32,359 nucleotides of DNA from a virus: IMG/VR virus record IMGVR_UViG_3300032285_003303, positions 1 to 32,359 of that record; one strand, written 5' to 3'. Below, in pieces: positions 1-32,359 of this stretch. The notes under the pieces are model-generated. The model had not been told where the DNA came from and did no database searches. It saw nothing but the letters and a program-made list of their open reading frames with translations. Within the stretch, counting starts at the first letter, position 1, and each line of letters starts with the position of its first letter. The translations under genes and the position numbers were made by a program.

Positions 1-437
1 AGTACAACCTGCCGTTCGACGGCCGCGCTGTGCTGCTCTCCCCTGACGCCTTCGGCCAGCTCCTCCAGGACGCTTCCGTCGCCCAGTACCTGTCCATCGG
101 TGACACCTCCGTCATCCGTGACGGCAAGGTCGGCCGCCTGCATGGCCTCGACATCTACGAGTACAACGGCTTCTCCGCTGCTCCTTCCGGCGAACACCTC
201 AACGGCATCGCTTCCTGCCAGCAGGGCCACGTCATCGTCACCCGCGTCCCGGCCGCTCCGACGACCGGCGGTGGCGAACAGGTCACCGTTCAGGACACGG
301 ACAGCGGCTTCGCCTTCTCCCTCCGCAGCTGGTACGACTGGACCAAGGGTCTGTCGAACCTCTCGGCTTCGTGGATCGTCGGCAACAGCGTCGGAAACCC
401 GAACGCCGCCGTCCGCGTCGTCATCTCCGACCTCTAA
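1..437 (+). CDS. Major capsid protein, C-terminal part (split by window start)
   Basis: This is the distal part of the shell-forming capsid protein. The reading frame is open from the first base (reading K-Y-N-L-P-F-D-G-R when base 1 is joined to the window end) and stops with TAA at 435-437. A GTG codon at 30 is internal, not a start. The remaining residues are typical of the end of an HK97-fold coat: a LLSPDAFGQLL stretch followed by a G-x-L-H-G-L-D-I-Y segment, as in many P22/HK97-type coats. Joined to 31878-32352 through the 7-base overlap, the gene is 912 nt and 303 residues, a normal coat size. A strong terminator follows directly. The family call rests on recognised sequence style plus its position after protease and scaffold. 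Confidence 0.85.
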   Translation, partial: YNLPFDGRAVLLSPDAFGQLLQDASVAQYLSIGDTSVIRDGKVGRLHGLDIYEYNGFSAAPSGEHLNGIASCQQGHVIVTRVPAAPTTGGGEQVTVQDTDSGFAFSLRSWYDWTKGLSNLSASWIVGNSVGNPNAAVRVVISDL

Positions 438-460
438 TCCGAAAGGACAAAGGACGGTAC

Positions 461-490
461 GAGACCCCCAGCGATGGGGGTCTTTCTTTT
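461..490 (+). terminator. Intrinsic terminator after the capsid gene
   Basis: A perfect 8-bp stem, AGACCCCC (462-469) and GGGGGTCT (476-483), has a 6-base loop and is followed by TTCTTTT. It lies 24 bases after the capsid stop codon. This is the clearest rho-independent terminator in the window. It would end the capsid transcript and implies that the neck and tail genes need a new transcription start downstream, where repeat copy 1 lies. Confidence 0.88.
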
Positions 491-531
491 GGCTGGGTCA
501 TAGACCCCTCTGGCTTGGCTTCTGCCGCCTT

Positions 532-548
532 TTGACTGCCGCGTTGAC
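532..548 (+). repeat. 17-base late-block repeat, copy 1
   Basis: Perfect copy of TTGACTGCCGCGTTGAC, ending 2 bases before the ATG of the head-completion gene. It lies 42 bases after the capsid terminator, so it begins the neck gene block. The element holds two TTGAC pentamers 12 bp apart (start to start). Function is unknown; a promoter, activator site or translation element is possible. Confidence 0.85.
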
Positions 549-550
549 TC

Positions 551-892
551 ATGGGAGCCATCCAAGACGAGTGGGCCGCAGACGCCGCCGAAATCCTTAA
601 CGAAATCCCCAAGGCCGTGACGGTCCGCCGTGGCTCTGGCTCTTCCATTTCCTTCAACGTCCTGATGGGGCCCCCCATGGTCGGCCAAGACTTGGAAACC
701 GGGGGCTTCCTGAACTCGACAAGCTACGATGTTAAGTTCCTGCGCACGGACACGGTCGCCCATGCCGGTGTAGTGATCTACGGCAACCTTGTCCATTACA
801 ACGGCGCGGACTACCGCATCGTCGCCATCAACGACCGCCCGCCTTCCGCCTGGGTCATCGTCCGCGTCCAGTCCAAGAGCGAACCCGCTTAA
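551..892 (+). CDS. Head-tail joining / head-completion protein (gpFII-like)
   Basis: A 113-residue protein with a short helical start and a beta-rich C-terminal half (VVIYGNLVHYNGADYRI, then WVIVRVQSK). That pattern is typical of small gpFII-type head-tail joining proteins, which plug the connector and receive the tail. It is the first gene after the capsid gene, exactly where lambda-like genomes carry this function. No Shine-Dalgarno motif is present: the ATG follows the 17-base repeat by two bases. The next gene starts immediately after the stop codon. The assignment rests on size, fold-like pattern and position, not on a strict motif. Confidence 0.6.
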   Translation: MGAIQDEWAADAAEILNEIPKAVTVRRGSGSSISFNVLMGPPMVGQDLETGGFLNSTSYDVKFLRTDTVAHAGVVIYGNLVHYNGADYRIVAINDRPPSAWVIVRVQSKSEPA

Positions 893-1783
893 ATGGGAGT
901 CAGCGCCAACAAGAATGTCGTCGTGGACGACTCGGCGTTCCTAGCCCACCTTAAGGACTATTCATTGGTCCTCGGCAAAAGCATGGCCGAGACCATCCGT
1001 CAGCAAGCCGGTCTTTTTTGCGTGGACATGGTCGGTTATACGCGGCCGTTCACCAAGGCCGGAGAGGGCATGACCAAGGACTCAAAAGACAAGGGTCTTC
1101 AAAACATCACGAAAAGCGTCTATCACATTTTCCAGCCCATCGACAGGGCGACCTCCGGCCAGATTGCGTCTATCGGTCGTTATGACGTTTTCAAGATGTG
1201 GGAAAAGCGAACGGGCGGCGGAGCTGCCAAAGGGCGAAAAGTCCGTTGGACTCAATTTCAAAAGACCCATTCTGACGGGAAATCCATTGTCTTTATCGAA
1301 CCTGGCGATCAGGCCGCTATTGGTCGTATCCACACGTCTCTGCGCCAGGATAATGGACGCGGCTCTTTGAAGCCTTCCGCAAGCCATAGCAAAGAGCCGT
1401 TTGCCATCGTTGCCAAAGACAAGGACATCCAAGCCTACATCAAGAAAAAGCAGAAGGACGTCGGTATCCTTAAGTCTGCTTATTCTCACGCGGCTCAAAA
1501 GATTGGCGCAAAGACCACTTTCCCGGCTTGGGTCAAAAACCCTGAAGGCATCGGCAACGCCATCGGCAAAGACGAAACTAACACCCCGAACCTTCCGTCT
1601 GTCACCGTTGGAAACACGAAAGGCGGACGCGGTACTTTCAACTCTCTTATCCGTGCGGCAATGAACAGTCGGGCCTACGCCATGCGCATCAAGATGGCTG
1701 CCGAACTCAATAAAAACAAGACCCCCCTCTGGCTGGCTACCGCCCAAGGCAAAACCTCCAACACTTTCCAACACTTCACCTAA
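893..1783 (+). CDS. Putative neck / tail-completion protein (HK97 gp10-like position)
   Basis: A 296-residue basic protein. Residues about 12-50 form a helix-rich segment (LKDYSLVLGKSMAETIRQQ) followed by V-D-M-V-G-Y-T-R-P-F, resembling the opening of HK97 gp10-type proteins that bridge connector and tail. It is longer than the usual 110-190 residues, because the middle and C-terminal parts are lysine-rich and unrecognised. The ATG abuts the upstream TAA, and its own TAA overlaps the next start by one base (TAATG), so translation is probably coupled. The central part has somewhat more A and T than its neighbours. A minor capsid protein is an alternative. Confidence 0.5.
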   Translation: MGVSANKNVVVDDSAFLAHLKDYSLVLGKSMAETIRQQAGLFCVDMVGYTRPFTKAGEGMTKDSKDKGLQNITKSVYHIFQPIDRATSGQIASIGRYDVFKMWEKRTGGGAAKGRKVRWTQFQKTHSDGKSIVFIEPGDQAAIGRIHTSLRQDNGRGSLKPSASHSKEPFAIVAKDKDIQAYIKKKQKDVGILKSAYSHAAQKIGAKTTFPAWVKNPEGIGNAIGKDETNTPNLPSVTVGNTKGGRGTFNSLIRAAMNSRAYAMRIKMAAELNKNKTPLWLATAQGKTSNTFQHFT

Positions 1784-2220
1784 TGAGCACCACCGTCTAC
1801 GGCATCCGCACGATCACGGAGCAATCCTTGAAGGCTTGGTTCGACGCCAACGCCTCGATGCTCCCAGGCGTCCCCATCCATGCCGGACAGACGGACGAAA
1901 TCCGTGGGGTCCCCATCATCATCCTTCACGCGGAGTCTGCCGCCGCCCACCGCGACCTCGGCGCCAAGCCGCTGGGCAACTTTGAGCTGACGGTGAAGAT
2001 TTACGTCTACTCATCGGCCGATGACTCAACGCTGGCCGAACACCGTGAGCGCGTGGAAAACGTCCAAGCCATCATGCAAGACACGGCTGGCCTTGCGTCA
2101 TCCTGGACGGTCGGGACTTACTATGCCGCGTGGATCGTGAGCGACGACGAAGGGGTAGCCGACCGCCGCTATGGGAACGTGCTGACTTACAACATTGTGG
2201 CGGCCTATCCGGCGGCTTGA
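1783..2220 (+). CDS. Tail terminator-like protein (gpU / HK97 gp11 type)
   Basis: A 145-residue protein with alternating helices and strands. After a first helix (SLKAWFDANASM) comes a strand-rich stretch (VPIIILHAESA, then FELTVKIYVYSS), a helix (AEHRERVENVQAIMQD) and a closing strand pair. Tail terminators of long-tailed phages have this layout: they form a hexameric ring that caps the finished tail tube and docks to the head. The place directly after a gp10-like protein is canonical. The start is fused to the upstream stop as TAATG. The stop codon TGA lies inside repeat copy 2, so gene end and element overlap. Confidence 0.55.
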   Translation: MSTTVYGIRTITEQSLKAWFDANASMLPGVPIHAGQTDEIRGVPIIILHAESAAAHRDLGAKPLGNFELTVKIYVYSSADDSTLAEHRERVENVQAIMQDTAGLASSWTVGTYYAAWIVSDDEGVADRRYGNVLTYNIVAAYPAA

Positions 2221-2233
2221 CTGCCGCGTTGAC
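2217..2233 (+). repeat. 17-base late-block repeat, copy 2
   Basis: Perfect copy of TTGACTGCCGCGTTGAC. Its first four bases contain the TGA stop of the tail-terminator gene. It lies 16 bases before the ATG at 2250, which opens the tube, chaperone and tape-measure block. The preceding GCGGC can pair with GCCGC inside this copy, but that is not conserved in the other copies. Confidence 0.85.
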
Positions 2234-2249
2234 TCATACCTAACCGACA

Positions 2250-2594
2250 ATGGCTTCCACCCTTCCCGCTACCTTCGGCGTCGCCCACAAGTTCGCCCTC
2301 TACGATACCTCCGATTTTCTTACCCTTCAGAGCGACGACATTAGCAGGAAGCCGGCTCTCGACGTCGAAGTGATGGACGAGACTGGCCGCGTCATCACCG
2401 ACCGCCTCGACGACCTTCGCACGGAAACTTCCCTTTCCGGCGTCCTTAAGTATGGCGCGAGCATCCCTGACGTCGGAGAGCGCCTGACTTACGGTGGTAT
2501 TTCCTACATCATCAAAGACGTGGGCGACGCCGGCACGAACAACGGTTTCCGCAAGGTCACCCTCAAGCTGGTTAAGTACCAGGAGATCGCTTAA
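2250..2594 (+). CDS. Small tail protein, candidate tail tube subunit
   Basis: A 114-residue protein predicted to be mostly beta: a V-x-V-M-D-E-T-G-R-V-I-T-D-R-L-D-D-L segment, then SLSGVLKYG and a closing ERLTYGGISYIIKDVG and FRKVTLKLVKY. It lies between the tail terminator and the candidate chaperone, the usual slot of the major tail (tube) protein. At 114 residues it is short for that role, so it could instead be a tail-associated or completion protein. No Shine-Dalgarno motif is visible (upstream is ACCTAACCGACA). It ends in a hairpin-forming sequence shared with the next gene's leader. Function is inferred from gene order only. Confidence 0.4.
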   Translation: MASTLPATFGVAHKFALYDTSDFLTLQSDDISRKPALDVEVMDETGRVITDRLDDLRTETSLSGVLKYGASIPDVGERLTYGGISYIIKDVGDAGTNNGFRKVTLKLVKYQEIA

Positions 2595-2608
2595 GCCCGC
2601 AAGGGCTT
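2593..2608 (+). promoter_or_regulatory. GNRA-loop hairpin immediately before a GTG start
   Basis: AAGCCC (2593-2598) and GGGCTT (2603-2608) form a perfect 6-bp stem around the tetraloop GCAA. The hairpin begins in the stop codon of the upstream gene and ends 6 bases before the GTG start at 2615. No T-run follows, so it is not a typical terminator. It may control initiation of the next gene or protect a processed 3' end. Confidence 0.5.
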
Positions 2609-2614
2609 CCCGCC

Positions 2615-3205
2615 GTGGCTAATCGGTGGACGCAAGCAGCGACGATACTCCCGCCGACGATTGAAGTCTGCGGGCGTCGTCTGTTGCCTTTCTGCTTGCG
2701 TCACCGCGTGGCGCTTGAGGCCATCGGTTCGCCTATCTTGTTGACCCATCTGGACGCAACGGCTGCCGACATCCTGGCCGCCGCCCGCATCCTGTCTTCT
2801 CACGATCTGACGGAACTCCGCAAGCCGACGACCTTTTCCGAAGGGCTCTGGCTTGCCAAGATGCGCTGGAACAGGAAGGCGCTCATTACGGAGGCAGCCA
2901 AGCTGCATTATTACTTTGAAGCCCAATCTCTCTGGCCGCGTTTCTGGGAAAAGTCGGACTCCAACAAGAACTCCAGCGGCCTTCCTTGGCCGTTGGCAGT
3001 CGTTGCCAGCCTGAACCGCAACGGAACCACGCTGGAAGAAGCCTGGACGATGCCGGAGTCCGAAGCCGTATGGCTACATATTGCCCACTGTGCCGCGTCT
3101 GGGGCTGACATCTCCGTCGTGTCCGACCAAGAATGGGAAGCGATGGAAAGTTACAAGAAGCAGGAAGCCGCCAAACAAGAAGCCAAACCCAACACCCAAA
3201 ACTGA
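2615..3205 (+). CDS. Putative tail assembly chaperone
   Basis: A 196-residue, mostly helical protein starting with GTG, the first in-frame start after the hairpin. Motifs include a LPFCLRHRVALEAIGSP helix and a long central helix (GLWLAKMRWNRKALITEAAKL). The C-terminus (YKKQEAAKQEAKP) is charged. It lies directly before the tape measure gene (3-base gap), the standard position of the chaperone that keeps the tape measure soluble during tail assembly. Many such genes use a programmed frameshift. Here I found no slippery heptamer in the correct frame and no extended alternative frame, so a single product is likely. The assignment is positional. Confidence 0.4.
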   Translation: MANRWTQAATILPPTIEVCGRRLLPFCLRHRVALEAIGSPILLTHLDATAADILAAARILSSHDLTELRKPTTFSEGLWLAKMRWNRKALITEAAKLHYYFEAQSLWPRFWEKSDSNKNSSGLPWPLAVVASLNRNGTTLEEAWTMPESEAVWLHIAHCAASGADISVVSDQEWEAMESYKKQEAAKQEAKPNTQN

Positions 3206-3208
3206 TCT

Positions 3209-4444
3209 ATGTCCGACGACGTAAAAGTAAAGTTTGGCGGAGACTTCACCGATGTCCCAAAAGGCGCCGACAGCGCTGGCAAGATTGCCGGAACGGCCAT
3301 TGCTGCTTCGTTTAAAGAATATACGAAAAGCCTGACTTCGTCTTTGGCTAGTTTCTTTTCTGTTTCAAATCTGGTAAACACTTTCGCAAATAACTTTTCC
3401 GCCGCTTTGGACAAGTTTCGCGAAATTGACCAATTATCACGTCAGTTAGGAGTCAGCCGCGTCGAGCTGCAAAAGTTCTCAAAGCTAGGAGCCGAAGTCG
3501 GCATCTCGATGGAAACCATGGCGCGATCTATCGGTTTTGCCAACAAGACCATTGGCGCAGCGCAGATGCACAACGGCGCTCAACGTCAATCCCTCCTTGA
3601 TTTGGGCTTTACCATTGAGCAGATCACAGCCGGTCACATCAAAGCCACCGACGTCATGTTCAAATTGGCCGAGGCTTACGACAAGAACAAGAACTCCAAC
3701 AACCTTGCCAAACAGACGACCGAAGTCTTCGGCCGTGCAGGCCAGGAGCTGACGCGAATCCTTAAAGATGGTAATGTTCAATTGCAGGAACGTATCCGTT
3801 TGATGAAAGTTTATAGCGAAGAAGCCGTCCGTGGTGGCGCTGTCGCAAGTCGTTATGTCGAAATCTTCCAGAAAAAAGCGGCAAAATTGTTTGGTGGCAA
3901 ACAGGCCGAACTTGCTGGATATACGATTGCCGCCTCTGAACTTTCTGAAGCTCGCGATGAAACAAGGAAAAAGCTAGGGATAAAAGATGATACTAGCATC
4001 AGCCAACTTCGCGAAAGCGGAAAGTTTCCGGAGTATTACTCAACCCTCTTAAAAAACGCAGCCAAGCGTGGTTTAAGCGCCGCCGATGTTTTATCTATTA
4101 CTCAAACTGGATCGGAACAAGGAACTTTCTTTCAATCTCAAACGACAAAAGACGATTACGCGCAGCTTTTAGGGTTTCTTCGTAACACCGTGCAGGAAGA
4201 GGAAACCGCTCAAAACAAACGCAACCTTTCAGATACCGGCGACCTTGTGGACGCTGGATCCGGTGGACCAGTCGCCCTGCTTGCCTCCTCCCTTCAGCAA
4301 ATCGGCGGTGGCGACATCGCTTCCGTCATGTCGGGTTTTGGCGCCAACGAGGTCGCCGACAACACCAAACGGACGGCCGACGGCGTCCAGAAGCTTGTCG
4401 AGAAGAACGTAGATCAAACCCCTGTCAGCGACGTCGCCAAATAA
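3209..4444 (+). CDS. Tail tape measure protein (short)
   Basis: A 411-residue protein resembling the conserved part of tape measure proteins. Residues about 60-140 contain an F-R-E-I-D-Q-L-S-R-Q-L-G-V-S motif, then L-G-A-E-V-G-I-S-M-E-T-M. Later come D-V-M-F-K-L-A-E-A-Y and T-E-V-F-G-R-A-G-Q-E-L, all hallmarks of the TMP family core. A hydrophobic stretch lies near residues 35-60. The protein sets tail length and guides DNA release. At 411 residues it is short, implying a tail of roughly 60 nm on the usual scaling of about 1.5 angstrom per residue. Codon use from 3.3 to 4.2 kb is more A/T-rich than in flanking genes, suggesting exchange or relaxed selection. No Shine-Dalgarno motif is visible. 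Confidence 0.75.
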   Translation: MSDDVKVKFGGDFTDVPKGADSAGKIAGTAIAASFKEYTKSLTSSLASFFSVSNLVNTFANNFSAALDKFREIDQLSRQLGVSRVELQKFSKLGAEVGISMETMARSIGFANKTIGAAQMHNGAQRQSLLDLGFTIEQITAGHIKATDVMFKLAEAYDKNKNSNNLAKQTTEVFGRAGQELTRILKDGNVQLQERIRLMKVYSEEAVRGGAVASRYVEIFQKKAAKLFGGKQAELAGYTIAASELSEARDETRKKLGIKDDTSISQLRESGKFPEYYSTLLKNAAKRGLSAADVLSITQTGSEQGTFFQSQTTKDDYAQLLGFLRNTVQEEETAQNKRNLSDTGDLVDAGSGGPVALLASSLQQIGGGDIASVMSGFGANEVADNTKRTADGVQKLVEKNVDQTPVSDVAK

Positions 4445-4453
4445 CACAAATCT

Positions 4454-5365
4454 ATGCCATACAAATCAGGAACCCGCATCGACTTTGGCGACGGCCTCAA
4501 CACCGTCCCAGGCGTAAAGCAGCCCACCGGCACCATTGACTGCGACGCCTACGGTCTTGTCCAGGCGCAGCTGACATTCACCTTGGACTCTGCCGATGGG
4601 GTTCTTTCCAATCTGCTGACGTACTTCCAGACCCCTCAACTTTACCCTTACGCCATCAGCTCAAAGTTGGCGGAGAACATGAAGAGCTACAAGTTGCACG
4701 TCAGCTTGACCAAGGGCGGCCTTGCCAACGTGGTGGTGGACTACATGGGCATCAACCGTACTGGCGGGATCAGCGACGCCAACATCCAAGGCGTCGTCGC
4801 GACTACGGGCCAACCGATTCAGACGCATCCCAATTTCACGGCCATCACGGACACGACAATCGGCACTGCCGCCCAACCCCTGGCTGGAAAGCCCGACACG
4901 ACGTATGCTCGCAACAGCCCGAACCGTCCGATTTTCATGCCGATTGCGGCCGATGTCGCAGGCGTCAACACTTCGACGGTCAAGCGCTGGGAGTTCAAAG
5001 GCTTTGGTTTGTCCGATACCGATACGCCCAACCCCAAGGCTGGCGTCATGCAATTCCTTCGCCCGCAAACTACCGTGCGCGGCGTTATCTATGTTGAGGC
5101 TGGAATGTCCACCTTTGCCGAAGGCATCACGAAAAACGTCGGCCGCCGTCTCGACCTCGCCGCCCTTGCTTACCTCATCCCATCGTCCGTCATTGCTGGT
5201 AGCCTAAACCCAGACAAGTACCTTTTGACTCACGCCGGCATCGAGACGATTGGCAACGCGAATACCGGCACCGGCTCCAACACGGTCGCGTACAAAGTCA
5301 CTTACGACATCATGTACGGCGGCAAGATTGGTTGGGACGCTGACATCTACGGGGGCTGGATCTGA
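4454..5365 (+). CDS. Virion protein of the tail tip / distal tail region (unrecognised family)
   Basis: A 303-residue protein without a motif I can name. It is glycine-, threonine- and strand-rich with no signal peptide or membrane segment. It opens with G-T-R-I-D-F-G-D-G-L-N and closes with VAYKVTYDIMYGGKIGWDADIYGGW. The position straight after the tape measure is where distal-tail and hub proteins usually lie, so a structural role at the tail tip is likely. A large tube subunit is an alternative, given that the only upstream tube candidate is very small. Its TGA overlaps the next ATG (TGATG), so the two products are probably made in a fixed ratio. Confidence 0.45.
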   Translation: MPYKSGTRIDFGDGLNTVPGVKQPTGTIDCDAYGLVQAQLTFTLDSADGVLSNLLTYFQTPQLYPYAISSKLAENMKSYKLHVSLTKGGLANVVVDYMGINRTGGISDANIQGVVATTGQPIQTHPNFTAITDTTIGTAAQPLAGKPDTTYARNSPNRPIFMPIAADVAGVNTSTVKRWEFKGFGLSDTDTPNPKAGVMQFLRPQTTVRGVIYVEAGMSTFAEGITKNVGRRLDLAALAYLIPSSVIAGSLNPDKYLLTHAGIETIGNANTGTGSNTVAYKVTYDIMYGGKIGWDADIYGGWI

Positions 5366-6456
5366 TGCAGGACGTCGGCTTCAACGGCTCTGGAAATAGG
5401 TTTGTGACCCGCTTCCAAGCCGGCGCTCCTATCTTCGCCTCGCAGCTGAACGACATGACCGCCGGCCTCGGCGTCATCATGCCCCAGCCGTCCGTCGGCG
5501 GCGGCACCTCGACAAATTTCACCAGCACCGGGACAAACATCTACTCGCTGCCGACCGGCGACAGCGGCTTCGGCCTGTCCGACGCAAACCCGGAGCAATT
5601 CAAATGCCGAATCTGGACCGTCCCGCAATCCACCGGCGCCGCCAAGCATTACCTTCAGATTGCCAACGGCAACGTGACCACCGTCGGTTCCGGTTTCCCT
5701 TTTACCCAAGGCGACTCGAACCCTGGCACCGGCACCGAGCAGCCCGACCAGCCGCCTTACTACGTCACGCCTTCCGAACAGGTTTCTATTTTCGATGTCG
5801 CCGTCTCTCCGATTGGCTCCCGCACGGAAGGACCTTTGCTTGTCAGCCCTTGGATGGCTAGTTCGGGAACCTTTGAACTAGATCCGGACGACGAAAAGTA
5901 TTATGTCACGGTGTCATTTTTCGACTACAACGACCGACTCGACTGGTACACAGGCAACACCATCTTTGACGCGCATGAACCTTGGGTTTCAATCGTCAAA
6001 GGGAGCGGGCCGAGTTATAATTCCATTTTTACGCGCTGCACCCCGCAGATTGTCACGGACTACATGAACGGCGGCAACCCTGCGTCGTGGGACCCCGGCT
6101 CCGGAAGTTACCCTCCCAAGCTTGGTTCGGACGGCATCATGCCGACCAGCATCGCCTACTCGATGAAAGTCATCGCCCGCATCGAATGGGACTCGGACAA
6201 TGAACTGTGGAAGATTAGGCAAGAGCTTGTCGGTCCAATCACCTTGGACTTCCCAGTCATCTGCAACAGCCTTTTCAGCCGAGACACCGACGCATCTCCT
6301 CCTGGCGTGGTCTACGGAACCTTCCTTGACAGCAAGTTCATCGGCACGATCTACAATTTCAATTATATCGAGAAGTTTAAGGACTCGGCCTTTACCGACT
6401 CCGATTTGCTGGACCCGGCGACCATCGAGTGGTGGTACGACGTAAAAACCATCTGA
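5365..6456 (+). CDS. Virion / tail tip protein (unrecognised family)
   Basis: A 363-residue protein coupled to the preceding gene by TGATG. It starts with a G-S-G-N-R-F-V-T-R-F-Q-A-G-A-P-I-F segment and a conserved-looking Q-L-N-D-M-T-A-G-L, resembling N-termini of proteins that dock into a tail tip. The central part is acidic with many aromatic residues (FFDYNDRLDWYTG) and serine/glycine loops, as in receptor-contacting virion proteins. No enzymatic motif is visible. It is the last gene of the tail block before repeat copy 3. A second fibre-like or baseplate protein is the most likely role, inferred from location and composition. Confidence 0.45.
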   Translation: MQDVGFNGSGNRFVTRFQAGAPIFASQLNDMTAGLGVIMPQPSVGGGTSTNFTSTGTNIYSLPTGDSGFGLSDANPEQFKCRIWTVPQSTGAAKHYLQIANGNVTTVGSGFPFTQGDSNPGTGTEQPDQPPYYVTPSEQVSIFDVAVSPIGSRTEGPLLVSPWMASSGTFELDPDDEKYYVTVSFFDYNDRLDWYTGNTIFDAHEPWVSIVKGSGPSYNSIFTRCTPQIVTDYMNGGNPASWDPGSGSYPPKLGSDGIMPTSIAYSMKVIARIEWDSDNELWKIRQELVGPITLDFPVICNSLFSRDTDASPPGVVYGTFLDSKFIGTIYNFNYIEKFKDSAFTDSDLLDPATIEWWYDVKTI

Positions 6457-6469
6457 CGGCCGGCGGGCT

Positions 6470-6486
6470 TTGACTGCCGCGTTGAC
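6470..6486 (+). repeat. 17-base late-block repeat, copy 3
   Basis: Perfect copy of TTGACTGCCGCGTTGAC, 13 bases after the stop of the upstream virion gene and 2 bases before the ATG at 6489. The downstream context CTATGGCGA is identical to copy 4, so identity between these two copies extends beyond the 17-base core. It opens the fibre and lysis block. Confidence 0.85.
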
Positions 6487-6488
6487 CT

Positions 6489-6800
6489 ATGGCGACGGAT
6501 ACCTTCAATTTCAAGCGGGGGCAGACCTTCGGCGCTTCGTGCGTCTATGTCCCCGAAGCCGGCGGCCCGTCCAACTTGGACGGCGTGACCATCACTTCGG
6601 ACATCAAGGACGCCCACGGCTCGGTCTTCCCGACCACGGTGACCATCACCGACCCGACCCATTTCACCGTCCGCTATAACGACACTTCGTCCTGGCGCAC
6701 GGGGACGGCCTATTGGGACCTCCGTTTCGCCATCTCCGACGTGGTCTTCTACTCGGAAACCATCGTCATCAACGTCATCCCGCAGGTCACGCTCGCCTAA
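6489..6800 (+). CDS. Small beta-rich fibre-associated protein (adaptor-like)
   Basis: A 103-residue protein with an apparent immunoglobulin-like beta pattern. Strands include FNFKRGQTFGASCVYV, VTITSDIKDAHG, HFTVRYND, AYWDLRFAIS and SETIVINVIPQVTLA. Small proteins of this type often sit just before fibre genes and provide an N-terminal domain or adaptor linking fibre to tail tip. It is separated from the fibre gene by 3 bases, so the two are almost certainly co-expressed. The ATG follows repeat copy 3 by two bases and there is no Shine-Dalgarno motif. Whether it stays a separate subunit cannot be told from sequence. Confidence 0.5.
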   Translation: MATDTFNFKRGQTFGASCVYVPEAGGPSNLDGVTITSDIKDAHGSVFPTTVTITDPTHFTVRYNDTSSWRTGTAYWDLRFAISDVVFYSETIVINVIPQVTLA

Positions 6801-6803
6801 CCG

Positions 6804-9800
6804 ATGGGCCTTCAAATCGTGATCCAGAAGGACGCCGTCATCGAGGCGACCTTGTTAGACAATAGCGTCGTCAACGCGGTCGTCGGTGCCGAAGCCAGCA
6901 TCACCGTCAATACGGGCGTTCCTGGCCCCCAAGGCGTTCCCGGCCCCCAAGGCACCCCTGGCGTCGGCGTCCCCTCTGGCGGCAGCGCGGGCCAAGTCTT
7001 GGCCAAGGTGGATGGGGTCGATTACAATACCCATTGGATCACGACCAACTCGGCGGTCTGGGGTAACATCACGGGTACCCTGTCCGACCAGACGGACTTG
7101 CAGTCGGCCTTGGACGCCAAGTATGACGCCAGCAACCCTTCTGGCTTCATCACGGCATCGGCTTTGGCCCCGTACCTGACGGCCTCGACCGCTGCGGCGA
7201 CGTACTACCCGCTGACCAACCCATCCGGCTTCATCACTAGCTCGGCCTTGACGCCGTACTTGACCATCAGCACGGCGGCGGCGACCTACCAGACTATCAG
7301 CGGAATGTCGGCCTATCTCCAGAAGTCTGGCGGCACGATTACTGGCGACCTTCAGTCCAACAACGGTTCGGCCTACCGTACTTACGACGGCTACTACAAG
7401 ACCGCCGTCCTGAATCCGCAATACCTCCAATTCAACAATTCCGACATCGGCGGCGGTGCGCTGACGATTGAGTCTAGCGGCATCACGTTCCCCTCTGGCA
7501 AGCAGACGGTATATTACCCCGGCACGTCCATCCTTAACGGCTACGCCACCGAGTCGTGGGTCACGGCTGGCTTCTATCCGCTGACTGGCAACCCCTCCAA
7601 CTTCATCGCTGACGCGCCTTCCGATGGCACGACCTACGGGCGCAAGGATGCGGCTTGGGTTGCGGCGGCTTCGCCTTTCACGGGCGGCGACATCCCTGGC
7701 CCGATCACGATGCACGGCGGCACCATCGACTCGGAGATGTCCTCGGATTTCTTCGGCGTGGAACTGTCGAGCGACCCGACGCAGTACGCCGAGCTGCAAT
7801 ACAACGCGCTGACGGTGGCAAGTGGCGGTGCATCGTCTACAATCAATGCAGGTGAGTTTAATTTCATCGGTACTCTCGCTCAATTCATGAGCGAAGGTAA
7901 CGACATCGCATACATTTCAAACACCCATTCTGGTACGCTCGCAGTTATTGGAGTTTATGACGACGCACAGGGCGGAACTTTTGAAGCGGTCAAGGGTTCG
8001 CAACGCACGATTGTCAACGGAAACGGCATCATCTTCCCGGACGTTACCGTCCAGACCACGGCCTTCCCTGGCTTCGCTGGCTACGCTACGGAGTCTTTCG
8101 TAACGTCTCAAGGTTACATCACGCAGTCTACGGCTGATGGGCTTTATTACGGCATCAGCAATCCGAGCGGATTTATTACGGCTGGCGACTTGTCCGGCTA
8201 TGCCACGCTCGGAGGCTCGACCTTTACCGGCTTGGTCCAAGTCAAGGCATCCAACGGCGGCGGCGCGGGACTTCGTATCCCCCTCGGCACGACTCCTTCC
8301 AGCCCTTCGGACGGCGACATCTGGAACTTTGGATCGGCTGGCCTGAAGGTTCGCCTTTCTGGAGTCACCGAGACGCTGGCCAACCAGTCTTGGGTCACCT
8401 CGCAAGGCTACATCACTTCGTCCGCCCTATCCCCTTATCTTCTTTCCTCGACGGCGGCAACGACCTACGCCCCCATTGCGGCGGCGGTGCCTACGGGCGG
8501 TTCGACTGGGCAAGTGCTGACCAAGACCAGTTCGACCAATTACGCCTTGTCCTGGAACACCCCTGTCGTCGGCGATCGTTACTACACGACCTCCACGACC
8601 TCCCTGTCGGTGAGCAACGGAAGTAAGTCGCTCACGGTCGGGACTGGCCTTTCCTACACGACCCAGCAGTCGGTCATCGTGGCCTATGATGCGACCCATC
8701 ATATGCACGGGACCGTCACGTCCTACAACTCTTCCACGGGTGCGATGGTCGTGGATGTCGCCCAGCATACTGGCAGCGGTACCTTCACCTCTTGGACGAT
8801 CAATGTCGGAGGGGTGGTTGCGGGTTCATGGGGTAGCATCACGGGAACGCTGTCCGACCAGACGGACTTGCAGTCGGCTCTGGACGCCAAGGCACCTACG
8901 TCTGCCCCGACCTTCACGGGCGTCGTCACCATCCCGACTCCGCTCACCTCGGATAACTCTACCACCGCGGCTTCCACCGCCTTCGTCAAGGCTCAAGGAT
9001 ACCTCACCTCGGCCCCCGTCACCTCGGTGGCTGGGCGTACTGGTGCGGTGACCCTTGCGGTCGCCGATGTCTCTGGTGCGGCTCCTACGGCCTCCCCAAG
9101 CCTAACCGGCACCCCTCTCTCGACGACGGCGACTGCGGACACGAACACGACCCAAATCGCCACCACGGCCTTTGTCGTCGGTCAGGCTTCGTCCACCACG
9201 CCTTCGGCTACTGGCACGGCGGCGGTCGGTACGTCCCTCAAGTACGCTCGCGCTGACCACGTCCACGCCAATCCTCTGCCGACTGGCGGGACTACCTCGC
9301 AAGTGTTAAGCAAGGTAAACTCGACCGACTACAATGTTCAGTGGGTCACTCCTTCCTCTGGCGGCTCCGGCGGTTGCGATGTCCAGACGTTCGGATCGTC
9401 GTCGTCGAGCGGCTCATTTACCTGGACGAAGCCGAGCGGTGCGAAGTGGGTTGAAATCCTTCTGTTTGCTGGCGGCGGCGGCGGTGGGTCTGGCGGTCGA
9501 TATGCTACTTCCTCTGCTCGTTTTGGTGGTGGCGGCGGCGGTGCTGGTGGCATTTTTTATAGTCGCATTAACGCGGCATATCTAGGCTCTACGGAAACTG
9601 TTGTCGTTGGTGCTGGAACTGCTGGTGGAACATCAATCACATCTGACACAACCGCAGGAAATAACGGAACTGTCGGCAATAGCACGACCTTCTCCATTTA
9701 CAGAGCAATTTCCGGAAACTTTGGCTCTGGAGGTTCAAATACAGCAGGAGCAGCGGGTGGCACTAGGATTTCAATCGTATTCCCTTCCACAGTAACGGCT

Positions 9801-10238
9801 GGCGGTGCTGGCGCTGGTGCTTCCACCACGGGAACTTCTGCAACCTCTACCTCTGGTCAAAACATCACACCTTCAGGGGGTGGCGGTGGAGCAGGCGCCG
9901 GGGCGGCTAGTACCACTAATGCGACTGGAGGAGATGGCGGATTTTTTACTGCCAATGTTGGTGCTTCTGGAGTCAACTCAAGTATCGCTGGAGGTTCTGG
10001 TGGAACTGCTGGGGGAACAGCCGCAACCGCTGGCACTTCAGCCACGACCCAATATATGCAAGGCGGCACAGGTGGCGGCGGCGGCTACTATCGCACGGGC
10101 GTCGCTGGAGGTACAGGCGGTGCAGGCGGTTGGCCTGGTGGTGGCGGCGGCGGCGGCGGTGCATCCGACAACGGCTTCGCATCTGGCGCAGGCGGTGCTG
10201 GTGCCAACGGCTTCGCTGTCATCATCACCTACTTCTAA
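6804..10238 (+). CDS. Modular tail fibre / receptor-binding protein with glycine-rich tip
   Basis: An 1144-residue fibre, the largest gene in the window. Residues about 38-55 carry collagen-like G-x-x triplets (G-V-P-G-P-Q-G-V-P-G-P-Q). A module P-x-G-G-x-x-x-Q-V-L-x-K followed by a Y and W occurs three times, near residues 55, 565 and 830. The W-G-x-I-T-G-T-L-S-D-Q-T-D-L-Q-S-A-L-D-A-K segment occurs twice, and N-P-S-G-F-I-T repeats lie between them. From about residue 850 comes SFTWTKPSGAKWVEILLF, the entry to a glycine-rich domain running to the C-terminal GFAVIITYF. Glycine-rich tips of this kind bind host surface receptors. Codon use from about 9.54 to 10.0 kb, and in a patch at 7.83-8.02 kb, is more A/T-rich than the rest, suggesting domain exchange. 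Confidence 0.88.
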   Translation: MGLQIVIQKDAVIEATLLDNSVVNAVVGAEASITVNTGVPGPQGVPGPQGTPGVGVPSGGSAGQVLAKVDGVDYNTHWITTNSAVWGNITGTLSDQTDLQSALDAKYDASNPSGFITASALAPYLTASTAAATYYPLTNPSGFITSSALTPYLTISTAAATYQTISGMSAYLQKSGGTITGDLQSNNGSAYRTYDGYYKTAVLNPQYLQFNNSDIGGGALTIESSGITFPSGKQTVYYPGTSILNGYATESWVTAGFYPLTGNPSNFIADAPSDGTTYGRKDAAWVAAASPFTGGDIPGPITMHGGTIDSEMSSDFFGVELSSDPTQYAELQYNALTVASGGASSTINAGEFNFIGTLAQFMSEGNDIAYISNTHSGTLAVIGVYDDAQGGTFEAVKGSQRTIVNGNGIIFPDVTVQTTAFPGFAGYATESFVTSQGYITQSTADGLYYGISNPSGFITAGDLSGYATLGGSTFTGLVQVKASNGGGAGLRIPLGTTPSSPSDGDIWNFGSAGLKVRLSGVTETLANQSWVTSQGYITSSALSPYLLSSTAATTYAPIAAAVPTGGSTGQVLTKTSSTNYALSWNTPVVGDRYYTTSTTSLSVSNGSKSLTVGTGLSYTTQQSVIVAYDATHHMHGTVTSYNSSTGAMVVDVAQHTGSGTFTSWTINVGGVVAGSWGSITGTLSDQTDLQSALDAKAPTSAPTFTGVVTIPTPLTSDNSTTAASTAFVKAQGYLTSAPVTSVAGRTGAVTLAVADVSGAAPTASPSLTGTPLSTTATADTNTTQIATTAFVVGQASSTTPSATGTAAVGTSLKYARADHVHANPLPTGGTTSQVLSKVNSTDYNVQWVTPSSGGSGGCDVQTFGSSSSSGSFTWTKPSGAKWVEILLFAGGGGGGSGGRYATSSARFGGGGGGAGGIFYSRINAAYLGSTETVVVGAGTAGGTSITSDTTAGNNGTVGNSTTFSIYRAISGNFGSGGSNTAGAAGGTRISIVFPSTVTAGGAGAGASTTGTSATSTSGQNITPSGGGGGAGAGAASTTNATGGDGGFFTANVGASGVNSSIAGGSGGTAGGTAATAGTSATTQYMQGGTGGGGGYYRTGVAGGTGGAGGWPGGGGGGGGASDNGFASGAGGAGANGFAVIITYF
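7060..7121 (+). repeat. Fibre-internal direct repeat, unit A
   Basis: A 62-bp stretch coding for W-G-N-I-T-G-T-L-S-D-Q-T-D-L-Q-S-A-L-D-A-K. It is nearly identical at the DNA level to 8830-8891, with only a handful of differences, mostly silent. The pair flanks about 1.7 kb of the fibre gene and could recombine to delete or swap that segment. Confidence 0.8.
8830..8891 (+). repeat. Fibre-internal direct repeat, unit B
   Basis: Second copy of the fibre repeat, in the same reading frame as unit A at 7060-7121. High DNA identity rather than only protein similarity suggests recent duplication, gene conversion or selection for a recombination joint. Confidence 0.8.
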
Positions 10239-10243
10239 ACCAT

Positions 10244-10471
10244 ATGCCTTCCTCGACCTTCACCGATCACAACGGCCTCGCCTGGACCCGCTCCGACGAC
10301 CGACTCTCCATCACCTGCTCCGACGGTCGCTCCGTTTTCGGCAACGAGGAGATGACCGACGAATACCTCGTCTCCGTCGCCTACCAAGCCGACGTCCCCC
10401 AGAAGACCGACGCCGACCGCATCGCCGAACTCGAAGCCAAACTCGCCGCGCTCCTGGCTAAACTTGCGTAA
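10244..10471 (+). CDS. Small post-fibre protein, unknown function
   Basis: A 75-residue protein starting at ATG 10244, 5 bases after the fibre stop (upstream CTAAACCAT, no Shine-Dalgarno motif). The N-terminal half looks like a small beta domain (TFTDHNGLAWTRSDDRLSI). The C-terminus is a leucine/alanine coiled-coil helix (RIAELEAKLAALLAKLA) that could trimerise. A location right behind the fibre suggests a fibre chaperone or accessory subunit, but this is inference. Confidence 0.6.
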   Translation: MPSSTFTDHNGLAWTRSDDRLSITCSDGRSVFGNEEMTDEYLVSVAYQADVPQKTDADRIAELEAKLAALLAKLA

Positions 10472-10474
10472 CCT

Positions 10475-10606
10475 ATGACCACCTTTCTCATCGGCCTTCT
10501 CATCGGCTTCATCGCCGGACTTCTCGTCTTCCGCAACAATGCTGCCAAAGCCGCCAAGCTCGAAGACAAGGGTAAGAGCATCCTCGACGCGCTGAAAGGC
10601 CGCTGA
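10475..10606 (+). CDS. Small membrane protein of the lysis region
   Basis: A 43-residue protein beginning with a hydrophobic segment (TFLIGLLIGFIAGLLVF) that should span the membrane once. A basic then mixed-charge helix (RNNAAKAAKLEDKGKSILDALKGR) follows. It lies 3 bases before the spanin candidate and at the head of the lysis genes, so an accessory holin or antiholin is possible. The small-xxx-small pattern (G-L-L-I-G-F-I-A-G) favours helix packing. Too short for family assignment. Confidence 0.6.
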   Translation: MTTFLIGLLIGFIAGLLVFRNNAAKAAKLEDKGKSILDALKGR

Positions 10607-10609
10607 CCC

Positions 10610-11326
10610 ATGCGCCGCGTCCTAGCCATCTGCGTCACGCTCTGGTTGGCTGGATGTGCTACGCGTCAGCCGGAACTCCCTCCGCAGCCGAACGCCCCGA
10701 CGACTGAATCCGTGGTGACCAACCTCACGGCGACCCAAGACAAGGTGGATGGCAAAGTGGCCGCCGCCGTGACCATCGCCAAGGAAGCCAACACCGCCGG
10801 CAAGCCGACGACCGTGGACAGCGAACTCTCCGTCGCCTTGTCCCTGCTCGCCGCTCCGCTTCCTTCCGACCTCGCCCTCGCCCGCCAACGTTCGACCCCC
10901 GCCGATTACGAGGCCGCCAAGAAGTTCGGTCATTCGCTGCTCACCTCCCTCGACGCGGCCCAAGCCAAACTCGCCGCCGATCAGAAGGAAGCCGCCAGGG
11001 TGTCGGCGATGAAAGACGCCCGCATCGTCGAGCTGAACGCCGAACTCGCCCGCGTCAAAGCCGAAGGTCCCCGCAATATGGTCTTGGCCTCCGCTGGCGT
11101 CTGCTTCGTAGCCGCGCTCGTCATGGGCCTCATCGGCCAATACGTCCGCTCCGGTGTCGCTTTCGCCATCGGGACGTTCCTGTCCGCCTTGCCTCTCCTC
11201 TTCGACTCCAAGTGGTTCCTACCTTCCCTTGGCGGACTGCTGCTGGTCGCCGTAGCCGGGGAACTGTACGTCATATTCAAACCAGCCGCCGCCATTCCAA
11301 CCGATGAGCAAGCGCCGAAAGTTTAA
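10610..11326 (+). CDS. Lipoprotein with C-terminal membrane segments, unimolecular-spanin candidate
   Basis: A 238-residue protein. Residues 1-16 are a lipoprotein signal with lipobox L-A-G-C (Cys16). A proline-rich linker and a long helical periplasmic part follow, including a coiled-coil stretch (QAKLAADQKEAARVSAMKD, residues about 115-150). Near the C-terminus are hydrophobic segments at roughly residues 158-180, 184-202 and 205-224. An N-terminal outer-membrane anchor joined to C-terminal inner-membrane segments is the architecture of unimolecular spanins (T1 gp11 type), which fuse the two membranes in the last step of lysis. Known u-spanins have one C-terminal TM; the extra segments are odd. 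Neighbours are a small membrane protein, a metallopeptidase and a holin. It overlaps the next gene by 23 bases. Confidence 0.55.
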   Translation: MRRVLAICVTLWLAGCATRQPELPPQPNAPTTESVVTNLTATQDKVDGKVAAAVTIAKEANTAGKPTTVDSELSVALSLLAAPLPSDLALARQRSTPADYEAAKKFGHSLLTSLDAAQAKLAADQKEAARVSAMKDARIVELNAELARVKAEGPRNMVLASAGVCFVAALVMGLIGQYVRSGVAFAIGTFLSALPLLFDSKWFLPSLGGLLLVAVAGELYVIFKPAAAIPTDEQAPKV

Positions 11327-11585
11327 GGTCGTCGAGCGACGCCTCGGAAAAGAGAAGGCTTGGGGTCAGTGTACTCCTGCCGAAGGTTTGATTGAGCTGG
11401 ATTCCAGATTGTCGGCTAAACGCCATTGCGAGGTGCTCCTCCACGAAGCCGTCCATCTTTGCTTCCCGGAAATGTCGGAGTCGGAAGTAGATCGCGCCGG
11501 CAAACTTCTCCGCGACGTCATGTGGTCCCAGAATTACCGCCGCGTCTTGTTGCAGCCCAATTCCAAACCTCCCCGCATTTCGTGA
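11304..11585 (+). CDS. HExxH zinc metallopeptidase-like protein
   Basis: A 93-residue protein with a clear HEAVH zincin motif in L-L-H-E-A-V-H-L-C-F-P-E-M, followed by S-E-S-E-V-D-R-A that can provide the third metal ligand. The preceding G-L-I-E-L-D-S-R-L segment resembles small phage metallopeptidases of the ImmA/IrrE (DUF955)- or SprT-like kind, rather than M15 or M23 endolysins. It lies between the spanin candidate and the holin, so a role in wall or envelope degradation is possible. A host-factor protease is equally possible. No signal peptide is present. It overlaps both neighbours (23 and 4 bases). Confidence 0.6.
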   Translation: MSKRRKFKVVERRLGKEKAWGQCTPAEGLIELDSRLSAKRHCEVLLHEAVHLCFPEMSESEVDRAGKLLRDVMWSQNYRRVLLQPNSKPPRIS

Positions 11586-11917
11586 GCGCCTTGCCCACCC
11601 CCCCCACCCCTGAAGACGTCCCTGTCGGCCTCCGCGACATCGGCATCGGCATCGCCATCGGTTCGGCCTCCTGGCTGACCCGTTACTTTTGCAGTACGGA
11701 GAAGCAGTCGCTTGGGTACATCGCACGACGGACCGCCACGGCTTCTCTGGCCGCCGTTTTGATCGGGGCCGCGTGCAAGGGGTACTTCAACAGCGAAGGC
11801 ATGGCTTTCGGAGCGGCGGGGGCAGGGGCTTACGCTTCCCCGGAATTAGTCGATTGGGCGCTCAACTGGCTGCGGAAACACGCCGCCAAGGGTAAGGCGC
11901 CGTCTAAAGGCGAGTAA
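11582..11917 (+). CDS. Putative holin (LydA/phage_holin-like)
   Basis: A 111-residue membrane protein starting at GTG 11582, whose GTGA overlaps the upstream TGA. The pattern resembles small holins of the LydA type. There is a first hydrophobic segment (DIGIGIAIGSASWLTRYF), a basic turn (ARRTATAS), a second segment (LAAVLIGAACKGYF), then MAFGAAGAGAYASPELVDWALNWL, and a lysine-rich tail (KHAAKGKAPSKGE). Holins time lysis by opening the inner membrane. It is the last gene of the late block. The assignment rests on topology, tail charge and neighbours. Confidence 0.65.
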   Translation: MSALPTPPTPEDVPVGLRDIGIGIAIGSASWLTRYFCSTEKQSLGYIARRTATASLAAVLIGAACKGYFNSEGMAFGAAGAGAYASPELVDWALNWLRKHAAKGKAPSKGE

Positions 11918-12093
11918 GGCCGCCACGGGCAAGCCAGAGGGGTCAAATGGGCCTTCGGGTGTCGCGGTCTGACTGTCGCGGTGCTAGTATCTTTATGCCG
12001 TGACCGACCCCCGTCCAACAAAGTCGGAAAAACATTCTTGCCTAAATGGAAAAGGTGTTCCACATTGTCGGAGTAATCCAACCAACGATCCAC
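11918..12093 (+). promoter_or_regulatory. Non-coding region heading the early/middle gene block
   Basis: This is the largest gap between genes (176 bases, or 128 if the next gene starts at ATG 12046). It holds two GTCGCGGT octamers (11961-11968 and 11975-11982, 14 bp apart) and a degenerate copy of the late repeat (11969-11985). A TAGTAT that could serve as a -10 box lies at 11985-11990. A CCGAC/GTCGG inverted repeat (12004-12008 and 12023-12027) is followed by five A. No clean sigma-70 -35 box can be set at the right distance. It is the best candidate for the promoter of the 12-23 kb genes. No tRNA-like fold is seen. Confidence 0.45.
11969..11985 (+). repeat. Degenerate copy of the 17-base repeat (copy 6)
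   Basis: CTGACTGTCGCGGTGCT matches the late repeat at 12 of 17 positions, with the core TGACTGyCGCG retained and the second TTGAC lost. It sits at the boundary between the lysis genes and the early/middle block. That position matches the block-heading location of the perfect copies, but chance similarity cannot be excluded. Confidence 0.4.
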
Positions 12094-12561
12094 ATGACCA
12101 CCGCCCTCAACACCGCCTCCCTCAAGAACCTCAAACTGAATCTTACGTTCAGCCGCGAGACCTACTGCTTCACCGCCAAGGTCCACGTCGCCGGCGTCGA
12201 GGTCGCCTATGCCGAGAATGACGGCCACGGCGGTTGCACGTTCGTGACGCTCAACCCTCACGGCATCAGCCTCGGCCTCGACCGCAAGGCGCTTGAAGAT
12301 CGCGTCGATGACTTGGTCGATGAAGCCGCGAAAGCCAAAGACCTTGCCCGCATGGTCAAGAAAGTCCGCAAAGACATGAACACAAAAGTGCTTTTCATCA
12401 AAGAAAACGAGTTTGAGGTTGGTTGCTATTCTTTTTGCAAGCACAACGGAACCGTTCCCGGCTTCGACGCCGCGTTCGCCGCGATGAAGAAGAAGTATCC
12501 CACCGCCACGTTCCTCAACGGCATGAGCGACGCCCAACTCATCCACACCCTTGGCCTTTAA
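12094..12561 (+). CDS. Unknown protein, first gene of the early/middle block
   Basis: A 155-residue protein from ATG 12094. An in-frame ATG at 12046 would add 16 residues; I prefer 12094 because its AACGATCCAC upstream context matches other starts here. The N-terminal half is beta-rich (LKLNLTFSRETYCFTAKVHVAG) and the middle is a charged helix (EDRVDDLVDEAAKAKDLARMVKKVRKD). Cysteines are scattered with no metal-binding spacing. I do not recognise a family. As the first gene after the putative early promoter it may act early in takeover of the host, which is speculative. Confidence 0.7.
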   Translation: MTTALNTASLKNLKLNLTFSRETYCFTAKVHVAGVEVAYAENDGHGGCTFVTLNPHGISLGLDRKALEDRVDDLVDEAAKAKDLARMVKKVRKDMNTKVLFIKENEFEVGCYSFCKHNGTVPGFDAAFAAMKKKYPTATFLNGMSDAQLIHTLGL

Positions 12562-12582
12562 TTCACTCCCAACGCTCCCACC

Positions 12583-12723
12583 ATGAAAACCGTCCTCCTG
12601 TTCCTCGCTCTCCTCGCCGGCGCTGTCGGCTACAACGCGCTGCTGGTGACTAAAGGCCCGTCGCTCTACAAGGCCATCAACGGCCAGGACACCGTCAAGG
12701 CCAAGACCCACCGCGCCCGCTAA
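12583..12723 (+). CDS. Small exported or membrane-anchored protein
   Basis: A 46-residue protein with a classical hydrophobic N-terminus (KTVLLFLALLAGAVGYNALLV), which would act as an uncleaved anchor or a signal peptide. A short basic tail (KAKTHRAR) follows. It is translated from an ATG preceded by AACGCTCCCACC without a Shine-Dalgarno motif. No family is recognisable. A superinfection-exclusion or envelope-modifying peptide would fit its size, but nothing in the sequence proves it. Confidence 0.6.
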   Translation: MKTVLLFLALLAGAVGYNALLVTKGPSLYKAINGQDTVKAKTHRAR

Positions 12724-12750
12724 TTTCCACCCACAACCCAGCCCAACAAA

Positions 12751-13083
12751 ATGAGCAGCCTAGGCATCATCAAGATCAGCGAACCCGACCGCCTTGAAAC
12801 GGTCAAAGACATCATCCTAGAACACCGCGCCAAGGCCGGCAGCCGTGCGTCGTACGAATTGTACGGCATCGACTACGGTTCTGGCCGCGTCCGACTGACC
12901 CTTGTCGGTCACGCTCCTACGTCCGGCGACTTTAGCCCGTTGATTGCAAAGAAGCGACTCGCCGCCCTTACCGACCGTCACAACATGGTTGCCGAGTTCC
13001 GCGGCGCTTGGAAGTCGGAGACCGAAGGCAAGGTCGTCGCGTACGAGTCCGAGCATCAGGCCGCAATCAACGCCAACAAGTAA
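12751..13083 (+). CDS. Unknown protein, 110 residues
   Basis: A 110-residue soluble protein with an alternating helix/strand pattern: LETVKDIILEHRAKAG, then ASYELYGIDYGSGRVRLTLVGH, and a basic helix LIAKKRLAALTDRHN. It has no metal, nucleotide or membrane motif. The start follows CAGCCCAACAAA. The A-rich triplet before the ATG is typical of SD-independent starts. I do not recognise the family. Confidence 0.65.
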   Translation: MSSLGIIKISEPDRLETVKDIILEHRAKAGSRASYELYGIDYGSGRVRLTLVGHAPTSGDFSPLIAKKRLAALTDRHNMVAEFRGAWKSETEGKVVAYESEHQAAINANK

Positions 13084-13093
13084 TCTCACCCCC

Positions 13094-13363
13094 ATGCCAT
13101 ACACCAACACAACCAACGAAGTCGCCGTCGCCGGCCGACCTCCGCTCAAGACCACCCGCCCCGTCACGCCGTTCTTGGCCCAGCGCCTTGCCCGTCATTA
13201 CCCGCAGATCAGGACGCTCAACGAAGTCCACAAGTCCCAGCTCGACGCGGCCTCGGCCTTGGACGTCGAAGTCGGAACCCTGCGCTACTGGGTCAAGATT
13301 CTCGGCATATCCTGGAACAACCTCAAGGCGTACAAGCCGCGCAAGAAAGCCACCCATGCCTAA
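13094..13363 (+). CDS. Small basic HTH-like protein
   Basis: An 89-residue basic protein from ATG 13094. Residues about 50-75 (QLDAASALDVEVGTLRYWVK) fit a helix-turn-helix: a first helix, a turn at D-V-E-V-G, and a recognition helix containing T-L-R-Y-W. The tail (YKPRKKATHA) is lysine-rich. A DNA-binding regulator or small adaptor is likely. A longer upstream frame overlapping the previous gene is unlikely, because this ATG lies 11 bases after that gene's stop. It overlaps the following gene by 8 bases. Confidence 0.6.
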   Translation: MPYTNTTNEVAVAGRPPLKTTRPVTPFLAQRLARHYPQIRTLNEVHKSQLDAASALDVEVGTLRYWVKILGISWNNLKAYKPRKKATHA

Positions 13364-13643
13364 CCCACTAGCCCACTCTCCCGACATGATCACCGTCATC
13401 CGTCCGTCCGTCATGCCACGCCTCTGGTGGCTCAACCCTTGGGCTTCGGCCAAGTATCTCCACAGCGCCGCGACGGCCTTGAAAGACTACGCCGACCAAA
13501 CCGACCGCGTCCTGGACATCCAGAAGTCCGTCATCGAAGACCAGTCTGCCGAAATTGCCGGACTTCGCCGACGCATTTCTGAACTGCACGACGCCATCAT
13601 CAAGGGCACGGCCATCACCCCTGACGCTTACCCCCATGAGTAA
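13356..13643 (+). CDS. Coiled-coil protein, unknown function
   Basis: A 95-residue protein if it starts at ATG 13356, which overlaps the upstream gene by 8 bases. An alternative ATG at 13386 gives 85 residues. The first part is tryptophan-rich (LWWLNPWASAKYL). The second half is a long amphipathic helix (QKSVIEDQSAEIAGLRRRIS) likely to form a coiled coil. No membrane segment is convincing. It overlaps the next gene by 8 bases. Function unknown. Confidence 0.55.
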   Translation: MPNPLAHSPDMITVIRPSVMPRLWWLNPWASAKYLHSAATALKDYADQTDRVLDIQKSVIEDQSAEIAGLRRRISELHDAIIKGTAITPDAYPHE

Positions 13644-13920
13644 CTTCCAGCACCTTGAGGGTATGCGGAACCTGCTACTCGAAATCTTCGAGGTCAATGA
13701 GCGCATCATGACCGGGGACATCGTCTCCGCCAAGGCCGCCATCGCGTCCACCAACGTGAAGAAGATACTGACGCACTACCACGAGGCCCTGCACGAGGAC
13801 GGCGCCGTGAAGGTATCGCTCCAGGCTTACGTTGCCGCCGGTGGCTGGGTCGGCGTCCAATACTCCTATGAGCTCGACGGCTTCGAGGTCGCCGGATCAC
13901 AAGTCCCGAGACGCGTATGA
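13636..13920 (+). CDS. Unknown protein, 94 residues
   Basis: A 94-residue protein starting at ATG 13636 (context TACCCCC-ATG). The N-terminal two thirds is helical (MRNLLLEIFEVNERIM, then AAIASTNVKKILTHYHEALH). The C-terminus is strand-rich (AYVAAGGWVGVQYSYELDGF). No known motif is visible. Its stop overlaps the next ATG as ATGA. Confidence 0.6.
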   Translation: MSNFQHLEGMRNLLLEIFEVNERIMTGDIVSAKAAIASTNVKKILTHYHEALHEDGAVKVSLQAYVAAGGWVGVQYSYELDGFEVAGSQVPRRV

Positions 13921-14192
13921 GCGAACCTATCCGCTACGCCATGAGCTGGGCCACCGATGAGGACGAGTTTGTCTACGTCAGCCCGAAGGAACAACCCAAT
14001 GGCAACTGGGTTAAGTGGGAGGACTACGCCCGCCTCAAGGCCGAGGTCGAGCGGCTGACCAAATCTGGGGATGGCCTTTATAAATCCATGCTCGAAATCG
14101 GCTGCAATGAGATGGCCGACAACTTCCAGTATGATGCGTGGTTCGGCTCGATGAAAGACTGGAACGCCGCCAAGGAGGGCAAGCAGCCGTGA
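13917..14192 (+). CDS. Unknown acidic protein, 91 residues
   Basis: A 91-residue acidic protein (MSEPIRYAMSWATDEDEF at the start) with a helix W-E-D-Y-A-R-L-K-A-E-V-E-R-L and a tryptophan-containing tail. Short phage proteins with a similar W-x-x-Y-x-x-L-x-x-E-x-x-x-L segment are common in early regions, but no function is established that I can name. ATGA overlap with the upstream gene and GTGA overlap with the downstream lysin gene imply translational coupling. Confidence 0.6.
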   Translation: MSEPIRYAMSWATDEDEFVYVSPKEQPNGNWVKWEDYARLKAEVERLTKSGDGLYKSMLEIGCNEMADNFQYDAWFGSMKDWNAAKEGKQP

Positions 14193-14647
14193 GCCTCAAC
14201 TCCCGCTTCACCGTCGTCGCCTTGCTGCTCCTCGGTTGCACCGCCCAAGCCAAGACCGACGCCGACTTCCTTGAATCCATCGCCCATGTCGAGTCCGGCA
14301 TGAACCGTAAGGCCGTTGGCAAAGCCGGAGAGCGGGGAATGTATCAGGTAGGCTATGCCGCGTGGAAGGACGCTGAAGACCGTCTAGCAGCCGAAGGGCG
14401 CTATCGCTATCCCTGGTCGAAATGGCGGGACGCTACCGGGCAAGACATGATCGCGGCCGCCCACCTCCGCATCCTCCGCGACCGCTTCTACCGCGTCGGC
14501 ATCCGTACCCCGACCGCCGAACAACTGGCCGTGGCGTGGAACCTAGGTTTCGGCGCGGCCCAAGCCAGAGGTTTCTCCCCTAACGACTACGCCGTCAGAG
14601 TCGCCGCTCTTTTCCATTTGTCTACCAAGCAAGGTGCAACAAAGTGA
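14189..14647 (+). CDS. Exported lysozyme / transglycosylase-like lysin
   Basis: A 152-residue protein from GTG 14189, whose GTGA overlaps the upstream stop. Residues 7-21 form a signal sequence (FTVVALLLLGCTAQA) with a lipobox-like L-L-G-C17 and also an A-Q-A signal-peptidase-I site. The mature part begins with a transglycosylase-type motif: catalytic Glu35 in H-V-E-S-G, followed by G-E-R-G-M-Y-Q-V. C-terminal helices include WNLGFGAAQARGFSP. It should cleave peptidoglycan glycan strands in the periplasm. It lies about 2.3 kb from the holin, inside the early/middle block, which is unusual for an endolysin. Sec-exported lysins do not need a holin for transport. Alternatively it acts during DNA entry or as a spare wall enzyme. 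Confidence 0.72.
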   Translation: MSLNSRFTVVALLLLGCTAQAKTDADFLESIAHVESGMNRKAVGKAGERGMYQVGYAAWKDAEDRLAAEGRYRYPWSKWRDATGQDMIAAAHLRILRDRFYRVGIRTPTAEQLAVAWNLGFGAAQARGFSPNDYAVRVAALFHLSTKQGATK

Positions 14648-14651
14648 GCGG

Positions 14652-15125
14652 ATGCCCACGGAAGCCGAGTTCATCATCATCGCCATCGACCCTGGCGTGT
14701 CAGGCGGCATCGTGTGGAACGAAGGCGGCAAGACCCACGCAATCAAGATGCCGGGGACCGTGGATGAGCTCGTTGACCTTCTCCAGAAGTTCGCGATGAA
14801 GTCGCGCCTCGTCGAGATGCATCTTGAATACCCGTCCAAGGGTGGCTGGGGCGAAGCGGCGGGAAGTGGCATCTCCAAGCTCTTCGAGCAGATCGGCGGC
14901 ATCCGTTACTCCGGCCTGATGGTCGGATGGAAGGTCAACCTCGTCCCCCCGCAGCGCTGGCAAGCGGCCGTCGGCATCAAGCGCGAGAAGCTTGAGAAAC
15001 GCACCGCTTGGAAGAACCGTTTGAAGACGCTCGCAGCCGACCTCTACAAAGACAACGCGGTGACACTCTACACGGCCGACGCGTTGCTGATCCATTCGGC
15101 CGCCGTCCGTGGCCTCCTTTTCTAA
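14652..15125 (+). CDS. RuvC-like Holliday-junction resolvase
   Basis: A 157-residue protein of the RNase H fold. It starts with F-I-I-I-A-I-D-P-G-V-S-G-G, containing the first catalytic Asp of RuvC-type resolvases. An acidic residue in M-H-L-E-Y-P-S-K, the V-P-P-Q-R-W-Q segment after a strand, and the terminal Y-T-A-D-A-L-L-I-H helix holding the last acidic residue complete the pattern. It resolves branched DNA made by the phage recombination genes downstream and clears DNA before packaging. I chose ATG 14652; GTG 14634 would add six residues and overlap the lysin gene. Confidence 0.75.
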   Translation: MPTEAEFIIIAIDPGVSGGIVWNEGGKTHAIKMPGTVDELVDLLQKFAMKSRLVEMHLEYPSKGGWGEAAGSGISKLFEQIGGIRYSGLMVGWKVNLVPPQRWQAAVGIKREKLEKRTAWKNRLKTLAADLYKDNAVTLYTADALLIHSAAVRGLLF

Positions 15126-15141
15126 CCCTTCCTTTTCTCCC

Positions 15142-15369
15142 ATGACCAAGAAACTCCCCACCTCCACCGCCGAACGCCCCGTCCTGCCTATCCCTGGCAC
15201 GCGGTACGTTTTGCTCCCTGACAACCGCATCGCGTCGCTCCTCACCGCGACCAAGAAGTCCGGCAAAGAATACTTCGCGCTCTACATCGACAAGAAGCGC
15301 AAGGATTACAGCGCCGAAGTCGTCATCGAGGCGACCATTGCCGGCAAGCCGCTTTCCTCCAATTCTTAA
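15142..15369 (+). CDS. Unknown protein, 75 residues
   Basis: A 75-residue basic protein starting at ATG 15142 (upstream CTTTTCTCCC, no Shine-Dalgarno motif). Beta-rich: TRYVLLPDNRIASLLTATK, then YFALYIDKKRKDY and AEVVIEATI. It could be a small nucleic-acid-binding fold, given its charge and location between a resolvase and an annealing protein, but no motif proves this. Confidence 0.6.
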   Translation: MTKKLPTSTAERPVLPIPGTRYVLLPDNRIASLLTATKKSGKEYFALYIDKKRKDYSAEVVIEATIAGKPLSSNS

Positions 15370-15382
15370 CCCAACCCAACCC

Positions 15383-15970
15383 ATGCCCAAAGATACCCCC
15401 AACACCGCCCGCGCTGACATCGTCGACTTCCTGAACGCCGTTGGCAACGTCCACGCCGATCGCGTGAACCCTGCATTTAAGTCACGTTATGCGTCCTTGG
15501 CCGAAATCCTCGACACCGTCAAAGGGGTCGCCAAGGCGTACAACCTTGCCGTCCACACCCCCCTGTCCTCGGCCGACGGCCTTGTCCGCGTCTCGACCAT
15601 CTTCCTGCACAAGGACGGCACGACGCACGAAGCCGGCAACCTTGCCATCAAGTCGGACGGCCTGACCGCCCAGCAGCTCGGCGGCGCGATTACCTACATC
15701 CGCCGGCAATCCCTCCAAGCGGCCTGTGGCATCAGCGTAGACATGGACGACGATGGGGCTTCCGCGAGCCGCCAAGGCCCCGCCAAGGCGTCCGCACCTG
15801 TCGGCCCTTGGTTCTCCTTCCTCACCGCCGTCGAGGCCGAGCGCGCCCACGAATACCTGACGAAGAAGGGTTGGCTGCCGGAGTCCGCCCAGGACCTGTC
15901 CGAACTATCCCCGGATAAGGTCGAACTGATCGTCGGCAACAAGCCCGCCTTCCTCAAGGCCATCAAGTGA
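15383..15970 (+). CDS. erf: ERF-family single-strand annealing protein
   Basis: A 195-residue protein with the ERF pattern. N-P-A-F-K-S-R-Y-A-S-L-A-E-I-L is followed by a helix, then G-L-V-R-V-S-T-I-F-L-H-K-D-G. Next come the signature G-G-A-I-T-Y-I-R-R-Q-S-L-Q-A-A-C-G-I and an acidic D-M-D-D-D-G at about residue 120. ERF proteins pair complementary single strands during phage recombination and genome circularisation. A second domain after an alanine/proline linker ends the protein. Its partner exonuclease lies at 18435-19253. The start ATG 15383 follows AACCCAACCCAACCC. It overlaps the next gene as GTGA. Confidence 0.88.
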   Translation: MPKDTPNTARADIVDFLNAVGNVHADRVNPAFKSRYASLAEILDTVKGVAKAYNLAVHTPLSSADGLVRVSTIFLHKDGTTHEAGNLAIKSDGLTAQQLGGAITYIRRQSLQAACGISVDMDDDGASASRQGPAKASAPVGPWFSFLTAVEAERAHEYLTKKGWLPESAQDLSELSPDKVELIVGNKPAFLKAIK

Positions 15971-16227
15971 GCGACTTTGTCAAAATTAGGGTCTTTGCAG
16001 AACAGACAAAAGTCAGCGCATGGGGTGGCCCTCCTGTGACTATCACGACCAACCAAGTCGAAGAAATCATCGTACCGTTGTCTCGCATTGTTCAGATCAC
16101 CCCGAAGAACGAGGCCAAGTGCCTTGTGGACATCGACACAGGCTCCGGGGTAGACACCCGGTGGTGTGTGATGTCGGCCGATGAAGTCATGGGTTTGATT
16201 AATCAATGGAAGGGACGCCAGCCGTGA
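15967..16227 (+). CDS. Unknown protein, 86 residues
   Basis: An 86-residue protein starting at GTG 15967, overlapping the erf stop. It is beta-rich (FVKIRVFAEQTKV, then TITTNQVEEIIVPLSRIVQI) with a short closing helix (ADEVMGLINQWKG). No motif is recognised. Coupling to erf suggests involvement in recombination or replication, but this is only context. Confidence 0.6.
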   Translation: MSDFVKIRVFAEQTKVSAWGGPPVTITTNQVEEIIVPLSRIVQITPKNEAKCLVDIDTGSGVDTRWCVMSADEVMGLINQWKGRQP

Positions 16228-16400
16228 ACCTCCGAGACGCCAGGGGAAAGGCCAAGGCGGCCGCCTACGCCTCCGTCGAACTGCGGATGAAGGCAAGCGC
16301 CGCCGCCAAAGCTTTCGGTGTCAAACCTAACTCCGTCTATCACGCCGCCCGCCGTTGCGGCTTACGACTCCCCGCCTCCCAGAAAGGACCAATCCGATGA
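16224..16400 (+). CDS. Small HTH DNA-binding protein
   Basis: A 58-residue basic protein starting at GTG 16224, overlapping the upstream TGA. An ATG at 16206 would add six residues inside the previous gene. Residues about 25-50 (ASAAAKAFGVKPNSVYHAAR) are a compact helix-turn-helix of the A-A-x-x-F-G-V-x-x-x-S-V-Y type, as in many small phage DNA-binding proteins. It could act as a transcription regulator. Codon use matches its neighbours. Confidence 0.6.
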   Translation: MNLRDARGKAKAAAYASVELRMKASAAAKAFGVKPNSVYHAARRCGLRLPASQKGPIR

Positions 16401-16609
16401 TGTCCCCTTATGCATGGCGTCGGCCAGCCCTTACCCGCGAACAGGCCGAACACCTCGCCCTTTGCGCCGAAGCCGCCAAGATTGCGATCGAGCGTGAGAA
16501 GGAAAGGAAACGCCTTGAACAAGAGAGGGAAGACGAAAAACTTCAAATGATGTGGGTTTCCCATTTGGAACACATTAAAACCATCTCACCCAAACCTCCG
16601 AAGCAATGA
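16397..16609 (+). CDS. Small charged helical protein, unknown
   Basis: A 70-residue protein starting at ATG 16397, with a second ATG directly after it. It is one of the few genes with a plausible Shine-Dalgarno motif (AAAGGA, about 8 bases upstream). The sequence is one long charged helix (AAKIAIEREKERKRLEQERE) likely to form a coiled coil. The start context AATCCGATGATG recurs exactly at 16821-16832. Confidence 0.6.
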   Translation: MMSPYAWRRPALTREQAEHLALCAEAAKIAIEREKERKRLEQEREDEKLQMMWVSHLEHIKTISPKPPKQ

Positions 16610-16830
16610 TCGCCGCATCTCAATCTCATTCCAAGAGCGAGGCCGAAGTAATGTGCGAAAATGCCGGGCATATCTATTACTCTGTCCATCTATCACATTG
16701 TCCTGAATGCCGTGCGGAGCTTCTTCGCAGGGAGCGGCATAATAATGAAACCACTTTGATAGCATTGGTTTTCATAATCCCTTTAATGATTTGCCTTCTT
16801 TATTTTCTTTGGGAGCGGGAAATCCGATGA
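16606..16830 (+). CDS. Small membrane protein with zinc-ribbon-like cysteines
   Basis: A 74-residue protein. The N-terminal half has C-E-N-A-G-H and C-P-E-C-R motifs with the spacing of a small zinc knuckle. The C-terminal half is a single membrane segment (TTLIALVFIIPLMICLLYFL) ending in W-E-R-E-I-R. Base composition is clearly more A/T-rich than the flanking genes, which suggests recent acquisition. It is coupled on both sides by ATGA overlaps. Function unknown. Confidence 0.6.
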   Translation: MIAASQSHSKSEAEVMCENAGHIYYSVHLSHCPECRAELLRRERHNNETTLIALVFIIPLMICLLYFLWEREIR

Positions 16831-17261
16831 TGAGCAATCAACCCCCAAGGCGAGAAAATTACCAAAGCGACGATGCTTTCATCGAGGCAATGGCGAATCA
16901 TTATGAAATCCCATTGTGGGCGGTAAAACAGCCAACGTATGAAACCTTGATGGCTTCGGAAAAGGTTTGGGAAGAAACTAGAAAGCATTTCTCAAACAAT
17001 AAGGATGATTCGATTATCGTGAAGGCCAGCGTTTCTTGCGGCAAATCAATCATCGCAGATATGTCAATTAGCGCTTGGCAGCCGATGGAAACAGCTCCCA
17101 AGGATGGGACATATTTCCTTGCTGGATTCCATGATGACTTCCCAGACCGAAAAGTCTGGGCGGCTATGTGCCAATGGGAATGTGGGTCATTCCATGTTCA
17201 AGAAATGTACCCTATCCAACCAGACTTCTGGATGCCCCTGCCTCCGCCCCCTACCGAATGA
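16827..17261 (+). CDS. DUF551-like domain protein
   Basis: A 144-residue protein from ATG 16827 (an adjacent ATG follows). The C-terminal half carries the DUF551 pattern: W-Q-P-M-E-T-A-P-K-D-G-T-Y-F near residue 85, then a conserved aromatic run and the closing F-W-M-P-L-P-P-P-P. This small domain is common in phages and prophages and has no agreed function. The N-terminal half (SDDAFIEAMANHYEIPLWAV) is unrecognised and A/T-rich. Coupled to both neighbours by ATGA overlaps. Confidence 0.65.
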   Translation: MMSNQPPRRENYQSDDAFIEAMANHYEIPLWAVKQPTYETLMASEKVWEETRKHFSNNKDDSIIVKASVSCGKSIIADMSISAWQPMETAPKDGTYFLAGFHDDFPDRKVWAAMCQWECGSFHVQEMYPIQPDFWMPLPPPPTE

Positions 17262-17524
17262 GATACACCCCCGCCAAGGCCCCGGTCACGATGGAGGCCA
17301 TGATCGCCAAGATGCCGGTCCGCTGTTACGCGCTCATCCTGGTCATCGACGGCCGCGTCGAGAATCCCGAATTCGTCGTCTGGAGCGAAGATTCCTTCAA
17401 CGAGGAACTCTGGAAGCTCCTCAAGAAAGGCATCCGCGCCGCCGGCAATCACATCGAGTTCTACGCCCGCCTCGGAACCAAAGACGCCATCTTCCGCTTC
17501 CACCCTCCTGGCATCGCCGAATGA
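17258..17524 (+). CDS. Unknown protein, 88 residues
   Basis: An 88-residue protein from ATG 17258. It has a strand-helix-strand pattern (RCYALILVIDGRVENPEFVV, then EELWKLLKKGIRAAG, then HIEFYARLG) suggestive of a small alpha/beta fold. No motif is recognised. GC content returns to the genome norm here, marking the end of the A/T-rich patch. ATGA overlaps on both sides. Confidence 0.6.
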   Translation: MRYTPAKAPVTMEAMIAKMPVRCYALILVIDGRVENPEFVVWSEDSFNEELWKLLKKGIRAAGNHIEFYARLGTKDAIFRFHPPGIAE

Positions 17525-17772
17525 AACCTCTCCCGAAGCAAGTCCCGCCGCCCGCCGGCATCGTCAAGCGGGCCGCCCAAGTCCCGCAGCCGTTCGCCTT
17601 GCTCATCTACCTCGACGCCGTCCCCTATTGCGAGATCGCGGAAAGGACGGAGAAAGCCTTCAGCCTGTCCTTGGCCGATTGGCGCCGCTCGACCCTCCCA
17701 TCACTCCTCCGTTCCGACGTCCGCTACTTCCTCCGCGATAAAACATTCGCCCTCACCGAAGTCCGACCCTAA
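17521..17772 (+). CDS. Unknown basic protein, 83 residues
   Basis: An 83-residue basic protein beginning MKPLPKQVPPPAG. A proline-rich opening is followed by helical segments (PFALLIYLDAVPYCEIAERT and SLADWRRSTLPSLLRSDVRY). It looks like an HTH-type or protein-binding helical bundle, but no assignment is possible. It is coupled to the previous gene by ATGA and followed by a 10-base gap. Confidence 0.55.
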   Translation: MKPLPKQVPPPAGIVKRAAQVPQPFALLIYLDAVPYCEIAERTEKAFSLSLADWRRSTLPSLLRSDVRYFLRDKTFALTEVRP

Positions 17773-17782
17773 TCCTTCCCCC

Positions 17783-18121
17783 ATGACGAACCGCGATGCC
17801 ATCCGCCGACACCTCGCCATCATCGACGCCGCGCTCGGCCTCCTTGAGTTTTACTGCGAGACCGAGACTGTCGGCGACGACACCCGGCACTTGCTCGACC
17901 ATATCAAAGGCGCCCAGCGCCAGCACACGCGCACCGACGCCGAGGCCATCGAAGAGTCATGGGACATCAAGCCGCTCTATGATCGCCTCAAGGCCATTCA
18001 GACTTCGCTCCGCGTCCTGCGCAACAACCTCGACTTGTCCGACAAGGCCATCGAGAAGGCGATGGAGTCTTGCAATTCCATCAGCGCCGAAGTCGAACAA
18101 CCCGAAGACGACGAGCTGTGA
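17783..18121 (+). CDS. Acidic helical protein, unknown
   Basis: A 112-residue, mostly helical, acidic protein (RDAIRRHLAIIDAALGLLEF; LYDRLKAIQTSLRVLRNNLD; tail VEQPEDDEL). Probably a coiled-coil dimer. The start follows CTAATCCTTCCCCC with no Shine-Dalgarno motif. The stop overlaps the next gene as GTGA. Function unknown. Confidence 0.6.
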   Translation: MTNRDAIRRHLAIIDAALGLLEFYCETETVGDDTRHLLDHIKGAQRQHTRTDAEAIEESWDIKPLYDRLKAIQTSLRVLRNNLDLSDKAIEKAMESCNSISAEVEQPEDDEL

Positions 18122-18426
18122 GCGAAGCCTGTAAAGTCTGCCGCGGAGCCTGTTGCGAGTCGGTCATCATCCCGATCAGCGACGACCCCCTGCATCTGGC
18201 CTATTGGAACGCCAGGGGAACCCTTGGCAAGATTGGCGAGATTAATTGCGTCGAACTTGTCCACCGTTGCCCGAAGCTCCTGTCCTCCGGCAAGTGCAAG
18301 ATTTACAACGACCGCCCTTCCGCCTGTTCCGACCATTTCCCTGTCGGCAACGCCTTCTGTCGTCTTGCGATCCAGACGCGACGAGCCAAGGACGCCGCCC
18401 GCATCCTGGCATTACTTCCCACCTAA
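18118..18426 (+). CDS. YkgJ-like cysteine-cluster protein
   Basis: A 102-residue protein starting at GTG 18118. Cysteines are arranged as C-K-V-C-R-G-A-C-C near the N-terminus, then C-P-K-L with G-K-C-K-I-Y and R-P-S-A-C-S-D-H-F. That matches the YkgJ / UPF0153 family of metal (Fe or Zn) cluster proteins. The family's biochemical role is unclear; relatives are annotated as metal chelators or FliB-like methylase parts. In a phage it may modify a host or virion protein. It precedes the exonuclease gene by 8 bases. Confidence 0.68.
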   Translation: MSEACKVCRGACCESVIIPISDDPLHLAYWNARGTLGKIGEINCVELVHRCPKLLSSGKCKIYNDRPSACSDHFPVGNAFCRLAIQTRRAKDAARILALLPT

Positions 18427-18434
18427 CCACTACC

Positions 18435-19253
18435 ATGCCCACCATCAAGACCCGCGCCGAATATGACGCCCTTTCCGCTTTGAACTACAGCGGAAGCAAA
18501 ATCCTCATCTCCAAGAACCCGGCGGCCTACAAAGCCTACCTCGACGCCCCCCGCGAAGAAACCAAGGCGCTGCGCATCGGCCAGCTGACCCACGCGCTCG
18601 TCCTGGAGCCTGAAGTGGTCTCTTCCCGCTTCGCCATGCTACCCGACGACATCGACAGAAGGACGAAGGCCGGTAAAGAAGCCTATGAAGCTTTCACTTT
18701 AGGAGCCGCCGGCAAGACGGTCGTCCCCGCCGAAGATTGGGGCATCTGCGCCAACGTCGCCATGTCGATGGTCAAGGCAATCGCGGCCCTCGGCCTCAAC
18801 ATCACGGTGACGGAACTCATGCTGACGGTGGACTACTGTGGCGTCCGCCTAAAGGCCGCCATCGACGCCATCGCCACCGACAAGAACGGCGACGAGTGGA
18901 TTATCGACCTGAAGACCACCGGCGAGGAAGCCAGTCCCAAAGCGTTCCTTAACACGGCGCGCTCCTATCGCTACCCGCTGCAAAGCCACTTCTACCGTAC
19001 CGTGTACCAAGCCGAGACTGGCAAGCGCGTCCGTGGCTTCATCTTCATCGTCACGGAGAAGGAGCCGCCGTGCCTTTCCGCGTCCTATCAGATCGGGCCG
19101 GAGCTGATGACTTACGCCGCGATGGACTTCGAGCAAGCCGTGGCCGCTTACAAGGGTTGCACCGCCCTGGACGAATGGCCGGGCTACCCGTCCGAGGTCG
19201 TCGAAATCGACATTCCGTCCAAGACCGCCGCCACCCCCATCTCGTTCGCATGA
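18435..19253 (+). CDS. RecE-like PD-(D/E)XK exonuclease
   Basis: A 272-residue protein of the exodeoxyribonuclease VIII type. Motifs in order: the early G-Q-L-T-H53-A-L-V-L-E-P helix, metal-binding Asp144 in K-A-A-I-D-A-I, the core D158-L-K160 in W-I-I-D-L-K-T-T, and the late Q-S-H-F-Y-R helix. These resect one strand of duplex ends to give substrate for the ERF annealing protein encoded 2.5 kb upstream. Together they form a two-component recombination pair like RecE/RecT or lambda exo/beta. The start ATG 18435 follows CCACTACC. The stop overlaps a tiny downstream gene. Confidence 0.85.
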   Translation: MPTIKTRAEYDALSALNYSGSKILISKNPAAYKAYLDAPREETKALRIGQLTHALVLEPEVVSSRFAMLPDDIDRRTKAGKEAYEAFTLGAAGKTVVPAEDWGICANVAMSMVKAIAALGLNITVTELMLTVDYCGVRLKAAIDAIATDKNGDEWIIDLKTTGEEASPKAFLNTARSYRYPLQSHFYRTVYQAETGKRVRGFIFIVTEKEPPCLSASYQIGPELMTYAAMDFEQAVAAYKGCTALDEWPGYPSEVVEIDIPSKTAATPISFA

Positions 19254-19336
19254 GCATCGACGACAAACTGACGCTGACCGTTGTGATGCAAATGCTCACG
19301 CTCTTCGCCGCCTTTCTGATCCTTCTTCGCAAATAA
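19250..19336 (+). CDS. Very small membrane peptide
   Basis: A 28-residue peptide (MSIDDKLTLTVVMQMLTLFA, then AFLILLRK) that is almost entirely one membrane helix with charged ends. The start overlaps the exonuclease stop as ATGA, and the next gene begins 4 bases after its own stop, so it fits the operon perfectly. No other gene fills this gap. Its size makes the call uncertain. Confidence 0.5.
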   Translation: MSIDDKLTLTVVMQMLTLFAAFLILLRK

Positions 19337-19340
19337 TCCT

Positions 19341-19835
19341 ATGACCCCCCAAGACCGACCCCCGCTCAAGAACATCACGACGTCCGGCACGTTCGTCCTC
19401 AAGCTCATCAAGCCGAAGGATGACGAAGCCATTGCCAAGCGCTTCAAACTCAACAAAGCGGGCTTTGCGTCCTGCAACCTGTTCTTCATGGACGGCGACG
19501 GCAACTGCCTGACCAAGAACTTCACCGCCCAGTGGCCTAAAGGCCTCGCCATGCTGGTGGGTAAGTTCTCCGGCAAGTATTGCCCCGTCCCTCCCGAAAA
19601 CATCACGGTCGAAAACCTCTACCGCTTCGTCGAGCCCGCCTTGGGCCAGACCGCCAACGTCCAGGTCGAAGTGACCGAGGCCCCCGAACTCTGGCAGGGG
19701 AAGACCCAGTATCGCTACAAGTTCGTCAAGATCGAAGGCAAGTCCAGCGAAGCCCGCGCCGTCTACAAGCCGAAGGCCGACGAACCCAAGCCCGACCCGT
19801 TCGACGCCCCCGACAGCGGAGCCGTTCCCTTCTGA
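19341..19835 (+). CDS. SSB-like single-stranded DNA-binding protein candidate
   Basis: A 164-residue protein with a beta-rich body (GTFVLKLIKPKDDEA; CNLFFMDGDGNCLTKNF; ANVQVEVTEAPELWQGKTQY). A disordered, proline- and acid-rich tail ends in D-P-F-D-A-P-D-S-G-A-V-P-F. An OB-like body with an acidic tail ending in P-F is the layout of single-stranded DNA-binding proteins, whose tail tip recruits partners. It lies between the exonuclease and the dNMP kinase, matching a replication/recombination role. No strict family motif, so the call is inferred. Confidence 0.5.
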   Translation: MTPQDRPPLKNITTSGTFVLKLIKPKDDEAIAKRFKLNKAGFASCNLFFMDGDGNCLTKNFTAQWPKGLAMLVGKFSGKYCPVPPENITVENLYRFVEPALGQTANVQVEVTEAPELWQGKTQYRYKFVKIEGKSSEARAVYKPKADEPKPDPFDAPDSGAVPF

Positions 19836-19838
19836 CCG

Positions 19839-20423
19839 ATGGCAACCCCGACGCTCATCCTAATCACGGGTTACGCCCGCAGCGGGAAGGACACGCTGGC
19901 GGAAGGCATCATGTCCGGCATCTCGACAAAGTCCGGCTGGGCGCTGAAGCTGAACTTCGCCGACGCGCTGAAGGAAGCCGGGAACCAGTATCTCCACGGC
20001 CTTGGACTCGATGCCGACGGCGTGGACTTCTTCAACGACTCGTTCAAGACCTCAAACCGTCCGTTCCTTGTCGCGGCTGGAATGTTAGCCAGGAGCATCA
20101 ATAAGGACGTGTTCGCCCTTAAGTTCGTCGAGAAGTGCTTATCATTCACGGCGTCCCACGGTACAGGGGTAGTCGTCTGTTCCGACTGGCGGTATCTGAA
20201 CGAGCTGCGCGTGGCCGAAGACCACTTGCTTCGCCTCGGTTGGAACATCGTGACGGTGGAAATCCGAACGGCCGGCCTTGAGCCCGCCAACGAAGAGGAA
20301 GGCTTGTCCATCGGCGAAATCATCCGCCAGCATTCCTTTGCCTTGTCGCTCATGTTCCAGCCGGATAGGTCGCAGCTCATCAAAGCCGAAGGACGCAACC
20401 TTGCCCGCCAGATTGGACTCTGA
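19839..20423 (+). CDS. Deoxynucleoside monophosphate kinase
   Basis: A 194-residue P-loop kinase. Walker A is G-Y-A-R-S-G-K-D-T at residues 10-18. A substrate-side F-A-D-A-L-K follows a strand near residue 37, as in T4 gp1-type dNMP kinases. A later V-C-S-D-W-R-Y-L-N-E holds the acidic and arginine residues of this family. It converts dNMPs from degraded host DNA to dNDPs for phage synthesis. No other nucleotide-synthesis enzyme is visible in the genome. The start is ATG 19839, 3 bases after the upstream stop. Confidence 0.82.
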   Translation: MATPTLILITGYARSGKDTLAEGIMSGISTKSGWALKLNFADALKEAGNQYLHGLGLDADGVDFFNDSFKTSNRPFLVAAGMLARSINKDVFALKFVEKCLSFTASHGTGVVVCSDWRYLNELRVAEDHLLRLGWNIVTVEIRTAGLEPANEEEGLSIGEIIRQHSFALSLMFQPDRSQLIKAEGRNLARQIGL

Positions 20424-20426
20424 TCC

Positions 20427-20765
20427 GTGGGCCAGCCTTTGACATTCGAGGAGCGGGCCGAACTCCTTGGGCTGTCACTGCCACGCGCTCGGTTCCTTGC
20501 GGCCTGCTCGCATATCGAAGGCAACAAAGGCGAAGACAACAAGACCGACCCCATCCCCTACGACCCGTCCGTCCTGATCGCGGAAGCCCACCGCATCGGT
20601 CTTGGATTAGGCGACACGGCCAAGATGATGGGCATGACGCGGAATGAGGTCATCGCCTTCGGGCTATTCTTCCCGACCAAGTCCGCTTTCAATAGGCCGC
20701 CAGGGATGTCCACCTACAACCTTTTCCAACCCGAACCCATAGACCCCGATGTCTGCTTCCGCTAA
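20427..20765 (+). CDS. Unknown protein with HTH-like segments
   Basis: A 112-residue protein from GTG 20427, three bases after the kinase stop. The first half (LTFEERAELLGLSLPRARFL) and the second half (AHRIGLGLGDTAKMMGMTR, then NEVIAFGLFF) both look like short helix-turn-helix units. The C-terminus overlaps the phosphoesterase gene by 17 bases. Possibly a DNA-binding accessory; not recognised. Confidence 0.55.
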   Translation: MGQPLTFEERAELLGLSLPRARFLAACSHIEGNKGEDNKTDPIPYDPSVLIAEAHRIGLGLGDTAKMMGMTRNEVIAFGLFFPTKSAFNRPPGMSTYNLFQPEPIDPDVCFR

Positions 20766-21507
20766 AGTCACGAAGTTCGTCTTCGCTTCAGATAACCACG
20801 GCGAGCTAGGAGACAGCGACAGCATCGCCGCCCTCTTCGCCTACTGCAAAGACTTCAAGCCGGACATCCGTATCGGCGGGGGCGATCACTTTGATTGCGC
20901 GGCGCTGCGCAAGGGAGCGATGGACGAGATGGAAGGCGTCCGCTCCATCAACGACGACATGGCCGCCGGCAAGGACTTCTTGTCCAGGTTCAGACCGACC
21001 CACGTCACTTGGGGGAATCACGAATACCGCCTTGAGAACTTGGCCCGTTCCCATCGCTCTTCCGTCGTCCGAGACTTCTGCGCCGACAAGTTCGAGGAAA
21101 TCAACCTCGCCGCCAGAAAGGCCGGAGCCAAGACCATCCTACCCTACCGCCGCGACAAGCCGCTTCGCATCGGACCCATCACGACACATCACGGCATCGG
21201 CAGCGACCTGACCAAGATGGGGATGTTCTACGGATCGGAAGGCGGACTATTCCTTTGCGGCCACGGCCACACGGGCCAGCAGGTCAACCTGCCCAAGTAC
21301 GGACGCGGCGCCGCCTACATGGCTCCTGCTTTAGCCCAACTCGACTTGCTTGAATACTCCGAGAACCGCCTGAACGCCGCAAAGCACAACAACGGCTTCA
21401 TCGCCGGCTGGTTCAAGGGGACGGAGTGGAAGGCGTGGATCATCCACAAGCTAGGCGACGGCAAGTGGTATTGGCAAACGGACATCAAGACGTTCTCGAC
21501 CAAATGA
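20749..21507 (+). CDS. Calcineurin-like metallophosphoesterase
   Basis: A 252-residue protein with all core motifs of the metallophosphoesterase superfamily. D15 lies in F-A-S-D-N-H (the usual D-x-H), then G-G-G-D-H-F-D near residue 44, W-G-N-H-E near residue 88, T-H-H-G-I-G and C-G-H-G-H near residue 172. The enzyme hydrolyses phosphodiesters or phosphomonoesters at a dinuclear metal site. The phage substrate (DNA ends, nucleotides or a signalling nucleotide) cannot be told from sequence. It is coupled to a tandem-HTH gene by an ATGA overlap, just before the replicative helicase. Confidence 0.85.
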   Translation: MSASAKVTKFVFASDNHGELGDSDSIAALFAYCKDFKPDIRIGGGDHFDCAALRKGAMDEMEGVRSINDDMAAGKDFLSRFRPTHVTWGNHEYRLENLARSHRSSVVRDFCADKFEEINLAARKAGAKTILPYRRDKPLRIGPITTHHGIGSDLTKMGMFYGSEGGLFLCGHGHTGQQVNLPKYGRGAAYMAPALAQLDLLEYSENRLNAAKHNNGFIAGWFKGTEWKAWIIHKLGDGKWYWQTDIKTFSTK

Positions 21508-21995
21508 AGAAGTTTGACCCTCGGCAGTTTTTCCGAGCGCTCAACGATACGCACGACCACGCCGTCCCGAAAGGCTGGTCCACCGTCGAGCAGATCAGGC
21601 AGGACCTAGGCGTGGCTTATACTAGGAACGCCTCGACGCGCGCCTTCGAGCTGCACAAGCGCGGGCTGCTTGACCGTCAACCCCATCAGTTCAAGGCCAA
21701 GACCGGCCAATGTCATCACGCTTACGTCTATCGCCTGCGCAAGCCGTACCGCTCTTTCCGGGAAGCCGCCGCCAACCTTTCCGCACACCAGGCTGACAAG
21801 GTCCCCAAAGGGTTCGTCCGTGTCATCGACTATTGCGTAGAGATAGGCGTGTCCAACGTCGCCGTGTTCGGTCGCGTCCAGCGCGCCGGCATCAAGCCGA
21901 CTTACTTCAAGACCCCTCGCGGCATATCGGGGCTTCATTTCAACGCCTATTACCGCCGAAGCGATTTGAACCGCCTTTACCGCAAACGACCTTGA
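21504..21995 (+). CDS. Tandem winged-HTH-like protein, candidate replication initiator or loader
   Basis: A 163-residue basic protein (pI clearly high) with two similarly built halves. Each begins with V-P-K-G (V-P-K-G-W-S-T-V-E-Q-I, and V-P-K-G-F-V-R-V-I-D-Y) and continues as a helix-turn-helix (Q-D-L-G-V-A-Y-T-R-N-A-S-T-R-A and V-E-I-G-V-S-N-V-A-V-F-G-R-V). Tandem winged helices before a helicase gene recall phage initiators and regulators. It could bind the origin and recruit the helicase, or repress transcription. No catalytic motif is present. Confidence 0.6.
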   Translation: MKKFDPRQFFRALNDTHDHAVPKGWSTVEQIRQDLGVAYTRNASTRAFELHKRGLLDRQPHQFKAKTGQCHHAYVYRLRKPYRSFREAAANLSAHQADKVPKGFVRVIDYCVEIGVSNVAVFGRVQRAGIKPTYFKTPRGISGLHFNAYYRRSDLNRLYRKRP

Positions 21996-22031
21996 CGGAG
22001 GCGGCCACCGCCCGCCATAAGCCATCTTCCC

Positions 22032-23366
22032 ATGCCCAACCCAATCCCCGCGACGCCCGACGCGGAAAGACACCTCCTCGGAGTCCTGATCCGAGACGGC
22101 CTTCCCTTCCCGCCCGACTTACTGCCGTCCGACTTTCACGAACCAAGCCATCAGGAAGTGGCCGGAGCATTCATCCGCCTATGGCATGACGGCATCCAGC
22201 CCGACGAACTGACGGTTACCCAACGCCTACGCGAAGCCAAGGCCACGACCGACGCCCACGTCGTCAGCAAGATGACCAGCGATGTCGGCGCCTCGCTCTA
22301 CAACCCCGGATGGGCTGACATCGTCCGCCAGCAATCAGTCCTCCGTCACTTGGCTAGGACGGCCGAGAAGGTCGCCGCCTTGGCGTCCGACCCAGCCTCC
22401 GACCCATCGGCCTTGCTGGCTTACGCGGAAGGGTCGTTCAAGGCCGTGCAAGGAAGGGGAGCCAAGACCGACTCCGAGTCCGCGCAGCTGATGCCGCTTG
22501 AAACCTTGGCCGCCTTCGAGCGTAAGGAAGACCCGAACAACGTCATCGGCAACCGATGGCTCTGCAAAGGCGGTTCTATGCTGCTCGTCTCGCAGTCCGG
22601 CGTCGGCAAGTCGTCATGGTCGCTCCAGATGATGATCTCGCTGGCCGTGAAGCGTCCGTTCTTCGGCATCGAGGCCAAGCGACCGCTCCGCGTCGTCATG
22701 CTCCAAGCCGAGAACGACCTAGGGGACGTGGCCGAAGCATACCAGGACATCGTGGCAGGAATGAACCTCTATCCAGACGAAGCCCGCCTCCTCGCCAAAA
22801 ACCTCCACATCTACCGCGATACCTCATCCGTCGGCCCGGAGTTTCTCAAGCGCATGAGGGAACTGACGGTCAAACACGCCGCTGATGTCTTCCTCTGCGA
22901 CCCGCTTCTCTCATTTTGTGGGATAGAGGTGGCTGACCAACAGCAGATGACGAACTTCCTGCGCCACGGCATCAACCCCATATTGTTCGACACGGGGGTC
23001 ATCGGCGTCTTCGTCCACCACACGACCAAGCCACGATCCGCCAAGGACAAGGAAGGCCAGACGGTGGCCGACCTCGCCTATGCTGGGGCTGGGGCTTCCG
23101 AATTAACTAACTGGGTAAGGGAGTGCGGCTGCTTGCAACGCCAGACGGGGGACGACCCCGTGTTCAAGTTTGCCCTGACCAAACGCCGAGGCCGCTCTGG
23201 CATGAAGGATGAAAACGGCGACTTTAAGTCCGAGATTACCGTGCGCCATTCCAAGACACCCGGCGTCATCCGATGGGAGTACGCCCCGACCGTGACCGAC
23301 CCCGCCCAGCCGAAGGCCGATTCCAGCCCCGCCAAGGGGCCTAGGAAGCCGTTTGACGCCCGATAA
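22032..23366 (+). CDS. Replicative helicase: DnaB-like N-domain plus RepA/RecA-like ATPase
   Basis: A 444-residue protein. Residues about 8-65 resemble the DnaB N-terminal domain (D-A-E-R-H-L-L-G-V-L-I, ending V-T-Q-R-L-R-E). The ATPase core has Walker A S-Q-S-G-V-G-K-S-S at about 187-195, a V-M-L-Q-A-E-N-D strand, and Walker B V-F-L-C-D-P near residue 285. A V-H-H-T-T-K-P near residue 330 is typical of RepA-type hexameric helicases. It should unwind DNA at the replication fork. A basic, proline-rich tail ends the protein. No primase or polymerase gene is present, so host enzymes must be recruited. No Shine-Dalgarno motif (upstream ATCTTCCC). Confidence 0.82.
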   Translation: MPNPIPATPDAERHLLGVLIRDGLPFPPDLLPSDFHEPSHQEVAGAFIRLWHDGIQPDELTVTQRLREAKATTDAHVVSKMTSDVGASLYNPGWADIVRQQSVLRHLARTAEKVAALASDPASDPSALLAYAEGSFKAVQGRGAKTDSESAQLMPLETLAAFERKEDPNNVIGNRWLCKGGSMLLVSQSGVGKSSWSLQMMISLAVKRPFFGIEAKRPLRVVMLQAENDLGDVAEAYQDIVAGMNLYPDEARLLAKNLHIYRDTSSVGPEFLKRMRELTVKHAADVFLCDPLLSFCGIEVADQQQMTNFLRHGINPILFDTGVIGVFVHHTTKPRSAKDKEGQTVADLAYAGAGASELTNWVRECGCLQRQTGDDPVFKFALTKRRGRSGMKDENGDFKSEITVRHSKTPGVIRWEYAPTVTDPAQPKADSSPAKGPRKPFDAR

Positions 23367-23403
23367 GGGTCCTACCAGCCACAACGCCTTCCAGACCCCT
23401 TTT
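23365..23403 (+). terminator. Possible terminator after the helicase
   Basis: Inverted repeat GGGTC (23367-23371) and GACCC (23394-23398), extended by flanking AA and CTT, followed by TTTT at 23400-23403. The 22-base loop is long and the stem short, so this is weaker than the terminator after the capsid gene. Its place between the helicase and a promoter-like region supports it. Confidence 0.4.
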
Positions 23404-23431
23404 CCTACCCCATGCAAAAAACGTTGAGACA

Positions 23432-23459
23432 TTGTAATCCCCTAAAGGGGATTGATAAG
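23432..23459 (+). promoter_or_regulatory. Promoter-like hexamers flanking an 18-bp palindrome
   Basis: TTGTAA (23432-23437) and GATAAG (23454-23459) are separated by 16 bases and each match the sigma-70 consensus at 4 of 6 positions. The spacer and flanks hold the palindrome AATCCCCTAAAGGGGATT (23436-23453), with 8-bp perfect arms around AA. A dimeric repressor or activator binding there would cover the promoter. It would drive the packaging genes from 23525. No second copy of the palindrome was found in the window. Confidence 0.5.
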
Positions 23460-23495
23460 CCTATCCCTCCCTCTTGGGGGGTCGGTCGGCTTATC
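23454..23495 (+). other. Two-tier inverted repeat / leader hairpin
   Basis: Outer arms GATAAGCC (23454-23461) and GGCTTATC (23488-23495) are perfectly complementary. Inside, CCCTCC pairs with GGGGGG (one T-G wobble) around a CTCTT loop. In RNA this makes a long hairpin with an internal loop in the leader of the gene at 23525. As DNA it could be part of an origin or a packaging site. The two-tier symmetry is unlikely to be accidental. Confidence 0.55.
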
Positions 23496-23524
23496 TTCAG
23501 CACGCTATCTTGTCCGAGTAGACT

Positions 23525-23935
23525 ATGCCGCGTAGAAATCCCAAGCGCATAGGCTGGCGACTAGCCGGCAAGTTCAAGGTCCTCCGAAAGTGGAAGCATA
23601 GTTGGGACGTGAATCCTGACGGCATGGAAAGAGCCAGAGCCAAGAATGTTGCCAAAGCCCACGACTACTACCGAGGACTTGCCGAAGGGTTACGCGATCA
23701 CGTCAGTCAGTGGCCTAGCTCGATGACGTCGAAGGAGTTTGTCGGGATGGTCCGGGCCACCGTCCCTCTCCTGGGCAGAGGCAGGACAAGGAAGGGATAC
23801 GATTGGAAGTCATGCCGTAGTCGCCTTGTGAGGCTTGGCTTTTGCACGTTTGACGTGCGGTCCCGATTGTGGACAAACCGTTGCAAGCCATCGGTTGAGA
23901 ACTCTCCAGACTCTTCCACTAATGTCGGAGAGTGA
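23525..23935 (+). CDS. Basic protein heading the packaging block, unknown
   Basis: A 136-residue strongly basic protein (RRNPKRIGWRLAGKFKVLRK at the start). The central part is helical, including an H-D-Y-Y-R-G-L-A-E-G-L-R-D-H-V segment. Further on, S-M-T-S-K-E-F-V-G-M-V and C-R-S-R-L-V-R-L-G-F resemble an HTH unit. The high positive charge suggests nucleic-acid binding. It is the first gene after the palindrome-bearing promoter region, so it may be a regulator of its own operon. The stop overlaps the next gene as GTGA. No family recognised. Confidence 0.6.
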   Translation: MPRRNPKRIGWRLAGKFKVLRKWKHSWDVNPDGMERARAKNVAKAHDYYRGLAEGLRDHVSQWPSSMTSKEFVGMVRATVPLLGRGRTRKGYDWKSCRSRLVRLGFCTFDVRSRLWTNRCKPSVENSPDSSTNVGE

Positions 23936-24687
23936 CAGCCAACAGACAGTCGTCCGTGTCCGCCGAGTACGCCCGGTGGTGGAAGCGATTGTCGCCTGAC
24001 GAACGCAAGGCGCTCATCGAGTCCGGTGCGTTCCGTGCCGATGATCCTGCCGACGCCACGCCGCTGGACTCTCGCTCCAGGATGAACGGTCAGCACTTCG
24101 ACTTCATGCGGGCGGAAGACGAGAAGTCGTATTCAAACCCGACGCGGGAGATGTCGCTGAAGAGCCAGTCCCCTTCCGCAGCTGATGACGTGATGGATGC
24201 CGAGGACATTATGCTGTCAGACCCACGGCTGGCATCGCTTGACCTGGCTGGCTTACGGTTGCGGGCCACGCTTCACTTCCTGCTCGATGGGCTGGATGAG
24301 TCCACCGACCCGGCCATGCGCCTACACGCCGACATCATCCGCATCGTGGTCGGCGAGGGTAAGCCGCCACGGATGACGGCCCTCGCCAAGACGCACAACA
24401 TCAGCAAGGCGGCGGTGTCCTTGCGGTGCCGTAAGTTATTGCGTCGTCTTGGCCTTGCTCCGTCTCGCTTCATGCGACCAGAGGACGAGGTGAACAACAT
24501 GAGGGTCGCCAGCATCATGCGGAATCTGGATGACGCGCCCGCCCCTGCCACCCCCGGTAAGGAATCTCTTGAAAAGCCCAGCAAACCAGCCACGCGGTCG
24601 CGACCTCGTGAAAAAGAGGCGAAAAAACCCCGTTTTTTGAAAGGGTCGGGAAAAGCCGGGCAGGCCCGCCAAAACAAACGCAAGTAA
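23932..24687 (+). CDS. HTH protein next to terminase, candidate transcription regulator
   Basis: A 251-residue protein from GTG 23932. Residues about 142-167 (PPRMTALAKTHNISKAAVSL, then RCRKLLRRLGL) form a helix-turn-helix like sigma-70 region 4 (L-A-x-x-x-x-I-S-x-x-x-V-S). An upstream acidic segment (DDVMDAEDIMLSDPRL) and a lysine/arginine-rich tail flank it. It is the clearest DNA-binding regulator near the structural genes and lies 3 bases before the small terminase. It may bind the packaging site, or act as an activator for the late repeats. Neither is proved by sequence. Confidence 0.6.
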   Translation: MTANRQSSVSAEYARWWKRLSPDERKALIESGAFRADDPADATPLDSRSRMNGQHFDFMRAEDEKSYSNPTREMSLKSQSPSAADDVMDAEDIMLSDPRLASLDLAGLRLRATLHFLLDGLDESTDPAMRLHADIIRIVVGEGKPPRMTALAKTHNISKAAVSLRCRKLLRRLGLAPSRFMRPEDEVNNMRVASIMRNLDDAPAPATPGKESLEKPSKPATRSRPREKEAKKPRFLKGSGKAGQARQNKRK

Positions 24688-24690
24688 CCG

Positions 24691-25350
24691 ATGGCACGAC
24701 TTTCCAACAAACAGATCGCCGAACATTTCGGCTTTACCGCGGCAAGAGCGTCGGCGCTCATCCGCCAGGGGATGCCGACGGACTCCCTCGAAGATGCCGA
24801 CCAATGGCGGCAAGCCAGATTACTGCGGGGGCAACGTGGCGGCGTCGAGCAGCGCGCGGCCATCGTCGTCGATGCGTCCACCGTCAACCCGGACGACGAC
24901 TTCGAGCAAACCGTACAACGTCACCGCGAATTGAAGGAAGCGGCTCGCCAACGCTACATCATCGCCCGCGACACGTCCGACCCGCAAGAGGCTAAAATCT
25001 ACGGGACCTACCAGAACATCCTCAAGACCCTTGTGACCGTTGAACGCGAAGCCTTGGCCCGCCGCGTCGAGGCTAAAGAGCTCATCAAGACGTCCCACGC
25101 CCTGGACAAGTTCGCCAAGATCATGGGCGAGATAAAGGCCGACTTGCTGTCGATGCCTACGGAGATTGCGCCGGAGGCGAACGCCGAGGAGCCACAAGTG
25201 GCGCTCAAGGCCATCGACGACAAGGTCCAGAAGCTTCTGGCTAAATGGGCGACGCTGTCGGAGGCGGCTGGGACTGACGTCGTCGGCGACGGCCCTCGAG
25301 CTACGGCTCCCGACCTTGACGAGTTTGATGGAGTGGGCGAAGATGCCTGA
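24691..25350 (+). CDS. terS: Terminase small subunit
   Basis: A 219-residue protein. Residues 5-28 (SNKQIAEHFGFTAARASALI) form an N-terminal helix-turn-helix of the Nu1 type. A long helical oligomerisation part follows (FEQTVQRHRELKEAARQRYI; ALDKFAKIMGEIKADLL). The tail is acidic (DEFDGVGEDA) and probably contacts the large subunit. It recognises the packaging start on phage DNA. The large subunit is 0.87 kb downstream, with an unrelated enzyme gene in between. The start ATG 24691 follows AAGTAACCG. Confidence 0.72.
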   Translation: MARLSNKQIAEHFGFTAARASALIRQGMPTDSLEDADQWRQARLLRGQRGGVEQRAAIVVDASTVNPDDDFEQTVQRHRELKEAARQRYIIARDTSDPQEAKIYGTYQNILKTLVTVEREALARRVEAKELIKTSHALDKFAKIMGEIKADLLSMPTEIAPEANAEEPQVALKAIDDKVQKLLAKWATLSEAAGTDVVGDGPRATAPDLDEFDGVGEDA

Positions 25351-25352
25351 CC

Positions 25353-26219
25353 ATGTCTTTTTTCGAGCCACCTTCTCCGACGCGATTTAACGTCCTCAAC
25401 CTTGGTGCCGGAGTCCAATCATCTGCCTTGGCCTTGATGGCGGCAAAGGGCGAGATTGGCCCGATGCCAGACTTCGCCGTGTTCGCCGACACGCAAGCCG
25501 AACCGACCAGCGTCTACAAGTGGCTTGATTGGCTTGAGACGCAATTGCCATTCCCCGTGATCCGTGTGACCAAAGGGAACTTGACGGAAGAAATCCTTAA
25601 AGTGCGCGTGAAAGAAAAGTCTATCTATGGGGACAACCTTACCTACTTGCGTTCAAACATTCCTGTCTACGGACTTACGCCTTCGGGAGAAGTGAGAGCC
25701 GCATTAGGTCGCGCTTGCACGGCCGACTTCAAGGTCGGTCCAATACTGAAAGAAATCCGGCAGCGTTGCGGCATCAAACACGGCCAGAAAGAAGTGACAG
25801 TCACTCAATGGCTGGGCATCTATTACGACGAGATGCAGCGCATGAAACTTCCAAGCAATCCTTGGACGCAACATCGCTGGCCTCTTATCGAAAAGCGGAT
25901 GACCCGCGCTCATTGTAAGGACTGGATGGCAAAGAACGGCTATCCTGAGCCGCCCCGTTCAGCCTGTTATTATTGCCCGTTCCACGACGACGAAGAATGG
26001 CGTCGCCTGAAAACGGAAGACCCTGGGCATTTCCAGAAGGCCGTCGAGTTCGACAAGACCTATCGACGACTTCAGAACGAGAACCCCGGAGGTCTTCGCA
26101 TCGAAGTCTATCTGCACAAGTCCTGCAAGCCGCTCGACGAGGTGGACTTCACGGATAAGGACGAACACCAGCTCGGCTTTGATTTCAAGTCCGAGTGCGA
26201 AGGGATGTGCGGACTATGA
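25353..26219 (+). CDS. PAPS-reductase-like (adenine nucleotide alpha-hydrolase fold) protein with cysteine cluster
   Basis: A 288-residue protein of the phosphoadenosine-phosphosulfate reductase / ATP-PPase superfamily. The PP-loop is present as L-G-A-G-V-Q-S-S (residues 17-24). Conserved elements follow: F-A-V-F-A-D-T-Q-A-E-P, a T-K-G-N-L segment and a W-L-G-I-Y-Y-D-E-M-Q-R-M-K motif. Cysteines cluster in the last third: C205-Y-Y-C208-P-F-H, then H-K-S-C-K-P-L and C-E-G-M-C-G-L at the end, suggesting an iron-sulfur site as in the DndC-related branch. Possible roles are sulfur transfer, DNA or tRNA modification, or nucleotide handling. It sits between the terminase genes and overlaps the large subunit start by 4 bases. 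Confidence 0.75.
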   Translation: MSFFEPPSPTRFNVLNLGAGVQSSALALMAAKGEIGPMPDFAVFADTQAEPTSVYKWLDWLETQLPFPVIRVTKGNLTEEILKVRVKEKSIYGDNLTYLRSNIPVYGLTPSGEVRAALGRACTADFKVGPILKEIRQRCGIKHGQKEVTVTQWLGIYYDEMQRMKLPSNPWTQHRWPLIEKRMTRAHCKDWMAKNGYPEPPRSACYYCPFHDDEEWRRLKTEDPGHFQKAVEFDKTYRRLQNENPGGLRIEVYLHKSCKPLDEVDFTDKDEHQLGFDFKSECEGMCGL

Positions 26220-28060
26220 ACGCCGTCGACCATTTCTCGGACACGCTGCGCTCGATGTTGGCTCCTGATCCGCACCGTGACGCGGTGGCGTTTCTTGAAC
26301 ATAACGTCAAACGCATCCCATACTCCCCGAAGGCCGGCCCGTTCCGCATCTCGAACTCACCCTGGCTGAAGGAACCGCTCGAAGCGTTGACCGACCCGAC
26401 GGTGCTTGAGATCGCCGTGCAAGGGGCCGTCCAGATGTCCAAGACGTGGCTCATCGAAGCGGCCTCCGTCATCTTCCCGTGCCTTGCTCCAGGCCCGACG
26501 CTCATCCTCCGCGAAATCGACCGCAACAGCGCCGACTTCCTCCAGACGCGTCTGAAAGTATTGTGGGAAGCGATGCCGGCGATGCAGGCTTTGATCGGCG
26601 AAGAAGGCATCCCGAAAGCCGGAGTCATCCAGTTCCGGGGAAGTTCGTGCTGGGTGCTGGGAGCGAACAACGAAAAGAACCTTCAGTCGCGCTCCATCCG
26701 TTACATCCTCGGCGACGAGATCTGGATGTGGCCGAACGGCAGCATCAAGGATGCGCTGGCCCGCGTCACCGCGTACAAGTGGCAGTCGAAAGTCGTCTTG
26801 GTCAGCCAAGGCGGCGTCGAAGGCGACGACTGGTCATCCTGGTATCATTCCACAGACAAGCGCGTGTGGTCGTTCACTTGCCCGGACTGCGGGACCGTCC
26901 AGCCTTGGGAATGGGAAGGCATCGTGTACCCGCCGGAAGCCAAGAGCGCCAACGGCTGGGACCTGGACATGGTCAAGGCCGGCACGACATACAAGTGCAA
27001 GGGGTGCGATACGCATTTCAAGGACTCCAACAAGGTGCGATCAGACTTAAACAAGACAGGCCGCTACGTATCGACCAACCCGAAGGCGCCAAAGTACCGA
27101 CGCGGCTACCATTACAATTCCCTTTGCGCGCAGTGGGGTTTGAGCTGGGGCGAGCTGGCGGTGGAATGCATCGAAGCGAAGCGGGCCTTCGAAGACCGTT
27201 CCGAAGACTCCGCCCGCCGCGAGTTCATCCAGAAGCGCCTTGCCCAGACTTACCGCGAACAGGCCGACGAAGTGAACGTCGAGAAACACGTCGGCGGCTA
27301 TCTGATGGGGGCGAAGTGGGACGAGGAAGGCGGCTTTGTCCGTGGCAAGCCGACGCCGTTTAGCCAGATCAGCGACGAACAAAAGGCCGACCCTACCTTT
27401 GTGCCTATGCGTTTCATGGGCGTAGACGTGCAGAAACGCGGCTTCTATTGGGTCATCCGAATGTGGTCAGGCGACGGTCGGTCCCGGATGCACAGCTGCG
27501 GCTATTGCTTTGAATGGAAAGAAGTGCTGGAGACTCACAAGGCCGCCGGCGTCCATCCTGCCAATGTCTTCGTGGACAGCGGCGACCAGCAGGACATGGT
27601 CTTGGCCGCTTGTGCTGCCAACGGCTGGGTGGCGACACGCGGTGACCAACGTAACGACTTCCCCTGGAAGATTCGCACACCCGCCGGCATGAAGACGGAA
27701 CTGCGCCCTTACTCCCCGCCCGTCGTCGAGTCGGTCGGCAGCAAGCGAACCAAGCGCTTCTTCTTTTCCAACCTTCGCCTGAAAGACACCCTGTCCACGC
27801 TGATCAAGAAAGGCCGGCACACGAAGGCCGACGACACCCCGTCCGAGTACGTCGCCCAGATGCAGTCGGAGAAGCGAGTCATCACCCCTGGCGGCCGTCC
27901 GTTGTGGGAGCCGGTGGCGCAAGGCAAGGCGAACCACTTCTGGGACTGCGAGGTCATCAACCTCCTTCCCGCCTTGGCTTGGCGACTGACCGGGCGGGCG
28001 GAACAGATGGTCGGAGAAGAAGCCGCGCCGTCGGAGGATGTTGCAAACTCCGACTCTTGA
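26216..28060 (+). CDS. terL: Terminase large subunit, GpA family
   Basis: A 614-residue packaging motor. The ATPase has a variant Walker A V-Q-G-A-V-Q-M-S-K-T-W near residues 67-77 and Walker B R-Y-I-L-G-D-E-I near 162-169. A C-P-D-C-G / C-K-G-C-D zinc ribbon near 222 and 261 is typical of the lambda gpA family. The nuclease part starts at M-G-V-D-V-Q-K-R-G near 401, with an acidic D-S-G-D-Q-Q-D-M-V near 453. It cuts concatemers and pumps DNA into the head. The start ATG 26216 overlaps the upstream stop as ATGA; GTG 26195 is possible but less likely. GpA-type motors mostly use cos cutting. Confidence 0.93.
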   Translation: MNAVDHFSDTLRSMLAPDPHRDAVAFLEHNVKRIPYSPKAGPFRISNSPWLKEPLEALTDPTVLEIAVQGAVQMSKTWLIEAASVIFPCLAPGPTLILREIDRNSADFLQTRLKVLWEAMPAMQALIGEEGIPKAGVIQFRGSSCWVLGANNEKNLQSRSIRYILGDEIWMWPNGSIKDALARVTAYKWQSKVVLVSQGGVEGDDWSSWYHSTDKRVWSFTCPDCGTVQPWEWEGIVYPPEAKSANGWDLDMVKAGTTYKCKGCDTHFKDSNKVRSDLNKTGRYVSTNPKAPKYRRGYHYNSLCAQWGLSWGELAVECIEAKRAFEDRSEDSARREFIQKRLAQTYREQADEVNVEKHVGGYLMGAKWDEEGGFVRGKPTPFSQISDEQKADPTFVPMRFMGVDVQKRGFYWVIRMWSGDGRSRMHSCGYCFEWKEVLETHKAAGVHPANVFVDSGDQQDMVLAACAANGWVATRGDQRNDFPWKIRTPAGMKTELRPYSPPVVESVGSKRTKRFFFSNLRLKDTLSTLIKKGRHTKADDTPSEYVAQMQSEKRVITPGGRPLWEPVAQGKANHFWDCEVINLLPALAWRLTGRAEQMVGEEAAPSEDVANSDS

Positions 28061-28188
28061 CACCTCATGTCGCCGCTTCACTTTATCAGTGCGCCTCCAA
28101 GCGGCTCGGGCATGGGTTTCAGGGGGTGGCACCCGCCGACCTCATCCGAGGAAGCGGGCCTTTGCCCTTTTGACTGCCGCGTTGACCT
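28061..28188 (+). promoter_or_regulatory. Non-coding gap before the head genes
   Basis: The 128 bases after the large terminase have no convincing gene. They hold a GGGTG-G-CACCC palindrome (around 28124-28134) and a GGGC-CTTT-GCCC hairpin (28156-28167). TTTT follows directly and merges into the first TTGAC of repeat copy 4. This looks like a weak terminator followed by a new start for the head block. Confidence 0.45.
28170..28186 (+). repeat. 17-base late-block repeat, copy 4
   Basis: Perfect TTGACTGCCGCGTTGAC, two bases before the ATG at 28189. Its T-rich left flank is the tail of a small hairpin, and its right flank CTATGGCGA is identical to copy 3. It opens the gpW, portal and protease block. 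Confidence 0.85.
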
Positions 28189-28458
28189 ATGGCGAGTCGA
28201 GCAACAGGTTGTTTCCTTATCCTATCCCAAGCCCGCATCGAAGCGATTGCGGACAAGGCCGCCGAGCAGATGGAAGCGGGCCGCGTCATGATGAGTTACA
28301 GCGACAGCGGCACCAGCGTATCGAAATCATGGCCTATGGACGTGCAATCCGTCCTCATCGAGTGCCGCTACGCGTTGCAAATCAAGGACCCGGAACAGTA
28401 CGGCTCCATCGACCGCGTCCGCGTCTATAACGGCCTCTGGAACTTCCGAGGACTCTGA
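28189..28458 (+). CDS. gpW-like head-tail joining protein
   Basis: An 89-residue protein (ATG directly after repeat copy 4) between the large terminase and the portal, the exact position of lambda gpW. The helix QARIEAIADKAAEQMEAGRV, a polar turn S-Y-S-D-S-G-T-S-V, and a second helix P-M-D-V-Q-S-V-L-I-E-C-R-Y-A-L resemble the gpW pattern. GpW stabilises DNA in the filled head and builds the tail-joining surface. It is a little longer than lambda gpW (68 residues). Confidence 0.62.
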   Translation: MASRATGCFLILSQARIEAIADKAAEQMEAGRVMMSYSDSGTSVSKSWPMDVQSVLIECRYALQIKDPEQYGSIDRVRVYNGLWNFRGL

Positions 28459-28465
28459 CCCCTTT

Positions 28466-30046
28466 ATGTCCGCCCCCAAGAAGCCCAGCATCAAGAAGGC
28501 CGTACGCAAAGCCGTACGCGACGTGAAGGCGTACGCCAACAAAAAGGGCTTGAAGGCCCGTTCGGATGTCGGCGGCGGCGGCTCCGGCATCTTCTCGCAG
28601 TTCGAGGCGGCCAAGTATTCCAACAAGCGTTCGTGGATCAACACGCCTTGGCCGGCGGACATGAAGAAGACCATGACGGTCTTCGACCGCCAGGAGCTGA
28701 CGCGCAAGATGCGCTGGCTGTCGGTCAACGCCGGTCTTGTCCGCCAGATGGTCGCCGATAATGTGATGTATTCCGTGGCCGACGGCATCCGCGCCCAAGC
28801 CGCCAGCGGCGACGCCGCGTGGGACGAACTGGCCGAGAAGTATTTCTCCGAGTGGGCAAACCGTCCTTGCGAAATCACTGGCCGCTTCAATTTCTGGGAG
28901 TGCCAGCAGCTCGTCTGCCGCAAGGTGGACGTGGACGGCGAAATCTTTGTCCTCAAGACTTACGCCACGGACGGCTCCCCGCTCATCCAGCTTATTGAAA
29001 GCCACCGCGTCGGCACGTCGGCCGGAGCCGCTGGAGTCCCTGATGGAATGTGGGACGGCGTGATGTTCAACAAGTTTGGCGCCGTTGTCGGATATATGGT
29101 CATCCGCTCCGACGGCACGACCCGCCTCATCCCGTCCAATAGCATCCTGCACGTCTATCACCCGGAGACGGCTTCGGGAGCGCGTGGCTTCAGCCCGATG
29201 CAGCATAGCATCAACAACCTGATCGACATCCTCGAAATCCTTTCCCAAGAGAAGGTCGCAGTGAAGGCCAACGGTGACATCGTCCGCACGATCACCCGCG
29301 AAAATCCGCAGTTTGACGGTTCGGCTTCCGACTTTGAAGCGTTCGGCATGCGGCCGCAAGATTACCCGAACGAGGTTTACAACAACCCGGAGCAAGTCGG
29401 CTCATTCATCGGCGGCAAGATTCTCTCCCTCGCCCCTGGCGAAGAACTGACGAGCTTCCAGAGCAACCGCCCGAACGCCACCTTCACCGGCTTCATCGAG
29501 CATCTTCAGAAAGACTCGGCTGCTGGCGTACTTCCGTACCAGTTCACTTCCGACCCTAACGGTATCGGAGGCAGCGCCATTCGGCTAGTGGTAAGCAAAG
29601 CCGAGCGGGCCTTCGGGGCCCGTCAGCATATGCTGATGACCCGGATGCTCTCGCCTGTCTGGGCCTACGTCATCGGCACGGCCATCTCCAACGGCGACCT
29701 TCCCGCCAACGACAATTTCACCAAGGTCAACTGGGTCACGCCCCGCCGCGTCACCGTAGATGCCGGCCGTGAGTCCGCCGCCAACCTCGCCGACATCCAA
29801 GCGGGATTGAAGACCCTGTCCGATCACTTCCAAGAGATGGGTATGGACCCCCGCGAAGAAATCCGCCGCCGCGCGGCCGACGCTCGCCTCATTATCGACA
29901 CGGCAAAGGAGTTCAACGTCCCCGTCTCGATGGTCTACGAACCGTCCGCCAACCCCCAAGGCAACATCGACGAGACGACGGCGTCCCACGAAGGCGCTGC
30001 GCCCAACGCGCCGTTCACCCCGATGTTCCCGCAAGACAACCCCTAA
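28466..30046 (+). CDS. Portal protein (lambda gpB family)
   Basis: A 526-residue portal of the lambda type. The opening is basic (KKPSIKKAVRKAVRDVKAYA). A W-L-S-V-N-A-G-L-V-R-Q-M-V-A-D-N segment near residue 90 is followed by L-V-C-R-K-V-D-V-D-G-E-I-F and I-E-S-H-R-V-G motifs. Later F-T-S-D-P-N-G-I-G-G-S-A-I-R matches the gpB signature. It forms the dodecameric ring through which DNA enters and on which the tail is joined. It starts 7 bases after gpW (upstream GACCCCTTT), without a Shine-Dalgarno motif. Confidence 0.92.
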   Translation: MSAPKKPSIKKAVRKAVRDVKAYANKKGLKARSDVGGGGSGIFSQFEAAKYSNKRSWINTPWPADMKKTMTVFDRQELTRKMRWLSVNAGLVRQMVADNVMYSVADGIRAQAASGDAAWDELAEKYFSEWANRPCEITGRFNFWECQQLVCRKVDVDGEIFVLKTYATDGSPLIQLIESHRVGTSAGAAGVPDGMWDGVMFNKFGAVVGYMVIRSDGTTRLIPSNSILHVYHPETASGARGFSPMQHSINNLIDILEILSQEKVAVKANGDIVRTITRENPQFDGSASDFEAFGMRPQDYPNEVYNNPEQVGSFIGGKILSLAPGEELTSFQSNRPNATFTGFIEHLQKDSAAGVLPYQFTSDPNGIGGSAIRLVVSKAERAFGARQHMLMTRMLSPVWAYVIGTAISNGDLPANDNFTKVNWVTPRRVTVDAGRESAANLADIQAGLKTLSDHFQEMGMDPREEIRRRAADARLIIDTAKEFNVPVSMVYEPSANPQGNIDETTASHEGAAPNAPFTPMFPQDNP

Positions 30047-30060
30047 TCCCTTTTAATAAA

Positions 30061-31347
30061 ATGCGTTCCCTATCCCAAGACTTCAAGAGCAAGCGCCCGC
30101 TGCTCATCAACCCTTCCCAGGCGGAAGCGTTCCTTGAGCGCTGCGCCTCCGTGGAGATCCCGATGTCCGCCAAGATGTCCGACATGGGCGAGATGCTCGC
30201 CGCCATCTTCGGCGCCAAGCAGACGCTGGAGAAGTTCCCGCCGTTCGCCATCGTGCCGGTGAAAGGCACCATCGGTTCCAATCTCTCGGAGCTGGAGTCC
30301 CTTTGCGGATGCTGCGACATCTCCGACGTCGAAGAGATGCTCGAAGAGTGCGAGCGCGACCCGTCTATCAAGACCATCATCCTCGACATCGACTCCCCTG
30401 GCGGCACGTCCGTCGGCGTCCCCGAACTCGCCAACCGCATCAAGGCTTCCAAGAAGGAAGTCATCAGCTTCACGGCTTCCGAGTGCTGTTCGGCCGCTTA
30501 CTGGATCGGAAGTCAGGCGTCGTCTTTCTACGCCACCGGCTCCTCGACCGTGGGTTCCGTCGGCGTCTACATCGCCTACCCCGATTGCTCCGAAGCCTAC
30601 AAGATGGAAGGCGTCCGCATGGAAGTCATCAAGTCCGGCCTGTTCAAGGGCGCCGGCATCCCTGGCACGTCCCTCGACGCCAACCAGCGCAAGATGCTTC
30701 AGGACGAGGTCAACGAAATCCACGGCGAGTTCAAGGCCGCCGTCAAAAGCGTCCGCGAGTTCGTGGATGACGCGTCGATGGAAGGTCAGACGTTCTCCGG
30801 CAAGAAGGCGGCAGAGGCTGGCCTTGTCACTTCCTTGGTCAACGGCTTTGACGAGCTGATGGAGTCCCTCAACGCGGCCGTGGCCGCCCAGATGGAAGCC
30901 GACGAAGAGAACGACGAACGCCAAGAGTGCGCCGAAGGTGTCGGCCATGAGGCCGAAGAAGACGAAGGCGAAGACTACGGCACGACCCGCATGGCTTCCG
31001 ACCGCGCGCTGCTTGGCATCAAGGCCAACGTCCTCAAGGCGACCGCCGGAAAACTCCCTCCCAAGGTCAAGGCCGACGAAGACGCTGAAGACGAAAAGAA
31101 GGACGGAGTCCCTGCCCAGCCCTCCGCCGAGGAAGGCGAAGAGGAAGGCGAAGGCGACAATGAAGCCAAGGCTGGCGACCCTTCCGACCCCGAAGACCCG
31201 GACTATGATCCCGAAGAAGACCCGGAGCTAAAGGCCAAGGAAGACGCGGACGAAGAAGCCGATGCCGGCGAAAAAGCCGTCGATACGGACTCCGACACGG
31301 ACGACAAGTCCAAGCACAAGCGCCACAAGTCCAGGGGCGTCGCTTGA
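30061..31347 (+). CDS. Head maturation protease, S49 (SppA-like), with acidic tail
   Basis: A 428-residue protein. D-I-D-S-P-G-G at about residues 110-116 and the catalytic Ser144 in E-C-C-S-A-A-Y-W mark a Clp-fold S49 peptidase. Lys196 in K-S-G-L-F-K-G-A-G is the predicted partner, 52 residues later as in SppA-type Ser/Lys dyads. It cleaves head proteins during shell maturation. From about residue 280 the protein is a very acidic, low-complexity tail (EEDEGEDYG; DPEDPDYDPEEDPELKAKED), which may act in scaffolding. The upstream context is CCTTTTAATAAA. The stop overlaps repeat copy 5. Confidence 0.88.
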   Translation: MRSLSQDFKSKRPLLINPSQAEAFLERCASVEIPMSAKMSDMGEMLAAIFGAKQTLEKFPPFAIVPVKGTIGSNLSELESLCGCCDISDVEEMLEECERDPSIKTIILDIDSPGGTSVGVPELANRIKASKKEVISFTASECCSAAYWIGSQASSFYATGSSTVGSVGVYIAYPDCSEAYKMEGVRMEVIKSGLFKGAGIPGTSLDANQRKMLQDEVNEIHGEFKAAVKSVREFVDDASMEGQTFSGKKAAEAGLVTSLVNGFDELMESLNAAVAAQMEADEENDERQECAEGVGHEAEEDEGEDYGTTRMASDRALLGIKANVLKATAGKLPPKVKADEDAEDEKKDGVPAQPSAEEGEEEGEGDNEAKAGDPSDPEDPDYDPEEDPELKAKEDADEEADAGEKAVDTDSDTDDKSKHKRHKSRGVA

Positions 31348-31360
31348 CTGCCGCGTTGAC
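31344..31360 (+). repeat. 17-base late-block repeat, copy 5
   Basis: Perfect TTGACTGCCGCGTTGAC beginning with the protease stop codon (GCT-TGA), exactly as copy 2 does with the tail-terminator stop. It lies 15 bases before the ATG at 31376, the scaffold candidate, and so heads the scaffold-capsid block. Confidence 0.85.
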
Positions 31361-31375
31361 TCAATCCAAAGCGAC

Positions 31376-31837
31376 ATGACCCTCGAAGAATCCCTCAAGG
31401 CCCTCAAGGCCGCCTTCACCAACAAGTCGGCCGATGCCGAAGCGATGGCGAAGGAGATGAGCGAACTGAAGTCGAAGAACGACACGCTCGCCGCCGAATA
31501 CGTGGCCGTCACCGAGAAGCTCGAAGCCACCGCCGCCGCCGTGGCCGAGCGTGACGCCGCCATCGCCAAGGTCGAGGAACTGACCAAGGCCCTCGCCGCT
31601 TCCGAAGCCCTCAAGGCCGAAGCCTCCAAGCAGATCGAAACTGTCGGCAAGGTCGCCGCGAAGATCGTGGCCTCCGTCGGCGTCCAGCCTGTCGAAATCA
31701 GCGCCGCCGACAACGCCGTCCAGAAGACCCCCGAAGAAGTCTGGACCGAATATTGCGCCATGAAGGACCCGGCCAAGAAGCAAGCGTTCTACAACGCCAA
31801 CCGTGCGGCCATCGTGGCCCACCTCGGCATCAAGTAA
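31376..31837 (+). CDS. Putative capsid scaffolding protein
   Basis: A 153-residue protein, mostly one long coiled-coil region (KALKAAFTNKSADAEAMAKE; ATAAAVAERDAAIAKVEELT; EALKAEASKQIETVGK). The helical C-terminal head is P-E-E-V-W-T-E-Y-C-A-M-K, followed by Q-A-F-Y-N-A-N-R. A coiled-coil rod with a small C-terminal coat-binding head, placed between the head protease and the coat gene, is the standard layout for scaffolding proteins. I chose ATG 31376; an ATG upstream would start inside the protease gene. Confidence 0.65.
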   Translation: MTLEESLKALKAAFTNKSADAEAMAKEMSELKSKNDTLAAEYVAVTEKLEATAAAVAERDAAIAKVEELTKALAASEALKAEASKQIETVGKVAAKIVASVGVQPVEISAADNAVQKTPEEVWTEYCAMKDPAKKQAFYNANRAAIVAHLGIK

Positions 31838-31877
31838 TTTCCCCTTTCCCCCCAATCTCAACCCACACCATACCTAA

Positions 31878-32359
31878 ATGAGCAACTCCGTTCTCAATCA
31901 GGGCCTGGCTCCCCAGTTCGTCGCCGCCGAAACGCTGCGCACCCTGGTGCCGATGCTCGCGCCCCTCAATAAAATCACTACCTGTGACCTGTCTGCCTAT
32001 GTGGCCGAAAAGGGTCAGGTCGTCCACACCCGCTACGCCGACGCCTTCACCGCCTCGACGTATGACCGCGCCACCGGCTTCGTTCCGGCCGACGCTGTTT
32101 CCCATGACGTCGCCGTGACGTTGTCCGACCACAAGTACGTCGCGACCGCCTTCACCGACACCGAAGTCGCCACCATCAGCCTCGACATGCTTCGCCGCGT
32201 GTTCATCGCCCCGATGGCCAACGCTACTGTGAAGTCCCTGTTCGACGCCGTCCTCGCCCAGACGACCATCGCCAACTACGCCAACTACGTCACCTCGACC
32301 AAGGCGAACTTCAACCGCGTCCAGATCGCGAACCTCGCCACGGCGATGACGAAGTACAA
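31878..32359 (+). CDS. Major capsid protein, N-terminal part (split by window end)
   Basis: The first 160 residues of the coat protein, running off the window. The start MSNSVLNQGLAPQFVAAETL is followed by helices, P-M-L-A-P-L-N-K-I-T-T and the strand-rich V-A-V-T-L-S-D-H-K-Y-V-A-T-A-F, with a spine-helix-like L-R-R-V-F-I-A-P-M-A-N-A-T-V-K-S-L-F. This is the usual N-terminal layout of a P22/HK97-fold coat. The frame continues at base 1 when the 7-base overlap (32353-32359 equals 1-7) is merged, giving 303 residues. The start ATG follows CACCATACCTAA: no Shine-Dalgarno motif even for this most highly expressed gene. Confidence 0.86.
   Translation, partial: MSNSVLNQGLAPQFVAAETLRTLVPMLAPLNKITTCDLSAYVAEKGQVVHTRYADAFTASTYDRATGFVPADAVSHDVAVTLSDHKYVATAFTDTEVATISLDMLRRVFIAPMANATVKSLFDAVLAQTTIANYANYVTSTKANFNRVQIANLATAMTKY

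Follow-up and report, generated by a model that had tools for sequence, protein, structure and literature searches.

A two-hairpin element at the start of the late operon in a group of phages is conserved in its fold rather than in its letters

The virus genome record analyzed here (the window, that is, the whole stretch of 32,359 bases) carries, between a DnaB-type helicase gene and the gene for a small basic protein, two adjoining hairpins that make up a real control site, kept by its folding while the letters are replaced between relatives. This element is previously uncatalogued: the families of Rfam 15 gave no gathering-score match in 10 sources, the best sub-threshold match being to a CRISPR repeat model (E 0.29), and the papers searched contained no description of the two hairpins. 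Examples of phage cis elements whose fold is conserved while the sequence is almost fully replaced are few.

All genes assigned in the window run rightward, in the order terminase (24691 and 26195), portal, protease and capsid, followed, from the left end of the window, by tail genes, lysis genes, recombination and nucleotide genes and the helicase. The features around the element are as follows.

22032–23366, + strand: DnaB-type/RecA-fold helicase (Pfam AAA_25, 1.3e-17; DnaB, 1.4e-6; phrog_19)
23367–23431, + strand: C-rich, G-poor spacer (C 0.39, G 0.16, measured over 75 nt)
23422–23435, + strand: short motif CGTTGAGACATTGT, abutting hairpin 1 on its 5' side
23436–23453, + strand: hairpin 1, AATCCCC-TAAA-GGGGATT, its pairing maintained by compensatory changes (99% of helix 1 cells paired)
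23454–23495, + strand: hairpin 2, with lower stem 23454–23461/23488–23495, internal loops and upper stem 23465–23470/23476–23481
23525–23935, + strand: small basic protein with helical N-terminus and winged helix (open reading frame, homologues, AlphaFold2)
23932–24687, + strand: second protein, with a helix-turn-helix (weak fold match to antiterminator AlpA and sigma region 4)
24556–24567, + strand: GGTAAGGAATCT, a conserved block before cos
24597–24604, no strand assigned: predicted cos overlap GTCGCGAC, from contig ends, inside the 3' end of 23932–24687
24691–25350, + strand: terminase small subunit (phrog_57, 2.1e-14)
26195–28060, + strand: terminase large subunit, lambda GpA type (Pfam GpA_ATPase, 7.3e-32)

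A gene for a PAPS reductase-like protein (25353–26219), of a kind that phage P8625 also has, lies between the two terminase genes.

The element spans 23434–23495. The palindrome reported in the earlier note, AATCCCCTAAAGGGGATT, is present at 23436–23453 with 8-bp arms around AA and, when folded, forms 7 bp closed by a TAAA loop. The nested hairpin follows it directly; its outer arms are GATAAGCC (23454–23461) and GGCTTATC (23488–23495), and CCCTCC (23465–23470) pairs with GGGGGG (23476–23481) inside them. Taken by itself, the sequence of the window is barely beyond chance. Perfect 8-bp inverted repeats with loops of up to 8 number 4 in the window versus 6.1 in shuffles, and the local fold is moderately better than shuffles: both hairpins form in the RNA fold of 23425–23530 (-37.9 kcal/mol, z -2.35, 4 of 200 shuffles equally good), and the DNA fold of the same segment has z -2.07. 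The significance of the element comes from its conservation, with compensatory change, in relatives.

Conservation of the fold among relatives

Relatives were collected from IMG/VR contigs, helicase alignments leading to 78 loci and the product of 23932–24687 to 47. In a helicase relative with 69% identity (L002) and in two further contigs (L014 and L019), hairpin 1 is unchanged and hairpin 2 has matched changes on both arms. Homologues of the 23525–23935 product comprise 65 open reading frames, overlapping contigs included, and 12 further contigs. Wherever the DNA upstream of such a homologue is present, two tandem inverted repeats are found, clear in almost all cases and less so in L032 and L168–L170, and in more than 50 IMG/VR contigs the two tandem hairpins stand 14–75 nt 5' of the start of the homologue.

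Covariation was counted in a structure-fitted alignment of 14 distinct sequences and 22 pairs, in which hairpin 2 corresponds to helices 2–4. Paired cells make up 95.3% of this alignment, double changes occur in 15 of the 22 pairs, and none of 500 shuffles was as good; the covariation score is 0.439, compared with 0.126 in shuffles, and drops below 0.1 on sliding by a single column. Both conservation and compensatory change, by which the earlier note had proposed that its control region be judged, are thus found in relatives. Helix 1, which corresponds to hairpin 1, contains no G-U pair among the 14 sequences and no one-sided changes. A separate group (L108–L126) has a much longer hairpin 1, with 8 doubly changed pairs and, in its 3' strand, two single-base bulges that are conserved; one-sided bulges occur in the hairpin 1 stem of distant lineages. 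Internal loops made of pyrimidines (TT/TC and TC/TC) recur in hairpin 2. The covariance model R1, built on one subgroup, matches the element of the window at 3.3e-7 and other subgroups down to approximately 0.006, and a second model, R2, recovers the held-out L132 and L092. Minus-strand model matches at 426–486 of the window and at 17632 of G015 were rejected as elements, being capsid-gene terminators. Exact matches to the 18-mer in L012, L013, L015–L018, L020 and L021 belong to unrelated contigs and were taken as chance palindromes; the R2 scores of these contigs are biased by the way they were selected.

No relatives were found in public phage records for the helicase, the products of 23525–23935 and 23932–24687 or the intergenic DNA. 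Only the terminase gives distant matches there, P8625 having the best E-value among the matches listed. Since a prophage search of GTDB genomes with the helicase and the 23932–24687 product yielded none, the hosts are inferred only; they are probably verrucomicrobial.

Linkage to the late operon and flanking repeats

The order and orientation of the hairpins are fixed, 5' of the right-end operon, and a 23525–23935 homologue is the first gene after the element in relatives. The helicase lies upstream of the element in most genomes, but other genes separate the two in L088–L091, L093, L096–L098 and L105, where the element is still directly 5' of the 23525–23935 homologue. In G023 (the L175 contig, 36,609 bases), the entire early region is inverted compared with the other genomes examined; although the helicase is there at a distance of 14 kb, the rightward late operon begins with the element in this genome too. 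Because of these cases, the element is seen to be tied to gene 23525–23935 and the late operon, not to the helicase. A C-rich, G-poor stretch comparable to the spacer of the window is present in most, not all, relatives.

The junction 5' of hairpin 1 is (T/C)(T/C)GTAAT-like in several lineages and elsewhere consists of 12-bp direct repeats. These comprise two to four units with an exact period of 12 bp directly 5' of hairpin 1, and the unit sequences are unrelated (CTCAAGGTCCGA, ACAAAACCGACG, GTGAAATCCTTA, GACAATCTAATA, TTGTGACTTTCC and GGYATATTTCC). They are present in at least six lineages (the L025, L069 and L108–L126 groups, L032, L163, L171 and L172); the lineage of the window and several more lack significant direct repeats. 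We considered the repeats as a general late-promoter motif and rejected this, as G001 and G002 have the close pair of repeats nowhere but at the element.

Genomes carry one or two copies. An inverted copy is located at the border of late and early genes in L019, G014 and G025, in the last two besides the + copy, and no leftward gene is evident at any of the three. Both copies of G014 have the 17 bp before hairpin 1 (GGGACATACACCGTAAT) in common while their hairpins differ, and in G025 this is nearly so. Such a common flank next to differing hairpins points to a protein that would recognize the flank and to a fold that would matter by its shape.

Possible functions of the element

The explanation that fits best, and that we put forward tentatively as quite possibly correct, is that the element acts in cis as a folded leader beside DNA that binds protein, and governs access to the late operon in a manner similar to put/nut/Q-type antitermination. 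A phage-specific cis site would open the right-end operon (23525–23935, 23932–24687, cos, terminase and structural genes), and in the nascent transcript the hairpins would form a folded leader, beside DNA to which one or more helix-turn-helix proteins of the phage itself would bind. The hairpins would decide if RNA polymerase or ribosomes enter the operon, as elongation control of the put/nut/Q kind at the early-to-late switch, either by processive antitermination or as its recruitment site; the nearest variant would be autogenous control of gene 23525–23935 through the same leader. This type of control fits best because the element stands at the start of the late operon and combines joined stem-loops with a phage-specific DNA motif, helix-turn-helix genes and terminators in the late region, where strong intrinsic terminators lie at 461–484 of the window (after the capsid gene), 7569 of G002 and 8050 of G005. 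The put RNA of phage HK022 is a cis antiterminator of two stem-loops joined with almost no spacer (PMC9378689), and 21Q uses a sigma-region-4-like fold to bind direct repeats (PMC6606751; see also PMC9371919 on put/nut/Q-type elongation control).

The two proteins encoded next to the element were modeled with AlphaFold2 or compared by fold. The 23525–23935 product is confidently predicted as a helical N-terminus plus a winged helix (pLDDT 90), with weak winged-helix fold matches (Z about 5), and Foldseek found no significant match with this model. The 23932–24687 product contains a helix-turn-helix (model pLDDT 64); by fold it comes closest to the antiterminator AlpA (Z 5.6) and next to sigma region 4 (Z ~4.8), and no sequence match was found in the PDB; as these matches, with Z under 6, are at noise level, they may serve as a lead only.

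Bulges that are asymmetric would suit one folded strand better than an operator in duplex form, and since the element always has the same orientation ahead of a start codon, RNA from the + strand is favored; we consider RNA more likely than single-stranded DNA. The polarity of G-U pairs was not decisive as a test of RNA versus DNA. Such pairs are rare: the minimum-energy folds of 31 elements contain 15, as against several hundred Watson-Crick pairs, and the curated alignment has 13 G-T versus 5 A-C. The two strands are nearly alike in how well they fold, with a slight advantage for the minus strand. Elongation control is opposed by this scarcity of G-U pairs, by the equal or better folding of the opposite strand, by the failure to find a conserved promoter and by the inverted copies that lack an evident leftward gene.

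Among known systems, putL and putR of HK022 are about 60–70 nt long and, like the element, consist of two adjacent interrupted stem-loops with almost no spacer; some relatives of the window have two copies in opposite orientation, a further likeness. The put sites follow a phage promoter, within the transcript whose synthesis they modify, and make RNA polymerase resistant to terminators in cis via the β' zinc-binding domain. The orientation and position of the element fit such a placement, but it has no recognized sequence relation to put, it is at the start of a late rather than an early operon, no promoter was recognized by the scan, and sequence turnover is far greater. Q/AlpA antitermination (the 21Q binding element, lambda qut) resembles the element in having its site near cos, where the late operon begins, and in the direct repeats that several of the lineages here contain; the neighboring helix-turn-helix protein, with its weak AlpA/sigma-region-4-like fold match, may be a further likeness. 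In contrast, the repeats here have a 12-bp period and Q has two 6-bp subsites, no promoter or pause element was found at the element, and the Q system is without the hairpin pair. The element would resemble the known two-hairpin and late-control sites in its working at most by analogy. If it is an antiterminator RNA, the put idea would no longer be confined to lambdoid phages but would include phages whose hosts are poorly studied and probably verrucomicrobial. A broader proposal seems possible but doubtful to us: an undescribed class of dual-hairpin elements, kept by structure alone, with phage-specific protein-binding repeats and sometimes a second, inverted copy, that would modify RNA polymerase and in this way bring about the early-to-late switch in a large group of verrucomicrobial-type phages.

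A replication origin, unlikely in our estimate but the main rival, would have direct repeats bound by the winged-helix protein of 23525–23935 as initiator and hairpins that act in single-stranded DNA for priming or helicase loading. Iteron origins of the plasmid oriV type combine direct repeats with single-strand initiation hairpins, and the element likewise has 12-bp-period repeats directly beside hairpin 1 in the lineages listed above, with helicase and winged-helix genes nearby, the DnaB-type helicase adjoining it in most genomes. The few G-U pairs, a stability without preference for the + strand and the occurrence of one or two copies, the second inverted, also suit an origin. So does Verrucomicrobia phage P8625, similar in gene content and size, in which iteron-like repeats (TATCGGCA) and hairpins occupy the same map position, after the primase/helicase gene and before a small helix-turn-helix gene and the terminase; its repeats, however, are irregularly spaced, and it has neither homologues of the 23525–23935 and 23932–24687 products nor an R2 match. 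Against an origin, significant direct repeats are missing in many lineages including that of the window, no AT-rich unwinding stretch is seen, and the element stays with gene 23525–23935 and not with the helicase. The earlier note had proposed cumulative GC skew as a check, and in 10 of 12 genomes its minimum indeed lies no more than 2.3 kb from the element, which looked convincing at first but was undone by the inverted genome G023: with the early genes inverted, the skew sign follows the coding strand (C>G), so that the minimum tracks early and late gene classes. Should the element be an origin after all, it would give a first handle on the replication of these phages. In P8625 itself (L182), at least eight TATCGGCA-like repeats with hairpins lie at the record ends (32784–32893 and 20–50), unannotated there; they are a candidate origin or control region of a verrucomicrobial isolate phage.

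That palindrome 1 is a double-stranded operator or promoter site, bound by a phage helix-turn-helix protein as repressor or activator, with hairpin 2 incidental or a leader, appears improbable. It would agree with the absence of one-sided changes and of G-U pairs in helix 1 of the 14 sequences and with the shared 17 bp of G014, nearly matched in G025, as expected of a protein-bound DNA motif. The one-sided bulges of distant lineages, however, break the dyad of hairpin 1 and make a plain double-stranded operator doubtful, and hairpin 2 is likewise conserved by compensation. TTGTAA (23432–23437, overlapping the palindrome by two bases) and GATAAG (23454–23459) are indeed 16 bp apart as described, but as sigma-70 hexamers they are not conserved: GATAAG is part of the 5' arm of hairpin 2, both vary with the stems (CGTAAT and GCAATC in L025 and relatives, for example), a scan for a + strand sigma-70-like promoter gave none at the site, and no conserved promoter was found. 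From the earlier proposal of an operator-controlled promoter with a structured leader, what survives is a compact control region with a conserved, compensating hairpin pair before the genes leading to packaging, and the promoter hexamers do not.

A GC-rich hairpin after the helicase stop codon would suit an intrinsic terminator of the early operon, but this function is very improbable: neither the window nor its relatives have a T-run behind hairpin 2, the terminator scan did not call the site, and its placement is set by the downstream gene rather than the upstream one. The possible terminator earlier noted upstream of the element amounts to GGGTC...GACCCCTTTT with a long spacer, and the scan called none there.

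The cos site and other recurring sequences

Independent contigs begin or stop at one place. The eight letters GGCGCGAC stand at both ends of G001; this is also where L028 and L029 stop and L005 begins, while L026 and L036 run through it once. The contig ends of G001, G002, L005 and L029 mark a cos site with an 8-nt overlap, the equivalent of which in the window would be 24597–24604, just before the small terminase gene. A packaging (cos or pac) function of the element, suggested earlier and in keeping with its closeness to the terminase genes, can practically be set aside, as these ends put cos ~1.1 kb downstream. The conserved GGTAAGGAATCT block precedes cos by ~30 bp, and the two together are usable to orient genomes and call complete ones in this phage group. 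The element is small and well delimited, and its covariance models and the cos site can serve as markers for annotating related contigs.

Two further repeats were observed. Five copies of TTGACTGCCGCGTTGAC(T/C)(C/T)A, a repeat of TTGACT with a 12-bp period, lie at or near starts of structural genes in the window (532, 2217, 6470, 28170 and 31344) and are also present in L007 and L008; they are possibly late promoters or a regulator site. A recurring ACCCCTCTGGCTTGCC...GGCCTTTTGACC is located at operon borders in the window (503–531 and 11916–11944), in L019 (240–265) and in L183; it is terminator-like on one strand, and a sequence with a similar start comes after the helicase stop codon in L109–L126.
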